From Nostoc linckia FACHB-104 (GTDB lineage: Bacteria > Cyanobacteriota > Cyanobacteriia > Cyanobacteriales > Nostocaceae): a DNA stretch of 64,000 nucleotides. The position numbers were made by a program, and so were the translations under genes. Location: the NCBI RefSeq assembly GCF_014696615.1, contig NZ_JACJQJ010000003.1, positions 186,001 through 250,000 of the forward strand, read 5' to 3'. Below the pieces are notes generated by a model that did no database searches, was not told where the DNA came from, and saw nothing but the letters and a program-made list of their open reading frames with translations. Shown piece by piece: positions 1 through 64,000 of the stretch. Every line of letters begins with the position of its first letter. The stretch's first letter is position 1.

Positions 1-384
1 ACCCAAAATCTTATAAGTTTCTTCTCGGCTAAAAATAGTAGATAAGTTTCTAGTTTCAAAGAAATTGCGGATATCTTTTAATTGATGCTGAACCTGATTA
101 GCTTGCCATTCACCTAATAGTTCTAGAAGTTGTTTACTAAAATCTGCACGCAACTGTATTGTCAACTCATCAAGGTTATTTTCACTTATTGCTTGAGATT
201 TTATGATTGCTTCTATGTAGCGCGTGTCATTCTTCACGAAAGATGGCAAGAAAGCTGAAGTACTATAACCGCTAACTATTTCATTTAGTGCTGTGGTGAT
301 ACTATTAGCAGTATTTGTGAGCAAATTTGAGACAATATTATTAATCACATCTGGTAGATATGTGATCTTTGCAGAGTTTGTCAT
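1..384 (-). CDS. Hypothetical protein, 5' part only (runs off the window)
   Basis: An open frame reads leftward from an ATG at 384-382 to the window edge without a stop, giving 128 codons of an incomplete protein. The visible part looks mostly helical: a region rich in Asn, Ser and Thr, then acidic and amphipathic helices (for example KSQAISENNLDELTIQL). I see no signal peptide, membrane segment or catalytic motif, and I do not recognise the family. It is divergent from lysS across 197 bp of AT-rich DNA that must hold both promoters. The steady reading frame and the ATG start support a real gene. The function cannot be judged without the missing 3' part. Confidence 0.6.
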   Translation of the reverse strand, partial: MTNSAKITYLPDVINNIVSNLLTNTANSITTALNEIVSGYSTSAFLPSFVKNDTRYIEAIIKSQAISENNLDELTIQLRADFSKQLLELLGEWQANQVQHQLKDIRNFFETRNLSTIFSREETYKILG

Positions 385-581
385 AAATAAGTAGATTCGA
401 TTTGGCACCTGAATTCACTCTGTTCTAGCCTGTTAATGGCAAGTGTGCCACTAAATATTGTCTGTAATTTCCTCATTTCATATTGTTAAAAATATTTCTT
501 ATTAGTAAATATTCGTCCTTGAGAGTCGCGACTACTTTTGCAGCATCTATAATTAATCTTGCCCTATGAGCGTTCGTTACC

Positions 582-2108
582 ATGTCGGAAGAAGATATCC
601 GTGCCGCGAGGCTGGAAAAAGTAGGCCAGCTCAAACAGCTGGGCATGAATCCCTATGCATACCGATGGGAGTCTACCCACCACGCAGCACAACTGCAAGA
701 AAAATTCGCTGATTTACCTAGCGGTGAAGAAGTTGATTTAGAAGTTGCCATTGCTGGACGCATCTTGGCGCGTCGTGTCTTCGGTAAACTGGCTTTCTTC
801 ACTTTGCAAGATGAAACAGGCACGATTCAGCTTTATTTAGAGAAAAATCGTATTCAAGAAAGCATGGCAGATATTGATGCTGATGCTTTCAATCACCTAA
901 AGCAACTCTCAGACGCAGGCGACATCCTGGGAGCCAAAGGTACTATAAAACGGACTGAAAAGGGCGAGTTATCTGTCTACGTCAAACAATACAGTATTCT
1001 AACCAAATCCTTATTACCTCTGCCCGACAAGTGGCACGGGTTGACGGATGTAGCTAAACGCTACCGTCAACGTTATGTGGATTTGATTGTCAACCCTGAT
1101 GTGCGGCAAACTTTCCGCCGCCGCGCCCAAATTACTGCGGGTATTCGTCGCTATTTAGAACAGCGCGATTTTCTCGAAATTGAAACGCCAGTGCTGCAAA
1201 GTGAGGCTGGGGGTGCGGATGCACGTCCGTTTATCACCTACCACAACACCTTAGATATGGAGTTGTATCTGCGGATTGCCACAGAACTGCATTTGAAAAG
1301 GTTGATTGTTGGTGGTTTTGAAAAGGTATTTGAGTTAGGGCGAATTTTCCGCAACGAAGGAATTTCGACTCGACATAACCCAGAATTTACCACAATTGAA
1401 ATTTACCAAGCCTACGCCGACTACAACGACATGATGGAGCTAACAGAGGGAATTATCACCACTGTTGCTCAAGAGGTACTCAATACACTGCAGATTACCT
1501 ACCAAGGGGTAGCTGTTGATTTGACACCACCTTGGCGACGGGTAACCATGCATGACATAGTCAAAGAATACACAGGCTTGGATTTTAATTCCTTCCAAAC
1601 AGTAGAAGAGGCAAAAACAGCCAGTAAAAATGCTGGGATTCCTGGTGTAGATGAAGCTCAATCTATTGGCAAGTTACTGAATTTAGCCTTTGAAGAAAAA
1701 GTAGAAGCCAACTTAATTCAGCCGACTTTTGTCATTGACTATCCCGTAGAGATTTCGCCCTTAGCGAAACCCCACCGTTCTAAGGCTGGTTTGGTAGAAA
1801 GGTTTGAGTTATTTATTGTTGGGCGGGAGACTGGTAATAGTTTCTCAGAACTTACCGATCCCATTGACCAAAGAGAACGTCTCGAAGCACAAGCTGCGCG
1901 CAAAGCTGCTGGCGACTTAGAAGCCCAAGGCGTTGACGAAGATTTTTTGACTGCTTTGGAATATGGAATGCCACCTACAGGGGGATTAGGGATTGGGATT
2001 GATAGGTTGGTAATGCTATTAACTGATTCTGCCAGTATTCGGGATGCGATCGCTTTCCCCCTACTCAAACCCGAAAAATCTGACTCATCCCCAGAAGCAA
2101 CTACTTAA
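582..2108 (+). CDS. lysS: Lysyl-tRNA synthetase, class II
   Basis: Charges tRNA-Lys with lysine using ATP in the cytoplasm. The 508-aa length is normal for bacterial class II LysRS. An N-terminal OB-fold anticodon-binding domain lies at about residues 55-150. The class II catalytic core follows, with motif 2 ([14 protein letters not shown], about residue 257) and motif 3 ([12 protein letters not shown], about 468). The start is the ATG at 582; a nearby ATG at 566 is out of frame. The C-terminal tail ([13 protein letters not shown]) is a short disordered extension. Its last 21 codons occur again, diverged but still translatable, at 6769, just after the CHAT gene. An intrinsic terminator follows at 2139. 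The neighbouring toxin-antitoxin-CHAT unit therefore has its own promoter. Confidence 0.97.
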
Positions 2109-2133
2109 TCAACACTCGCAATTGCATAAAAAC
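2046..2133 (+). repeat. lysS 3' end, copy 1 of a diverged direct repeat flanking the CHAT module
   Basis: The segment from the HIP1 octamer at 2046 through the lysS stop codon (2106-2108) and about 20 bp beyond is matched at 6769-6858. By eye the two copies are ungapped over about 80 bp with roughly 13-14 differences. Most differences within the codons are synonymous. The two copies enclose the toxin, antitoxin and CHAT genes. Confidence 0.88.
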
Positions 2134-2138
2134 AGTAG

Positions 2139-2173
2139 GGTGCGTTATGGCTTTGCCTAATGCACCTTTTTTT
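2139..2173 (+). terminator. Intrinsic terminator of lysS
   Basis: A hairpin GGTGCGTTA (2139-2147) / TAATGCACC (2158-2166) with one G-T pair is followed at once by seven T residues (2167-2173). It lies 31 bp after the lysS stop and separates lysS from the downstream operon. Confidence 0.75.
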
Positions 2174-2222
2174 ATCATTTAATCTTTTATTATCTTACTT
2201 GCTCTTACTAATTCTCTATGAT

Positions 2223-2274
2223 ATTCCTTATAAAGAATAATAAGCTTGACATTCCTTATAGGGAATAATATATT
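2223..2274 (+). promoter_or_regulatory. Promoter with two palindromic operators for the toxin-antitoxin-CHAT unit
   Basis: Two copies of a 16-bp dyad lie 28 bp apart, centre to centre: ATTCCTTATAAAGAAT (2223-2238) and ATTCCTTATAGGGAAT (2251-2266). The second fills the spacer of a near-consensus promoter, TTGACA (2246-2251), 17 bp, then TATATT (2269-2274). A repressor bound there would block RNA polymerase, as expected for autoregulation by an HTH antitoxin. Transcription would start near 2281, only about 6 bases before the GTG start codon, so the message would be almost leaderless. The GAGG at 2277-2280 could act as ribosome site only if transcription starts further upstream. Confidence 0.6.
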
Positions 2275-2286
2275 GTGAGGTAGGAA

Positions 2287-2700
2287 GTGACCTGGACTTG
2301 GGAAGTTTATCAAGATGGTAATGGAGAAATCCCTAAAGATTTACTTGCTTTTTTCATCAGGATGATTCCAGCAGAGGAGGAACCAGAAAATCCACCCAAG
2401 CCATTACTCAGTGCTTCCGAAACTAGACGCTTGCAGGTTAATCTGGGCTACCTGTGTAACAAAGGACTAGCATCACTCACCAGTGGCATTTTTGAAAAGC
2501 TGGAAGATGATCTGTATGAGTTAAGGATGACCAAGAGTGAACATAATCCCAGGTTTATCTTAACGGCTGTGACTCCTCAGAGGTTTGTGGTGCTACACGC
2601 CTTTATGAAAAAATACAACGACGCTATTAAAGAAAGAGACAAAGCGCCTGCAAGAGAGAGATTGCGGCAATTGCAGCAGAGGAATCATGAAAAAGCCTAA
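2287..2700 (+). CDS. HigB/Gp49-like (RelE superfamily) toxin
   Basis: A 137-aa protein whose second half has the Gp49/HigB pattern: a conserved LYELRM strand, then RFILTAVT, then FVVLHAFMKK and a basic C-terminal helix. Family members are mRNA interferases acting on the ribosome, neutralised by a partner HTH protein. The first 60 residues are longer than in minimal toxins and contain a proline/acidic stretch (PAEEEPENPPKP). The start is GTG at 2287, because an in-frame TAG lies at 2281 and the next in-frame ATG would remove the N-terminus. The gene overlaps the HTH gene by 14 bp, in the toxin-first order typical of higBA loci. The catalytic activity is inferred, not shown. Confidence 0.8.
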   Translation: MTWTWEVYQDGNGEIPKDLLAFFIRMIPAEEEPENPPKPLLSASETRRLQVNLGYLCNKGLASLTSGIFEKLEDDLYELRMTKSEHNPRFILTAVTPQRFVVLHAFMKKYNDAIKERDKAPARERLRQLQQRNHEKA

Positions 2701-3406
2701 TTTTCAAGCTTGGTTACAACAGCCAATAAGCGAAGACTCAGAGGTGATTTTAGCGGGGAAGCTAGAGTATTTACGCCTCTATCTTACCGATGCCATGCGG
2801 GAAATACGTAATAAAGCCGGATTAACTCAGGCACAGCTAGCCGAACAACTGGGAGTAAAGCAAGCGGCGGTGTCAAAGTTGGAATCGGCGCTAAAAGACC
2901 ATGAATTGGAATCTGTGTTGCACTATTTACATACCTTGGGTGCAGAGTTGCTAGTAGCCGTTAAACAAGGGGATGACTTATATCAAGCCAGCGATAATGA
3001 TGGTGTATTGCTAGTAGATGTACCAGATATAGTGGCACAAAAAGCATTAGCAGCAAACATGAGTGTGCGGGAATATGTTTGTGCAGCAATTGAGAAGTTT
3101 TCTATTGAGGATAATAGGCTAAGAACAGCTTTAGTAAAACTACTGGAAAGTGATGATTTAGTAGCAGTGAAAGTAAGAGAGCGGTTGAGTACAAAGACAA
3201 CACAGGAAATTGCTATAGAGTTAGAAAAATGTCTGAATCTATCTGAAGAAGACCGAATTTTTGCTGTTAAGAATGTATTAGCGGGTAGTGTGGCGGTTGG
3301 AGAAAGTAATCGCGGAAGCAATAATGAAATTGATGAAATTGAGTTGTTAGATTTAGCAGAAGAACTAGTAGAAAAGTTAGTAGATTTTATTGATAAACAT
3401 AACTAA
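2687..3406 (+). CDS. XRE-family HTH antitoxin with an extra C-terminal domain
   Basis: A 239-aa protein, more than twice the usual length of a HigA antitoxin. A classical XRE helix-turn-helix lies at residues 45-66 (GLTQAQLAEQLGVKQAAVSK) and should bind the dyads upstream of the toxin gene. Residues 105-140 look like a small linking domain (VDVPDIVAQKALAANMSVRE). Residues 152-231 form an acidic helical domain (LLESDDLVAVKVRERL ... IFAVKNVLAGSVAVGES ... DEIELLDLAEEL) found again, clearly homologous, in the protein at 7703-8176. The gene overlaps the toxin gene by 14 bp and ends 2 bp before the CHAT gene. An attractive but unproven idea is that the extra domain links toxin regulation to the CHAT protease. 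Confidence 0.82.
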   Translation: MKKPNFQAWLQQPISEDSEVILAGKLEYLRLYLTDAMREIRNKAGLTQAQLAEQLGVKQAAVSKLESALKDHELESVLHYLHTLGAELLVAVKQGDDLYQASDNDGVLLVDVPDIVAQKALAANMSVREYVCAAIEKFSIEDNRLRTALVKLLESDDLVAVKVRERLSTKTTQEIAIELEKCLNLSEEDRIFAVKNVLAGSVAVGESNRGSNNEIDEIELLDLAEELVEKLVDFIDKHN

Positions 3407-3408
3407 AA

Positions 3409-6400
3409 ATGAGCTTTAATAATCTAGTGAAAGGTTTTGGTGTGAGAAAACCAAAAAAGAACCAAAATCAATATAAATTTTATATTGATTTTTTACATAA
3501 ATTATTAAAGGTAATTTCAGCTAATCCAAATAAACCTAAAGTTGTTTATCGGTTGCTTGAAGCTAACCAAGATAAGTTGAATCAGGAATTTACTCCAGTT
3601 TTCAGGCGCTGGTTAACAACTAAATTATCTACAAATTCTCAACAAGCGTACACTACAGCAGATGCTACTTTAAAATTAATGCTTTTGTTGAATGAGTTTG
3701 AGCAGGGAAATAGAGTTGTTTGTGAGGAGATTTGCATTGCTGGTTATGAAGTTTTACTAACGTTTGTTACTCGTTCTCACTTTCCCGAAATATGGGCGAT
3801 GATTCAACACAATCTCGGCGAATTATACCTGGAATGTTGGAGAGGAGAACGAGCAGAGAATATTGAAAAAGCTATCCGCTGTTTTTATCAAGAATTAGAA
3901 ATATACACATCAAAGCGCTATCCTAAAGAATGGCTAAGTGCCAAAAATGACCTGGGAGTTGCCTATAGCGATCGCATTCAAGGTGAACGTTATGAGAATA
4001 TTAAACAAGCAATTCAGCATCTTACAGAGGCAATCCAAAAGTTTCCATCAGAACGGTTTACTAAACTATGGTTAAAGCTCCAGTATAATCTTGATAGAAT
4101 CTCATTTGAAAACACGGAAGATGATATAGAAGATATTCAACAGGGACTCAGTCAGTTAACACAAAAATTATCTACACAAGAGAAAAACCCAACAGAATGG
4201 GCAAATATTCAACTAGATTTGGGTGATTATTACCATGCTAGTTATATAGGAGATAGAGGTAAAAATTTAGAAAAATCTATCCATTTTTATACACAGGCAT
4301 TACAAGTATTTACTGCTGAAAAATATCCTGAAAAATGGGGAAAGATTCAACAATATTTAGGTAATTCCTATCTGCATCGTATCCGAGGAGATGAAAGCGA
4401 AAATATTGAATCTGCTATCAATTGTTTTACGCAAGCTCTACAAGTAAGGACGCAACAACATTTCCCTGAAGCATGGGCTAAAACCAAAAGCTATTTAGGT
4501 ATTGCTTTTCGCAGACGTATTGATGGAGATAAATCGGAAAATTTAGAACTGTCTCTTCAGCATTGTCAAGATGCTTTACAAGTAGATATCCGCGATCGCG
4601 ATCCCAAAATATGGGCAGAAATTCAATTACATCTCGCTACAGTTTACGTCGATAGAATGCTCGGTTCTACAACTGAGAATATTAAACAGGCTATTTTCTA
4701 TTTTGAGCAAGCACTGCAAGAATATACTCCAGAGCGCAACCCAGAGTTTTGTAGTTTAACTCACATGGAACTAGGGATTGCCTATGGTGGAATCCAGAAT
4801 ATTGAAAAAGCTATATATCACTTCCAAGAAGCATTACAGGTATGTACCCGCGATCGCTTTCCAGAAAGATGGGCTGATATTCAACATAATCTCAGTGGTG
4901 TTTATGTAAATCGCATCCAAGGAAATCGTCAAGAAAATATTGCTTTAGCTATCCACTGTTTGCAGCAAGAGTTAGAAATATATACACCTAATAGGTTTCC
5001 TCAGCTATCCTATGAAGCAGGAAGATCTCTTGCCTTCATAAGTTTGATAGAAGATAAGTGGGAAACAGCTATTCAAGGCTACGCCACAGCTATAGAAGCG
5101 GTCGAAACCTATCGTACCTGGGCTAATTCTGAAACTCGCCGCCAAAAAATTCTAGAAGAAGCTATTGACATTTACCAAGAGATGGTAGAAATCTGTATTA
5201 AAGCAGGACAAATTGAGAAAGCTTTTGAATATGCCGAGCGATCGCGCTCTAAACGTCTGGTAGACTTAATGGCAAGTAACGACCTCTACCAAAGCGGCGA
5301 AATTCCCCCAGCAGTCAAGGAATTATTGCAGCAGTATGAAGAACTGCAACAGCAAATTGATCAAGAACGCGTAGAAGCTCCGCTTCTTGTCGGCAGACAT
5401 CGCCCAAAATTTAACGGTAATGGTAGTCAAACACGCGCTGTATTCCAAACTTACAACGAAGCGATCGCATCCTTAGAAGCAGAAAAACAGCAAATTTGGG
5501 AACAAATCAGATGCTTAGATCCTGTGTTAGCTGGCGAAATTCAAGTTAGCGCCCCTAATTTCTCAGCAATCCAAAAGCTGATTGACCAGCCTACTACCGC
5601 TATTCTCAATTTCTATACTACCGATAACGACACCCATATCTTTGTCCTGCGACAAAATCAAATTACCCTCCACACTTGCGCCGGACAAGGGCTAAAAACG
5701 CTGCAAGACTGGATTGAGCAGAATTGGATATCACCTTATGTAAGTGATATCCAGACATGGAATAGCCAAATTAATCATATTCTCACCGAACTAGCTCAAC
5801 GCTTGCAACTGCCTGAATTAATTTCCCAACATTTAAAAGGTATTGAAGAACTCATTCTAGTACCTCACTTGTTGCTGCACCAAATTCCCTTCGCGGCTTT
5901 ACCAATAGGAGATAATCAATATCTAGGAGATCAATTTCTGATTCGCTATACTCCTAGCTGCCAAATCTTAGAATTTTGTCAACAACGCGACAAGATAGAA
6001 AACTGCGAATTGTATGGCACTGTTGAAGATGCCACAGATGATTTACCCTGCGCCAGTTTTGAAGGTGAACAACTTGCCAAACTGTGCAATATTCCTCACT
6101 CTCAACGCCTGAGAGGTAGCATTCAAGCAACTAAAGCTAATTATCGTCAGCTAGCTGAACAAGTCCAAGTACTTCACTGCTGTCATCATGCTGAATCATG
6201 TCTTGATAATCCCCTCGCATCATATTTGAAATTGGCGGATGGCACAATTACATTAGGGCAGTTAATGACACCAGGATGGCGTTTACCTAATCTCTCTGAT
6301 GTTTTTCTTTCCTGCTGCGAGACGAATTTGGGTATTCCTGGGCTAACAGATGATATTCTCACCCTCTCCACAGGCTTTTTGTGTGCTGGTGCAAGAAGCG

Positions 6401-6765
6401 TTGTCAGTACTCTGTGGGAAGTAGATGATTTAGCAACAGCATTATTTTCAGTATTTTACTACCAACACAGACAACAGGGTAAAAGCCGTCCGGAAGCTTT
6501 ACGACAAGCCCAAATCTCCTTACGGAGTTTAAGGAAAGAGGATGTTAAAGAAATTTCTCCAGAAGCAGAAGCCAGGGAAAGGGAACTCATAAAAAGTAGA
6601 AGACAATACAGCCCTGGGACAGTAGAACATCGCGAATGGGAGCGTGAATATAAGATGTACGCCAGATTTAACCGATTAATTCAAGCTATCGAAAGTTCTA
6701 CGGAAGAGTTTCCCTTTTTACATCCGCGTTACTGGTCTGCTTTCATCTGTCAGGGTTTACGATAA
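3409..6765 (+). CDS. TPR-CHAT protein (caspase-like peptidase with tetratricopeptide array)
   Basis: A 1118-aa protein. Residues 110-570 hold a TPR array with an unusually long, roughly 50-residue period, recognised by recurring blocks such as ENIEKAIRCF, FPEAWAK and YLGIAFRRRI. A coiled segment follows at about 625-700, then a CHAT domain (about 730-1118). The expected catalytic pair is visible: His927 in LHCCHHAE and Cys970 in LSCCETN. Both sit in the right order and context for clan CD (caspase-like) peptidases. CHAT proteins act as death or defence effectors, often activated by a partner. This gene starts 2 bp after the HTH antitoxin gene, so it is almost certainly co-transcribed with the toxin-antitoxin pair. 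That gene order is unusual. The stop codon is 3 bp from the duplicated lysS tail. Confidence 0.9.
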   Translation: MSFNNLVKGFGVRKPKKNQNQYKFYIDFLHKLLKVISANPNKPKVVYRLLEANQDKLNQEFTPVFRRWLTTKLSTNSQQAYTTADATLKLMLLLNEFEQGNRVVCEEICIAGYEVLLTFVTRSHFPEIWAMIQHNLGELYLECWRGERAENIEKAIRCFYQELEIYTSKRYPKEWLSAKNDLGVAYSDRIQGERYENIKQAIQHLTEAIQKFPSERFTKLWLKLQYNLDRISFENTEDDIEDIQQGLSQLTQKLSTQEKNPTEWANIQLDLGDYYHASYIGDRGKNLEKSIHFYTQALQVFTAEKYPEKWGKIQQYLGNSYLHRIRGDESENIESAINCFTQALQVRTQQHFPEAWAKTKSYLGIAFRRRIDGDKSENLELSLQHCQDALQVDIRDRDPKIWAEIQLHLATVYVDRMLGSTTENIKQAIFYFEQALQEYTPERNPEFCSLTHMELGIAYGGIQNIEKAIYHFQEALQVCTRDRFPERWADIQHNLSGVYVNRIQGNRQENIALAIHCLQQELEIYTPNRFPQLSYEAGRSLAFISLIEDKWETAIQGYATAIEAVETYRTWANSETRRQKILEEAIDIYQEMVEICIKAGQIEKAFEYAERSRSKRLVDLMASNDLYQSGEIPPAVKELLQQYEELQQQIDQERVEAPLLVGRHRPKFNGNGSQTRAVFQTYNEAIASLEAEKQQIWEQIRCLDPVLAGEIQVSAPNFSAIQKLIDQPTTAILNFYTTDNDTHIFVLRQNQITLHTCAGQGLKTLQDWIEQNWISPYVSDIQTWNSQINHILTELAQRLQLPELISQHLKGIEELILVPHLLLHQIPFAALPIGDNQYLGDQFLIRYTPSCQILEFCQQRDKIENCELYGTVEDATDDLPCASFEGEQLAKLCNIPHSQRLRGSIQATKANYRQLAEQVQVLHCCHHAESCLDNPLASYLKLADGTITLGQLMTPGWRLPNLSDVFLSCCETNLGIPGLTDDILTLSTGFLCAGARSVVSTLWEVDDLATALFSVFYYQHRQQGKSRPEALRQAQISLRSLRKEDVKEISPEAEARERELIKSRRQYSPGTVEHREWEREYKMYARFNRLIQAIESSTEEFPFLHPRYWSAFICQGLR

Positions 6766-6768
6766 TAA

Positions 6769-6858
6769 GCGATCGCCTTTCCCCTGCTTAAACCAGAAAA
6801 ATCTGACTCATCCTCAGAAGCTACAACTTAATCCTAACTAGCAATTACATAGCTAAAA
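6769..6858 (+). pseudogene. Second copy of the lysS 3' end (remnant)
   Basis: Starting at a HIP1 octamer (6769-6776), this stretch translates in one frame as [20 protein letters not shown] followed by a stop (6829-6831). That is the C-terminus of lysS with one substitution (P to S). Of the 21 codons, about seven differ synonymously and one non-synonymously, so both versions evolved as working gene ends before one was cut off. Similarity continues past the stop through GCAATTACAT. There is no start codon or upstream lysS sequence. Most likely this is the displaced, or donor, end left when the toxin-antitoxin-CHAT segment entered or rearranged here. Confidence 0.9.
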
Positions 6859-6860
6859 AC

Positions 6861-6896
6861 ACCTGTCAAAACGTAAGATTTTGCGTTTTTGCAGGT
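6861..6896 (+). terminator. Strong hairpin after the lysS remnant
   Basis: ACCTGTCAAAACG (6861-6873) pairs with CGTTTTTGCAGGT (6884-6896), giving a 13-bp stem with one mismatch, one G-T pair and a 10-base loop. There is no clean T-run on the plus strand. It is probably the old lysS terminator carried with the remnant, now ending CHAT transcription. Confidence 0.5.
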
Positions 6897-6968
6897 TATT
6901 AATTGAGAATGCTATAAAATAATTTTATAATTCTTGCCGCCCACTTCAGTTTAGAGGTTTATCATTAT

Positions 6969-7664
6969 TTGCAAGCCAAAGATATTAAAAAACAATTAAG
7001 ATTACTCATAGAGGAAGCATCTGTAATAGATCCTGGTTTAGCGAAAAGGTTAGAAGAGATAAATCGTTGGGTGAAAGATGTTAAGCCTGGTTCCCTAACA
7101 TCTAAAAAATTTGTACTTTTTTTTCTGCAACAGATAATTAAAGATGCGCTGATTTGGCTTGATATACAAGCTCTAGCATCACCACAGGAGCAGCAAGAGT
7201 ACTATGAACAGATGACACCAACGGAATACTATTGGTATAGTTATTTATTCCCCAAATGGTTGAATCAAGCAGATCCAAAATTCACTATTTGGAAACAAAA
7301 ATTGATGGCGGGAGAGTATCATCAAGCGGATATCAATGTTCTGAGATTGATTGCTACTGATATCATCCATCGGGACGGCACTTTTTGGCAGTGTTATATA
7401 GCCGACTTCTCAATGGCAACTGATATAATTGTTAGTAATCGAGAGAAGCAACCACTGTGTATTCAAATCACTAGTCTTTCGGATGAATTTTCTCAGGAAA
7501 AATCTGATAATTGGGAAAATACCTTGCTACTTTGGGGCATAGATAGAGGTTTGTTCTTAAGTTACAATCCCCACATTACGGATTTTGTCAATCAGGTAGT
7601 GAATATATCACTATATAACAGCGATCGCTTGCAAACAGGTATTTACTTAAAATTCAATTTATAG
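6969..7664 (+). CDS. Unknown protein next to the CHAT module
   Basis: A 231-aa protein that I do not recognise. The proposed start is TTG at 6969, with AGAGG about 13 bases upstream; the next in-frame ATG (about 7213) would remove a third of the protein. The N-terminal 60 residues are basic and helical (KDIKKQLRLLIEEASVID). The middle is rich in Trp and Tyr. Residues 150-200 have alternating strands containing a DIIVSNREKQPLCIQIT stretch. That stretch faintly recalls the D...(E/Q)xK core of PD-(D/E)XK nucleases, but with Thr in place of Lys, so I would not call it a nuclease. It lies just outside the lysS repeat and 38 bp before a gene sharing the antitoxin C-terminal domain. Confidence 0.65.
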   Translation: MQAKDIKKQLRLLIEEASVIDPGLAKRLEEINRWVKDVKPGSLTSKKFVLFFLQQIIKDALIWLDIQALASPQEQQEYYEQMTPTEYYWYSYLFPKWLNQADPKFTIWKQKLMAGEYHQADINVLRLIATDIIHRDGTFWQCYIADFSMATDIIVSNREKQPLCIQITSLSDEFSQEKSDNWENTLLLWGIDRGLFLSYNPHITDFVNQVVNISLYNSDRLQTGIYLKFNL

Positions 7665-7702
7665 TTGTAGACCATTTTCCGTCACTGTCTTCACCAAACT
7701 AC

Positions 7703-8176
7703 ATGATTATGGGGCACAAAATTCCAGTTGAACCTCAAGCAAGATTAGAAAATTTTTTGGAACATTTAGAAGCAGCTAGGCAATTACAAAGAGAATGGAT
7801 GACTTATGGACTTGACTGCGTAAATTTATATTTTGATGATATCGATGGAGATTGGTGGGAAAAATGGACAGAAGAGGAACCGCAGAGTTTTGAAGCGGCT
7901 GTAATAGCGTTCCTAGAAAGTGATAACTGGGTTGCTGTTAGGGTACGCAAGCAACTGCATGACAAACCTATCTCGGAAATTGCTAGCAAGCTGGACAAAT
8001 ATTTGAGTTTCCCACAAGAAGACCAGATTTTTGCTATCAAAAACTTTTTAGCAGGTAAGGTAGCTGTGGGAGACAGTTACCGCTACAGCACCATTGAAAT
8101 CGATGAAATTGAACTTTTTAATTTAGCAGCAGAACTCTTAGAGAAGTTGGAAGAAATTCGAGGTAGAAATCTCTAG
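7703..8176 (+). CDS. Protein carrying the antitoxin-type C-terminal domain
   Basis: A 157-aa acidic protein. Residues 70-149 (FLESDNWVAVRVRKQL ... IFAIKNFLAGKVAVGDS ... DEIELFNLAAELLEKL) align without gaps with residues 152-231 of the HTH antitoxin upstream. Key shared blocks are LESD, VAV(K/R)VR, EI(A), IFA(V/I)KN, LAG.VAVG and IDEIEL. The N-terminal 65 residues are different: a predicted helix, then a Trp-rich acidic stretch (DDIDGDWWEKWTEEEP). The start is ATG 7703, with a second ATG at 7709. No DNA-binding motif is seen. The domain recurs in one locus on different N-terminal partners, which suggests an adaptor or interaction module. The function is unknown. Confidence 0.75.
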   Translation: MIMGHKIPVEPQARLENFLEHLEAARQLQREWMTYGLDCVNLYFDDIDGDWWEKWTEEEPQSFEAAVIAFLESDNWVAVRVRKQLHDKPISEIASKLDKYLSFPQEDQIFAIKNFLAGKVAVGDSYRYSTIEIDEIELFNLAAELLEKLEEIRGRNL

Positions 8177-8265
8177 GTAGTTGTGAGTATTCATGAAAGT
8201 AGGGTGTGTTGTCGCACAGCGCAACGCACCAAGAAGACATTAAAAATTCGCAAATCTTGCTACCT

Positions 8266-8298
8266 AGATACCCGACTTTTTGAAAAAGTTGGGTATCT
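8266..8298. repeat. Dispersed 33-base hairpin repeat, copy 1
   Basis: The stem begins AGATACCCGACTTTTT and closes with AAAAAGTTGGGTATCT. Related copies at 18556-18588 and 44018-44050 have AGATCCCC/GGGGATCT. Here the fifth position and its partner have both changed (C-G to A-T), so the pairing is kept. Confidence 0.75.
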
Positions 8299-8336
8299 AA
8301 ATCTCGCTAAATTTAGTGAGATTTCATCCTATAAAT

Positions 8337-8449
8337 CAATACGGTTCGGTTAATAATTTTTCGTCATGATTTCGGGGTTGTGAAGACGCGATCAATCGCG
8401 TCTCTACAGAATTTAACGTCAATCGAATTATTTTATCCGAACCGTATTG
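8337..8449. mobile_element. MITE-like element A, 113 bp
   Basis: Perfect 13-bp terminal inverted repeats CAATACGGTTCGG (8337-8349) and CCGAACCGTATTG (8437-8449), with further imperfect symmetry inside and an internal hairpin (8384-8403). The direct repeat TCCTATAAAT lies at 8327-8336 and, after removing element B and its duplication, directly at the right end (now 8586-8595). This is a 10-bp target duplication. There is no coding capacity, so it would need a transposase supplied elsewhere. Confidence 0.82.
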
Positions 8450-8452
8450 TCC

Positions 8453-8578
8453 CAATACTTCTCGGTTAAGGATTTTAAACTAGGAATTTGGTTTGGGGAA
8501 AAGGTAAAGGGGTAAGGGTTAAAGGTTTTTTCTTGTCCCTTTTCCCCTTACCCTTTTTCCCTTAATCGACAAGTATTG
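8453..8578. mobile_element. MITE-like element B, 126 bp, copy 1
   Basis: Terminal inverted repeats start CAATACTTCTCGGTTAAGG and end in the near reverse complement, closing with CAAGTATTG. It is flanked by a perfect 10-bp duplication CGTATTGTCC (8443-8452 and 8579-8588), whose first 7 bases are the last 7 of element A. B therefore jumped into the edge of A. A second 126-bp copy, in opposite orientation, is at 31184-31309, with about nine differences by eye. Confidence 0.88.
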
Positions 8579-8692
8579 CGTATTGTCCTATAAATAGGGC
8601 TTGCAGAATTTTTCAGGCGACGCAGTAAGAATTTAATGATTTTGTTGTTGCGAAATAATCAAATTCTAAAAAAATTTGCACCCAATAATTAT

Positions 8693-8720
8693 GTAGGGGC
8701 GCAAAGCTTTGCGCCCCTAC
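8693..8720. terminator. Perfect 28-base palindrome
   Basis: GTAGGGGCGCAAAG / CTTTGCGCCCCTAC is a 14+14 perfect dyad, 38 bp after the stop of the minus-strand glyoxalase-like gene. It is of the kind of GC-rich palindrome dispersed in cyanobacterial genomes. It could serve as a terminator but lacks a T-run. Confidence 0.5.
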
Positions 8721-8757
8721 CTCATGGTTACTTTATGACTACACCCTTAATTAATAA

Positions 8758-9360
8758 CTAATTCGCGACCTCAGCCATTTCAATAATCCGTTCTTCATAA
8801 TCCTTAACCAAAAAATTAAGGGGCTTTTGGTTGCGAATCTTGAACTTTAAACCGCGTGTTTCTACTCGCATTAAAATCATCTCTAGGCAGTCGCGGTCAA
8901 AGCAAACATGGCGTTGCTGATTTTTTGTGCCTAAACTAGCGCCAGTAATAATGTGCAACTGGGTATTTTTCTTTAACTGATACCACAGGCCTTCGCTGGC
9001 ATTATTCATCATTTTGTTGGAGAAACTGGGCCCTGTAGACATATAAAGTGGGTCTATGCCTGTTGCTCCTATAGTTTGTTCGTAGTTGTAGTAATAGTGC
9101 AAAGGCACTTCAGCGGCTGGCAAATCTAGCAGCCCTTCATACAACTGTCGCGCAATTTCCAAATCTGACACCATGACGGTGTGTACTTTGGGCGCACTGG
9201 TAAGGAACATCCACATTGCTCCAGCGTAAGCCGCCAGTAGCAATACCATAATGCCTTGGGTGGAGAGTAGGCTATCCAGGGGCAAGGAAGGCAGAAACGA
9301 GCCTAAAGTTAAAGGACTAAGTAGGAACGATATCACACTAGAGGCTATAACCATGAACAA
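8758..9360 (-). CDS. Membrane-anchored glyoxalase-like (VOC fold) protein
   Basis: A 200-aa protein. Residues 1-60 contain one or two hydrophobic segments (FMVIASSVISFLLSPLTL; GIMVLLLAAYAGAMWMFLT). The rest fits a VOC/glyoxalase fold: VHTVMVSDLEIARQLYEGLL at about 70-90 is the typical first strand and helix with a metal-type His. Later strands include LHIITGA and HVCFDRDCLEMILMRV, with a final IIEMAE strand. VOC proteins handle small substrates such as methylglyoxal adducts or chelate metals. Which one applies here cannot be told. The N-terminal anchor suggests action at a membrane. The start is ATG 9360. Confidence in the fold is moderate. Confidence 0.7.
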   Translation of the reverse strand: MFMVIASSVISFLLSPLTLGSFLPSLPLDSLLSTQGIMVLLLAAYAGAMWMFLTSAPKVHTVMVSDLEIARQLYEGLLDLPAAEVPLHYYYNYEQTIGATGIDPLYMSTGPSFSNKMMNNASEGLWYQLKKNTQLHIITGASLGTKNQQRHVCFDRDCLEMILMRVETRGLKFKIRNQKPLNFLVKDYEERIIEMAEVAN

Positions 9361-9550
9361 GTCAAATATTGTATAAGGGAATGGCTTTTATTATTGTCGA
9401 TAAAGACTAAAATTAAGTCCTTGTTTATAGTGTATCAATACTCCAGTGGAGTGAGTCTGAAGCAAAATTAGACAAACATGAAGTTATTGTGCGCTAAATG
9501 GGAGACTGACAATCCCAAATTTATATTAACAATTATCAAACCCACGGCTC

Positions 9551-10174
9551 GTGCAAATCCCTCACTTTCCCGAAGCTAATCACCCCCTAGTAAAGTCGCT
9601 GTTCCATCAAAGTGACCAAGAATTAGTAATTCTGTTTCAACGCTCTCCCGATAGCGGAAAGTACTTTACGGCGATTTTTTGCCGCTATAGCCCGATAGTT
9701 TACACCTTGATTCGGCATTCAGCGCGATCGCCTGTGCAAGCAGATTATTTATTCGCCCTCACCTGGCGACATATTTACTACGAACTTGGTGGGCTAAATT
9801 TAAATAGCCCACAACCCAACCAAGAACCCTTAACTCTACAAAATTGGCTGATCAACATCACCGCCTACTGCATTAATGAGATTGAATTACCACCTACAGA
9901 GGCAATTCATTATTCTCTCAAGGCCACTTCGCCTGCTTTCTGGTGCTATGTGGAGCAAGCTTTAGATCAACTACCCCCAGTTTTGCGCTTTGTAGTCTTA
10001 ATGGCTCAGACTTTCCGCTGGAGTGAAACGCGAATTGCTGCTTATCTTCAAGCGGAGGGCGAAAATTTTACCCCGAACGAAGTAGCCAATTTTCTCCAGG
10101 AAGGATATCGTATGTTAGAGGACAAATTACCTGGAGACATTCGTGCGATTTATTTAGGCGAAGATGCAGCCTAA
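9551..10174 (+). CDS. Sigma-70-like (ECF-type) regulatory protein
   Basis: A 207-aa protein starting at GTG 9551; no good ribosome site is visible. Residues 18-80 resemble sigma region 2 (QELVILFQRSPDSGKYFTAIFCRYSPIVYTLIRH, given here only as the location 22-56). Residues 130-190 resemble region 4, with ALDQLPPVLRFVVLMAQTF followed by a helical pair ending in LQEGYRMLEDKL. The region 4 recognition helix is not typical, so it may be a diverged ECF sigma factor or a sigma-like regulator rather than a strong promoter-recognition factor. It precedes a secreted TPR protein by 103 bp on the same strand. No anti-sigma gene is visible. Confidence 0.68.
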   Translation: MQIPHFPEANHPLVKSLFHQSDQELVILFQRSPDSGKYFTAIFCRYSPIVYTLIRHSARSPVQADYLFALTWRHIYYELGGLNLNSPQPNQEPLTLQNWLINITAYCINEIELPPTEAIHYSLKATSPAFWCYVEQALDQLPPVLRFVVLMAQTFRWSETRIAAYLQAEGENFTPNEVANFLQEGYRMLEDKLPGDIRAIYLGEDAA

Positions 10175-10277
10175 TCTAGCTTAAGTATATACACGTAATT
10201 TTAAAATTTATCCGAGGTAGTTTTAACCTTGCTTATAAAACCTTCTACTTAAAAGCGACATTTCTCGGGTAAGTTTT

Positions 10278-11405
10278 ATGAAACAACGGTATTTCTTACC
10301 AGAGGCTAGCATTCTCAATTTAAATCCCCGCCTGAAATCAGGATTACTAAGTTGGGATTGTGCTATCCTCGCCTCGCGCCAGGGTGGTAAATCCCAATTT
10401 TTGACTGCTTGCTTGTTAATTTTGGCTGTGGCTTTTAGTCCCCTAGTAGCCAGTGCGGTTGACATTACCCAACAACTACACCGTCCGTTAAATCGTTCGA
10501 CTTTACGAGACTCAAGAGACCAAGCAGACAGCTTATTAAATATCGGCGAACAACAATACACCTTAGGTTATGCCGATAAAACCCTTGATTCTTGCTTGCA
10601 AGCACTAGAAATTTATCACTCCTTGGGTGACTACAAAGCCCAAGGTATGACCTATGATTTGCTAGCGAAAGCGTACATTCAGCTAGACCGTTTGCAAGAA
10701 GGGGAAGATGCATTACGGCGGAGGTTAGCGATCGCTCGCGATACTAAAGATTTTCAGTCTCAGATTTTTGCACTGAATAATATTAGTACAGTGCTGCTAC
10801 AAAAAGGAGAATTCATTCCAGCGGGCAAAACCGTACAAGAAGCCCTGGAAATCGCCCAAAATGTCCAAAATATTGCCGGACAAGGATTGTCTTTGAGTAA
10901 TTGGGGGCTGGTAAATGCCAGAGTCGGCAATTACAGCAAAGCAATAAAATTGTATGAAACTGCTTTGTCTTTCCGTCGTCAAAGTGGTGATGTGATTGGT
11001 GAGACAAATACCCTCAACAATTTGGGTGATGCTTACCTAGCAATGGGTAATTATGACGATACCATTGGCACTTATGGCGCTGCTTTGAGGATAGCGAAAA
11101 CTACACGCGATCGCACTAATTATGTGAGAGCACTTGACGGTTTAGTCACAGCTCATACTTCTGTAGGACGCAATGAGCGTGCTTTTGACTTATTAGAACA
11201 ACGTCTAGCAATGGCTAGAGACTCGCAAAATCTCCGAGAAGAATTTGGAGTTTTTATGACCTATGCCAAGATATACGAAAAACTCAATAATTATCTCACC
11301 GCTCGTAACTTTTATGAAAGATCCCTCGTATTAGCGAGGATTTTGGAAGACAGCAAGCAGGAGGTATTTTTGGTTGATAAGCTGACTAAATTACCCAAAC
11401 GCTAA
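10278..11405 (+). CDS. Secreted or periplasmic TPR protein
   Basis: A 375-aa protein. A long basic N-region precedes a hydrophobic core (LTACLLILAVAFSPLVASA, residues 42-60) with an Ala-X-Ala cleavage site, so export is likely. Six or more tetratricopeptide repeats follow from about residue 85 to 365; examples are GMTYDLLAKAYIQLDRLQEG, NTLNNLGDAYLAMGNYDD and EEFGVFMTYAKIYEKLNNYL. TPR arrays bind partner proteins. No enzymatic domain is present. The N-region of about 40 residues is long for a signal peptide, so the true start could be an internal GTG/TTG. A strong terminator follows. Confidence 0.8.
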   Translation: MKQRYFLPEASILNLNPRLKSGLLSWDCAILASRQGGKSQFLTACLLILAVAFSPLVASAVDITQQLHRPLNRSTLRDSRDQADSLLNIGEQQYTLGYADKTLDSCLQALEIYHSLGDYKAQGMTYDLLAKAYIQLDRLQEGEDALRRRLAIARDTKDFQSQIFALNNISTVLLQKGEFIPAGKTVQEALEIAQNVQNIAGQGLSLSNWGLVNARVGNYSKAIKLYETALSFRRQSGDVIGETNTLNNLGDAYLAMGNYDDTIGTYGAALRIAKTTRDRTNYVRALDGLVTAHTSVGRNERAFDLLEQRLAMARDSQNLREEFGVFMTYAKIYEKLNNYLTARNFYERSLVLARILEDSKQEVFLVDKLTKLPKR

Positions 11406-11551
11406 GACAATTTTGGATTTTGGATTTTGAATTGTAGATTGTGAACTAAACTACGTCTACTTTGAAAACCCTAATTATTTTCAGAATCGGCGTTAATTTC
11501 CAAATACGAAACTATTGCCTATTACCTTTTGGTGTTTGAAAGCAATTAGTT

Positions 11552-11595
11552 AATAATAGTAGGGTTGGACATCACCAGCCCTACTATTATTTTTA
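11552..11595. terminator. Bidirectional terminator between convergent genes
   Basis: AATAATAGTAGGGTTGG (from 11552) pairs with CCAGCCCTACTATTATT (to 11591) around the loop ACATCA. The stem is about 17-20 bp, followed by a T-run on the plus strand. It ends the TPR gene and lies 22 bp beyond the stop of the minus-strand gene at 11617. Confidence 0.8.
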
Positions 11596-11616
11596 CAAAT
11601 GACAAATGACGAAGGA

Positions 11617-12429
11617 CTAATTCAAAAATACTGAGCCATTAGATTGGATTCGCATAGCTTTTGCATCTTGAGCTACGTCTGTGGTTTCATTCAATCTGAC
11701 TTCTAATAATCCAGTTTCGGAAGGTTGTGCATTTACTGACAATAATCCACCATCTTGGCGTTGAAATGTGACGGTGATTGGCGCACGTAAATTCTGTAGT
11801 ACTATATCAGATTTTCCACTAAGCGATCGCTCATTAGTATCGCCAATAACTTGATAAGTTACATTAGCGCCAGTGTCATTCACCAGTTTGACATTAACAT
11901 TACCATTGTTGAGCGCTACTGTCGCAATTGGACGTTGTCCCTGCTGGCTGAGGGAAGGTTCAGTTACAGAATTTTGTTGAGAAGGAACCTGCTGTGGGTT
12001 GGAATATGTAGTTGAACTTTCTGTTGTTGAAGTCTGAGTTTGTGTACTCTGCTGGGAGCGATTATAAGGCGCTTCGTTTAAAATTCTGGGATTGGGATTA
12101 AGTTGTGAGTTAGAAGTGCTTCCTGGTGCTTCTCCACCTACACCTGTATTTGATGGTGATGAGGTTGCAGAATTATTAGGAACTGTCCCTTGGGATTGAA
12201 CTTGTTGAGTCAATGCATTAGGAGGACATCCTTGGGGAACCAGAACACGACTGTTGTGTGGTTCTTCATAAAAAATTCTGGGACAAGGATTAACTTTGCC
12301 TAGAGAACTAGGCTGTGGTGTTACTGGTATTGGTGTTTGGGCAAGTGCTGGCACACTCATCAGTAAACCGCCGCAGAGAGCAGCCAAAAATTCAGCCGAC
12401 TTACGAAACTTTTGCGAATTGCTATTCAT
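11617..12429 (-). CDS. Secreted low-complexity protein of unknown function
   Basis: A 270-aa protein. A signal peptide occupies residues 1-30 (AALCGGLLMSVPALAQ, cleavage after ALA). The middle, 60-170, is low complexity in Ser, Thr, Gln, Asn and Pro. It carries a repeated motif NPCPRIFYEEPHN / NPNPRILNEAPYN at about residues 46 and 111. The C-terminal 100 residues look beta-rich (VNVKLVNDTGANVTYQVI), like a small Ig-like or lipoprotein-type domain. The start is ATG 12429 with GGAG 5 bases upstream. It is probably a cell-surface or periplasmic protein. I do not recognise a named family. Confidence 0.75.
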   Translation of the reverse strand: MNSNSQKFRKSAEFLAALCGGLLMSVPALAQTPIPVTPQPSSLGKVNPCPRIFYEEPHNSRVLVPQGCPPNALTQQVQSQGTVPNNSATSSPSNTGVGGEAPGSTSNSQLNPNPRILNEAPYNRSQQSTQTQTSTTESSTTYSNPQQVPSQQNSVTEPSLSQQGQRPIATVALNNGNVNVKLVNDTGANVTYQVIGDTNERSLSGKSDIVLQNLRAPITVTFQRQDGGLLSVNAQPSETGLLEVRLNETTDVAQDAKAMRIQSNGSVFLN

Positions 12430-12932
12430 GGTATACTCCTAGACTCTCAAATTAAATTATTTTTGAGTTTGATAAATCAGCAAATTACATGAGGTAATAA
12501 ATTTGCACTTACTACCCTCAAAGTATTGAAATTATTTGCTTGTTATAATTTTGATTTCAATGAGTTTAATTTAACAATTAGCAGAAATTTATGTATCTAA
12601 CTAAAGGTTTGAAAATTTAATTAAATTAGAGTTATTCTTTATTTCTTGAGAATGAGGCAATTAATTAGTATTTATAATTAAATTAAGCTAATATTACTTG
12701 GCTTTGATTTTATTAAATCATCTGCTTTGTATAATAATTAATTGAAAAATAATTAAACTCTGCGAAAAGATTATTTTTTCTAATTTTCAGCAGTTGAAAT
12801 TAGCAGTTTATTTAAACTTCTTATAAAAATATAGATAGTAGAAGTCACTCATAACAGCAATTTTTACTATCTAACTTAGTAGGCAAGTAATCCCAATTCA
12901 TCTGTCATAAGAAACAAATGCCAATTCCAGTT
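12430..12932. other. 503-bp AT-rich intergenic region
   Basis: Very AT-rich, with many ATTAA runs and stops in all frames. It must hold the promoter of the secreted protein at 11617-12429. I see no gene, RNA or clear hairpin. Confidence 0.6.
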
Positions 12933-14339
12933 TTAAGACTCGAGAGTTATAGGTAAAGTAACGGTAAAAGTAGTACCTTTACCTAAACGGCTGTCTACTT
13001 GAATTTGGCCTTGATGATGTTCGACAATAGCTTGGGCGATCGCTAACCCTAATCCTGACCCAGTAGAAATTTCTGTAGCTGTATTGCCATTGCTATGGGT
13101 ACGCGCTGGATCTACTCGATAAAAGCGGTCAAATAATCTTGGTAGTGCATCCCCAGGAATACCAACCCCCGTATCACTGACTTTAACTTGTAATTGAGCG
13201 CTACTGTAGCGCAAGCCAGCAACGCGATTGATACCTTCTAAACGCGCCAATTCTACATTCACCTGTCCACCAGATGGGGTGTATTGCACAGCGTTACTAA
13301 TCAAATTAGTGAACAGTCGCACCAGCTGATCCCAGTTACCTACAAGTGTGAACCAATCATCCGACAGTTCGGGGTTAGTTTCTCCAGGTGCAGGATCTAC
13401 CAACTCCAAAGCTAAGCTGATTTTCTTTTCTTTAGCTAATAATTGCTGTTCTTCTAGCACTTCCATCAGCAAAGCATCCAAGGGACAAGAGGAAAAGTTA
13501 TCTTTGCTAATGCCACTATCTTGACGTGCTAGAAACAGTAAATCATTAACTAACCTACCCAAGCGTTGGGTGAGTCTTTCTACTAATTTTAATTGTTGGC
13601 GATAATGTAAAGATGCTGTAGGTTCTACTTCTGCTGACTCTAAATCAGCCAGAGCAACTTGTACATTAGTTTGAATTAAAGTAATCGGACTTCTCAATTC
13701 GTGAGAAGCATCGGCGGTAAATTGCTTCAGCCGTTGATAGGAATCACCTACAGGTTCCATTGCTTTACCAGACAGAAACCAACCACTAGCACCAACAGAA
13801 AGCACCATTAACCACGTACCAATGGCCAAATCCAACATAAATTGACGACTGGGTTTAGTAACTTCAAACCAGGGATGGCTAACACGCAGATAACCTAACA
13901 CCTGGCGACCAACTTCTACACGATGTGTGACTTGACGTAATAAAACTGGCGATTTTTCCCATCCCTCATCCGTCACACGCACAGTTTCACCAGTGCGATT
14001 TGCATGAATGGGGACATTCAAAGGCGTGGATAGAGTTGACCAAAGTAATTCGCCATTCGCACTAAACCATTCCAAATCAATGTGATCGTCTTCTACTGTG
14101 TCAGTATTGTCACGAAAACTTGCTTCTACATTAATGCGTAATGTCTCATTACCACTATTGACTGGCTCAATGATGAGCGATCGCTCTACTACTTCCACAA
14201 CATGATTGAGAGTATCATCAATCCGTTCAATCAATGTATTGCGGACATAGAAATATACTCCACTGGCAAATAATAAGAGTAATACAGCCGTTACAGCAGT
14301 GTACCAAAGAGCCAGACGGCGGCGAGTAGCTTGGAACAT
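12933..14339 (-). CDS. Two-component sensor histidine kinase (orphan)
   Basis: A 468-aa membrane kinase. TM1 is at residues 9-30, a periplasmic sensor region at 31-170 and TM2 at about 172-190. HisKA has its phospho-His in DASHELRSPITLIQ (about 218), with the N box in NLISNAVQYT, the G1 box in VSDTGVGIP and the G2 box in GSGLGLAIA. The layout resembles the RppB/NrsS class of cyanobacterial metal or redox sensors, but the signal cannot be inferred. There is no response-regulator gene beside it. The ATG lies directly against the heptanucleotide array at 14340, with only repeat sequence upstream and no Shine-Dalgarno site. Confidence 0.9.
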   Translation of the reverse strand: MFQATRRRLALWYTAVTAVLLLLFASGVYFYVRNTLIERIDDTLNHVVEVVERSLIIEPVNSGNETLRINVEASFRDNTDTVEDDHIDLEWFSANGELLWSTLSTPLNVPIHANRTGETVRVTDEGWEKSPVLLRQVTHRVEVGRQVLGYLRVSHPWFEVTKPSRQFMLDLAIGTWLMVLSVGASGWFLSGKAMEPVGDSYQRLKQFTADASHELRSPITLIQTNVQVALADLESAEVEPTASLHYRQQLKLVERLTQRLGRLVNDLLFLARQDSGISKDNFSSCPLDALLMEVLEEQQLLAKEKKISLALELVDPAPGETNPELSDDWFTLVGNWDQLVRLFTNLISNAVQYTPSGGQVNVELARLEGINRVAGLRYSSAQLQVKVSDTGVGIPGDALPRLFDRFYRVDPARTHSNGNTATEISTGSGLGLAIAQAIVEHHQGQIQVDSRLGKGTTFTVTLPITLES

Positions 14340-14525
14340 GGGGAATGGGTAATGGGGAATGGGTAATGGGGAATGGGTAATGGGTAATGGGGAATGGGTA
14401 ATGGGGAATGGGTAATGGGGAATGGGTAATGGGGAATGGGTAATGGGGAATGGGTAATGGGTAATGGGGAATGGGTAATGGGGAATGGGGAACGGGGAAC
14501 GGGGAATGGGGAATGGGTAATGGGA
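14340..14525. repeat. STRR array, heptamers GGGTAAT / GGGGAAT
   Basis: About 26 tandem 7-bp units, mostly alternating GGGGAAT and GGGTAAT, with a few GGGGAAC and one irregular end. It fills the space between the divergent kinase (start codon at 14339) and ppk (start 14669). This is the short tandemly repeated repetitive sequence class well known from heterocystous cyanobacteria. The open frame through it (MGNGEWVMGNGEW...) is an artefact of the repeat. Confidence 0.95.
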
Positions 14526-14668
14526 ACTGCGAAATTATTCAGCAGTCAACCGTCAACAGTCAACCGTCAACAAACAACCGCAAAAAGTCGCTCGCTTGCT
14601 TACACTATTTCATTTACTATGTTTATTATTCAGTTGCATGGGCTGCAACTATCCGCCCTAAGGTGATC

Positions 14669-16882
14669 ATGGCAAAATCCAAAAAGAGCGCTACTAATCC
14701 CATCAATCTGAGCGATCCCCAATACTATATCAATCGAGAATTAAGCTGGTTAGAGTTTAATAACCGAGTTTTACATGAAGCTTTCGACCAGCGAACGCCT
14801 CTTTTAGAAAGACTCAAGTTTTTGGCGATATTTACCTCTAACTTGGATGAGTTTTTTATGGTCAGGGTTGCTGGTTTAAAGCAACAAGTAGAGGCAAAAG
14901 TCACTCAGTTAAGTCCTGATGGTCGTACGCCACAACAACAGCTAGATGATATTAGGTTTACCCTCAGTCCCCAGGTAACTAAACAGCATCAGCATTTTGA
15001 GCAAGTACTCAGACCATTATTGGCGCAAAATAAAATACATATTCTGGATTATATAGAGCTAACTGATAAACAACGTAATTATTTAGATAACTATTTTGAA
15101 GAACAAATTTTTCCCGTTTTAACTCCCTTAGCTGTAGATCCCAGCCATCCTTTCCCTTATATTTCTAATCTCAGCCTCAATTTGGCTGTAGTGGTGAAAA
15201 ATCCTGAAACAGAAGAAGAATTTTTTGCCAGAGTCAAAGTCCCAAAAGTTTTACCGCGATTTATACCCTTACCTCCAGAGTTAGGAATTTATCACAACGG
15301 TCAACCTGCTCACTGGACTGGTATACCTTTAGAACAGGCGATCGCACATAATTTAGATTCCCTATTTCCGGGAATGAATATTCAGGAATATCACCCTTTC
15401 CGCATTACTCGTGATGCTGATTTGGCTTTGGAAGAAGATGAAGCCGATGATCTACTTTTGGCGATTGAACAAGAATTGCGGAAACGCCGCATTGGGGGAA
15501 CCCCAGTCCGCTTAGAAATCCAATCCCAAACTCCCGAAGGAGTGCGATCGCGTTTATTGGAAGATTTGGAATTAAGCGAAAGCGATGTTTACGAAGTCAA
15601 TGGACTTTTGGGACTCCGGGATTTGATGTACTTTCTGTCATTACCGCTATCGGAATTTAAAGATCCACCACGACAATCTGTAGTTCCTTCCCGCTTGCAA
15701 TGGTTGCGAGAACCTAGCGTCAGTTCGGAAATCCCAGAGGTAGAGGAAGGAAAAGACTTTTTCGCAGTCATCAGTGAAAAGGATTTGTTAGTACACCATC
15801 CCTATCAATCTTTTTCTACAACCGTAGTGCGCTTTATTACCCATGCTGCCCATGACCCAAATGTCCTAGCCATTAAAATGACCCTTTACCGGACTTCGGG
15901 TGACTCGCCTATTGTCAATGCTTTAATTGCAGCGGCAGAAAATGGCAAGCAAGTATCTGTATTGGTGGAATTAAAAGCGCGGTTTGATGAAGAGAATAAT
16001 ATTTACTGGGCGAGACGTTTAGAAAGAGTTGGGGTTCACGTTGTTTATGGTCTAGTTGGGCTGAAAACTCACTGTAAAACCATTATGGTCGTGCGTCGAG
16101 AAAAAGACCGGATGCGACGCTATGTCCATATTGGTACTGGCAACTATAATCAAAAAACTGCACGACTATATACAGATTTAGGATTATTCACCTGTAACGA
16201 AGAAATTGGTGCTGATATTACCGACTTATTCAATTTTTTAACAGGCTACTCCCGGCAAAAGTCCTATCGCGAATTATTAGTTGCACCTGTGAATATGCGC
16301 GATCGCTTTTTAGCACTAATTCATCGGGAAATCGAAAATGCCAAAAATGGGATTACTGGCAGAATTGTTGCCAAAATGAATTCTTTAGTAGATCCCCAGA
16401 TTATTGCAACTTTATATGAAGCTTCCCGCGCTGGAGTCCAAATCGATTTGATTATCCGTGGTGTTTGCTGCTTGCGCCCAGGACTAAAAGATATTAGTGA
16501 AAATATTCGGATTATTAGCATAGTCGGTCGCTTTTTAGAACACTCCCGGATTTTTTATTTTTACAACAATGCCCAGGAAGAAATCTATATTGGTAGCGCC
16601 GATTGGATGCGTCGTAACCTAGACCGCCGTGTGGAAGTAATTACCCCAATTAAAGACCCAGATATTGCTAAAGATTTGCAAGAAATCTTAGGAATTATGC
16701 TGGCAGACAATCGCCAAGCTTGGGAATTACAAAGCAATGGCAGCTATATCCAAAGGCAACCCTGCGATCGCGCGCCAGAAGCGCACTCACAACAAAGCCT
16801 CATCAATATGGCATTACGCTCAACTAGCATTAGCTCAAACCTGATTGATACAAAAAAGAATTCCTTCTATCTTGACAATTAG
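14669..16882 (+). CDS. ppk: Polyphosphate kinase 1
   Basis: Reversibly polymerises the gamma-phosphate of ATP into polyphosphate. It is 737 aa from the ATG at 14669, which has AGGTGAT just upstream. The longer frame from 14471 is only STRR translation and is rejected. PPK1 landmarks are present in order: the N domain (INRELSWLEFNNRVLHEAFD), the head domain, and catalytic domain C1 with the autophosphorylated His in YVHIGTGNYN. Domain C2 follows with FLEHSRIFYFYNN and SADWMRRNLDRRVEV. A two-domain PPK2 lies 43 kb away in the same window, so both polyphosphate enzyme families are represented. The last 40 residues (after about 700) are a poorly conserved tail. Confidence 0.96.
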   Translation: MAKSKKSATNPINLSDPQYYINRELSWLEFNNRVLHEAFDQRTPLLERLKFLAIFTSNLDEFFMVRVAGLKQQVEAKVTQLSPDGRTPQQQLDDIRFTLSPQVTKQHQHFEQVLRPLLAQNKIHILDYIELTDKQRNYLDNYFEEQIFPVLTPLAVDPSHPFPYISNLSLNLAVVVKNPETEEEFFARVKVPKVLPRFIPLPPELGIYHNGQPAHWTGIPLEQAIAHNLDSLFPGMNIQEYHPFRITRDADLALEEDEADDLLLAIEQELRKRRIGGTPVRLEIQSQTPEGVRSRLLEDLELSESDVYEVNGLLGLRDLMYFLSLPLSEFKDPPRQSVVPSRLQWLREPSVSSEIPEVEEGKDFFAVISEKDLLVHHPYQSFSTTVVRFITHAAHDPNVLAIKMTLYRTSGDSPIVNALIAAAENGKQVSVLVELKARFDEENNIYWARRLERVGVHVVYGLVGLKTHCKTIMVVRREKDRMRRYVHIGTGNYNQKTARLYTDLGLFTCNEEIGADITDLFNFLTGYSRQKSYRELLVAPVNMRDRFLALIHREIENAKNGITGRIVAKMNSLVDPQIIATLYEASRAGVQIDLIIRGVCCLRPGLKDISENIRIISIVGRFLEHSRIFYFYNNAQEEIYIGSADWMRRNLDRRVEVITPIKDPDIAKDLQEILGIMLADNRQAWELQSNGSYIQRQPCDRAPEAHSQQSLINMALRSTSISSNLIDTKKNSFYLDN

Positions 16883-17033
16883 CTAAATCTACTACTTTTA
16901 GAAAACTTTAATTTTTCCTCACAAAATCTAAATTATTTAGTGAGCTAAAAGCCCAATTATTCAACCATAGGATAGAGTAACTCCCAGGACTAATTACCAT
17001 AAACTATAAAAGTTATTGTACTTAAACTTTTAA

Positions 17034-17435
17034 ATGTTAATGTTGTCCTGCGAGTCTTCTACCTTGCGTGTTTTAGTGGTTGATGATCACGAACTAACCC
17101 GCCTAACCCTACAATTAGCTTTTTCTTGTCAACAAAATATCCAAGTAGTAGGTTTAGCCAGCAATGGTCAAGAAGCTATAGAAATGGTTAAACGCTACCA
17201 ACCTGATGTAATTGTTCTAGATTTGCAAATGCCTGTTATGGATGGCTGGAGTGCTTCAGCGCACATTAAAGCTATCTCTCCCACAATACAAATCCTGGCT
17301 TACTCTTCAGTAGAAGATGCAAATTTCCATCCCAATGGTATGTCTAGCTTCGATGAGTTTTGTAAAAAAGATGTACCAACAACCGAACTCATCGCTATGG
17401 TAAGAGAGTTAGGAAACCGTGCAATAAATCACTAA
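17034..17435 (+). CDS. Single-domain response regulator
   Basis: A 133-aa stand-alone receiver with no output domain. The acidic pair is Asp17/Asp18 (VLVVDDHE), the phospho-acceptor is Asp63 (VIVLDLQMP) and the conserved Lys is in FCKKD. The switch Thr/Ser is in LAYSS. Such proteins relay phosphate or act by binding partners, as CheY does. It follows ppk by 151 bp on the same strand, and the nearby orphan kinase at 12933-14339 is a conceivable partner. That pairing is only a guess from position. The start is ATG 17034 (M3 at 17040 is also possible). Confidence 0.88.
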   Translation: MLMLSCESSTLRVLVVDDHELTRLTLQLAFSCQQNIQVVGLASNGQEAIEMVKRYQPDVIVLDLQMPVMDGWSASAHIKAISPTIQILAYSSVEDANFHPNGMSSFDEFCKKDVPTTELIAMVRELGNRAINH

Positions 17436-17528
17436 GTTCCAAGATAAATAATGCAATATAGTGAAAGTGCTTGATTAACCCAAGCGCAAGAGAATTCTAG
17501 GGACTTAGGGACATGATAGCTATTAAAA

Positions 17529-17580
17529 GCGTTGGTAAAGTTGCTCAATAACTTTACCAACGCAGTTTTGTATTTTTATT
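17529..17580. terminator. Intrinsic terminator between convergent genes
   Basis: A perfect 14-bp stem GCGTTGGTAAAGTT (17529-17542) / AACTTTACCAACGC (17550-17563) with a 7-base loop, followed by T-rich sequence. It ends the response regulator gene and can also serve the minus-strand small gene at 17596. Confidence 0.85.
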
Positions 17581-17595
17581 TAAATCTAGATACGC

Positions 17596-17778
17596 TTAGT
17601 TATTTTCTGTCTCAGGAACAGTGCGTCTAAATTCATCAACTAAATCATCTAATTCTTCCAATGCTTGATTTACATCAATTCTCAAAGTACCAATATTGGG
17701 TTGTTCTAAGAGACTGAGTAAATATTCGCGTTTGCTTTGAACGATGGCGATTCGCTCTTTTATAGTCTGTATATCCAT
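17596..17778 (-). CDS. Small helical protein, 60 aa
   Basis: Highly charged, with two predicted helices (IKERIAIVQSKREYLLSLLE and VNQALEELDDLVDEFRRTV) likely to form a short coiled hairpin. The start is ATG 17778. Between the flanking genes it has its own terminator side at 17529. There is no known motif; the regular helical heptads and codon use argue that it is real. I do not recognise the family. Confidence 0.6.
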   Translation of the reverse strand: MDIQTIKERIAIVQSKREYLLSLLEQPNIGTLRIDVNQALEELDDLVDEFRRTVPETENN

Positions 17779-17966
17779 TGTTTTGTTTGCATTCTTTAAC
17801 TCTCTTCCAGTTTAACTGAAGCGTTGGAATTCACCCATTCTCTACAGGTGAGAAATTAGAGACTTTCAATTCAAAAAATATCCTATCGTTATGTAGGCAG
17901 TCCCAATGAAAATTTTTTCATCGCCATACATGAAAAAAGGATGAGGGGGATGAGGGAGAAATCACA

Positions 17967-17990
17967 AATGACCAATGACCAATGACCAAT
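17967..17990. repeat. Short STRR, AATGACC x3
   Basis: Three perfect AATGACC heptamers directly abut the stop end of the GNAT gene on the minus strand. Confidence 0.8.
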
Positions 17991-18496
17991 CACTCTTTCA
18001 TATTAAATGACTCGTGATATGAGACGAGTCCAGTTGGTATATGCCCAGTAAAGGAAATAGCTTGGAAGTATTCAGGTGGAACATCAGCTAAAACAAGACT
18101 AGGTTCTGCCTTGAAACCAAAACGGCTATAGTATTTAGGGTTACCCAGCAATACACATCCAGATGCACCAAGTTCACGGAGAGTAGCCAATGCTTGTTTC
18201 ATGAGTTGTGAACCAACACCAACCCCTTGATGTTCCGGTGCTACAGAGATTGGCCCCAGTCCATACCAACCCTGACTAGCATCAGAAATTGAAACTGGGG
18301 ATACAGCAACATGCCCAACGATTTTGCTATCAGCATCAGCAACAAGGGAAATTGTCAAGTTCCCTGAGTCACGCAAAGCATTCACAATCAACTGTTCAGT
18401 GTGGCTACTATACGGCATATTCAGAAACGCCGCTGTTGTCAAAGCTTCAATGTCAGCAACATCACCAGGCACTTCTTTTCGTATTGTGATATTCAT
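17990..18496 (-). CDS. GNAT-family N-acetyltransferase (YhbS-like)
   Basis: A 168-aa protein starting at ATG 18496 (MNITIRKEVPGD). An upstream in-frame extension to 18532 is not needed. The GNAT fold is clear: motif D/A strands VGHVAVSPVSI and GLGPISVAPEHQGVGVGSQL, with the acetyl-CoA pyrophosphate loop Q-G-V-G-V-G. Then come LRELGASGCVLLGNPKYYSRFGF and a C-terminal strand typical of the YhbS group. The substrate is unknown; small molecules or proteins are both possible in this group. Confidence 0.85.
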   Translation of the reverse strand: MNITIRKEVPGDVADIEALTTAAFLNMPYSSHTEQLIVNALRDSGNLTISLVADADSKIVGHVAVSPVSISDASQGWYGLGPISVAPEHQGVGVGSQLMKQALATLRELGASGCVLLGNPKYYSRFGFKAEPSLVLADVPPEYFQAISFTGHIPTGLVSYHESFNMKE

Positions 18497-18555
18497 TATT
18501 GGTGTTCTAGAATCTGCGCTATATGGCAGCATTCACAATCAACTTAGATAGATTA

Positions 18556-18588
18556 AGATCCCCAAATTTTTCAAAAAGTCGGGGATCT
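18556..18588. repeat. Dispersed 33-base hairpin repeat, copy 2
   Basis: AGATCCCC...GGGGATCT hairpin with a CAAAAAG-type loop, lying between the stop of thrC (18606) and the GNAT promoter. It may serve as the thrC terminator. Related to 8266-8298 and 44018-44050. Confidence 0.75.
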
Positions 18589-18605
18589 ACTGATCAATCC
18601 AAATT

Positions 18606-19697
18606 CTAAAATCCCATTGCTTCAGCAACTGCGCCTAATTCAGCCTCAATTCCCTGTTTAAATTGGCTGTGGCTGTGCTTAATGGCTGTATCTGGGTCTT
18701 TTAATCCATTACCTGTGAGAACACAGACAACTGTCGCCCCTGAAGGAATTTGGTCTTTCACCTGCAACATCCCGGCTACGGAAGCTGCACTGGCTGGTTC
18801 GCAGAAAACGCCTTCTGTTGATGCTAGCAATCTGTAAGCATCAAGAATTTCTTCATCAGTAACAGCATGGAAGTTTCCTTGGCTAGCTGATTTAACTGCT
18901 ACAGCTTTTTCCCAACTCGCCGGATTGCCAATGCGAATCGCTGTTGCTACTGTTTCTGGATGCTGTACTGGCTGACCGTTAACTAAAGGTGCGGCACCTG
19001 CTGCTTGGAAGCCCATCACCTTGGGTAGGCGATCGCATTTCCCTACTTGGTGATATTGACAAAATCCCATCCAATATGCAGAAATATTTCCCGCATTCCC
19101 CACTGGGATACATAGCCAGTCTGGGGCGTTACCTAAGACATCAACAATTTCAAATGCGGCTGTTTTCTGCCCTTCTAAACGGTAGGGATTGACAGAATTC
19201 ACCAAAGTAATGGGGTAGCTTTCTGCCATCTCACGGACAATTTCTAAGGCGCGGTCAAAATTTCCTTTTACCGCCAGCACTTCTGCCCCATATAGTAAAG
19301 CCTGTGCCAACTTACCCAGCGCTACATAACCATCGGGAATCAACACAAAAGCTTTCATACCCCCACGCCTAGCATAAGCTGCGGCTGCTGCTGAGGTGTT
19401 ACCTGTACTGGCACAAATTACCGCCTTTGCCCCTGCTTCCTTCGCCTTGGAAATTGCCATTGTCATTCCCCGGTCTTTGAAGCTACCAGTGGGGTTAAGA
19501 CCGTCGTATTTGACAAAAACGCGGACTTGTCTACCAATGCGTTCTGCGATCGCTGGCACTGGAATTAGCGGTGTATTCCCCTCTAATAGAGTGACAACTG
19601 GCGTTGTTTCGCTTACAGGCAAGTATTCCCGATAGGCTTCGATCAGTCCGGGCCAAGGTTGGCGATGAGATTTAGCAGCAGATAGGCTTACAGTCAC
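18606..19697 (-). CDS. thrC: Threonine synthase
   Basis: A PLP enzyme converting O-phosphohomoserine to threonine, the last step of threonine synthesis. It is 363 aa, as usual for the short bacterial form. The PLP lysine is Lys74 in GSFKDRGM, the phosphate-binding loop is in [18 protein letters not shown], and a second PLP contact is in [10 protein letters not shown]. The C-terminal [10 protein letters not shown] and [10 protein letters not shown] are typical. The start is GTG at 19697. No other threonine genes are adjacent. Confidence 0.95.
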
Positions 19698-20044
19698 GGT
19701 AATTTATATCAGTTTTTTCGTGCAAACAGAAAAATTTCAATGGTAAACATCTTGCACCAAGAGACGCTCTCATCACAAGAACAAAGTAATTTTTATAGTG
19801 CGGGCGTTTTACCTAGATTTTTATTTACCATTTTCTAGTCAGCTTTGTCAGAAGTTTTGCCAAAAGCGAATCTTATCTGTGATGTTTTTTCTGGAACACA
19901 GCCATCACAATTTGAGTCTCTTATCACAAAACTATAAACCCATTAGAGTAAATGATTGAAAGTATACAATCATTTAACAAAGCTTAAAACTACATTATTA
20001 TATTATCTCTAATGGTGTGAGTTGAGTTGTGGATTTAAATAACT
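19698..20044. other. 347-bp gap between divergent thrC and a small gene
   Basis: AT-rich and presumably contains both promoters. I looked for a leader peptide or T-box-like structure upstream of thrC and saw none. Confidence 0.5.
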
Positions 20045-20239
20045 ATGTCTACCAGTTCTTCTACTAGTGTTTCCGATCGCTCTTCCCAAGAACTTTGGGC
20101 CAGCCAGTTGAATAAGGCTTATTACCAAGACGACCAACAAGCTAAATTAATGCACCTGCGAGCAGAGGTAGAATCTTTGCTGTTACAGTTGCAAAGCCTG
20201 AAGGAACAACGTCTGTCTGCTGATAGCCAAGAGCAATAA
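20045..20239 (+). CDS. Small conserved-looking protein, 64 aa
   Basis: A Ser/Thr-rich N-terminus is followed by a Gln/Leu-rich helix (LMHLRAEVESLLLQLQSLKE) likely to form a coiled coil. There is no signal peptide. A single-gene unit divergent from thrC and convergent with the large gene at 20403. Its composition and ATG context look genuine. Function unknown. Confidence 0.6.
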   Translation: MSTSSSTSVSDRSSQELWASQLNKAYYQDDQQAKLMHLRAEVESLLLQLQSLKEQRLSADSQEQ

Positions 20240-20402
20240 GCTCAACGCAAGCTGAAGGTTGAATTCTGGAGGCTCAAGGCTAAAACAAAATTAGCCAATT
20301 TTTTGCACACCTACATTAAATTCCCTGAATTTTGTCATAGGGTTCCGCCTAAGAAGACTAAATTCATCCTTTATACTTCAGCCTTCAACCTTCCTATGAC
20401 TG

Positions 20403-22769
20403 TTATTCAAAACGTTGATTTTTCTTTGACCAGCGCTTGAGGCTGTATTTATCACCATTTTCAACTAATAGCGCTAGAGATTGTCCATCTGCAAGTTGGG
20501 CTATCCCTGTTAGTGTCTGGTGGTAATTTTGCTGAAACTCAGTATAAATTATCTTACCGCTATCAGACAATATTAAAGTGCGGGGACGAGAAAAATTTTT
20601 TGCTGCTTCTGCATCAACCCCTAGATGATTTAATGATGCGATCGCTTCATCTGAGATAGTTAACACACTTTCAGGATGAGGGCCATTGGTTAAATTTAAG
20701 ACTTGCACGGGCCAGTAGCCTATTTGTTGCAACATTTGTGGCAGAGTGGGCATGGCACCATTGGGAATTTGACCTGATTGTTGTAAAGACTTCCACACTT
20801 TTGGTAGCATTGCTGACACTCTAGCTGGATCTTGTTGCGACAATTCTTCCAAAGTCACAGGGGATGGCTGTACCCATTCCAATGCTGCATCTGTTAAAGC
20901 TAAAGGTCGGGGTTGGAGACGATTTTGATTTTCAGCTATTGGTTGTCCGGATACAAGGAGGCGTAAAACCCCTGCTTGCAATTGCACTCCTTTGATTGTG
21001 GCGGTGGTCATTTGTTGTTCTCCGTTGGGTAACCAAACCACTATCAAAATTGTTGGGTCACTGCTAATACCCAAGGTATCCCACATAAATTTGGCAGGAG
21101 AAATCTTAGGTAATTGAAAATTTCCAAAGGGGAAATTTAGCCAGCGTTTACCGTCGTTAAATGCACTCACCTCTACTTGATACCAAACTTCGTTATCTGT
21201 CAGTTGTAGGTCTGTTGTGAGGTTTGGTCTTAGCCATTCAGTTTTATTCACTTGGGTGATGAGTTGCACGGAACCAATAATCCGACTGGGCTGAGTAGAA
21301 AGGATTTTTGGTCTGATACCCTCGTTACTTAAGCTACTTAACAAACCTTCAATATAGGTGATCGTCTCTGGGTTAATTTTGGGTTGTGCTTTCAACCAAG
21401 AAATAGCGTGTTCTTCTCCCCGTTGAACAGCCAATACTAATGCACCCCAAGCGATAACCTCTGGCCGATTGGGGTTGACTCGTAATGCTGTGGTGATGCG
21501 GTTCCATAACCTACCTCCATCCATTTGCAGCAGAGTTGCAATTTCCGGGATATTTTGCGGTGAAGCTTCAAATACTTGTAAAGCTTTTTGCCAGCGACCA
21601 TCAATTAAATCTGCTAGCACTTCTTGAGAGGGAATTGCCCAAGTCTTATCGGCTTCGGTTTTAGTAAGTTGGGAGTGTAGGTGAATCACATCAATTTGCG
21701 CTTGTGCTGCTATAGGAAGCGTGGCTTTTTGCTTTTTTTGTAATGATTGCAACCACTCAAAGGAGGGAGTCCACAGTCCACTACGGGCTAGTAATAAAGC
21801 ATTTTGGTAAGCATTATTTTTTAGGGCTGGTATTTTTAAGGAAATTTCTTCTAATGCAATGGGATGGAGAAATAATTTTAAAGGTTTGATTTGGTAAATG
21901 CGTAACCGTGGTTCTAAACCTATAGTTTGATCGACAACTAACTCTTTAACACTATCTCCAGTTACCTGCTGCCATTTTGGTAGTTGTCCATTAGGGCTTT
22001 TCCAAGTCAACATCTGTTGCAGAGTACTACGTTCTGGATTGTAGTAGACAATGTTACCGTAGGCGATCGCACTAGTTCCTTGGGGTAGTTTACCTTGTAA
22101 ATTTAGCCATAACCCTGATGATGTGCCACCTGGAAAGCGATTTACTTCATTTAATGGTAGGGGTTGGCTGTCTTCTGCGTTATCTAATTCCACTTCATCA
22201 GCAGTAGAAGCCACAAAAGATTCTTCTGGCCCAGTTATGGCTAGTTGACTGGCTAGACGGTAGTGTTTTTCCGTTGGAGATGGTAGTTCCAAATCTTGAG
22301 ATTCTTGATAAACCCTCAACTCTACCAATGCTTGACAATCATTCAAGCAATCTGGACGCTGTTGAAAAACTGGCAGCAAAAAAGACTGTTGTTTATCCTT
22401 CGCCACAGCTATAGTTTCCCCAGCTATGAGTTTTTTTTGACTCAGGCTAAGTTTAATTTGTCTGAGAGTCAGGGGTTTATCCTTGTAATTCCCCCGAGAT
22501 ATTTGTGCCCATTCCGGTAAAAATTTATTCATCCAGATAATTTGTTCTGGATTGAAAATATAAAGAATACTGAGCCAAGCAAAAGAAATTAATACGCCAA
22601 CACTACTCAATAATATGGCGATCGCTAGGGTTGATGTCAGCTTATTTCCCCATTGAGAATTTTTTTGGTTTGTTGTGGAGGCATCTTGATTTCTCCCAAC
22701 ATGAGGCTGATTTTGCCATGAGGGTTTTAAACTTAGCTTTCGCAATCGATTGACCATGTTGGTTTGCAC
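20403..22769 (-). CDS. Large membrane-anchored protein of unknown function
   Basis: A 788-aa protein starting at GTG 22769, or at ATG 22757 four codons later. The N-terminal 45 residues are basic and polar, followed by one strong membrane segment (about 46-70, LAIAILLSSVGVLISFAWLSIL). The remainder, about 720 residues, should be extracytoplasmic by the positive-inside rule. It is a mixture of beta-rich regions (residues 110-320 and 500-620) and a helical part (330-480) with TPR-like spacing. The end (730-788) has beta-propeller-like strands (RTLILSDSGKIIYTEF). I know of no family and see no catalytic motif. It may be a cell-envelope factor; it is divergent from a porin gene. Confidence 0.8.
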   Translation of the reverse strand: MQTNMVNRLRKLSLKPSWQNQPHVGRNQDASTTNQKNSQWGNKLTSTLAIAILLSSVGVLISFAWLSILYIFNPEQIIWMNKFLPEWAQISRGNYKDKPLTLRQIKLSLSQKKLIAGETIAVAKDKQQSFLLPVFQQRPDCLNDCQALVELRVYQESQDLELPSPTEKHYRLASQLAITGPEESFVASTADEVELDNAEDSQPLPLNEVNRFPGGTSSGLWLNLQGKLPQGTSAIAYGNIVYYNPERSTLQQMLTWKSPNGQLPKWQQVTGDSVKELVVDQTIGLEPRLRIYQIKPLKLFLHPIALEEISLKIPALKNNAYQNALLLARSGLWTPSFEWLQSLQKKQKATLPIAAQAQIDVIHLHSQLTKTEADKTWAIPSQEVLADLIDGRWQKALQVFEASPQNIPEIATLLQMDGGRLWNRITTALRVNPNRPEVIAWGALVLAVQRGEEHAISWLKAQPKINPETITYIEGLLSSLSNEGIRPKILSTQPSRIIGSVQLITQVNKTEWLRPNLTTDLQLTDNEVWYQVEVSAFNDGKRWLNFPFGNFQLPKISPAKFMWDTLGISSDPTILIVVWLPNGEQQMTTATIKGVQLQAGVLRLLVSGQPIAENQNRLQPRPLALTDAALEWVQPSPVTLEELSQQDPARVSAMLPKVWKSLQQSGQIPNGAMPTLPQMLQQIGYWPVQVLNLTNGPHPESVLTISDEAIASLNHLGVDAEAAKNFSRPRTLILSDSGKIIYTEFQQNYHQTLTGIAQLADGQSLALLVENGDKYSLKRWSKKNQRFE

Positions 22770-22944
22770 TCTATCTAGAGAGTAGTTTGAGGCTGCATAA
22801 TTTATCTTTTATACTCGCGGTTTTTAAATATTGCCCAAAAATTTTCAAGTCAAATTTGACACAAAAACAGTAAAATTACTCAAGCCATTTATACATAAAC
22901 GTGAATACACTCATGGCCTAAGTATGGAAGCAGAGTAGAAGCCA

Positions 22945-24588
22945 ATGATACGCCCCACTAAAAGAAAGACCTGGATGCTGGTATGGTTAATAATTGCGGG
23001 CGTAAATGGATTTTGCCAAAAAGCGATCGCCCAAGATTATAGTTTGCCATCTTCTAGCGAAGAATCTTCTCTAGAAAATCCAGAACCGATGGCGCAAGTA
23101 ACATCGGTATCACAACTAAAAGACGTACAACCGACAGACTGGGCATTCCAAGCATTACAATCTTTAGTAGAACGCTACGGCTGTATCGCAGGTTATCCCA
23201 ATAGTACTTATCGTGGCGAGCGCGCTTTGACACGCTATGAATTTGCCGCAGGTGTCAATGCTTGCTTAGATAGAGTTAACGAGTTAATCGCCACAGCTAC
23301 CAGTGACTTAGTTAGCCGCGAAGATTTAGCCCAGATCCAAAAATTACAATCAGAATTTGCCCCAGAATTAGCAGCTTTACGGGGTAGAGTTGATAAATTA
23401 GAAGCCCGCACTGCTGAACTTGAAGCCAATCAATTTTCTACAACAACTAAACTCAGTGGCTTAGCGATCATTGGCGTGCAAGGAAGAAATAGCAATCGTG
23501 GTGACGTTAGCCCTAGAGACGGTATCAAAGATACAAATGACTTAGGTACAAATGCCAATGTCATCTTAATGAGTCAGCTATATTTAACTACCCAATTTAC
23601 GCCGCGCAGTTACTTATTTACAGGCCTTTTACATGGAATCGGTGCCAGTGAGCCAAGATTTAACAATAGCGTTTCTCGGAATGATGTTTTGCTGGGCTAC
23701 GAATTTCCTACAGATGGCTTCATCATTAGTGATCTGCATTATCACTGGTTAGCTGCTGACAACTTAGCGCTGATGATCGGTACAGAAAACGTCAATATGA
23801 CAACTGCTTTCCGCGGCCCAAACCGAGCAGAAAGCGGTGCTACAGGCCCACTATCTCTGTTCGCTCAACGCAACCCCATTTTAAATATAGGGTTTGGTCA
23901 TGGTGGTATAGCTGTGGATTGGCAGATTGCTAAACGCCTCAGTTTACAGGCACTTTATTCTAGTTATACTCCTGGTAACCCAGGTCAAGGTACTGGCTTA
24001 TTTGATAGTAATACTACGACTGGTATACAGTTACTTGTAACGCCAACGGATGCTGTTGATTTAAGTCTTTATTATGTGAATAATTACTCTTCAGATGGTT
24101 GCTTACTCAGTTTTGTAGGTGATGAGTGCTTAAGTGCAAATTCCGAACCTCTACAAACTAATGCTGTGGGTGCAACAGTCACTTGGCAAATTTCGCCCCG
24201 CATTACTCTCGGTGCATGGGGTGGTTATACCAGTTCTTACATTCCTGGACAAACAGGAAGTGTAGAAACAACAAATTACATGGCGTTTGTTAATTTCCCA
24301 GATTTATTTGCTAAAGGAAATTTGGGTGGAATTTACTTTGGACAACCGCCAAAAATTACTAACAGTAACTTACCAACAGGTAGCAATGTTCCTGACACAG
24401 TTAATACAGGTTTAGGACGTGCAGGTGGACAACCCGGAACGACATTGCAAATTGAAGGTTTTTATCGCTTTCAAGTCACAGATAATATTAGTATTACACC
24501 AGGAATCATTCATATATTAGAACCCGGACATACACCTAATAATGACCCTGTGACTATTGGTATACTTAGAAGTACTTTTCTTTTTTAA
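22945..24588 (+). CDS. SLH-OprB outer-membrane porin
   Basis: A 547-aa porin of the cyanobacterial iron-uptake/OprB type. A signal peptide lies at 1-29 (ending AIAQ) and an SLH domain at about 50-115 (DVQPTDWAFQALQSLVERYG, then LTRYEFAAG). A coiled coil at 120-165 (QKLQSEFAPELAALRGRVDK) spans the periplasm, and the OprB beta-barrel fills 170-547, ending in aromatic FLF. The SLH part anchors the protein to peptidoglycan-linked polymer. It forms a tail-to-tail pair with a close paralogue at 24900, sharing a nearly identical SLH/coiled-coil part but a different barrel. The pore substrate is unknown. Confidence 0.92.
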   Translation: MIRPTKRKTWMLVWLIIAGVNGFCQKAIAQDYSLPSSSEESSLENPEPMAQVTSVSQLKDVQPTDWAFQALQSLVERYGCIAGYPNSTYRGERALTRYEFAAGVNACLDRVNELIATATSDLVSREDLAQIQKLQSEFAPELAALRGRVDKLEARTAELEANQFSTTTKLSGLAIIGVQGRNSNRGDVSPRDGIKDTNDLGTNANVILMSQLYLTTQFTPRSYLFTGLLHGIGASEPRFNNSVSRNDVLLGYEFPTDGFIISDLHYHWLAADNLALMIGTENVNMTTAFRGPNRAESGATGPLSLFAQRNPILNIGFGHGGIAVDWQIAKRLSLQALYSSYTPGNPGQGTGLFDSNTTTGIQLLVTPTDAVDLSLYYVNNYSSDGCLLSFVGDECLSANSEPLQTNAVGATVTWQISPRITLGAWGGYTSSYIPGQTGSVETTNYMAFVNFPDLFAKGNLGGIYFGQPPKITNSNLPTGSNVPDTVNTGLGRAGGQPGTTLQIEGFYRFQVTDNISITPGIIHILEPGHTPNNDPVTIGILRSTFLF

Positions 24589-24899
24589 TGATTTTTCACT
24601 TATTAAAAAAGCCAGCAGAATTGGGGGATTCTCCCCCAAACCCCCGATTGGGTGACGGTTGCGTCCCCCAAACCCCCTCCAAAATTATTGTTCTGTTTTT
24701 TGTTGAGTAACTAGTTTTTTGGTTTTGTTATCAATTAATTTTCTTAACTGAACTGTATTTGCTTTTAGCAAGAATTTTTTATAGTCAAAATTTCCGAATA
24801 AATAACTATAGGGTGGACACTATTGGATCTTGGGTTCAAAACCTAACGATCGCAAGTGTCCACCCTACAAAAATTCCTGATAATGAAGGAATTGGTGTT
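24589..24899. other. 311-bp gap between two convergent porin genes, with terminator hairpins
   Basis: Contains a GC-rich hairpin TTGGGGG/CCCCCAA near 24619-24637 followed by C-rich runs. It also contains a dyad TAGGGTGGACACT (24809-24821) / AGTGTCCACCCTA (24855-24867), 32 bp before the minus-strand stop. The latter probably ends transcription from both sides. No gene is seen. Confidence 0.65.
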
Positions 24900-26567
24900 T
24901 TAGAAGGTGAAAGTGGTTCTTAGAGTACCAATGATGGCATTATCGCTGTTAGCAACTTGACCAGGATTGGTTAACCAAATTAACCCAGGGGTAATGGAGA
25001 TATTATCGCTGACGCGATATTTATAGAAGCCTTCAATATGGTAGGGGCGATCGCCTCCAATACTACCTAAGTAGGGTTGAGCACCCGCGAAAATTCCTAA
25101 AACGTTACCTTGTCTACCGAAATCTGGTAAAGCTACGCCAATACCATAGCTCCAAACTTCATCATTATTATTACCTACGACGCTGGTAATATCGCTGTAA
25201 AGCACAAAGCCACTAATCGAGAGTTTGTCGCTAGGTTTGAAAGCAGCTTCAAAGCCATAGGAATTACTGTTATATGGGTTACCACCACCAACCAAGTTGG
25301 CCTGTGCAGTACCTACTACACCAGTACTTCCAGCTCCGCCTAGGTCGAATAAAGCAGTTCCAGCATCATGATATCCGTGGACGTAGGTAGCAGCAAAAGA
25401 CAGGCGATCGCCTACGTTTAAGTTTAATTGAGCCAGGGCTGCATAGTTACCTTCAAATAAACCAGTACGTACTCCTGGGTTATTTGGTTGGGAGGCCAAA
25501 TAGCCTACGGTGATTGAAGGTTGGAAAGCAGCGTTACTCTTACCAAACACAAAATTAACGCCACCACCTGCACCACCGCCAATCCGGTAGATTGGGCTTT
25601 CAGATGCAAAGGTAGATAAAGCACCGTTACCACCATCAAAACCTTCAAAGTAAGGGTTAAGAGTAGGCGCGTAATCGCTATGAATACCGCCACTGGCTGC
25701 TATATATACTTGGGAGTTACCCAGGGGGAAGTAATAGGATAACCAGTCTATAATGGCACTGTTGTTGCCAGTATTGCCTAGGTTAAAGGTTTGAGTACTC
25801 TCAAAGCTGTTACCGGGCAAACTTAACGCATTAGCGTTACCAGCTGCAATCCGGGTATGTAAGGTATCTCTACCAGTGAAGCTACTTTGTAAATCTAAAC
25901 GTACTCTGTTTTGAAATACAGTGTTGTTGTTGTCATTATCGCCAAAGCTATCAGTGACTGCAAAAATTGCTTCACCGACTAGCTTGGTTGTAGTAGAAAA
26001 TTGATTGGCTTCTAATTCCGCAGTACGTGCTTCTAAAGAATCTACTCGACCGCGTAAAGTTGCTAATTCTGCGGAGAATTCTTCTTGCAAACGCTGGAGG
26101 GTGGCTAAATCTTGTTTTGTCACCAAGTCAGCTGTTGCTGTTGCAATCAGTTCATTAACTCTATCTAAACAAGCATTCAAACCTGCGGCAAATTCATAAC
26201 GAGTTAAAGCTCGATTTCCGCGGTAAGTTCCATTAGGATAACCGGCGATACAACCGTAGCGTTCAACTAAAGACTGCAAAGCTTGGAATGCCCAATCAGT
26301 TGGCTGTACGTCAGAAAATTGAGAAACTGACGTAACTTGAGACATTGAATCCTGGCTACTGACTTCACTTACTAAAACTCTATTTTCATCAGTTTTAGCT
26401 TGAGCAAGTAACTGCTGATTAATGTTTGCTTGCTCTGTGGCAATTCCTGCTGCTTTTGACTCAGAAGCGTTTAATATTTCCGCTGCCATTACGCTGGATG
26501 AAGCCAATGCATTGGCACCCAAAAATACTGGAAGTAATACCAGCTTTTTCCACAATCTATTAGACAT
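24900..26567 (-). CDS. SLH-OprB outer-membrane porin (paralogue)
   Basis: A 555-aa porin with the same layout as the porin at 22945-24588: signal peptide 1-28 (ALASSSVMA), a long linker, SLH at about 80-145, coiled coil 150-195, then an OprB barrel ending TFTF. The linker between signal peptide and SLH is about 35 residues longer than in the partner. The barrel is rich in Gly/Asn and aligns poorly with the partner, which suggests different cargo. The start is ATG 26567 with GAGG upstream. It has an 830-bp upstream region, so expression may be strongly regulated. Confidence 0.92.
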   Translation of the reverse strand: MSNRLWKKLVLLPVFLGANALASSSVMAAEILNASESKAAGIATEQANINQQLLAQAKTDENRVLVSEVSSQDSMSQVTSVSQFSDVQPTDWAFQALQSLVERYGCIAGYPNGTYRGNRALTRYEFAAGLNACLDRVNELIATATADLVTKQDLATLQRLQEEFSAELATLRGRVDSLEARTAELEANQFSTTTKLVGEAIFAVTDSFGDNDNNNTVFQNRVRLDLQSSFTGRDTLHTRIAAGNANALSLPGNSFESTQTFNLGNTGNNSAIIDWLSYYFPLGNSQVYIAASGGIHSDYAPTLNPYFEGFDGGNGALSTFASESPIYRIGGGAGGGVNFVFGKSNAAFQPSITVGYLASQPNNPGVRTGLFEGNYAALAQLNLNVGDRLSFAATYVHGYHDAGTALFDLGGAGSTGVVGTAQANLVGGGNPYNSNSYGFEAAFKPSDKLSISGFVLYSDITSVVGNNNDEVWSYGIGVALPDFGRQGNVLGIFAGAQPYLGSIGGDRPYHIEGFYKYRVSDNISITPGLIWLTNPGQVANSDNAIIGTLRTTFTF

Positions 26568-27397
26568 ATTTCCGTTTTCCTCTCCACGAAATGCGCCTAA
26601 CTAATTGCTGTTTTCAGCAATTAATTAAGTTCTTTCTGCACACCTATAAAGTAAGATACGTTACATTGATTCGCTGTATAAAGTCAAGTCCTAGCTTATG
26701 AAATCTAGATAAATGACTGCACTTTCATAGCCTTTAGTCAACGGCTATTTATCTGTAATTTCCACAACTTTGACCAAATGCAACATTTATCAAGGGTTAT
26801 TAATAGCTATTTGCATTTAGATGAGCAATAAAGAGCGATTTACTCTTGCTATCTAATGTAAAAACCAGATTTTTTAACCATGATATTTGTATCTATTATG
26901 CATAAAACTTAGTAATTTTATACACAAAATTAAACTTTTTTATGCAGAAAATTCATTTTAATGATGCGGAAGTATCAACGGCAATATTCTGTAGCGAAAT
27001 TTACAAAAACTTAAATGTTTAAATATGAAAATTTTACTCACTTGTATCGATTATAAAGAGTAAAAATTTTCAATAACTAATGATACTTAAATCAATCGCA
27101 AAACTATTGTTAGATACTGATGTAAATACTGCTTCTCTAAGCCTGTCGTAAAATCAAATTTTTACAACCTTAGTTTATTGCAGTCATATTTGATATAGAG
27201 TGACGTTTAATGTGAATTAAGCCTTGAAACCCTAGAGATTTCGTAGGTAGTTCCGAAACAATCATTTTGAATGAATCTTGAAACCCTTATGGGATAAGAG
27301 GCTTTTCTAATTCACATCAGGCGTAATTGGTAATTGGTGATTGGTAATTGGAATTATCTCTTTGTCCCCTTGTCCCCCTGCTTCCCCCAGAAGTCCC
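26568..27397. other. 830-bp AT-rich gap upstream of the porin at 24900-26567
   Basis: No credible gene on either strand. It holds a long 5' region for the minus-strand porin, an inverted-repeat structure at 27210-27317, and a short heptamer run at about 27323-27352 (GGTAATT/GGTGATT). Confidence 0.6.
27210..27317. repeat. Inverted-repeat structure, about 108 bp
   Basis: Ends ATGTGAATTAAGCCT (27210-27224) and AGGCTTTTCTAATTCACAT (27299-27317) are imperfect inverted repeats. Inside, CTTGAAACCCT occurs twice (as CTTGAAACCCT and CTTGAAACCCTT). No target duplication is seen. It could be a MITE-like relic or a large hairpin after the ATPase gene. Confidence 0.45.
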
Positions 27398-30136
27398 TTA
27401 GTCAAGCGGATCGAAACGCTGCAAGATGAGTGCTATCAATATAACTGGCAAACCTACGGCTACACAAATGAGAGCTTGAGCCAATGTTAAAGGTGTGGTG
27501 TCGAAAACTTGATTCATAATGCTCCACTGACTGAACAGACATTGTAAAGTCACTACAACCACAATTCCAATTACAGGCGCATAGGCTATGGGTTTGCGTT
27601 GACCTTGAATTTTGGCAACTACAGATGGTACAAACTGGCTAATGCTGAGTAGATAAAATACTTCTGCTGCTACTAACCCATTAATCGCCATTGTGCGGGC
27701 TAAGGCTTCATTACCTGTAGTTTGCAGTATCCATTGAAAAACGCCAAAAATTACCAACCAGTTGAAGAGAGAAATTGCCAAGATGCGCTGGAGTAAGCTA
27801 CCCGATAACAGCTTTTCTCTGGGGTTGCGTGGTGGTTGTTGCATTACTCGTCGAGATTTTGGCTCAAAGGCGAGGGGAACAATCAAACCAACTGAACTCA
27901 CCATATTCAGCCAGAGAATCTGGATTGGTAAGATAGGAAGGACGATCGCTAGGAGAATGGCAATCAAAATTGTCATAGATTCTCCAATGTTGATTGGTAG
28001 CAAGAAGGCGATCGCTTTGCGTAAGTTGCGATACACTCCCCGCCCTTCCTCTACAGCGGCTTCAATGGCAGCGAAGTTATCGTCAGTTAACAGCATATCT
28101 GCAGATTCTTTGGCAACCTCTGCCCCAGCTAAGCCCATCGCTACACCAATATCTGCTTGCTTGAGTGCTGGCGCATCATTAACACCATCTCCAGTCATAG
28201 CCACAATTTCACCTTTGAGCTGCAAGGCTTTGACTAAATGCAATTTTTGCTCTGGCGCAACTCGCGCAAATACTCTACCTTGCTCAGCGGCTTGGCTGAA
28301 TTCGGCTTCATCCATCTGAGCTAATTGCTTTCCTGTAAAAACCTGTGCTTCAGCCGAGCAAATTCCCATTTGGCGAGCGATCGCTGCTGCGGTGAGTGCA
28401 TGATCGCCGGTGATCATTTTCACTTGAATGCCAGCAGATTGACAAGCATCAACAGCCGCGATCGCTTCTTCACGAGGTGGATCAATGATGCCTTGAAGTC
28501 CTAAAAATACTAGTCCTGTATCGATATCATGACGATCCAAGGAACGCTTACCAGCAATTTTTTTACTGGCAAAGGCTAGCACTCGTAAACCTTGCTTTGC
28601 CATCTGCGCCACTTCCTGTTCTATAACCGCAGGATTGAGGGCAGTTTGTTGTCCTTGAGCATCCAGCAGGCGATCGCAACGTTGGAGAATAGCCTCTACA
28701 GAACCTTTGACATAAATCAAATTCTGTCTTTGCTGAGTATCCAATTTATGCAAAGTTGCCATGTATTGGAATTGAGACTCAAAGGGGATAGTATCAATTC
28801 TCGGTAATTCTTCTGGGGTTAATCCCGCTTTATTAGCCGCAGTAATCAATGCTCCCTCGGTGGGAGCGCCTACTAAACTCCACTGTTCGTCTTTCCATTC
28901 GATGTGAGAATCATTGCACAGTAATCCAGCTGCTAGAGTTTCCCAAAGAGCAATCTGTCCCTCTGCTTCTAAATCAACAGGCTGCCGATTCAGCAAAATT
29001 TCACCATCGGGAGCATAACCAATACCGCTGACGGTGTAGTGTTGTTCGCCTGCGTAAATCTGCTGCACCGTCATCTGATTTTCGGTTAACGTGCCAGTTT
29101 TGTCAGAGCAGATAACGGTTGTACTTCCCAATGTTTCCACAGCAGGTAACTTGCGAATAATCGCGTTACTTCGCGCCATGCGGGAAACACCAATCGCCAA
29201 AATCACTGTGACAATTGCAGGTAAACCCTCGGGAATTGCACTCACAACAAGAGCTACAGCAGCTTTGAAAACATCAATCCAAGATTCGCCTTGTCCTAAT
29301 CCAACTGCAAAGGTGAGGGCAGCTAAACCTAAAATGGCATACAGTAAAGTTTTGCTTAACTTGTCAATATTCCTGGTGAGTGGTGTTTTCAACCCCGTGC
29401 TACTTTCAATTAACTGCGAGATGCGGCCTGTTTCAGTAGCATCTGCGATCGCCACTACCATCCCTTCTGCTTGACCAAAGCTGACAAAACTGCCGGCATA
29501 AGCCATATTGCTGCGTTCGGCTAAGGGTGTGTCTACAGCCAGCAATGCAGTTGTTTTTTCTACTGGAACCGATTCTCCAGTTAAAGCCGACTCATCAACT
29601 TGTAACTCGCGTACAGTTAATAGCCGCAAATCTGCTGGTACTTTATCCCCAGAGGCTAACAGTACTAAATCCCCTACAACAAGTTCAGTGGAAGCCAGAC
29701 GAGTTTTTTGACCATCGCGAATCACAGTTGCTTCTGTAATCACAGCTTGGGATAGAGCTGCGATCGCATCTTCTGCTTTTGATTCTTGAATGTAGCTAAT
29801 GATGACATTAATCAGGGTGACGCTAAAAATTACTCCTGCATCTATCCAATCTCGTAATAGTAACGTCACCACTCCCGCCGCTATTAATATATAGAGCAGT
29901 GGTTGATGAAATTGCTCGATAAATTTTAGCCAAGGGCTTTTTCTTGGTTTACTATTCAGTTGATTGGCACCCATCTGTTGATGCCGCTTAGTTGCTTCTT
30001 GATGGCTTAATCCTGCTTCTGAATGGCTAGCTAAGGTTTGTACAACCTCTGGTTCCGGTAGAGTATGCCATTCATAATTAAGTAAATCTTTTGTTGGCTG
30101 ATCAAAAGTATTTGTAGCGATGGTATTTGCTGGCAT
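27398..30136 (-). CDS. P2-type cation-transporting ATPase
   Basis: 912 aa from the ATG at 30136, which has GGAGG 5 bases upstream; the longer TTG-started frame would include this ribosome site. Features in order: N-terminal cation-ATPase domain, TM1-2, actuator motif TGES, and TM4 PEGLP. The phosphorylation site is SDKTGTLT (Asp about 345), then KGSVEA, TGDH and the hinge MTGDGVNDAP, with six C-terminal TM segments. Of the SERCA calcium ligands, the TM4 Glu (PEGLP) and TM5 Asn/Glu (NIGE) are present. In TM6 the T-D pair is replaced by S-S (NMVSSVGL). It should therefore not be called a Ca2+ pump without data. A stress-protein gene lies 103 bp upstream on the same strand. Confidence 0.93.
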   Translation of the reverse strand: MPANTIATNTFDQPTKDLLNYEWHTLPEPEVVQTLASHSEAGLSHQEATKRHQQMGANQLNSKPRKSPWLKFIEQFHQPLLYILIAAGVVTLLLRDWIDAGVIFSVTLINVIISYIQESKAEDAIAALSQAVITEATVIRDGQKTRLASTELVVGDLVLLASGDKVPADLRLLTVRELQVDESALTGESVPVEKTTALLAVDTPLAERSNMAYAGSFVSFGQAEGMVVAIADATETGRISQLIESSTGLKTPLTRNIDKLSKTLLYAILGLAALTFAVGLGQGESWIDVFKAAVALVVSAIPEGLPAIVTVILAIGVSRMARSNAIIRKLPAVETLGSTTVICSDKTGTLTENQMTVQQIYAGEQHYTVSGIGYAPDGEILLNRQPVDLEAEGQIALWETLAAGLLCNDSHIEWKDEQWSLVGAPTEGALITAANKAGLTPEELPRIDTIPFESQFQYMATLHKLDTQQRQNLIYVKGSVEAILQRCDRLLDAQGQQTALNPAVIEQEVAQMAKQGLRVLAFASKKIAGKRSLDRHDIDTGLVFLGLQGIIDPPREEAIAAVDACQSAGIQVKMITGDHALTAAAIARQMGICSAEAQVFTGKQLAQMDEAEFSQAAEQGRVFARVAPEQKLHLVKALQLKGEIVAMTGDGVNDAPALKQADIGVAMGLAGAEVAKESADMLLTDDNFAAIEAAVEEGRGVYRNLRKAIAFLLPINIGESMTILIAILLAIVLPILPIQILWLNMVSSVGLIVPLAFEPKSRRVMQQPPRNPREKLLSGSLLQRILAISLFNWLVIFGVFQWILQTTGNEALARTMAINGLVAAEVFYLLSISQFVPSVVAKIQGQRKPIAYAPVIGIVVVVTLQCLFSQWSIMNQVFDTTPLTLAQALICVAVGLPVILIALILQRFDPLD

Positions 30137-30239
30137 TTCTACCTCCAAAAATAACTATCTATTAAAGTAAGATTTTGTGCAAAATCCTCAGCTTTAATTT
30201 TTCTATGAATCTGTATTTTTCTGGTGTAAATTGGTTCAG

Positions 30240-30770
30240 CTAGTGTAATTTATTTCTCGGTTCATAAATATGCCACTCTCGCACACCCCAGTAGCGAAGA
30301 ATATATTCTGCTTGCTGAATTTCGTCTGCTGTTCCCTCTACCTTCACCAAAAAATCTTCACTAGGCTGCCAAAGTTTAACTTGCTTTTCAGGAGCGAACC
30401 AACCTTGAAATGCACCACATAAACTACCAAATATTGCGCTTGCTCCACCTGCCAGCAGTGTAGTTAAAACAGATTCAACTGCTAATGCGGGGCCAAAACC
30501 GGGAATCATTAACACACCAAGTCCAGTGGTAACTGCTAACACTCCTCCTGCTGTCCCTCCTGTAATTGCACCTGCTTTAGCACCTTCAATAGGATTCACA
30601 ATTTGATTACCTGCACGAGCATTGTGCAACTTTTGTTGTTTAGATTCCGTAGCAAACACAGAAATTTTTGCCATAGGAAAGTCAATCGCTCTCAGTTCAT
30701 CAAGTACTTGTGTTGCCGCCTGACGGTTAGGAATAATGCCTGTAGCCTTTTTAACTGAATTGGAATTCAT
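30240..30770 (-). CDS. General stress protein 17M-like membrane protein
   Basis: 176 aa from ATG 30770 (GTG 30773 is also possible), with AGGAG upstream. The N-terminal part (residues 10-60, GIIPNRQAATQVLDELRAID) matches the general stress protein 17M-like domain. The middle is a Gly/Ala-rich hydrophobic hairpin (GAITGGTAGGVLAVTTGLGVLMIPGF and a second segment), followed by a C-terminal alpha-beta unit (FLVKVEGTADEIQQAEYILR). Proteins of this kind are stress-induced and membrane-associated, without a defined activity. Being just upstream of the P-type ATPase on the same strand, it may be co-expressed with it. Confidence 0.8.
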   Translation of the reverse strand: MNSNSVKKATGIIPNRQAATQVLDELRAIDFPMAKISVFATESKQQKLHNARAGNQIVNPIEGAKAGAITGGTAGGVLAVTTGLGVLMIPGFGPALAVESVLTTLLAGGASAIFGSLCGAFQGWFAPEKQVKLWQPSEDFLVKVEGTADEIQQAEYILRYWGVREWHIYEPRNKLH

Positions 30771-31183
30771 CACAACTTCTCCTCTGAAAATAATTAATTT
30801 AAAAAATTAGCGTTATTTAAATATAAAGAGGTAAGATAATAGCGAAATAATATTGATTTTTTTTTAAATTCTCTCTTTTCTTCCTGATTCTCTTCATCAG
30901 TGATGATTTTAAGGAATCGAATCAGAATACTATAATTTTCTAATTGCAGAAAGAACTGTAGAGTTAAGCATGAGTTTTAACCTTCAGTTCGATTATTTTT
31001 GCTCACATCCTTTTTTTAGGATTACAGATAAATGTGAATGAAAAGTGAACGCGAATACTATTGAAAAGAATATCTATGAATTAAGTTCACGTAGGATGCG
31101 TTAGCGATAGCGTAACGCATCAAGGCTGAGAATACGGTGCGTTATCACGAAGTGCAATGCACCGTACACACTACAATCTGTCG

Positions 31184-31309
31184 CAATACTTGTCGGTTAA
31201 GGGTAAAAGGGGAAGGGGAAAAGGGGTAAGAAAAAACCTTTAACCCTTACCCTTTCACCTTTTCCCCAAACCAAATTCCCAGTTTAAAATCCTTAACCGA
31301 GCAGTATTG
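31184..31309. mobile_element. MITE-like element B, 126 bp, copy 2 (opposite orientation)
   Basis: Starts CAATACTTGTCGGTTAAGG and ends CCTTAACCGAGCAGTATTG. It is flanked by a perfect 10-bp duplication CAATCTGTCG (31174-31183 and 31310-31319). The reverse complement matches 8453-8578 over the full 126 bp with about nine differences. The target itself belongs to the repeat family seen at 52956 and 59649, so this is a second case of nesting. Confidence 0.88.
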
Positions 31310-31347
31310 CAATCTGTCGCATTCTTTTTTTAAATTGGTATTACTAA
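31310..31347 (-). repeat. End of a TACCAATT-type repeat interrupted by element B
   Basis: Read on the minus strand it begins ATACCAATTTAAAAAAAG followed by AATGCGACAGATTG. This is the same beginning as the repeat at 52956 (ATACCAATTTGAAAAAAG, AATGCGACAGATTG). The other end of this copy is not recognisable. Confidence 0.65.
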
Positions 31348-31404
31348 TGACTAATGACTAAGGACAAATGACAGCCCTTGCCAGTTATTTTTAATCGCAA
31401 CGCC

Positions 31405-33108
31405 CTACTTAAATAAATCTAAGTCTGTCACAGCACCAACGCTGCTGGAGGAAACTAACTTAGCATATTTAGCTAAGGTGCCTTTTGTATAACGAGGTGG
31501 ACGAGGTTGCCATTTAGCACGGCGATTGGCTAATTCTGCATCGGAAATATTGATTTGCAGTAAGCGAGAATGAGCATCGATAGTGATGCGATCACCTTCT
31601 TCAACTAGCGCGATCGCACCACCAACGGCGGCTTCGGGAGCAACATGACCAACTACCATCCCGTAAGTACCGCCGGAAAAGCGTCCATCGGTAATTAACC
31701 CAACTGCATCGCCTAAACCTGCACCAATAATTGCGGAGGTGGGTGCTAGCATTTCCCGCATTCCAGGGCCGCCTTTGGGGCCTTCATAGCGAACAATAAT
31801 CACATCACCAGCTTGGATTTTATTTGCCAAGATAGCATCTAAGCATTCTTCCTCGGAGTCAAATACCCGCGCTGGCCCGGTAATACAGGGATTTTTCACT
31901 CCCGTAATTTTGGCTACTGCTCCCTCGGTAGCGAGATTCCCTTTTAAGATGGCTAAGTGACCTTGAGCATACATCGGGTTATTCCACGGACGAATTACAT
32001 CTTGGTTGCTGGGTGGTTCATCGGGGACATCTGCTAAAACTTCAGCAATAGTTTTACCTGTGATAGTGATACATTCCCCGTGGAGTAAACCATGCACAAG
32101 TAACATCTTCATGACTTGGGGGATACCGCCGACTTTGTGCAAATCTGTAGCCACATATCTACCGCTGGGTTTTAAATCGCACAACACAGGTACACGACCA
32201 CGGATAGTTTCAAAGTCATCTAGACTTAGTTCTATACCAGCTGCGTGAGCGATCGCCAGAAAATGTAATACAGAATTTGTGGAACCACCCACAGCCATAA
32301 TTACAGAAATGGCATTTTCTATGGATTTACGGGTAATAATTTGTCTGGGTAAAATTTGCTGGCGAATCGCTTCTACTAATACTTTGGCTGATTTTTCCGT
32401 ACTATCGGCTATTTCATCGTCTTCGGCTGACATTGTAGAAGAATAAGGCAAACTCATTCCCATCGCTTCAAAAGCAGAAGACATGGTGTTAGCTGTATAC
32501 ATCCCGCCACAGGAACCAGAACCCGGACAAGCTTGGCGTTCAATGGCTAATAGTTCATCTTCGTCAATTTTATTGGCGCTGTATTCACCGACAGCCTCAA
32601 AAGAACTCACGATAGTCAAGTCTTTACCGTTGTGCTGTCCGGGTTTGATGGTGCCACCATAAACAAAAATAGCAGGGATATTCATCCGGGCGATCGCAAT
32701 CATTGCCCCTGGCATATTCTTATCACAACCACCAATGGCAATTACACCATCCATACTTTGACCATTACAGGCGGTTTCAATGGAATCAGCAATGACTTCT
32801 CGTGACACTAGGGAATATTTCATCCCTTCTGTTCCCATAGATATGCCATCACTAATGGTAATTGTGCCGAACATTTGCGGCATTGCCCCAGCTAGTTTAA
32901 TTCCCTCTTCAGCTCTTTGTGCGAGCCGATTAATTCCCATGTTGCAGGGAGTGATGGTGCTGTAGGAATTCGCCACACCCACAATTGCTTTGTTAAAGTC
33001 CCCATCTTGGAAACCGACTGCACGCAGCATCGCTCGATTTGGCGCTCGTTGTACCCCTTGCGTAACTGCTTTACTGCGAAAATTTTCCGAGATTGTGTTT
33101 TCAGACAT
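31405..33108 (-). CDS. ilvD: Dihydroxy-acid dehydratase
   Basis: Fe-S enzyme of branched-chain amino acid synthesis, dehydrating 2,3-dihydroxy-isovalerate and its homologue to the 2-keto acids. It is 567 aa from ATG 33108 ([20 protein letters not shown]), with GAGG 9 bases upstream. The extension to 33171 is unlikely because family members start at this point. Cluster-binding cysteines are seen in [18 protein letters not shown] and [16 protein letters not shown]. The substrate/Mg region is [13 protein letters not shown] and the C-terminal signature is [12 protein letters not shown]. It is divergent from a LysR-type regulator 104 bp away, which may control it. Confidence 0.96.
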
Positions 33109-33212
33109 TGCTCTAGCCTCGTTCAACATGGTTGTACGAGTATGATACGTAGACTTTTTTGAGATGTCCAATATATATTTATTTGAAATTGATATCTTTT
33201 AAATATTAAAAA

Positions 33213-34094
33213 ATGGAACTACGACACCTGCGTTACTTTATTGCTGTAGCCGAGGAACTCCATTTCAGTAAAGCTGCAGAAAGGCTGCATATAGCGCAAC
33301 CGCCTCTCAGCCAACAAATTCAGCAGCTAGAAGCAGAAATAGGAGTAGAACTTTTCCATCGCAAAACCAAGCGACAGGTACAGCTAACAGAAGCGGGTAA
33401 GGTTTTTTTACAAGAAACTTATGGATTATTACTACAACTAGAAACTGCGATCGCACTCACTCAAAGGATTGGTAGAGGTCAAACTGGTCAACTACGAATA
33501 GGATTTACGAGTTTGGTAATCTACGAATTATTACCCTTAATTTTGCGCCAATTTCGCGAGCAATTTCCCGACGTAGAACTAGTTTTACGAGAGTTAACTA
33601 CAAGTCAACAGGAACAAGCAATCAGAGATTCTGTAATTCATGTAGGTTTTGCCCATCCACCTTTAGAAGATGACACCCTATCTTATCAATCTATTCACCA
33701 GCAAACTTTAGTTGTCGCTTTACCGTCAAATCATTCCTTAGCTCAAACAGAAAATATTCAGGTGCAGGAACTAGAGAATGAACCTTTGATTATGTTTCCT
33801 CGTTATCTAGCACCCGGACTTTACGATTTGATCATGAGTCTTTTTCGGCAGAGAAATATCAAACCTCAAATTACTCAGGAGGCAGTTCAAATGCAAACTA
33901 TTATTGGCTTAGTATCTGCGGGAATGGGTGTGGCGATTACACCATCTTCTCTCCAAAATCTTCAACGTTCTGGTGTCAGTTATCATCCTCTACGGGAACA
34001 AGCACCTGTAATCGAAACTGCTGTCATCTGGCAGCAAAGTACCCTCACACCTCTTGTAGAGAATTTTTTACAATTCACGCAAAAGTTTATCTAA
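33213..34094 (+). CDS. LysR-type transcriptional regulator
   Basis: A 293-aa protein. The winged HTH at residues 1-60 is classical (LRYFIAVAEELHFSKAAERL, then HIAQPPLSQQIQQLE). The effector-binding domain at 90-293 starts with GQLRIGFTS and has the aromatic-degradation (CatR/BenM/CbnR) flavour. LysR proteins usually regulate the divergent neighbour and themselves; here that is ilvD, so an inducer related to branched-chain intermediates is possible but unproven. The start is ATG 33213. Confidence 0.92.
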   Translation: MELRHLRYFIAVAEELHFSKAAERLHIAQPPLSQQIQQLEAEIGVELFHRKTKRQVQLTEAGKVFLQETYGLLLQLETAIALTQRIGRGQTGQLRIGFTSLVIYELLPLILRQFREQFPDVELVLRELTTSQQEQAIRDSVIHVGFAHPPLEDDTLSYQSIHQQTLVVALPSNHSLAQTENIQVQELENEPLIMFPRYLAPGLYDLIMSLFRQRNIKPQITQEAVQMQTIIGLVSAGMGVAITPSSLQNLQRSGVSYHPLREQAPVIETAVIWQQSTLTPLVENFLQFTQKFI

Positions 34095-34164
34095 TTTATG
34101 CTCAATTTCTATTCACAAATGCTGACATAAAACTCACTTTTTGGCAGAGATTTATGAAAGTTCA

Positions 34165-35316
34165 TCATTGGTATGGTTGGTAGATGTTATTATTTTCAAT
34201 TTTTAAAACGGGTAGAATAACAGTGAAAGTTGTACCTGCTCCAAGATGGCTATCAACAAAGATTTTTCCTCCATGTGCATCAACACACTTTTTGGTAATT
34301 GATAACCCCAATCCTGTGCCGGGAATTTTGTTGACGTTAATTCCTCGATGAAAAGGTGTAAATAGCTTTGCTAAATCCTTTTCTGTGAGTCCAATACCTT
34401 GGTCTTGAATTTGAAATTCCACGTAATCTGGCTCACAGCGTAGGTTAAATATGACTTGGCTATCGTTTGGGGAATATTTCAAGGCATTTTCTAGTAAGTT
34501 GTTCAGGATATGTTGTAATAAGTTAGGATCGAGTTCATAAAAAAGATTTGCTGTTTCATCACATCCCGCAACGTTTAAAACCAATCTATCTGTATTTTGA
34601 GCGCGGAATTGTAAATCCTCTACCAAGAAAGAGCAAAACTGGGAAATATTTATTGGTGTTGGTTGACAATGAAACTGCTCTTGTTCTACTTGACCAAGAA
34701 CCAACACATCTGTAATTAATTGCGCCATGTGCTGGATAGCTGCTTTACCCCGTTCAATATGAGCTTGTCGTTTTTGGGAATTAAATACATCTGGTTGTTC
34801 TAAGAGTTCTAGTGTCAACAGTATGGAACTTAAAGGATTACGAAATTCGTGGGAAACAATGGAAACGAATTGAGATTTAAGTTCATTTAGCCGTTTTTCT
34901 TTCTGTAGCGCTTGGCGAATTGCTTGTTCGGCAACATGGTTAGCTAAAGCTACTTGAATAGCAATAATCAGATCTTGTTCTTCAAAAGGTTTAACGATAT
35001 AGCCGTATGGATGGGTAGCGATCGCTTCTGTTAAAGTTGACTCATCAGCATGGGCAGTGAGAAACACTACAGGTATCTCAAATTGTTGGCGAATTTGATC
35101 TGCTGCTTCAATTCCACTTTTGTCGCCTTGTAGATAAATATCCATCAACACCAAATCTGGTTTGTTTGCAGCAACTAGTTCCAAAGCTTTTTCGGCAGAA
35201 TTAGCAGTACCAGAGACGTTGTATCCTAACTTTTTCAGATGCTGTTTGATATCTAAAGCAATCACCCATTCATCTTCAACAATCAGGATATTGGGTTTAG
35301 AAGATTGTTGCGACAT
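34165..35316 (-). CDS. Receiver-histidine kinase fusion
   Basis: 383 aa, soluble. REC is at residues 8-125 with phospho-Asp in LVLMDIYLQG, switch Thr in FLTAHAD and Lys in YIVKPFEE. HisKA is at about 150-215 (FVSIVSHEFRNPLSSILL) and HATPase_c at 260-372 (N box NNLLENALKYSP, G boxes DQGIGLTEKD and GTGLGLSI). Input is therefore a phosphorylated receiver and output a kinase, the arrangement of relay intermediates. It starts 6 bp after the stop of the 1268-aa kinase gene upstream, so the two form one operon. Confidence 0.92.
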   Translation of the reverse strand: MSQQSSKPNILIVEDEWVIALDIKQHLKKLGYNVSGTANSAEKALELVAANKPDLVLMDIYLQGDKSGIEAADQIRQQFEIPVVFLTAHADESTLTEAIATHPYGYIVKPFEEQDLIIAIQVALANHVAEQAIRQALQKEKRLNELKSQFVSIVSHEFRNPLSSILLTLELLEQPDVFNSQKRQAHIERGKAAIQHMAQLITDVLVLGQVEQEQFHCQPTPINISQFCSFLVEDLQFRAQNTDRLVLNVAGCDETANLFYELDPNLLQHILNNLLENALKYSPNDSQVIFNLRCEPDYVEFQIQDQGIGLTEKDLAKLFTPFHRGINVNKIPGTGLGLSITKKCVDAHGGKIFVDSHLGAGTTFTVILPVLKIENNNIYQPYQ

Positions 35317-35322
35317 ATCATA

Positions 35323-38300
35323 TTACAACCTTTTTTTCAAGAGAATATTAAATTGGCTGCCTCCTTGTCTAGATAGTTGCAGTGTACCTCCAAGTTGTTC
35401 TACTAAACCTTGTATAAGTTGCATTCCTAATGAATTAGTACACTGAGGATCAATATCGGCAGGTATCCCAATTCCATTATCTTTGACAACTAGGCAATAA
35501 TATTCAGGATTGTACAGCCAAAATTGCAGCGTAATCTCGCCTTTTTGATTGGGGAAAGCATATTTTAAGGCATTAGAAATTAGCTCATTAATGATTAAGC
35601 CGCAAGGAACAGCAGCATCTAGATCTAGCTCTAACTCGCTCACCTCAATAACAAAACGGATATTTGATTTGTTCGAGGTATAAGAGCGTACTAAATCGCT
35701 GACCAGGTGTTCTACGTAAGTTGCGAAGTTAATCCGAGCCAGGTTTTCTGAACGATAGAGACGCTCGTGGACTAGTGCCATTGTTTTGACTCGACGCTGG
35801 CTTTCGGTGAGTAATTTAAGCACTGCAGGGTCATCAATGCTACTGGCCTGCAGACTTAACAGACTAGAAACCATTTGCATATTATTCTTCACCCGATGAT
35901 ACACCTCCCGCAATAAAACTTCTTTTTCCTTGAGAGATGCTCGGATCTGTTGTTCAATTTGTCGGCGTTCTTGCAGTTCGGTTTGTAGTTGCTTGTAAAG
36001 TTCAGACTGCTGAATAGCGATCGCCAATTGGTTGGCTATTTGTTGCAACAGATCTATCTCCCAAGCTTGCCAAGCGCGAGGAGCCGAATTTTGGTAAACT
36101 GCCAACAAGCCCCAAAGATTTTCTCCAAAGAAAATAGGAGCGATCGCATAGGCTCTGGCTTGAAATTGTTCTAGCAGCGCAATATGACATTCTTGATGTC
36201 CAACGGTGTAAATATCTGTAACGGCAAAGGTTTCGTAATTTTTGTAGCGTCCTCCTTGAGTTTCTTGTAAATAAGTATCTTCCCAAAGTTTTTTGAAGTT
36301 GGGTTTCACCAACTTCACCCAACCGGGGGCAACTGATTCGACAATAAAGTTGCCACTCCAATCGGCATTAAAACGATAAACCGCCACCCGATCTGCTTGC
36401 AATGTATGTCGTACTTCATTAACTGCAGTTGTGAGAATGGCATCCAAATCAAGAGACTGGCGAATTTCATGGGTAACCAGTCGGAGTGCTTTTTCCTGCT
36501 TGGCTTGCTGCCTGATAGCGGCTTCTGCCTCTTTGCGATCGCTCACATCTAGCAAAACTCCATGCCAAGCAAAAGCGCCGTTTTCCCGTGGTTCAACTTG
36601 TGAATTGACTTGCACCCATTTGAGTTTGCCAGAGGATGTAATGATGCGATATTCCATGAAAAAAGGTTCTAAGTTCTGGGTGCAACGGGCCATTAAGGCA
36701 GCACGAGGCGGTAGATCATCTGGATGAATCCGCTTGATTAAAAAGGAGGCATCTTGCATTGCTTGCTCTGCTGTCACCTCAAGGATGGATTTACAGGCTG
36801 GGCTGATGTATTCAAACCAAATCTGCCCATTGGCTTCTTGAACCATTGTGTAAACCACTACAGAAATTTTTTGACTAAAGTTCTGCAACCACCTTTCACT
36901 GCGTCGCAAAGCGGCTTCTGCTTGTTTGCGATTGGTAATATCCATAGCAATTCCCATCAGCTGCACAGGTTTCCCCTGTTTGTTCAGCACGCAAGCGCCT
37001 CTGGCATACAACCAATGAATGCTGCCATTTCGCCAGATCAGCCGATACTCTATGTCATAAGAAGAACCTTGTTTTAAAGCTTGTCGGACTTCTTGCACCA
37101 CATAGTCGCGATCGTCGGGATGAACACAACTCAAAAACAACTCAAAGGTGGGATGAGGACTAATTTCTGCTCCGTTTTGATCGAGGACACGCCCCGCAGC
37201 ATCGGTTTGAAAGCCAAATAGCTTATATTCTTCAGGTGACCAGTGAACAAGGTTCGTCTCTAGATCCCAGTCCCAAGTTCCCATTTTGGCAGCAGAAAGC
37301 GCCATTTGCAGTTTGTCAGTCCGTTCTTGAACTCGCTGTTCTAGCTCTTGGTTGAGTAGTTGTAATGCAGCTTCTGCGCGTTGGCGATCGCGCAGTTCTT
37401 GCTGCACTTGTTGATAGAGTTGTGCTTGCTGAATTGCGATCGCTAACTGATCTGCTATTTTTCCAGCGATGTCTCTCTCCTTTTGACTCCAAGCCGCTTC
37501 TGTAGCAGGCTTAGATATCGATAAGCTGCCCCAAATTTTACCGTTAACAACAATGGGTGTTAACAACCATGCAGGAGGAGCAAGCTGTGAAATCTTGAGG
37601 TTAATGGGATCTTGAATGCTATCTAATGTATCTACCTGCACTACCTGGAGTTGCTTGAGTTGTGCAGCATAGGGGTTGTCTTGATCGGGAATTTCTAACC
37701 CTGTTGTATCTGTTAGTGATGCATCTTGGCGATGAGCTGCCAGCACTTGCCAACATTGGCGTTCTGGTAAATACTGCACAATAGTAGTTCTCTGAAGCCC
37801 CAATAATTGAGTAACTTCAGCGATTGTGGTAGAGAAAATCGTCGATAAATCTAGGGAACTACGAATTCTCTGGACTACACGATTTAAAGTTTGCTCTTGC
37901 TGTGCCTGAAGCTGTAAAGTAATTTGAGCGGCTTTGCGCTCGGTAACATCTCGTGAAATACATAGTATTGACTCAATCACATTTTCACGAGTCAACTCAG
38001 GCGCAATTACCATTTCAAAGGAACGCACTCCTTTAAGTGTTGGGGTTTCAAATTCAATAATCTGCTTTTGCCCTGTTTCTAGTAGCGCTTGGGCAGCAGT
38101 TTCCCAAGAGTTAATCATTGCCTCTGGCATTCCTAATTCCCGGCAGGTTTTACCTAAAAATACTTCTTTTGGAATACCTGTGAGTTCGGTGAGGACTGGA
38201 CTAGTGTAAAGATGTCGTAACTGGGTATCGAAGCGTTCAATAATATCAGGAGAATGTTCTACCAAAGTTTGGTATAGCTGTCGCGACTCTTGCAACGCCG

Positions 38301-39129
38301 TTTTGGCTACTTTACGAGCAGTAATATCTGTGACAAAGCCCTCTAAACAGAGGAGTTCACCACTGTCCGAAAATATACCCCGTCCCCGTTCCCAAACCCA
38401 TTTCTCAGCTCCCGATTTCGTAATAATCCGAAACTCAAATTCATAGGGTTGCTGAAGTTTAACTGCTTGCTGAACCAGTTCCCAAATGCGATCGCGGTCA
38501 TCGGGATGAATTTCCTGCCCACAAGAAATTGTGCGTTCTATTAAGTACTCTTCCGCAGAATAGCCAGTAATATTAAATACGCTATCGCTGATAAATTCAG
38601 GAGTGTAATTGCGATCGTTCGCCACTCGGTACACATAACCAGGTAGGTTACTAATCAAAGTAGTTAAGCGACGTTCAGTAGTTTGTAAAGCTTGATCTCT
38701 CAGCAACTGAGTTTGAGTGTTCTGCCAGACACTACGAACTGCTTTTAGCAATTTAGTTATATTTGCAGGTGACTTGATGACATAATCATCCAGTCCTGCT
38801 TTCATACCTGTAACAGCAACTTCCTCACTACCACAATTTGTCAACATGATGACAGGACAATTGCTATCATGCGCTTTGATAGCCTGCAAAATTTCCAGTC
38901 CGTTTGTCCAGGGTAACTGATATTCAGTGATTACCAAATCAAAGTTACGCTCTGCGTAGCCGCTTTGCAGCTTGTCGTTAGACATCGCCTGTGTTAACTC
39001 ATCAGCATTCACAATTTCTTCAATGTGAAGTTCTGGGAAGTCTTGAGTTAGTGCTAGGACAATGAGAGCGCGATCTACTGGGTTAGCATCGATTAGCAGA
39101 ATTCGTCGCATTAACTGCTCTCGACTCAT
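35323..39129 (-). CDS. Multi-PAS/GAF histidine kinase with an N-terminal pseudo-receiver
   Basis: A 1268-aa soluble sensor. Approximate order: receiver-like domain 8-125; PAS 150-275; PAS 280-400; GAF 415-575; PAS 600-735; PAS 745-870; GAF 880-1045; HisKA_2 1065-1140 (LREVYHRVKNNMQMVSSLLS, phospho-His within YHRVKNN); HATPase 1165-1268. The receiver lacks the normal phospho-acceptor: at residue 69 the usual Asp is Glu (LVITEYQLP), and the acidic pair reads D-A. It is probably not phosphorylated, or it is locked in an active-like form. The second GAF resembles phytochrome-like GAFs, but no CH or DXCF chromophore Cys is evident. It forms an operon with the REC-kinase 6 bp downstream. Confidence 0.92.
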   Translation of the reverse strand: MSREQLMRRILLIDANPVDRALIVLALTQDFPELHIEEIVNADELTQAMSNDKLQSGYAERNFDLVITEYQLPWTNGLEILQAIKAHDSNCPVIMLTNCGSEEVAVTGMKAGLDDYVIKSPANITKLLKAVRSVWQNTQTQLLRDQALQTTERRLTTLISNLPGYVYRVANDRNYTPEFISDSVFNITGYSAEEYLIERTISCGQEIHPDDRDRIWELVQQAVKLQQPYEFEFRIITKSGAEKWVWERGRGIFSDSGELLCLEGFVTDITARKVAKTALQESRQLYQTLVEHSPDIIERFDTQLRHLYTSPVLTELTGIPKEVFLGKTCRELGMPEAMINSWETAAQALLETGQKQIIEFETPTLKGVRSFEMVIAPELTRENVIESILCISRDVTERKAAQITLQLQAQQEQTLNRVVQRIRSSLDLSTIFSTTIAEVTQLLGLQRTTIVQYLPERQCWQVLAAHRQDASLTDTTGLEIPDQDNPYAAQLKQLQVVQVDTLDSIQDPINLKISQLAPPAWLLTPIVVNGKIWGSLSISKPATEAAWSQKERDIAGKIADQLAIAIQQAQLYQQVQQELRDRQRAEAALQLLNQELEQRVQERTDKLQMALSAAKMGTWDWDLETNLVHWSPEEYKLFGFQTDAAGRVLDQNGAEISPHPTFELFLSCVHPDDRDYVVQEVRQALKQGSSYDIEYRLIWRNGSIHWLYARGACVLNKQGKPVQLMGIAMDITNRKQAEAALRRSERWLQNFSQKISVVVYTMVQEANGQIWFEYISPACKSILEVTAEQAMQDASFLIKRIHPDDLPPRAALMARCTQNLEPFFMEYRIITSSGKLKWVQVNSQVEPRENGAFAWHGVLLDVSDRKEAEAAIRQQAKQEKALRLVTHEIRQSLDLDAILTTAVNEVRHTLQADRVAVYRFNADWSGNFIVESVAPGWVKLVKPNFKKLWEDTYLQETQGGRYKNYETFAVTDIYTVGHQECHIALLEQFQARAYAIAPIFFGENLWGLLAVYQNSAPRAWQAWEIDLLQQIANQLAIAIQQSELYKQLQTELQERRQIEQQIRASLKEKEVLLREVYHRVKNNMQMVSSLLSLQASSIDDPAVLKLLTESQRRVKTMALVHERLYRSENLARINFATYVEHLVSDLVRSYTSNKSNIRFVIEVSELELDLDAAVPCGLIINELISNALKYAFPNQKGEITLQFWLYNPEYYCLVVKDNGIGIPADIDPQCTNSLGMQLIQGLVEQLGGTLQLSRQGGSQFNILLKKRL

Positions 39130-39340
39130 GAACGTCAGCTTCCAATACCTTCAAAAAGAAATATATTTTGATGTTGATCGTAATATATCCAGTTAAGCGG
39201 CACTAGATATGAAAGCTTAAGTCATAAGAATTCTTATAGAAAACACACTTTATTACTGCGTAGCTAGGTATCCATTGATTCCTTCTGCTCTGTCCCCTGT
39301 GTAGGCAAGTAAGTTCAGCAATCAAATTTGATTCCTAGAG

Positions 39341-40516
39341 TTACAATTCCAACAACGGCAGTATGACAGTAAAAGTCGTACCTATGCCAACTGTGCTATC
39401 GACAAAAATCTCGCCTCCATGTGCATCAACACATTTTTTCACAATCGCTAAACCTAAGCCTGTACCCGGAATCGAACCCACGTTTCCGGCACGCTGAAAA
39501 GGCTGAAACAAGCGTTTTTGGTCTAGTTCAGGAATGCCAATACCCTGATCTTGAATCCGAAAGGCGATCGCATTTTGTTGACCAATGAGTTCAAAATTGA
39601 CTGTACTCCCTGGTGGTGAATATTTAATTGCATTGGTGAGTAAATTGCCTAAAATGTGGCGTAGTAGGCTCTCATCCCACAGTGCATCTTCTATGGTTCC
39701 ACGACTGTCAAAAGCCACAGCGATCTGTTTGGCTCCACTAGCCAGTTGAATTTCATCAACTATTTGCAGACAAAAAGCTTCTAAATTCAGACATATCAAA
39801 TCGCATTGCAGTCTACCAGAATCAGCTTGACCAATTAACGAAACTTCATCCAAAAGCTGCGCCATGTTTTTGATTGCAGAGCGAATCATTTGGAAGTGAG
39901 AGCGTTTTTTTTCTTTGGTTAATTGATTTTCGTTGTCCTGTAGCAATCCAGCGGCCAGCAGAATAGTGTTGAGGGGATTGCGAATGTCATGAGAAAGCAT
40001 GGAAACAAATTCTGATTTGAACTGGTTAATTTCTTTAGCTCTGACCAGTTCAGCTGTACGTTCTTCAACCCGATGTTCTAATGTTTGATTAGTTGTACGT
40101 AATGATTCTAAAACCTGCTTACGCTCGATTGCATAATGTATGGAGCGCACTAACAAATCTACATTCACTTGGCGCTTGACTAAATAATCTTGTGCGCCTT
40201 GTCGCACGGCTTCAATTGCTAGTGCATCGTCATTGGTATTTGTTAATACAACAATTGGAATACTAGGCAAACAGTTAATTAATTTTGGCAAGGATGATAA
40301 TCCCTCACTATCAGGTAGCGTGAGATCCAACAAAATGACATCGTAAGCGCCAAATAACTCGTTTCTGCTTAATTCCTTAACTCCATCTTGCAAGCGCTGA
40401 ACATGAACAACACTAAACTCTTTAGATTGGACTTGCTTGAGAAACTCTTGTAACAATCTCGCTTCTGCCAAGTTGTCCTCAATCAACAAGATTTTTACGG
40501 AGCCTGTCGCCGTCAT
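39341..40516 (-). CDS. Receiver-histidine kinase fusion
   Basis: 391 aa with an excellent ribosome site (AGGAGGTGA) before ATG 40516. REC is at residues 7-130 (phospho-Asp in VILLDLTLPD, switch Thr in VLTNTND, Lys in YLVKRQ). A short coiled coil follows at 135-165 (LEHRVEERTAELVRAKEI), then HisKA at 168-235 (FVSMLSHDIRNPLNTILLA). HATPase is at 275-390 (GNLLTNAIKYSP, DQGIGIPEL, GTGLGLAIV). It is a close structural sibling of the kinase at 34165-35316, and both sit on either side of the 1268-aa sensor, suggesting one relay. Confidence 0.92.
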   Translation of the reverse strand: MTATGSVKILLIEDNLAEARLLQEFLKQVQSKEFSVVHVQRLQDGVKELSRNELFGAYDVILLDLTLPDSEGLSSLPKLINCLPSIPIVVLTNTNDDALAIEAVRQGAQDYLVKRQVNVDLLVRSIHYAIERKQVLESLRTTNQTLEHRVEERTAELVRAKEINQFKSEFVSMLSHDIRNPLNTILLAAGLLQDNENQLTKEKKRSHFQMIRSAIKNMAQLLDEVSLIGQADSGRLQCDLICLNLEAFCLQIVDEIQLASGAKQIAVAFDSRGTIEDALWDESLLRHILGNLLTNAIKYSPPGSTVNFELIGQQNAIAFRIQDQGIGIPELDQKRLFQPFQRAGNVGSIPGTGLGLAIVKKCVDAHGGEIFVDSTVGIGTTFTVILPLLEL

Positions 40517-40540
40517 TTTCTGGTGTCACCTCCTGATTTG

Positions 40541-40737
40541 TCAAGGGTCAAGGGTCAAAGGTCAAGGGTCAAGGGTCAAGGGTCAAGGGTCAAATGTCAA
40601 AGTTTATTAGCTAGTTTCTCTCATCTTCCTCATTATTCCCAATTCCCATTCCCTAATCCCAAATACCCACTTCCCAGTCCCCAGTCCCCATTACCCCTAA
40701 TCCCCAGAGGGGGCCCCGAGTTCCCCATTCCCTACTC
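40541..40737. repeat. STRR cluster between rcpA and a kinase gene
   Basis: 40541-40602 is about nine heptamers of TCAAGGG (with TCAAAGG and TCAAATG variants). From about 40630 to 40737 there is a second, degenerate C-rich run including CCCCAGTCCCCAGT and CCCATT-type units. The downstream run reaches the rcpA stop codon region. Confidence 0.85.
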
Positions 40738-41178
40738 CGACGGCAATGTTGCAGTAGAGAGCCAAAATTCTTCAATACCTTTGACGATTTGAAAAAGCTG
40801 GCTCAGGTTGCGAGATTTGGTGATGTAGCAATTGACGTGCAAGTCGTAACTATGAAAAATATCGTCCTCGTTTCTGGAGGTGGTTAGCACGACTACAGGA
40901 ATGCGTTTGAGTGTGGGGTCGCTTTTGATTTCAGCTAATACTTCACGACCATCTTTTTTAGGCAGGTTCAAATCCAAGAGGATGAGGTCAGGACGCGGTG
41001 CATTGGCATATTCGCCTTCTTGACGTAAATAGGCCATCGCTTCCATACCATCTCTGACCGTCACTACTTGGTGTGGTACAGTGCTGTTTTTTAGCGCTTC
41101 TTGGATTAAGCGGATATCAGCTTTGTTATCCTCGACCAAAAAGATCTGTTTGTGTTTTTCTTCCGTTTCTACGCTCAC
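40732..41178 (-). CDS. rcpA: Phytochrome-partner response regulator (Rcp1 type)
   Basis: 148 aa from the GTG at 41178, which has GGAGG 8 bases upstream; a longer frame to 41220 runs deeper into the phytochrome gene and lacks such a site. It is a single REC domain of the Rcp1 size and type: acidic residues in FLVEDNKADIRL, phospho-Asp in LILLDLNLPKKDG, switch Thr in VVLTTSRNEDD, and Lys in CYITKSRN. It overlaps the end of the phytochrome gene by 53 bp, the arrangement expected of a cognate pair in one transcript. The symbol follows the cphA-rcpA naming of filamentous cyanobacteria. Confidence 0.88.
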   Translation of the reverse strand: MSVETEEKHKQIFLVEDNKADIRLIQEALKNSTVPHQVVTVRDGMEAMAYLRQEGEYANAPRPDLILLDLNLPKKDGREVLAEIKSDPTLKRIPVVVLTTSRNEDDIFHSYDLHVNCYITKSRNLSQLFQIVKGIEEFWLSTATLPSE

Positions 41179-43429
41179 GCTCGCGGCCTCCAACTGGAAT
41201 CGTAAAGTAGAAGGTAGCACCTTCGCCGAGTTGTGACTCTACCCAGATTCGTCCCCGATGGCATTCGATAATTTTCTTACAGATTGCTAGGCCCATGCCT
41301 GTACCGGGATACTCTTCTCTGGTGTGTAGGCGCTGAAAGATGACGAAAATGCGATCGCTAAATCTTGGTTCTAAGCCAATACCATTATCCCGGACTGAGA
41401 ATAGCCACTCATCTTCTAACCTTTCGGCTCCGATGTGAATTTGTGGTGGTTGATCGCTGCGGAATTTGATGGCGTTGGCGATGAGGTTTTGAAATAGCTG
41501 CATCAATTGTGTACTATCAGCCATCACAGTTGGTAAGGGGTCATGGGTAATCATAGCCCCAGTTTCATGAATGCGCCCGCGCAAATTGCTGAGGCTGCGA
41601 TTTAACGGCGTTGTTACCTCAGTTAACCCAAAGGCGATCGCCTGCATATCTACTTTGGAGTATGCTAGTACGTCATCTATCAGGGTTTGCATGAGACTGA
41701 CTCCCTCAACGGCGAAGTTGATAAATTCTTTTGCGTCTTCGTCAAGTTCGTCTTCGTAGCGCATCTCTAACAGTTGCACATAGTTTGCTACTTGATTTAA
41801 CGGTTCTTGTAAATCATGGGAGGCGACATAAGCAAACTTTTTCAATTCCGCATTTGAGCGTTCTAAGTCGTGCGCTAACTGAGCCAGTTCATCGGCCTGA
41901 CGCAGCACAATATTAATGATGGCTTTGCGTAATTCCAGTGCGGCCTGGATTTCTACAGATTTCCAGCGTAGAGATGTTAACTGAACGGTTTCTTTCCACA
42001 ATTCAAAGGATTTACGCGGCACTAAGCGCATATTTCCTTCTGTTTGGCTGACTTCAAATGCTTCATTGGGATTACCACCCCAATTTACTGTTTGAATGAC
42101 TTCTGGGCGAAACCATAAAACATAGTTGCGCTTGGAAATAGGAATCGCTAATAAACCACTAGCAACGTTTTTAAACTTTTCCGCATCTGGATAAATCCGA
42201 GGTAAGGAATCTGTGTAGAATACTTCCTCGTGGACATTATTCTTCAGCCATTGCAGTAAAAAGCTGAGGTCTTCTTCTTTGGGAGTTTCGCCAATTACCG
42301 TACAGCGATCGCCAAAACAAACAGCCGCACCTTGAGCGCTGGTTAAATTCAATAAATTTGGTTTATGTTTAACCAACCCATCAATAAAGTTTTCCTCTTG
42401 CGACATATATTCCATCAAAACTGATTGAATATATGTCAAATTCATCTGATAGCCGTAATCTTCTGTTTCTTCTCTGGTGGAGATTTCTGTAAATATCACT
42501 CTACCTAAAAATTCGCAGGCTTTCCGCAATTCATAAGAAACATATTTAGGTGTTTGGTGATGACAAGCAATTAATCCCCAAAGTTGACCATCTTTAATCA
42601 AAGAGATGGTTAAAGAAGCACCGACACCCATATTGTGTAAGTACTCTAAATGACAAGCCGCAGCATTTCTGAGAATTGAGTTCGTTAAATCAATTGCTTG
42701 TTGGTTTTGGGGATGATTTATCGGCAGAATTTGTACGGCTTCTGCATGAGCATCAGGGATTAATCTGATGAAATTAGAAGCAAATAGCTTTCTCGCTGGT
42801 TTGGGAATGTCTGACTCTGGATAATGTAAACCTAAATAAGGTTCCATGCTATCTAACTTCTCTTCAGCTATTACCGAGCCATGCCCATCATCATCAAATT
42901 TATAGAGCATTACCCTATCAAACCCAGTTACATTGCGGACTTCTTGGACAATAATTTGACAGAAATCGCGCAGGTTTGTAGTTTTTTCTAGCTGGTTAAT
43001 GGAAGCTCTCGCTAGATGGTAAAAACTTAAAAATGGAATATTTTCTTGAGAAATTGCTGGTTCTAATTCTAAAATCAAAATTCCTTCGGGATTGCGATGA
43101 AATACGGCATCAAATACTACGTATTCATCACCTTTTTTTCTGATCCAAATTTTCGTCGGATTAATATAATCAAGATTGCCATCTAAGATTCCAGCTTTAA
43201 TTCTTTGGATTTGGAAGGGGTCGAGTAAGTCTTCTAATTTTTTTTGCAATACATCTTCGGGCAATATCCCGAAAACACTCCAAGTATTATTACTAACTTG
43301 TAATATTTGCAGATCTGGTTCCCCCAATACCATGAGGACACCGTGAGGCTGAATTTGGCTAGAAACGTGAATAGCTGCTTCTTTTAAGCTACTAACATTA
43401 ATACTTTGCGCTTGGAAATCGGATACCAT
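41126..43429 (-). CDS. cphA: Cph1-class cyanobacterial phytochrome
   Basis: 767-aa red/far-red photoreceptor kinase. PAS is at 20-125, GAF at about 140-315, PHY at 325-500, HisKA at 525-595 (FAYVASHDLQEPLNQ) and HATPase at 635-750 (GTGMGLAIC). The bilin-attachment Cys is Cys259 in ACHLEYLHNMG, as in Cph1, with the GAF aspartate motif present as YPESDIPKPAR. The N-terminus lacks the Cys used by biliverdin-binding bacteriophytochromes (it reads AAIHVSSQIQPHG). The protein should therefore bind phycocyanobilin. It is followed and overlapped by its response regulator. The start is ATG 43429 with AGGAG upstream. Confidence 0.94.
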   Translation of the reverse strand: MVSDFQAQSINVSSLKEAAIHVSSQIQPHGVLMVLGEPDLQILQVSNNTWSVFGILPEDVLQKKLEDLLDPFQIQRIKAGILDGNLDYINPTKIWIRKKGDEYVVFDAVFHRNPEGILILELEPAISQENIPFLSFYHLARASINQLEKTTNLRDFCQIIVQEVRNVTGFDRVMLYKFDDDGHGSVIAEEKLDSMEPYLGLHYPESDIPKPARKLFASNFIRLIPDAHAEAVQILPINHPQNQQAIDLTNSILRNAAACHLEYLHNMGVGASLTISLIKDGQLWGLIACHHQTPKYVSYELRKACEFLGRVIFTEISTREETEDYGYQMNLTYIQSVLMEYMSQEENFIDGLVKHKPNLLNLTSAQGAAVCFGDRCTVIGETPKEEDLSFLLQWLKNNVHEEVFYTDSLPRIYPDAEKFKNVASGLLAIPISKRNYVLWFRPEVIQTVNWGGNPNEAFEVSQTEGNMRLVPRKSFELWKETVQLTSLRWKSVEIQAALELRKAIINIVLRQADELAQLAHDLERSNAELKKFAYVASHDLQEPLNQVANYVQLLEMRYEDELDEDAKEFINFAVEGVSLMQTLIDDVLAYSKVDMQAIAFGLTEVTTPLNRSLSNLRGRIHETGAMITHDPLPTVMADSTQLMQLFQNLIANAIKFRSDQPPQIHIGAERLEDEWLFSVRDNGIGLEPRFSDRIFVIFQRLHTREEYPGTGMGLAICKKIIECHRGRIWVESQLGEGATFYFTIPVGGRERERRNGRKTQTDLFGRG

Positions 43430-44298
43430 GAAGATTCTCCTCTATTGTGCGGGAGCATCAAAAGCAGAGTATCAATAAATGTGAACCATTTACTGAAGTT
43501 TTCACCCTACTTAGATGTGGGCAATTTAATTGCAGATGTTGGGAATGAATGCTCGCAATACACCAGTTGCCACGAGCAGAGAATAAAAAATACAAATTAT
43601 AAAAAATTTAAAAATTCACAAATTAATATTTCTTGGTCATTTATTGACTATATAGCTAATTCTCTGAACCTGCACTAGCTGAATCATTCTTGTGTTGTTA
43701 ATTTTTCACTTTTACGTGGCACCACGCAGTAATCTCCCTGTTCTTGCAATTCACAGTTTAACAGGCAGTCAAATTTTATAGAGATAAGTTATATGAAAAA
43801 CAGGTGATTAATTGATTCGTTTATATGTAGTTGTGTTACGTAATTTATATTATTAAATCATTATTAAATATTACCATGATCACGCAAAAAGTAAGTGATA
43901 ACAGTCGATAAAAGCGGATAATGGCTGATTAATTGTTGATACAGATTAATTGAGAAAATAAGTAGTAAATAGCAAGCAAGCTCAGCAATTTTTGATTGTG
44001 GTTACTTAGCGAGATTTAGATCCCCGACTTTTTCAAAAAGTCGGGGATCTGAGCAGCAACGTTTGCGGTAGGGTGTGTTACGGCTGTGAGAGGATTTTGA
44101 AACGTAAGAGAATTAGAATTAGCCGTCATACCAATTCAAAATTCAAAATGACGCTCGTTCGCGTAGCGTCTCCCCTTGGGAGATGACTCGCTAGCGCAAC
44201 CTACAATTTAAGGTTTACTTTATAAATCATCTCTTATGGTTTATTGTGTATTTTTGGCAAAATTATGAATTTCTAGCGCCATAACCCAAGATGTATGA
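43430..44298. other. 869-bp gap upstream of cphA
   Basis: AT-rich, with no convincing gene. It should contain the cphA promoter. It also has a 33-base hairpin at 44018-44050 and a structured repeat at about 44150-44198 (GACGCT/AGCGTC plus TCTCCCC/GGGAGA). The frame at 43406-43678 looks like random AT-rich translation. Confidence 0.6.
44018..44050. repeat. Dispersed 33-base hairpin repeat, copy 3
   Basis: AGATCCCCGACTTTTT / AAAAAGTCGGGGATCT around a single central base is a near-perfect dyad, the best-conserved of three copies in the window. Confidence 0.8.
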
Positions 44299-45783
44299 TT
44301 AAATCCAAGAATCAAACAACATCCGGAGTTTATACCCCTCAGAAGTAAGAGGTAAGCCTAAATAAATTGGCATCCAGAAGATAAAAGCAGCCAAAATCAT
44401 AAAACTAATTGTGACCCCTAATGCTCGGAGTTCGCGGTGATAGCTGCGAAGACATTGATCGACAAACCAGGCGATCGCTAAAAATACAAAGACTACTGCA
44501 CAGATATAATGGTAAATAAACACGCATCTCGTGACTTTTACCCAAGGTAATAAATTAGCTGCATAATTTATTACTATGTACAAAGCAATCCAAGTATCTA
44601 CCGCAAGATTGCCAGGTATAGCTAAACGCTGGTTTTTAAACAAAGGAATTGCTAATTTTAACAACAGCATTGCGGCTACAAATAATATGGCAGCCATCCC
44701 CAACCACCATAACAAGGGATTACCCATTGCATGGACATCATATATTACCTTTCCATCAGCAGCGGGTAAATTCGGCCCCATCACAGGTAACGGATCGCTG
44801 AAATTACGCGCAGTTTGATAAAAATAAGCCATCGGCCGAGTCATGAAGGGCCATTTATACCAAGCTGCACAATAAGGATGGACTGCTGGACTATTTCCAC
44901 CCATGTGCAAGTGGAACTGTAAAATTTGCCGATGTACTTCGATAAAATCGTATCTTGTATCTAAACGCAGGTGAGGAATCCAAATTAAACTATAGACTAT
45001 AGCCGGGATGATTCCTAAATAAAATATCATCTGAAAAATGTTTAGCTGAGTCAGATTTTGTAGTGGTGTCTGAACTTTCGCTAATAGTGGTTCCGCGGTT
45101 GTTTTATCTACGCTATCAAAAAGGCTTTTTTGGCTACCCCAAGAATGTACAAACCGAATTACCCAAGCCGTTATCCAAATTAAATAGGCACCTAACAAAA
45201 ACCATAAACCATTCCATTTAGTACCAGTAGAAGCACCAAAGGCAATACCAGATGCAATTAACCATAAAGCACGACGTTGTTTGTGATTTTCTAAGGCTAA
45301 TAATAAAAACCATTGCCCTAAAAGACCAAAGATAACAATATAAATATTATTGAGTGCATAGCGAGATTCAACCAAAAATAAACCATCACAAGCAGTAAAG
45401 AAACCTGCTAGCAAAGCAAAGCTGCGACGATGACTAATTTGATAAGCAATAGCAGCGACAACTACAGGAATAAATGAACCAGTGAGAGCATTTAGCCAAC
45501 GATAATTCCAAGGCGATAATAAAGAACCTGCTAGCCCATTCACTGGTTCTTGCCCAAAATGAAAATGACTACCAAGCCAAATGGCGATACCAATAATATA
45601 TTGACTTAATGGCGGATGAGCATTGAAAAACGGCTTATTGATGAGATAGTTATTACCAAATGTGGCGAAATAAACTTCATCAAATACAAGAGTATTGAAT
45701 CTACCCAATCCCCAAAAACGCAAAGCGAGTGAGGAGAGAAATATACTAAATAAACCAATTCGGAACCATTTTTTATTTGTCAT
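44299..45783 (-). CDS. PMT-type (GT39) glycosyltransferase
   Basis: A 494-aa membrane enzyme with about ten hydrophobic segments. The first loop carries the GT39 acidic motif (VFDEVYFATFGNN, about residues 34-46) and HPPLSQYI. A large hydrophilic loop at about 300-345 is followed by a C-terminal four-TM block (PWVKVTRCVFIYHYICA), as in protein-O-mannosyltransferases. These enzymes move a sugar from a polyprenyl-phosphate carrier to Ser/Thr of exported proteins. The acceptor here is unknown. The ATG lies inside a short heptamer run (AATGACC/AATGACA), so the repeat supplies the start codon context. Confidence 0.88.
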   Translation of the reverse strand: MTNKKWFRIGLFSIFLSSLALRFWGLGRFNTLVFDEVYFATFGNNYLINKPFFNAHPPLSQYIIGIAIWLGSHFHFGQEPVNGLAGSLLSPWNYRWLNALTGSFIPVVVAAIAYQISHRRSFALLAGFFTACDGLFLVESRYALNNIYIVIFGLLGQWFLLLALENHKQRRALWLIASGIAFGASTGTKWNGLWFLLGAYLIWITAWVIRFVHSWGSQKSLFDSVDKTTAEPLLAKVQTPLQNLTQLNIFQMIFYLGIIPAIVYSLIWIPHLRLDTRYDFIEVHRQILQFHLHMGGNSPAVHPYCAAWYKWPFMTRPMAYFYQTARNFSDPLPVMGPNLPAADGKVIYDVHAMGNPLLWWLGMAAILFVAAMLLLKLAIPLFKNQRLAIPGNLAVDTWIALYIVINYAANLLPWVKVTRCVFIYHYICAVVFVFLAIAWFVDQCLRSYHRELRALGVTISFMILAAFIFWMPIYLGLPLTSEGYKLRMLFDSWI

Positions 45784-45826
45784 TGGTCATTTGTCATTGG
45801 TTAGTTGTCATTTGTCATTTGGTAAT
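45784..45826. repeat. Short STRR run upstream of the PMT gene
   Basis: Degenerate heptamers of the TTGTCAT/TTGGTCA type; read on the minus strand they are AATGACA/AATGACC and run into the start codon at 45783. Confidence 0.75.
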
Positions 45827-45887
45827 GTGTAATTGCTTTTCTCCCCTGCTCCCTGCCCCCTTGCCTCATGCCCCTTGTGTTCAGAAT

Positions 45888-48800
45888 CTATCGGCGGGTA
45901 ATGATTTTTTGTTGTACTAACTCGATAGCGATCGCAACTACTGTGTTGGGATCAATTGGCTTCACGATATGCCTGTGGAAACCTGCGGCGATCGCTTTTT
46001 GCTGGTTTAATTCTCCCGCATAAGCAGTTAAGGCGATCGCGGGTAGAAATTTATCTGGCTGTGAGGTGCGAATAGTTTGCATGAGCATATAACCATCCAT
46101 CTCTGGCATACCAATATCGCTAATTAATAAATCCGGGGCTGCTGCAGCTAAAACTTTGAGCGCTTCTGCTCCGGAGGCTACGGTTGTCACTGTTGCTTGT
46201 TGTTGTGTCAGCACAAAGGAGAGAAATTCACGGGAGTCTGGCTCGTCATCCACTACTAAAATATTGATGCCCTCGAGATTTACAGTTTGTTGCTCTAAGG
46301 CTGGTAATGCAGGTGTCGGTAACACATTTGTTGCCAGGGGGATATACACTGTAAACGTTGCGCCTTGTCCTTCACCAGGACTATCCACCGCTACAGTACC
46401 ACCATGCAGTTCCACTAGTTGGCGGACAATCGCTAGTCCCAATCCCAAGCCCCCAAATTGGCGAGTGGTGGAACCATCTTCTTGTTGGAAATGTTCAAAT
46501 ACATAGGGCAAAAACTCAGCACTAATACCTTTGCCTGTGTCTCGTACCTGAATTTGGGCATTTGTGCCCACACAGGTTAAACCAACTTCTATTTTTCCAC
46601 CTGAGGGTGTAAATTTCACGGCGTTGGATAACATATTCCACACCACTTGCTGTAATCTCGTAGCATCCCCGATGACGCTGACCTTTGGGGTAATATTGGT
46701 GTGTATTTCTAAGGATTTAGCCTCAGCTGCTAATCGCACCGTTTCTAAGGCTGATGAAATAATGCTACATAAATCCACAGGGATGGCATTTAGGACTAAT
46801 TTACCCCGGAGAATGCGCGAAATATCCAGCAAATCGTCAATTAGTTGTACTTGTAACTTAGCATTACGCTCTATTGTCGCCAGCGCTCCGGCGGTTGCGC
46901 TGGGGCTGAGTTTACCATTTTGCAACAACTTCGACCAACCAAGAATGGGGTTGAGGGGGGAGCGTAATTCGTGAGAGAGGACGGCGAGAAAATCATCTTT
47001 AATGCGGTTGGCTCTTTCGGCTTCTTCACGGGTGGCGCGTTCGCGCAGCAGTAATTGTTCTCGCTCTTGCTCAACTTGTTTACGCTCGCTAATATCATCA
47101 GCCACGCCAGCGATGCGGTATGGTTTTCCCTCGCCATCCTGAACCAAAAAACCGCGATCGCGTATCCAGCGAATCGTCCCATCAGGGAGTATAATGCGGT
47201 ATTCTTCTGTGTGATTATAGTTAGTTATGCATTTCTCTGTAGCTTTTAGGACTAAATCTCTATCTTCGGGGTGAATCGTCTCTATCCAACTGCCCAAATC
47301 TTGATATACACTCTCGCAGGAACGCCCCCAAACTTGCTCATAAGCAGGGCTGACATAAAGTAATTTTTTTTCAGTGACATCGGATAGCCAAAAGACGCTT
47401 TCAATTGTTTCTGCCATTTGCCGAAAGCGTTCTTCACTTTCACGCAGAGATGCTTCGATTTTTTGGCGATCGCTCAATGCGGCTTCAGCTTGCATCCGTA
47501 AGCTCTGTTCCCGTAATTGTGCCCCTTGCCGCAGTTGCGATAATTTGAGGCTAGCTTCTACACGCGCCAGTAATTCTCTGGCTGAAAATGGCTTGACGAT
47601 ATAATCATCGGCTCCCGCTGCGAGTCCTTCAATCCGTGATTCTTCACCAGCTCTAGCTGACAACAAAATAATGGGGATATCTTGAGTTTGAGGATCACTA
47701 CGCAGCGATCGCAATAATTCAAAGCCATCCATTTGTGGCATCATCACATCAGTTAACACCAAATCTGGTGGATTTTTCCGCACAGCATTCAACGCCGCAT
47801 TCCCATCCCCTACGGTTTCTACCTGATAGTAATCGCTCAAAAATCGCTTGAGATAATCGCGCATATCCGCATTATCATCAGCCAAGAGAATGCGAGCAGT
47901 TTTATCTACAGATAAGTAGGTAATTACATCTTCCACGCTATCAGGAAGCCGCTTCGCGTCTACATCTCCCTTATCTCCCCTGCTCTCCTGCTCCCCTGCT
48001 TCTTGCATTAGCCAACGTCGCGCTTCTTCTACATAAGGAGTTGCGCCTAAAGCTGTGGAAGGTGATGGGCGACTAGCGCGGAGGGATTCTGTGGGTAAAT
48101 GATCGCAACCTGTAGGAATTGTCACTGTAAAACAGCTTCCCCCTCCCAACACACTGGTAACGCTCACTTTACCATGATGAAGTTCAACGATTTCCCACAC
48201 TAGCGATAATCCAATTCCTGAACCTTCAAAACTTCGCCCCTGGGAACCTTTAATCCGATGAAATCGCTTAAATAAATTAGAAAGTTCTTCGTTGGGAATG
48301 CCTATGCCTGTATCTTTAACTAGTAAATTAACTTGGTTTTCAAAATACTCTGCTACTAAATCCCAAAAGCCTTGATAATCATCATCAAACTGACGGCGGG
48401 GACTGATACCTGCAATCAAAAATCCGCTTAGCCGTTCTTGTGTGGGGGTGGTGAGGGGTAGGACTATAGCTGTTGTGGGTGATTCCGGCCAAGCACCACC
48501 GGGTAAATCAGCAAAACCCGATTTTTCCAAATCAACTACCTGACTTTTCCCATCAGCCAGCACAGCCGGAAGTAACCAGCGATCGCATATTTGACTATCT
48601 GCATTGATGTCTATTAATGGCGGACTAGCGGTAGTTCCTGGGGCTAATCTGGTTGTACCTACTAGTTGCGCCTGGGTTGCTTTCTCATCCAGTAGATAAA
48701 GTAAGGCAAAAGGCACATCATAAGGATTATTATCTAACGTTTGGGCGGAAATCTCACAAGCATCTGCAACTGTTTTCGCCTCTGCGGTATTCGCTGCTAA

Positions 48801-49370
48801 TTCTCGCAAACTCCGCAACCTGCGATCGCCCACGACACGACGGGTTTCCTCACTACAGGCGCAGAAGACCCCGCCTATAGTCCCATCGTCCTGAAGGATG
48901 GGACTGTAGGAAAAGGTAAAGTAGGTTTCTTCTGTGTAACCATTGCGCTGCATCACTAACAGCAATTCCTCATTCCACGAAGAATGCCCTTGTTGCAGCA
49001 CAGCTTCCGCTTGTGGCCCCAGTGTCTCCCAAATCTCCGCCCATACTTGGGATGCTGGTTGACCTAGTGCTTGAGGATGACGTTGACCCAAAACCGGAAT
49101 GTAAGCATCATTATAAAAATTGGTCATCGACTCTCCCCACCACACAAACATCGGGTAGCGGGAACCTAACATAATGCGAACAGCAGTTTTTAAGCTTTGT
49201 GGCCAAGTTTCCACAGCACCAACAGGGGTAATTGACCAATCAAGCGATTGCATCAGTACCGCCATCTCGCCTCCACCTGTCACAATATTTTCACATCCTG
49301 CTGATTTTTGCTGAGTGCCCACAATCTTTACTCCGCTCTGGAAAAGTATTTCATAAAACCTCATGGTCAC
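45888..49370 (-). CDS. Hybrid histidine kinase with an internally deleted first kinase core
   Basis: 1160 aa. Order: N-terminal PAS-like sensor (30-175), GAF (185-340), a partial HATPase (341-420), REC (490-610, LVLTDVMMPQMDG), PAS (640-770), full HisKA (790-860, FLAVLSHELRSPLNPI), full HATPase (900-1010, GLGLGLAIV) and a final REC (1040-1155, DLLISDIGMPEMDG). At residue 340, FWDLVA of the GAF end is joined directly to EYFENQVNLLVKDTGIGIP. No phospho-His or N box precedes these G-box motifs, so the first kinase core is a remnant. The second core is complete and should work. A proline/acid-rich linker (about 430-485) includes a stretch encoded by C-rich heptamer-like DNA (47958-48008). The start could be GTG 49370 or ATG 49364. 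Confidence 0.92.
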   Translation of the reverse strand: MTMRFYEILFQSGVKIVGTQQKSAGCENIVTGGGEMAVLMQSLDWSITPVGAVETWPQSLKTAVRIMLGSRYPMFVWWGESMTNFYNDAYIPVLGQRHPQALGQPASQVWAEIWETLGPQAEAVLQQGHSSWNEELLLVMQRNGYTEETYFTFSYSPILQDDGTIGGVFCACSEETRRVVGDRRLRSLRELAANTAEAKTVADACEISAQTLDNNPYDVPFALLYLLDEKATQAQLVGTTRLAPGTTASPPLIDINADSQICDRWLLPAVLADGKSQVVDLEKSGFADLPGGAWPESPTTAIVLPLTTPTQERLSGFLIAGISPRRQFDDDYQGFWDLVAEYFENQVNLLVKDTGIGIPNEELSNLFKRFHRIKGSQGRSFEGSGIGLSLVWEIVELHHGKVSVTSVLGGGSCFTVTIPTGCDHLPTESLRASRPSPSTALGATPYVEEARRWLMQEAGEQESRGDKGDVDAKRLPDSVEDVITYLSVDKTARILLADDNADMRDYLKRFLSDYYQVETVGDGNAALNAVRKNPPDLVLTDVMMPQMDGFELLRSLRSDPQTQDIPIILLSARAGEESRIEGLAAGADDYIVKPFSARELLARVEASLKLSQLRQGAQLREQSLRMQAEAALSDRQKIEASLRESEERFRQMAETIESVFWLSDVTEKKLLYVSPAYEQVWGRSCESVYQDLGSWIETIHPEDRDLVLKATEKCITNYNHTEEYRIILPDGTIRWIRDRGFLVQDGEGKPYRIAGVADDISERKQVEQEREQLLLRERATREEAERANRIKDDFLAVLSHELRSPLNPILGWSKLLQNGKLSPSATAGALATIERNAKLQVQLIDDLLDISRILRGKLVLNAIPVDLCSIISSALETVRLAAEAKSLEIHTNITPKVSVIGDATRLQQVVWNMLSNAVKFTPSGGKIEVGLTCVGTNAQIQVRDTGKGISAEFLPYVFEHFQQEDGSTTRQFGGLGLGLAIVRQLVELHGGTVAVDSPGEGQGATFTVYIPLATNVLPTPALPALEQQTVNLEGINILVVDDEPDSREFLSFVLTQQQATVTTVASGAEALKVLAAAAPDLLISDIGMPEMDGYMLMQTIRTSQPDKFLPAIALTAYAGELNQQKAIAAGFHRHIVKPIDPNTVVAIAIELVQQKIITRR

Positions 49371-49686
49371 GAAGGAAATTTGCTTTTTTGAGAGGCGGGG
49401 TCACGTCGCTTTGCTCCGAATTCAAAATTCAAAATTCAAAATTAAAGACCCCACGGATAAATCCGGGGGCTTGAATTAATGTTGTTTCACTGTTGTCCTC
49501 TCCATAAATAAATCAATTTAGGGACTTGTATCATTGTTAAAGAGGAGGGGGTCGCCAGTCCATTCTCCCAAAAATAAATTTGGGGAAGCTCAACCCCTAT
49601 GGGTAATTCTGCCAAATAAACAAGGTCTATTGTAATTTTTAAGTAGAATTACCTGTTTTGTCTATACATCCTAGGAAAGAATGAAT
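49371..49686. other. 316-bp gap between ppsA and the hybrid kinase
   Basis: Holds a heptamer run AATTCAAAATTCAAAATTC (about 49419-49443). Next to it is a hairpin CCCACGGAT/ATCCGGGGG (about 49450-49468). The segment GAGGCGGGGTCACG...GGGGGCTTGAATTAATG recalls right ends of IS200/IS605-type elements, but no transposase or TnpB frame is attached. No gene is seen. Confidence 0.5.
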
Positions 49687-52188
49687 TTAACGCTGATTCT
49701 CCTCAACTTTGGCAATTTCTAGCATTGTTTTTAATACTGAATCTGGATTCAAACTAATCGAATCTATGCCTTGTTCTACTAAGAACTGGGCAAATTCTGG
49801 GTAGTCGCTGGGTGCTTGCCCACAAATACCAATTTTGCGATTATACTGTTTTGCAGCTTGGATGGCCATTTTGACCATGCGTTTGACACCAGGAATACGC
49901 TCATCAAATAATCGCGCTACTAAGGCGGAATCTCTATCTAATCCTAGTGTTAGCTGAGTTAAATCATTGGAACCAATCGAAAAGCCGTCAAAAACTTCGG
50001 CAAATTCTTCCGCCATAATCACGTTATTGGGCAACTCGCACATTACATAAACTTGCAAGCCGTTTACACCTTGCTGTAGTCCATTTTTTGCCATTTCCTC
50101 TAATACTAAACGTCCTTCTTCAGGAGTACGACAAAAGGGAATCATCGGGATGACATTGGTTAAACCCATCTCTTCCCTCACGCGTTTAATGGCATGACAT
50201 TCTAAAGCAAACGCCTCTCTGTAACCTTGATCATAGTAACGTGCTGCCCCGCGCCAACCTAACATCGGGTTTTCTTCATGGGGTTCAAATTGTTGACCAC
50301 CTAACAGATTGGCGTATTCATTACTTTTAAAATCTGACATCCGCACGATCACTGTTTTCGGATAAAATGCAGCAGCAATTCTGCCGATACCTTGTCCTAA
50401 TTTATCGACAAAATATTGGGTTTTATCTTCATAAAGTGCAGTGATTTCGCCAATTTTGGCTTTGACAAATTCATCTTTTAAATTGTCATAGTGGACTAAG
50501 GCCATGGGATGAATTTGGATTTGATTGGCGATAATAAATTCTGTCCTAGCTAAACCTACACCATCATTAGGAATAGCAGATAAGCTAAATGCTTCTTGGG
50601 GATTACCCACATTCATTAAAATTTGGGTGCGCGTGCGGGGTAAGTTTTCTAGGGGAACTTCTTTGACTTCAAAGGGTAATAATCCGGGGTAAACCCGACC
50701 TTCTTCACCTTCCGCACAAGAAATCGTCACTTCTTGCCCAGTTTTTAAGATTTCCGTCGCATTCCCACAACCGACAATTGCAGGTACACCCAATTCTCGC
50801 GCAATAATCGCCGCATGGCAGGTGCGACCCCCAGAGTTAGTGATAATTGCACTAGCCCGTTTCATAATTGGTTCCCAGTCGGGGTCAGTTCTATCGGTGA
50901 CTAACACATCCCCAGCTTGGAACTGGTCAATTTTATGCACATCAAGAATTAGGCTGACTTTTCCTTGGCTAATTGCTTCTCCAATCGCGCGTCCAGTTAC
51001 CAAAGGGACGGGTAATTCGGGATTATGGATGAGGGATTGGAATGATTTTTCCCCAGCCCCCAGTCCCCAGTCCCCAGTCTCCAACAACAAGCGATAACTC
51101 CGCAACACGTTACCCAACTTCTGCGATTGCACAGTCTCCGGACGTGCTTGGACGACAAATAATTGATTAGTAATGCCATCTTTTGCCCACTCTATATCCA
51201 TTGGGGTGTAATGTCCGTGAACTCGAGAATAATGGTCTTCGATCACACAAGCCCAACGCGCTAGTTGTAAAATCTCCTCATCACTGAGGACAAATTGACT
51301 CCTTTCTACTGGGGAAACTAGGACATTTTTCGTAAATTTTGAGCCGTCATCATAGACCATTTTTAATTCTTTACTGCCCAATTTTTTATCGACAATTGGT
51401 CTAAAACCAGCTTTTAATGTCGGTTTAAACACATAATATTCATCGGGATTGACTGTTCCCTGCACAACATTTTCACCTAAGCCGTAAGCAGCAGTAATTA
51501 ACGCCGCATCCTTAAAGCCAGATTCCGTTTCAATAGAGAACATTACCCCAGAGGAAGCTAAATCCGATCGCACCATTTTTTGTACGCCCACAGCCAGCGC
51601 CACACTAAAATGGTCAAAGCCCTTAGTCTGCCGATAAGAAATAGCGCGATCGGTAAATAAGGAAGCAAAGCAACGATGACAAGCCCCTAAAACTCCCGCC
51701 GCACCGACAACGTTGAGGTAAGTTTCCTGTTGTCCTGCAAAACTCGCATCGGGTAAATCTTCCGCCGTAGCGCTAGAACGGACGGCGACATCTGTATCTG
51801 CATTGTACGACTCACACAAACTTGCATAGGCATTGGCGATCGCCCTCCGCAGTTCTGGGGGAAATGGTGTGTGCATTAATAGCGATCGCGCTTTTTTACC
51901 CCGTTCTTGTAAATTTTTGACATCCTCCACATCCAAATCCGCAAATAATTCTCGTAGCTTGGCTTCTAACCCCGCAGACTCGATGAAATAACGATACGCA
52001 TAAGCAGTAGTAGCAAACCCCGTAGGAACATTAACGCCTTTGGGTGTCAACTGTTGAATCATCTCCCCCAGTGAGGCATTTTTCCCGCCCACTAAGGGAA
52101 TATCCGCAATCCCCACCTCATCAAACCAAAGGATCAGCGATCGCTCTTTGGCATCAACAGACAAAGTATTTTTAGCTACTGTTACCAT
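49687..52188 (-). CDS. ppsA: Phosphoenolpyruvate synthase
   Basis: Makes PEP from pyruvate, ATP and water (gluconeogenic direction). 833 aa; an ATP-grasp-type nucleotide-binding domain lies at 20-360 (VGGKNASLGEM, VRSSATAEDLPDASFAGQQET). The phosphohistidine domain is at about 405-500 with the swivelling His in GGRTCHAAIIAREL. The PEP/pyruvate barrel is at 520-825 with GLARTEFI, PFCRTPEEG and the terminal Cys motif GICGQAPSDYPEF. Between the first two domains, about residues 368-400, sits a foreign-looking segment starting ETGDWGLGAGEK. It is encoded by heptanucleotide repeats in frame (51051-51085). The start is ATG 52188 with GAGGTAA upstream. Confidence 0.94.
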   Translation of the reverse strand: MVTVAKNTLSVDAKERSLILWFDEVGIADIPLVGGKNASLGEMIQQLTPKGVNVPTGFATTAYAYRYFIESAGLEAKLRELFADLDVEDVKNLQERGKKARSLLMHTPFPPELRRAIANAYASLCESYNADTDVAVRSSATAEDLPDASFAGQQETYLNVVGAAGVLGACHRCFASLFTDRAISYRQTKGFDHFSVALAVGVQKMVRSDLASSGVMFSIETESGFKDAALITAAYGLGENVVQGTVNPDEYYVFKPTLKAGFRPIVDKKLGSKELKMVYDDGSKFTKNVLVSPVERSQFVLSDEEILQLARWACVIEDHYSRVHGHYTPMDIEWAKDGITNQLFVVQARPETVQSQKLGNVLRSYRLLLETGDWGLGAGEKSFQSLIHNPELPVPLVTGRAIGEAISQGKVSLILDVHKIDQFQAGDVLVTDRTDPDWEPIMKRASAIITNSGGRTCHAAIIARELGVPAIVGCGNATEILKTGQEVTISCAEGEEGRVYPGLLPFEVKEVPLENLPRTRTQILMNVGNPQEAFSLSAIPNDGVGLARTEFIIANQIQIHPMALVHYDNLKDEFVKAKIGEITALYEDKTQYFVDKLGQGIGRIAAAFYPKTVIVRMSDFKSNEYANLLGGQQFEPHEENPMLGWRGAARYYDQGYREAFALECHAIKRVREEMGLTNVIPMIPFCRTPEEGRLVLEEMAKNGLQQGVNGLQVYVMCELPNNVIMAEEFAEVFDGFSIGSNDLTQLTLGLDRDSALVARLFDERIPGVKRMVKMAIQAAKQYNRKIGICGQAPSDYPEFAQFLVEQGIDSISLNPDSVLKTMLEIAKVEENQR
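51051..51085. repeat. STRR inside the ppsA reading frame (CCCCAGT x3 with variants)
   Basis: Five consecutive heptamers, CCCCAGC, CCCCAGT, CCCCAGT, CCCCAGT and CTCCAAC, lie inside ppsA. 35 bp is not a multiple of three, but the reading frame continues on both sides. On the coding strand they give ETGDWGLGAG. The position falls in the linker between the ATP-grasp and phosphohistidine domains, where extra residues can be tolerated. Confidence 0.9.
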
Positions 52189-52489
52189 CAGTATTACCTC
52201 ACAAGTAAATGCTCTGGTTGTAAGTGCGAAATCGCTAGTACTGCTACGCGGAATTAGATAAGACTCAAGCAGAAATAGTCAGGGATCAATAAGAAGCAGG
52301 TATTACTCGGGAATTATCCTGGTTTGTCTAGAATCTTTATTTCCGCTGTGGTGTGCTAGTATCTTTTGCCCATGTTTAATTTTAGATATTAAATTTGCGA
52401 TTGTGCTATAAATTGCCAGGATTTAGTCAAGAAAAATTAACAATAATTGGCGATAATATCCCTATTGAGAATTAGGGATATAATATAAG
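52189..52489. other. 301-bp divergent promoter region with a dyad at 52456-52481
   Basis: Separates ppsA from the gene at 52490. A perfect inverted repeat ATATCCCTA (52456-52464) / TAGGGATAT (52473-52481) overlaps a TATAAT (52479-52484) and ends 8 bp before the ATG at 52490. This suggests an operator, or an almost leaderless start. The rest shows no gene. Confidence 0.5.
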
Positions 52490-52894
52490 ATGGCGCAACT
52501 AGAACAATTACTGAAAATGGCAGAAGACGAGCTAACTGAGTACAGTACTGATGCTCGTAAAATCGAAAAACTGCGCCGTAAAATTGGTTTATCAGTATCT
52601 TTAGCAGAGCAGAGGCAAATTAAAGCTGCCTTATTAGCTACCATGCAACCTAATCAAATTGCCCAAATAGTCGAAGAACAAAGACAAGTTGTTGCTTTAC
52701 CATTTTGGGGAATAGCTGGTTTGGGCTTATTATTAGGAATTTCTCTAAATCAACCGATAGGATTATTAGCAGCTATAGCTGGTAGTGTCGCCGCTTTTAG
52801 ACTGCAAAAATGGGGTTGGCAATTACAAGCAAAACGTTTATTACTGCAAACTTTTGAAGATATCGAAACGCGGATTGCTCAACCAAATAAGTAA
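52490..52894 (+). CDS. Small membrane protein
   Basis: A 134-aa protein. The N-terminal 65 residues form charged helices (LLKMAEDELTEYSTDARKIE). Two closely spaced hydrophobic segments follow (about 77-90, FWGIAGLGLLLGISL; 93-108, PIGLLAAIAGSVAAF). A basic/amphipathic C-terminal helix follows. The cytoplasmic ends flank a membrane hairpin. The family is not recognised. It is a stand-alone gene with a palindrome directly in front of it. Confidence 0.7.
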   Translation: MAQLEQLLKMAEDELTEYSTDARKIEKLRRKIGLSVSLAEQRQIKAALLATMQPNQIAQIVEEQRQVVALPFWGIAGLGLLLGISLNQPIGLLAAIAGSVAAFRLQKWGWQLQAKRLLLQTFEDIETRIAQPNK

Positions 52895-53401
52895 TAGCAG
52901 GCAGGAGGCAGGGAGCAGGGAGCAGGGAGCAGGGGGAGAATTTTATCTGTAGTCATACCAATTTGAAAAAAGAATGCGACAGATTGTAGGGGCAAGGCAC
53001 TGCCTTGACCTCTAGAATATATTGATGTGTCGCAAACATTATTTGAATTGGTATAACTTTAAATCTTGTTAAGTACTTCGGTTTATAAAAAACAGATACA
53101 CACAGATAAGTTATTTATATGTATCTGTGTGTATCCATATTTTGTAGCGACTGAAGTTGCATCTATGTGTAACACATTTGCCACGACTTTGACGCAGAGA
53201 GTGGCTGAAATTATATTTAGGGTATTTTACAGTTTTTCAGCGTACACAATTACACCAGCGTCCTTTGCCTTAATAGTAAGTTATTCTCTATATACTGTAG
53301 GTTAACTTGTCGAAATCTAAATTATTTAAGTTAAATTGCGTAATTTAAGGCTAAAGCCGTGTGTTAATAAGTAAATAGGATGCACCTAAACAAAGTAGCA
53401 T
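52895..53401. other. 507-bp repeat-rich gap before the HEAT-NTPase gene
   Basis: In order: a GCAGGGA heptamer run (52897-52937), a TACCAATT-type MITE-like repeat (52956-53053), a 14-bp perfect hairpin GATACACACAGATA / TATCTGTGTGTATC (53095-53108 and 53122-53135) and AT-rich DNA up to 53401. A 79-codon frame at 53066-53305 crosses the hairpin and is not believable as a gene. Confidence 0.7.
52956..53053. mobile_element. MITE-like repeat of the TACCAATTTGAA family, about 98 bp
   Basis: Terminal inverted repeats TACCAATTTGAA (52956) and TTGAATTGGTA (to 53053). It shares GAAAAAAGAAT, TAGGGGCAAGGCA and the TGTG...CAAA.ATTATTTGA.TTGGT end block with the copy at 59649-59782. No target duplication is evident. 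Confidence 0.65.
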
Positions 53402-56227
53402 ATGGAACCTTCAACTACTGCTGACGACAAGCCGCTTCCCGTCTACGCACTTGGCTCTGTAGTCAGCACTAAAGCCTTAAAAAAACCAGGCAAGAGAACA
53501 GTTAAGAGATTATTGGTTGTAGGTGCAGTTTCTTTCTCTTGCCTATGGTTGTCTGTAGTGCCAATGGGTGAGGGATGGGCGCAAACTGGCAAGAATGCAG
53601 AAGTTTCTACATATATTCAACAGTTAAAAGACAAAGATTTAAATGTTCGCTCCAATGCTGCTCTTATGCTGGGGAGCATGGGAGGGGAAGCAAAGGCGGC
53701 GATTCCCGCTTTGATTACGGCTTTGCAGTCCGACAAATATGAAAGTATTCGCTACTATGCTGCTTATGCCCTGGGGAATATGAGAAGGGAAGCAAAGGCG
53801 GCGATTCCTGCTTTGATTACGGCTTTGCAATCCGACAAAGATGCAAGTGTTCGCTCCAATGCTGCTGCTGCCTTAGGGAGAATTGGAGGGGAAGCAAAGG
53901 CGACGATTCCCGCTTTAATTACAGCTTTGCAGTCCGACAAAGATAAAGATGTTCGCATGAATGCTGCTGGTGTTCTGGGAAACATGGGAGTGGAAGCAAA
54001 GGCGGCGATTCCCGCTTTGATTACGGCTTTGCAGTCCGACAAAGATGCAAGTGTTCGCTCCAATGCTGCTAGTGCCCTGGGGAGCATGAGAGGGGAAGCA
54101 AAGGCGGCGATTCCTGCTTTAATTACAGCTTTGCAGTCCGACAAAGATAAAGATGTTCGCTACTATGCTGCTGGTGTTCTGGGGAGCATGGGAGGGGAAG
54201 CAAAGGCGGCGATTCCCGCTTTAATTACAGCTTTGCAGTCCGACAAAGATGCAAGTGTTCGCTCCAATGCTGCTTATGCCCTGGGGAGCATTGGAGGGGA
54301 AGCAAAGGCGGCGATTACTGCTTTAATTACAACTTTGCAGTCCGACAAAGATAAAGATGTTCGCTCCAATGCTGCTAGTGCCTTAGGGAGTATGGCAGGG
54401 GAAGCAAAGGCAGCGATTACCGCTTTGATTACCGCTTTGCAGCCTGACAAAGATGCAAGTGTTCGCTCCAGTGCTGCTAGTGCCTTAGCAAAAATAGGTG
54501 AAAGCTTTCAAGACAAAGCAGGTACTATGCCTTTTGTAGAGTTAGACAAAGCCATAGCAGATTTAGAAAAAGCACTTAAAGCGTTAAAGGATACTAAAGA
54601 TAAAGATTTAGACTACTACATCGCCTCTGTCGCCCGCTCACTTGATGCCTTAAAAACCAAAAGACAATCCCGCCTCCTCGACAGAACTTTAGAATGGATG
54701 ACGAAACATCCCTGGGTAACAGGAGGATTAATTTACATTATCTTCTTCCCCTCCCTCTGGCTCATCCTGTTGCGGGTGTGTCCTTTGTGGATATTACATG
54801 TTAATAACGCCCTCAAACCCTTAGCTAGTTTTAAATTACCCGATGCCCTTGGCGGTTTAACTTTCCCTATCCGCACATTATTATTTATCGAATTCTTTAA
54901 CTATCACCCCAGAGTTCTTGATGCTTGGGTAGAAAAACGCCTCAACTCTGCAAAACAAGGATTTAACAAAAAGAAAACTGTCACAGAACGTTCTATTTAC
55001 GTCCCCATTCCCGTAGTTTTAGATAATAATAATCTCGCGCAATTCACAGCCACAGATTTACAACCCATCTTTAACCAAAAACGAGCAACATTATTGATTT
55101 GGGGAGAAGGTGGTGCAGGTAAAACTAGTCTGGCTTGTACTTTGGCGCAATGGGCAATGAATGACAATGAAACTCAGCGCCTATCTAAACACCGGATGTT
55201 ACCAGTGTTAATTGAACAAGAATTAGATCATCCCTTAAAAGAAACCATCGGCGGACAACTGCAAGCACTAATTAGCGAAGCCCAAGCAATTGATCATGAC
55301 TTATTAACTAATTTACTCCGCCAGCGCCGGATTTTAGTCATAGTAGATCACTTTTCGGAAATGACTGAAGCGACACGCAACAAAATTCATCCAGCAGAAA
55401 CAGATTTCCTGGTAAACGCTTTAATTGTCACTTCTCGCTTAGAAGAAAAACTCGACGAAGTGCCCAAAACCACAATTCAACCCCTGCGCGTTGCTGGCGA
55501 TAGACTCTCATCTTTTATGGAAGCTTATTTAACTCAACGTCGCAAACGTGATTTGTTTACCGATGTGGAATATTTTGATGCTTGTCGCCGTCTTTCATTG
55601 ATGGTAGGACAACGCAATATCACAGTATTGCTGGCGAAACTCTATGCCGAACAAATGATAGCCACAAAAGAAGGAACAGCAATTGATTTACCAGAAAATA
55701 TCCCTGATTTAATGTTGGCATATCTCAACGAACTCAACCGCGACAAATTGGAAACTGAACCAAATAATCGCACTGTGCAAAGAGATGCTCAGGTAATTGC
55801 TTGGCAATGTTTAAAAACAACTTTTCGCCCCACATCTGCCAAATTAGAAGATATTTTAATTGCCCTTGATGACAGCGATACAGCACCAGAACGGTTACAA
55901 TTTTTAGAAAAACGCCTGCGTTTAATTCAAACTATCGGCGCAGCGCAAGATAAAATCCGCTTGGCATTAGATCCATTAGCTGAATATCTCGCTGGTTTAT
56001 ATTTAATAGATACCTACGGTGCAGATACAACATTTTGGCAAGATTTTCTCTCACAAGCAAATGCCATACCAGATGTAGAGTTAATTAAAGGTTTTCTGTT
56101 AGCAGTGCGGGATTGTTGTTTAGCAAAAGGTAAAGAAGCAGGCGTTCCCGATTTTGTAGCCGACGAATTAGCATTGAAAACTGGTTTAACTACGCCAGCA
56201 CCTGCGGTGTTAATTGGTAATTCGTAA
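53402..56227 (+). CDS. Membrane-spanning HEAT-repeat STAND-type NTPase
   Basis: A 941-aa protein. A basic N-terminus (KKPGKRTVKR) precedes a hydrophobic segment (37-55) ending in WAQ like a signal peptide. Residues 82-370 are eight full 34-residue HEAT-like repeats plus one partial, nearly identical to each other (EAKAAIPALITALQSDKD). A second membrane segment lies at about 436-462 (WVTGGLIYIIFFPSLWLILL). The rest is cytoplasmic by charge and carries an NTPase with Walker A GEGGAGKTS (568-576) and Walker B-like ILVIVDHF. NACHT-like helical parts and the LRLALDPLAEYLAGLY motif near 860 follow. The HEAT array would face the periplasm if the first segment is an anchor or signal. STAND NTPases act as signal-sensing switches. 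The trigger and output here are unknown. Confidence 0.83.
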   Translation: MEPSTTADDKPLPVYALGSVVSTKALKKPGKRTVKRLLVVGAVSFSCLWLSVVPMGEGWAQTGKNAEVSTYIQQLKDKDLNVRSNAALMLGSMGGEAKAAIPALITALQSDKYESIRYYAAYALGNMRREAKAAIPALITALQSDKDASVRSNAAAALGRIGGEAKATIPALITALQSDKDKDVRMNAAGVLGNMGVEAKAAIPALITALQSDKDASVRSNAASALGSMRGEAKAAIPALITALQSDKDKDVRYYAAGVLGSMGGEAKAAIPALITALQSDKDASVRSNAAYALGSIGGEAKAAITALITTLQSDKDKDVRSNAASALGSMAGEAKAAITALITALQPDKDASVRSSAASALAKIGESFQDKAGTMPFVELDKAIADLEKALKALKDTKDKDLDYYIASVARSLDALKTKRQSRLLDRTLEWMTKHPWVTGGLIYIIFFPSLWLILLRVCPLWILHVNNALKPLASFKLPDALGGLTFPIRTLLFIEFFNYHPRVLDAWVEKRLNSAKQGFNKKKTVTERSIYVPIPVVLDNNNLAQFTATDLQPIFNQKRATLLIWGEGGAGKTSLACTLAQWAMNDNETQRLSKHRMLPVLIEQELDHPLKETIGGQLQALISEAQAIDHDLLTNLLRQRRILVIVDHFSEMTEATRNKIHPAETDFLVNALIVTSRLEEKLDEVPKTTIQPLRVAGDRLSSFMEAYLTQRRKRDLFTDVEYFDACRRLSLMVGQRNITVLLAKLYAEQMIATKEGTAIDLPENIPDLMLAYLNELNRDKLETEPNNRTVQRDAQVIAWQCLKTTFRPTSAKLEDILIALDDSDTAPERLQFLEKRLRLIQTIGAAQDKIRLALDPLAEYLAGLYLIDTYGADTTFWQDFLSQANAIPDVELIKGFLLAVRDCCLAKGKEAGVPDFVADELALKTGLTTPAPAVLIGNS
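53645..54499 (+). repeat. In-gene tandem repeat, 102-bp unit with 204-bp higher order
   Basis: Eight full copies and one partial copy of a 34-codon unit. From the second copy on, linker sequences alternate DKDAS and DKDKD, and the AAGVLG variant recurs in copies 4 and 6. Pairs of units therefore appear to have been duplicated together. DNA identity between units is very high, a sign of recent expansion or gene conversion. Confidence 0.9.
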
Positions 56228-56402
56228 TTTGTAATTAAAAGACTGAGTTAAGAGGTTGTTTGAAAAGTGGTTGGTTGTAATTTTAGGCTGGTGGCGTTGT
56301 TCTGCGGCGAACTCTGGAAACGAATGCGATCGCCCTGCTTCAAAATCATCTAAACTACATGGATAAAGGATGAAGATTTTGCCCCTTCATCCTTTAACCT
56401 TC

Positions 56403-58331
56403 CTACGATTCTCTTCCTGAAGTCCAGGTATCACGCCATTTCACAGTACCTTCTTTGGCAATTACCCAGCGACGAGGTACGGTATTCTCGCGCAGGGGCG
56501 ATTGCCCTTCGCGCCACATGGCATATTTATAACTGATTAACTTACCAGTACTCTCATCAAAGGGAATCTCTGCAAACCAGGTGTTGGTGTTGATGTACTC
56601 TAGGGGATAGGCTTTGCTAATATCCCAGTTACCCAACTCTGGACAATCGCCAGTCACCACAATAGTTTCACCGGGTTGAGTTTGTACGCCGTTTAATTGT
56701 ACGCGTACAATTGTCTGGGCTTTGATTCTTTCCCCAACATGGCTGAAAACAATCACCCCACGTTCTGCAATTACTAAATTTTGAATTTTGCCGTCTTTGA
56801 CTTCATACTTGTTACGAGTGACGATACAGGTATGTTCGCCATCTGGTAGTTCTGTTTCGACTTCTCCTAGAGTGACTTCTCCCCCGCGATTCAATGCGAC
56901 AAAGCATAGAGAATCACGATAACGGCGCACGTAGCAATAAACATCTTCAGTTAAGTATTTTTGCCAGTGGCTACCCATTGATACGGCTGGGTTTAATCGC
57001 CGCAAACCAGATAATAATCTGATGTAACGATAAATTTCTGTATCAGTATCCCAACTTTCCATCATTGGGCGGTTGTAGGGATCGTTACCGCCATCGGTAT
57101 CGTTATGCAGATATTGTTCTGTGCCGTAATAGATACAGGGAATACCACGACAAGTCATAATGAGAGCGATCGCTACTTTTAACATCGCTGGATCAGGGTT
57201 CAGCGATTGGAAGCGCGACATATCGTGATTATCGATAAAGGTAATTAACTCTGTAGCGCCACTGTAGCGATGATCTTGGTCAAAGATATATTGAATGGTA
57301 TGGAAACCGTTTTCTGAACCTTGAGCTAATGCAGCTCTGATTGCTACACACAAGCCAAAGTCTAGAATTGTCATCCCTGAGTTATTGGCAAATTCCACAG
57401 AGCGATCGTCACTGGGACTACTATAAATCCATTCGCCAAAAATAAAGACATCTGGCTTGTGATTGCACATATCACCAGTGAATTCTTGCCAAAACCAAAT
57501 GGGCATATGCTTAACAGTATCCACCCGCAAAGCATCTACACCTCTATCTAGCCATTGTTTAATCGCTGACTTGATATATTCACGGTATTCGCTATTATTT
57601 TCATTAAAAGTTGCTAGACCAGCTAATTCGCAATTCTGAACTTGCCAATCATCTTCCCAGTTTTGCACTTCACCGTAGTGATGATACCAATGATTCACAT
57701 CATCATTGAAGTCAGCAATTTTCACGCCATCATCATATAATTCACCTTTACTGCCACTAGTATCTGGAGTGCTATGATTACAAACAATATCTAGTATTAA
57801 CTTCATGTTGCGCTTATGCATTTCTGCAATTAAGCGGTCAAAAGTTGTATCTTTTGTCTCTTGGGTAGCGTTTAAAGAAGGGTTTTCATCTTTAGCAATA
57901 AATCGAGGATTAAGCCGCTTAAAGTCTTTTGTCCAGTAGCCATGTATAGCAGCATTACCAACAAATAACTCTTCAACTTGCTCAAATAAAGGAGTTAGCC
58001 AAATAGCTGTCACTCCCATATTTTTCAAATAGTCTAATTTATCAATTACACCTTGCAAATCGCCACCCCAGTATTTACCCCAGTCTTGCCCTGTGGGGTC
58101 GTAGAGTTCTGAGTTGATACCTTCGCTATTATCTGGATCGCCATCATGAAAGCGATCAACTACGAGAAAGTAAATAGTTTCTTGGCGAAATTCAATGTCT
58201 CTGGTGTAGAGAAATTCTAAATTAATTTCTGTCTCTGTTGGCGGCGATTGAATAATATTTTCTACTTCTTGATTGGGTGCATCTACTTTGTATTGCTCTG
58301 GAGAGAATTGAGATGGGGGAGTCTGTACCAT
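56403..58331 (-). CDS. GH13 alpha-amylase family enzyme with CBM20 starch-binding domain
   Basis: 642 aa from ATG 58331 (a TTG 24 bases upstream is possible but weaker). The GH13 catalytic regions are all present: region I LDIVCNHS, region II DALRVDTVKH (nucleophile Asp), region III FIFGEWIYS (acid/base Glu) and region IV FIDNHDMSRF. The C-terminal 100 residues (about 535-642) are a CBM20 (VQLNGVQTQPGETIVVTGD, then PELGNWD, then KYAMWREG). The overall shape resembles maltogenic amylases and CGTases. No signal peptide is seen, so it probably acts on glycogen or internal starch. The exact specificity is not readable. Confidence 0.92.
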   Translation of the reverse strand: MVQTPPSQFSPEQYKVDAPNQEVENIIQSPPTETEINLEFLYTRDIEFRQETIYFLVVDRFHDGDPDNSEGINSELYDPTGQDWGKYWGGDLQGVIDKLDYLKNMGVTAIWLTPLFEQVEELFVGNAAIHGYWTKDFKRLNPRFIAKDENPSLNATQETKDTTFDRLIAEMHKRNMKLILDIVCNHSTPDTSGSKGELYDDGVKIADFNDDVNHWYHHYGEVQNWEDDWQVQNCELAGLATFNENNSEYREYIKSAIKQWLDRGVDALRVDTVKHMPIWFWQEFTGDMCNHKPDVFIFGEWIYSSPSDDRSVEFANNSGMTILDFGLCVAIRAALAQGSENGFHTIQYIFDQDHRYSGATELITFIDNHDMSRFQSLNPDPAMLKVAIALIMTCRGIPCIYYGTEQYLHNDTDGGNDPYNRPMMESWDTDTEIYRYIRLLSGLRRLNPAVSMGSHWQKYLTEDVYCYVRRYRDSLCFVALNRGGEVTLGEVETELPDGEHTCIVTRNKYEVKDGKIQNLVIAERGVIVFSHVGERIKAQTIVRVQLNGVQTQPGETIVVTGDCPELGNWDISKAYPLEYINTNTWFAEIPFDESTGKLISYKYAMWREGQSPLRENTVPRRWVIAKEGTVKWRDTWTSGRES

Positions 58332-58778
58332 AAAAATATTCAAAGTTATAGACAATAAAAGTTTGCAGCCCTAAAAAGTTTTTTTGCTTTGAACGTAATT
58401 CATGTAACTGCAAACATGGGTATTATCTAATCAAGTTTATTCTTAAAGCATCTATCTGCAGTTAGCAACAGCTTATGCCTTTGGTATGACTTCAATCAAT
58501 CAGCTATATATCTTGGGATATCAATAGCTAGAGAGCAGGCATTTTATGGAAGCGATCGCTGTATGGAACGAAACGCTAATTTTGATTATTCTTGAAATGC
58601 GTAATATCAATTCACGACGACAGGCACAGCAACATTATTATGCCCTTGCTATGAATATAATCAAAAAGCTCTCATTTAAATATGAAAGCTTTTCAAGGTT
58701 TTCACGTAGGATGCGTAACGCTATCGCTAATGCATCTGTATTACTAGTTTGTAAATCAGTTTCTTAGGGTAGATATTT
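58332..58778. other. 447-bp gap between the amylase and beta-lactamase genes
   Basis: Divergent promoter region. Near 58700-58735 it has a palindromic repeat related to the one at 31088-31121 (CACGTAGGATGCG...). A 73-codon frame (58546-58767) runs through this repeat and is not accepted as a gene. Confidence 0.55.
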
Positions 58779-59630
58779 ATGTCTCACAAGCGACGAATTT
58801 TCCTAGCAACGATTATCGCTATTGGTATCTTAGTGACATTTTTAGGAATTAATAGTTTCCAAAGTACGCCTGTAAACTCTCAGGAAATTCCAAAACCTAC
58901 TCTTGCAGCAAGTGTTGACTTAGGACGCTCATTTAATCAGTTGGGTATTCAAGGTTCTATTTTAATTTACGATCGCAACAACAAAAAATTTTACGAACAC
59001 AATGCAGAGCGCAATTCACAAGCGTTCCTTCCCGCTTCTACTTTCAAAATTTTTAACTCGCTTGTCGCTTTAGAGACTGGAGTAATTCCCAATGATGTGG
59101 CTGTGTTGACTTGGGACGGTATTCAGCGCCAATTCCCCACGTGGAATCAAGACACTAATATCCGTCAAGCATTCAAAAATTCCACAGTCTGGTTTTATCA
59201 AGTGTTGGCGCGCAGAATTGGTCATGAACGGATGCAGAAATTTATCCAGCAAGTTGGCTATGGAAACCGTCAAATTGGTACACCTGAGCAAATTGATAAA
59301 TTTTGGTTAGAAGGGCCACTGCAAATTACAGCCCGACAACAAATTGAGTTTTTAGAACGTCTCCAGAGCAAAGATTTACCCTTTTCACAGCGCACTTTGG
59401 ATTTAGTAAAAGACATTATGATTTACGAAAGTACACCCAGCTATGTACTGCGAGGAAAAACAGGTTGGGCAACAAGTGTTAACCCTAATATAGGTTGGTT
59501 TGTTGGATATTTGGAACAAAATAATAATGTTTATTTCTTTGCTACAAATATTAATTTACGCAATGATAAAGATGCTCCTGTTCGCATTGAAATTACTCGG
59601 CGTAGTCTCAAAGCTTTAGGGTTACTATGA
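58779..59630 (+). CDS. Class D (OXA-type) beta-lactamase family protein
   Basis: 283 aa with an N-terminal signal or anchor segment (residues 8-24). All four class D signatures are present in order: Ser87-T-F-Lys90 (PASTFKIFNS), Ser135-T-Val (NSTVWFYQ), YGN at 161-163, and Lys227-T-Gly (RGKTGWA). The FWLEGPL segment typical of the family is also present. Such proteins open beta-lactams with Ser87 aided by a carboxylated Lys90; some relatives are instead peptidoglycan or signalling domains. The complete motif set favours a true beta-lactamase. There is no mobile element beside it, so it looks like a resident chromosomal gene. Confidence 0.9.
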   Translation: MSHKRRIFLATIIAIGILVTFLGINSFQSTPVNSQEIPKPTLAASVDLGRSFNQLGIQGSILIYDRNNKKFYEHNAERNSQAFLPASTFKIFNSLVALETGVIPNDVAVLTWDGIQRQFPTWNQDTNIRQAFKNSTVWFYQVLARRIGHERMQKFIQQVGYGNRQIGTPEQIDKFWLEGPLQITARQQIEFLERLQSKDLPFSQRTLDLVKDIMIYESTPSYVLRGKTGWATSVNPNIGWFVGYLEQNNNVYFFATNINLRNDKDAPVRIEITRRSLKALGLL

Positions 59631-59648
59631 GCTAGATTGCGAAGCTAA

Positions 59649-59782
59649 TACCAACTTGAAAAAAGAATACACAACTGGGTAGGGGCAAGGCAACAGTAAG
59701 ATAATTGAATATACCAAAAGATTGTGGATGCCGTGCCCCTACAAAGAATTTATATGTGGCAAAGATTATTTGATTGGTTGTA
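59649..59782. mobile_element. MITE-like repeat of the TACCAATTTGAA family, about 134 bp
   Basis: Begins TACCAACTTGAAAAAAGAAT and ends in GATTATTTGATTGGTTGTA. It shares TAGGGGCAAGGCA with the copy at 52956, and also has TGCCGTGCCCCTAC, which is complementary to it. This copy is about 36 bp longer than the one at 52956. Confidence 0.6.
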
Positions 59783-59835
59783 GCTTACCCTTTTACCTTT
59801 CCCCTACACAAATATTTCAGTTTAATTAGGTCTAT

Positions 59836-61344
59836 TTAACTAAAACGACTCGCTCTTTTACGGCGTTTAATTTCTGCTTGAATGGCATTAACCACAGTTT
59901 CAACTACCTTAACTCTGGCATAGTATTTATTATTAGCTGCAACAATTGTCCAAGGAGCAGTTGGGGTGGTGGTACGTTGAATTGCTTGATTAACTGCTAC
60001 TTCGTAGTAAGGCCACTTTTCCCGATTGCGCCAGTCTTCATCGGTGAGTTTATACTGTTTAAACAAATCGTTTTGGCGTTCTGTAAAACGCTTGAGTTGT
60101 TCCTCTGGGCTAATGTGTAACCATAACTTAACTAAAACGTAGCCAGCACTGGTTAATTGGGCTTCAAATTCATTAATTTCTTGATAGGCTCTACGCCACT
60201 CAGTTTCTAGCGCAAATCCTTCGACTCGCTCAACTAAAACACGCCCATACCAAGAACGATCAAAAATGCCAATTGTGCCAACTGTGGGTAATCGTCGCCA
60301 AAATCGCCAGAGGTAATGATGGGCTTTTTCTTCATCTGAAGGTGCAGCAAAGGGATGAACGAAATAACTCCGGGGATCGAGGATATCAGTTAAACGCTTA
60401 ATAGCCCCACCTTTACCTGCTGCATCCCAACCTTCAAACAGCACTAGTACAGGAATTTGATGTTTGTGGATGCTTAACTGCAACTGACGCAGTTGTATCT
60501 GTTCTCTGGCTAATTGCTCTTCGTAGTCTACTTCTGAAAGACTTTGGCTTAAATCAACCTGGGCGAGTAAGTCCGGTTCTGTGGGTTCTAAATGCGCTTG
60601 TGGAGGTATTATCGGCACAGGAAGCTTGATTTGTTGTCTATCCAGCGCTGTTGTTAAAGTAGCTACCAGATGAGTTAGCACTTTCACCCTAGCCCAGCGT
60701 TGGGAATCACCTTCTACTAAAGTCCAAGGAGAACTACCAGTACTAGTTTGCACTAGCATTTCCTCAGCAAAAGCCGTATAGCGATCGTAATGTTTTTCTT
60801 GCTGCCAGTCTTCCTTGCGTACCCGCCAAGCTGTGAGGGGATCTTTAGCATATTCTTTCAAGCGGCTTTTTAATTCTTTCCGGCTGAGATGTATCCAAAA
60901 TTTGGCGATCGCAGCTTCATCATCTACCATCTGCCGTTCAAAAGAATTAATTTGCCCCATTAAGGTGGGAATTTGACTTGGTGCTACTCGATCAAATAAA
61001 CGGTCTTCTAAAACATGAGTGTACCAACTATGGTAAAAAATGCTGATTACGCCTTGGGGGGGTAGTTGTCTCCAAAACCTCCACAGAAAAGGATATTGGC
61101 GTTCTTCGGGTGTAGCAGCCCAAATGGGATGAACTTTAAATCCACGGGGGTCAATATAGGATACCATTTGCTTGACCAACCCGCCTTTACCAGAAGCAGC
61201 CCAACCTTCCAAGACGACAATCACAGGTAATTTTTTTTCCCAACAAGCAGTTTGCAACACCCGCAATTGATGCATGAGTCTGTCAATCTCAGACTTATAA
61301 GTTGCTTTCTCTAAAGTCAAGCTTAAATCTAGTGTATCTAACAT
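59836..61344 (-). CDS. pap: Two-domain PPK2, polyphosphate:AMP phosphotransferase type
   Basis: 502 aa with two fused PPK2 domains. The C-terminal one (about 265-500) has Walker A GWDAAGKGGAIK and the lid motif FDRSWYGRV intact. The N-terminal one (about 15-240) has Walker A GWAASGKGGLVK, but its lid reads FYHSWYTHV, losing the D-R and the second R. It is therefore probably inactive and structural, as known for two-domain (class II) PPK2 enzymes. These transfer phosphate from polyphosphate to AMP, giving ADP. Together with ppk in this window, it allows energy recovery from polyphosphate. The start is ATG 61344. The symbol is by family analogy. Confidence 0.88.
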   Translation of the reverse strand: MLDTLDLSLTLEKATYKSEIDRLMHQLRVLQTACWEKKLPVIVVLEGWAASGKGGLVKQMVSYIDPRGFKVHPIWAATPEERQYPFLWRFWRQLPPQGVISIFYHSWYTHVLEDRLFDRVAPSQIPTLMGQINSFERQMVDDEAAIAKFWIHLSRKELKSRLKEYAKDPLTAWRVRKEDWQQEKHYDRYTAFAEEMLVQTSTGSSPWTLVEGDSQRWARVKVLTHLVATLTTALDRQQIKLPVPIIPPQAHLEPTEPDLLAQVDLSQSLSEVDYEEQLAREQIQLRQLQLSIHKHQIPVLVLFEGWDAAGKGGAIKRLTDILDPRSYFVHPFAAPSDEEKAHHYLWRFWRRLPTVGTIGIFDRSWYGRVLVERVEGFALETEWRRAYQEINEFEAQLTSAGYVLVKLWLHISPEEQLKRFTERQNDLFKQYKLTDEDWRNREKWPYYEVAVNQAIQRTTTPTAPWTIVAANNKYYARVKVVETVVNAIQAEIKRRKRASRFS

Positions 61345-61639
61345 AATAATTACTAATTCGTAATTCGTAATTCGTAATTCTTAATTAAGAATTGCGAATT
61401 TTTCAGTATACGGATTGCTGAATTATAGATAATATGCCGAAAACACCAGAGTGCCTACAAATAGTAAATGAAAGATAAATTTATTAACAACTATTTAAGG
61501 AATTGGGCTTCAGGCTCGTGACACTATAAATAGCAGCTGCCTTGCTGCTCAACACTGTATACAAGCAGTAATAGGCGTGGATAGCCGCTCCAAGTCAACT
61601 ACTCAGGGTAAAACCTTTCTCTAAAAACTGGTGATTAGC
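61345..61639. other. 295-bp divergent gap with an STRR run
   Basis: 61352-61381 is a run of AATTCGT heptamers (TAATTCG units) directly before the pap start codon, followed by the inverted AATTAAGAATT. The rest is AT-rich promoter DNA. Confidence 0.65.
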
Positions 61640-62860
61640 ATGACTGAAACACCGATTAATATGAGGTTTCCTCAAGGACGCACAGCTTTTTTGCTGATTC
61701 ATGGTATTGGCGAACAAAATCCTTATGAAACTGTAGACTATTTTGCTCAGAATTTGCTCAACTATTTTCAAGGGCAGAATTTACCAACTGAATTAGAACA
61801 TTTGATTGCTAGGCGTAAACTAGCCAATGGCGGTGTGTGGACAGAAAGCTTTGTTAGGTTAAGCGATCCACAACAGAATGGTATAGTTGATGTTCATGAA
61901 TATTATTGGGCCCCGGATACAGAAAATAAAATCACTGTACCTGAGATATTACAATGGGCAGAGCAAACACTAGATGGGACAATTCAGTTTTACAATCGCA
62001 AGGAAAATAAGGAATTATTAGATAAATTGTTGGATAATCAACATCGTCAAGGTGTGTTTAAATTCCGCTTGCGATCGCTTACTTTATTTTTGCGTTTATT
62101 TAACTTCCTCTATCCTGGATTACGATTAGCAATTCTGTTAATTTTGTTATTAACCGGGCCCATTCTCAAAGGACGTTTTCTGCAATCAGCCTGGAAACTT
62201 AGTAAACAAATAATTACTCCACCTTTAGTTAATTTTGTGGGGGATGTTGCTATATACACTAAAACTAATCCTAAATCACCTTACCAAAGAATCCGGCAGC
62301 AAGTAATTACAGATTGTCTAACTTTGTTGCAACAAATTATTGCAGACAAAGAAGCAAATTATGATCAAGTTATTATTGCTGGACATTCTCTAGGTAGCTG
62401 TATTGCCTACGATACCTTAAACCTGCTTTGCATTGAGGCGAGTCTTGCTAAGGAATCTGGTGAAAGTATGGGTATTGATAAGCTGAAAGGATTAATTACT
62501 TTCGGCTCACCTTTAGATAAAATTTCTTTTTTCTTTCGCGAAACTGCACAGGAACAACAATATATTAGACAGCGTATTTTAGAACACCTTAATTCTTTCC
62601 GCGTCAAGCCCGAATTTACCCGCAAGATTTCCTATTTATCTAAAAATCCAGTAACTTGTAAACTTGAGCAACTCAAATGGGTGAATTATTTTCACTTGCA
62701 AGACCCAATTAGCGGTAATCTAGATTACTACGAAAATTTAGAAAATGAAGAAATGACTGATAATACCAAGTGGGGTACAGATGGACACTTAATTTACTGG
62801 ACTAGTATGAAGTTCTATGAGAGCATTACCAACCGCTTTCTGTATGTCTCGAAAAAATAA
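61640..62860 (+). CDS. Alpha/beta-hydrolase, lipase-like
   Basis: 406 aa from ATG 61640 (GTG 61631 is also possible). The start of the hydrolase fold is seen in FLLIHGIGEQNPYET (oxyanion region). The nucleophile elbow is GHSLGS in VIIAGHSLGSCIAYDT. A possible catalytic Asp lies in the HLQDPISGNLDYY region, and a likely His in GTDGHLIYW near the end. A hydrophobic stretch at about 145-170 (LFNFLYPGLRLAILLILLLT) suggests a membrane contact. The family resembles cytoplasmic lipase or PGAP1-like serine hydrolases. The substrate is unknown. Confidence 0.78.
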   Translation: MTETPINMRFPQGRTAFLLIHGIGEQNPYETVDYFAQNLLNYFQGQNLPTELEHLIARRKLANGGVWTESFVRLSDPQQNGIVDVHEYYWAPDTENKITVPEILQWAEQTLDGTIQFYNRKENKELLDKLLDNQHRQGVFKFRLRSLTLFLRLFNFLYPGLRLAILLILLLTGPILKGRFLQSAWKLSKQIITPPLVNFVGDVAIYTKTNPKSPYQRIRQQVITDCLTLLQQIIADKEANYDQVIIAGHSLGSCIAYDTLNLLCIEASLAKESGESMGIDKLKGLITFGSPLDKISFFFRETAQEQQYIRQRILEHLNSFRVKPEFTRKISYLSKNPVTCKLEQLKWVNYFHLQDPISGNLDYYENLENEEMTDNTKWGTDGHLIYWTSMKFYESITNRFLYVSKK

Positions 62861-62938
62861 GGAAACAGAAAAGCTGACCTTACACTAAAAGTTACTTGTT
62901 TTTTGTTAAATAAACTTTAAATAAATATGGCTACAACG

Positions 62939-62970
62939 GCGAATCTCCGTTAAGGGAGATTCGCTTTATT
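62939..62970 (+). terminator. Intrinsic terminator of the hydrolase gene
   Basis: A perfect 10-bp stem GCGAATCTCC (62939-62948) / GGAGATTCGC (62955-62964) with the loop GTTAAG, followed by TTTATT. Confidence 0.85.
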
Positions 62971-63036
62971 GCTAAACTTGCCATTCTCTCTTTTAATCAG
63001 TGATGAATAGAAAGCTATTTTTTGGAGGTAGCAATA

Positions 63037-64000
63037 ATGACTCGTTATGATAAGATTTTTAACTCAAAAGAAACCACAGAAGAAGTATTGAATCCAGAAG
63101 AAGCTGTAGCGGCGATCGCGGTAATCACTGCGATCGCAGATTCTTCTCTAGAGGATGTGGATGCAGAAAGTTTAGCCAGCGTCCTGTGGGATTTCGAGGT
63201 TTTTGACGAATATGCAGAAGAGGAAATCACCGAAATCGTCTATAGGTTAATCGACATCGCCGAAACAGAAGGACTTGGCGCTTTGTTTAATATCGCCAGT
63301 GCAGCCTTGGGAGATGATATTGTACTGGATGGTTTTGCGGCTGGTGCGATCGTCCTGGTAGATGAAGAACTGATGATTCCGACAGCAAAACAGGCTTATC
63401 TCAAAGAATTACAAGCAGCTTTAGATTTAGAAGATGAAGAAGCAGAAGAAATTATTCAAGAGGTAATTGCTGCTGTTGCTGAAGGAGAAAATGCTGAGTT
63501 CGCAGATGATGAAATGGAAATCACATCACCTGAAGATTATATTGACTCGGTGTATGAATCGCCTTTAGGAAATTTTACAGTTCCCATTCCTGTTAAATCA
63601 CAGGATGGAGGTAGGATTCAAAGCCAAGAAGGAGTAGTTGGCTTTTCTGATGATGTGGGTACTTTATTGCGAATTGATTATTATCCTATTCTGCCCGAGT
63701 ACCTAGAGGATATAGAAACTGTAGGACAGGAAGAATATCTCCAATCAATTTTAGTAGAAAAATATGTGCCTCAGGCAATTTATGCCAATGTCCCAAATTC
63801 TGAAATCAAGTATGCTGAATATTTAGAAGATATCCTAGATGGTGCTTACTACGTATTAGTTGATATGCCTCAAGGCTCAACAATTTCTAAGCAAGAAAAT
63901 AATGGTAATGCTAAAAGGTTAGATGCGTACCGAGGATTAATTACCTTTATGAATTCTGACTTTTTATATATAGTCAGCAATCAGCGTAGCTTTTTAAATG
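63037..64000 (+). CDS. TerB-like domain protein, 3' end missing (runs off the window)
   Basis: ATG at 63037 with GGAGG upstream; an open frame of 321 codons reaches the window end. Residues 20-150 form an acidic all-helical region of the TerB/tellurite-resistance type (EEAVAAIAVITAIADSSLED; YRLIDIAETEGLGALFNIAS). After an acidic linker, residues about 190 to the end start a different alpha-beta domain (FTVPIPVKSQDGG; LLRIDYYPILPEYLEDIE) that I do not recognise. It is very acidic overall, with no signal peptide. TerB domains are found in stress and phage-related ter systems, but no other ter gene is visible. Confidence 0.75.
   Translation, partial: MTRYDKIFNSKETTEEVLNPEEAVAAIAVITAIADSSLEDVDAESLASVLWDFEVFDEYAEEEITEIVYRLIDIAETEGLGALFNIASAALGDDIVLDGFAAGAIVLVDEELMIPTAKQAYLKELQAALDLEDEEAEEIIQEVIAAVAEGENAEFADDEMEITSPEDYIDSVYESPLGNFTVPIPVKSQDGGRIQSQEGVVGFSDDVGTLLRIDYYPILPEYLEDIETVGQEEYLQSILVEKYVPQAIYANVPNSEIKYAEYLEDILDGAYYVLVDMPQGSTISKQENNGNAKRLDAYRGLITFMNSDFLYIVSNQRSFLN

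Follow-up and report, generated by a model that had tools for sequence, protein, structure and literature searches.

The IS4 family of insertion sequences (ISs) duplicates about 10 bp of its target and, in the survey of De Palmenaer et al. (2008; PMC2266710), its subgroup IS4 is given as having duplications of 10–13 bp, ends of the form -AATR...WTW, a YREK motif and a size of 1400–1650 bp; the available text of that survey places passenger genes, as of 2008, only in subgroup IS231. Two descriptions of cyanobacterial MITEs are also close to the locus studied here. Nezha (Zhou et al., 2008) was proposed to be mobilized by ISNpu3-like elements via shared ends, according to the passages on it in later papers (PMC10969869, PMC3049150, PMC3733652). 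Anabaena sp. 90 has 147 complete or partial short MITEs, whose inverted repeats, according to the available part of the authors' account, resemble those of no IS found in the same genome (type II) (PMC3542288). Our locus lies in a window of 64,000 nucleotides from Nostoc linckia FACHB-104 (the window being the whole stretch of DNA analyzed), in which one short element, B, interrupts the right border of another, A. We consider it very probable that both are non-autonomous MITEs mobilized in trans by transposases of the IS4 family (IS4 subgroup), A having come first and B later. No published account of this nested pair was found in the literature that we searched by title and start of abstract, a statement that extends to that literature only, and four end sequences had no occurrence in the literature searched.

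MITE A (113 bp) occupies positions 8337..8449 and MITE B (126 bp) positions 8453..8578, both on the plus strand; both are bounded by inverted-repeat arms (8337–8353 / 8433–8449, 94% complementary, in A; 8453–8471 / 8560–8578, 89% complementary, in B) and both have copies elsewhere. The left copy of A's 10-bp target duplication, TCCTATAAAT, lies at 8327..8336 and is the same in Calothrix membranacea FACHB-236 (G004), the genome in which the sequence of the right copy, at 8586..8595 in the window, directly adjoins A. The 10-bp duplication of B, CGTATTGTCC, is found at 8443..8452, where its first seven bases, CGTATTG, are the final seven of A (8443–8449), and again at 8579..8588, where it overlaps the right copy of A's duplication by TCC. 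Every coordinate of the nested insertions that the first-pass annotation had placed at 8327–8595, with two intact 10-bp duplications and B at A's right border, was reproduced, and taking out B with one CGTATTGTCC does leave A between two copies of TCCTATAAAT. By our own estimate, the chance that an inverted-repeat pair is directly flanked by an exact 10-bp repeat is about 4^-10; the nested duplications are not due to chance. The ends of A read CAATACGGTTCGGTTAA on the left and CAATACGGTTCGGATAA on the right (as reverse complement), with a core hairpin AAGACGCGAT..ATCGCGTCTC between them. Those of B in the nested pair read CAATACTTCTCGGTTAAGG and, as reverse complement, CAATACTTGTCGATTAAGGG, the consensus left end of the family, from 42 copies, being CAATACTGCTCGGTTAAGG. 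The fold z is −5.3 for A and −4.6 for B, and no ORF of at least 80 aa overlaps either element. A second copy of B stands in the window at 31184..31309 on the minus strand, with CAATCTGTCG at both flanks. Just downstream of the nested pair, at 8693–8720, there is a perfect palindrome, GTAGGGGCGCAAAGCTTTGCGCCCCTAC.

The 1.66-kb stretch from 7700 to 9360 was compared across 29 genomes, our own included. A, whole or as a recognizable part, is at the orthologous place in four of the seven other genomes of the genus, and all four of these (G002, G003, G004 and G007) lack B. G004 has TCCTATAAAT-A-TCCTATAAAT, both duplications being intact, with an A that is 91% identical to that of the window and whose final base is T, not G. 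A lacks some of its right end in G002 (Nostoc carneum NIES-2107 plasmid1) and in G007; in G003 other sequence stands in place of its left part, and its right end abuts TCCTATAAAT. Both elements are absent from G005 and G006, whose spacer is too diverged for A's target to be recognized; the spacer of G001 at the orthologous place is different again, and none of the other genomes of the genus that show no A there has a recognizable pre-A empty site. Since the duplications of 10 bp are nested and a congener has A in both its duplications and no B, A was inserted first and B later, the order that had been read from the window alone. Empty sites departing from the pre-insertion sequence predicted in that reading did not occur in the relatives, and G004 matches the pre-B state. 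The right flank of the site in G004 is 97% identical to that of the window, so that B most simply arrived after this split; with all four congeners considered, arrival after the lineage had split from them is likewise the simplest account, rather than clean loss in four. In another genome (G012, locus L100), the spacer beside the orthologue of window positions 8758–9360 holds a different MITE with an A core, with ends CAATACAGTTCAG/CAATACGGTTCAG and duplication ACTTAAAAAA, seemingly an independent insertion in the same spacer.

Copies of both elements are numerous in the own genome, a draft of 9.39 Mb in 181 contigs. The pattern CAATACNNNNCGGTTAANNATTTT occurs in it 73 times (one being A's own left end) against none for the reversed control pattern, and CAATACNNNTCGGTTAA, with at most one mismatch, 332 times against five for the control. 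With 40 of 140 candidate places scored, A has 45 matches, eight of which, the window copy included, span at least 95 of the 113 bases at 82% identity or more; a further one extends over the full length at 73% identity, and the remainder includes many that cover the core hairpin alone. B has at least 40 matches (40 scored of 267 candidates), all near full length and at least 89% identical. Matches to A at E ≤1e-10 are present in 19 of 99 genomes of the family, our own included, with at most eight places scored per genome. The search for CAATAC...GTATTG elements with 10-bp duplications that the first-pass annotation had suggested thus returned dozens of copies. Among 65 distinct own-genome copies of B type, the 10-bp duplication is exact in 41, has one mismatch in 14 and two or more in 10, and none of the 65 has an exact duplication at another length within the range of 6–14 bp; because these copies were chosen by similarity or end pattern, intact ones are over-represented among them. 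Among 69 distinct copies of A type from the family, the ends being allowed a 3-base shift, 29 have exact duplications, 11 one mismatch, six two and 23 more than two, the last class including the A of the window because B interrupts it. The duplication length of the MITE family is 10 bp. A and B are true MITEs: short, non-coding, with terminal inverted repeats, fixed-length duplications and ends shared with autonomous elements, and with an empty site for B. Duplications, family copies and shared IS ends all support the MITE identity that had been assigned to them.

At the 55 B-type sites with at most one mismatch the targets show a weak palindromic preference, base 1 never being T, base 3 being A or T in 41 and base 8 in 47, and base 10 being A once. 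A preference for TATA targets, as an explanation of A's TCCTATAAAT, was rejected: a central TATA is present in three of the 69 A-type copies, two of which (L001 and L094) are this same site. That B is aimed at MITE ends is not supported either, an end-like match lying within 200 bp in six of 66 elements (the 65 B-type copies and A); among these six, the A–B pair and one B–B pair 21 bp apart look real, and two look like chance. At L064 (452–709), two B copies 21 bp apart each have their own exact 10-bp duplication. Outside the 66, where a B copy has no right end, L043 and L062 also have another end close by. At L043 (105–181) an A-like end, CAATACGGTTTGGATAA, lies 53 bp from the left end of B, possibly a second nested pair; at L062 a truncated B is followed, at 749, by an end similar to AAATACAGTTCAGTTAAGAAAATTAATTGA, which in the window is the end of another inverted-repeat element (24731–24760, minus strand).

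The first-pass annotation had also advised looking for a full IS with the same ends; such ISs are present in relatives, and none was found in the own draft genome. A search with the NF033592 profile gave matches in six of eight genomes of the genus, and one clade transposase, used as query against the 99 genomes of the family, found counterparts in 43, including distant IS4 proteins of 24–28% identity. Both IS ends were located in 42 of the 54 loci examined, and the duplications of these 42 are exact 10-bp ones in 24, carry a single mismatch in one and two or more in 17; the copies include repeats of one IS per genome (11 in G036, 4 in G084), and one copy appears under both L074 and L163. ISs with ends of the type CAATACGGTTCAGTTAAG are about 1.5 kb long, those of the type CAATACGGTTCGGTTAAG 1501 bp (L173) and those of the type CAATACTTTTCGGTTAAG 1473–1474 bp (L072, L171 and L273), and those ending in CAATACTGCTCGGTTAAG or CAATACTGTTCGGTTAAG measure 2150–2203 bp, with one of 2302. 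The left end of A is that of L173 over 17 bases, and A carries CAATACGGTTCGG, as in a 1.5-kb IS. The consensus left end of B is that of L167 (2194 bp) and L168 (2150 bp) over at least 19 bases, and the consensus carries CAATACTGCTCGG, as in the 2.2-kb ISs. In the B of the nested pair, bases 7–9 of the left end are TTC, not TGC, and TTC is found at one IS end (L191); its right end (TTG) was matched by no IS end located.

The transposases of L078 and L072 pass the cut-offs of NF033592, PF13006 (Nterm_IS4) and PF01609 (DDE_Tnp_1), and their catalytic spacings of 77 and 104 fall within D(60–110)D(100–150)E; Y(2)R(3)E(6)K is present in all ten transposases checked. The ends, CAATAC...TTA, fit the -AATR--------WTW of subgroup IS4, and the exact 10 bp seen in 24 of 42 copies fits its 10–13 bp duplication. 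In size, the TTT, GGT-TCGG and GGT-TCAG types run from 1473 to 1541 bp, bar two short copies of 1032 and 1059 bp, whereas the TGC/TGT group, at 2150–2302 bp and mostly with an extra ORF, departs from the single-ORF, 1400–1650 bp form. On a tree of 18 clade transposases and two others, the five end labels need four changes, the minimum, a value as low as this being reached in none of 200 shuffles; the TGT type falls within the TGC clade, and the split that separates the TCAG type from the others is supported at only 81/84. End type follows transposase clade. The probable autonomous partners of A and B are IS4-family ISs with matching ends and 10-bp duplications, and the end sequences support an assignment of A and B to different subgroups of one IS4 transposase clade.

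Several features of these ISs were recorded in passing. The CAATACGGTTCAGTTAAG-ended ISs (L177, L268, L269, L270, L178, L272, L271, L180, L176 and L188) insert at NNNTATANNN, and TATA is present in all ten exact duplications of these TCAG-end ISs (centered in nine) versus one of nine for TGC-end ISs. The 2.15–2.2 kb ISs with TGC/TGT ends have a divergent ORF near one end in 12 of the 22 loci tested (L078, 2687–3079, with homologues in L081, L164–L170, L172, L186 and L274); it is missing from the eight loci of TTT/GGT type and from L074/L163, a single copy in G003 for which no second end was located. Open frames of 126–145 aa were read in four loci; the ORF has no match in Pfam, NCBIfam or PHROGs, and its fold model is poor (mean pLDDT 62). 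The transposases of L078, L081 and L163, all three on contig C4 of G003, are 100% identical, and the flanks of L078 and L081, for which both ends were found, do not match, a hint that copies have recombined with one another.

In the own genome (G000), the loci of the 16 PF01609 matches show only five CAATAC..CGGTTAA matches (≤2 mismatches), all off-consensus and unpaired, and no CAATAC-type ends were found among inverted ends with duplications at these loci. The sole NF033592 protein is 25% identical to a clade transposase and has no CAATAC ends. The rarer end variants TAC, TTT and TGG of this genome were examined as possible ISs and rejected, the two-ended ones being MITE-sized, several being one-ended and none having a transposase between its ends. 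With a single distant NF033592 protein that has no such ends, the MITEs of this genome appear orphaned, although in a draft of 181 contigs this is an indication and not proof; the genome may have lost its helper since, or may never have held one for long.

The same A interior is found with different end triplets. Among 89 A-type loci, 21 were skipped (end missing, eroded or unmatched) and four duplicates were dropped; the 64 copies typed at both ends comprise 45 G/G, nine T/T, one G/T and nine with another triplet at one end. Four of the nine T/T copies are the identical L232–L235 of G074, so that independent T/T cases number about six. In L232–L235 the A interior, which elsewhere has GGT ends, has TGC ends, and each of the four copies has a site of its own, flanked by a different exact 10-bp duplication. 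They differ from the GGT form at bases 7 and 9 of both ends and at base 19 on the left. The asymmetry of that form's right arm, an inner GGATAA, is retained in them, so replacement did not extend to the entire arm. In G074, where 14 of 23 A matches could be typed, seven are T-type at both ends, seven are GGT-type at both ends and none is mixed, and a TGC-clade transposase lies next to a single CAATACTGCTCGG end (L172, truncated by the contig). Not every genome fits a simple rule: A copies of T type are also present in G048 and G093, where no clade transposase was found. We suggest tentatively, holding the chances to be just short of even, that MITEs of the IS4-type clade change helper via a short triplet (bases 7–9) at both ends. 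In that case, some two substitutions at each end would place an old MITE family under another transposase and trigger a new burst.

Under the reading that we prefer, A inserted first, duplicating TCCTATAAAT, and B then landed on a 10-bp target of which seven bases were the terminal bases of A, splitting A from its right-hand duplication. IS4-type transposases would bind both MITEs at their ends and mobilize them by a cut-and-paste route, the 10-bp stagger and this mode of movement being what IS4-family membership suggests. Two other histories are scarcely tenable. If A and B were immobile hairpin repeats of REP or terminator kind, formed in situ or through recombination, their strong folds and the many places of the own genome matched by A's core hairpin alone would be accounted for, but exact 10-bp duplications at dozens of sites, the occupied and empty states of B's orthologous site and full ISs with the same ends would not. 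The adjacency of A and B, together with the A-like end near B at L043, might instead suggest that B was inserted first or that the two came as one composite unit; A's end, however, lies inside B's duplication and not the reverse, G004 has A with both duplications and no B, and no other whole A+B copy exists among the 65 B-type copies, all of which make such a history most improbable.

The first-pass annotation had supposed that one transposase family moves both elements, and this stands insofar as both point to one IS4 clade; the ends, in contrast, are of two subgroups, and the helpers are therefore probably not the same transposase. Most plausibly A was moved by the GGT-end type (1.5-kb IS) and B by the TGC-end type (2.2-kb IS). 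A single transposase whose recognition is confined to CAATAC (outer) and CGGTTAA (inner) is unlikely, though a good deal less so than the two histories above: these motifs and the 10-bp duplication are common to A and B, the end triplets vary within the 2.2-kb clade (TGC, TGT), and B's own two ends differ (TGC versus TTG). What speaks against it is that end type tracks transposase clade and that the two ends of A-type copies agree in type in the counts given above, as expected if the triplet matters.

The nested pair is a clear example of ordinary cyanobacterial MITE biology, and the family around it is the more interesting object. What began as a visual reading is now a history in two steps, its intermediate matched in a relative, and a probable helper family can be named; moreover, the natural series in which one MITE interior has different end triplets, with transposase clades to match, lets end recognition by IS4-type enzymes be tested directly. 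Like A and B, the MITEs of Anabaena sp. 90 are short and belong to a related cyanobacterium; ISs matching A and B were found in relatives and not in the own draft genome, and the available part of that account gives none for the Anabaena sp. 90 MITEs in that genome (PMC3542288). Nezha too is a cyanobacterial MITE, the likeness being one of published description. Unlike the ISs of subgroup IS4, A and B are non-coding, and the helper ISs of 2.15–2.2 kb, most with an extra divergent ORF, exceed the 1400–1650 bp given for the subgroup in the available text of the 2008 survey (PMC2266710). The helper ISs nevertheless have in common with the subgroup, as described there, the -AATR...WTW ends, the 10–13 bp duplications and YREK, and the end of E. 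coli IS4, TAATGCCGATCAGTTAAGGATC, agrees with the B consensus, CAATACTGCTCGGTTAAGGATT, at 16 of 22 bases without a gap.
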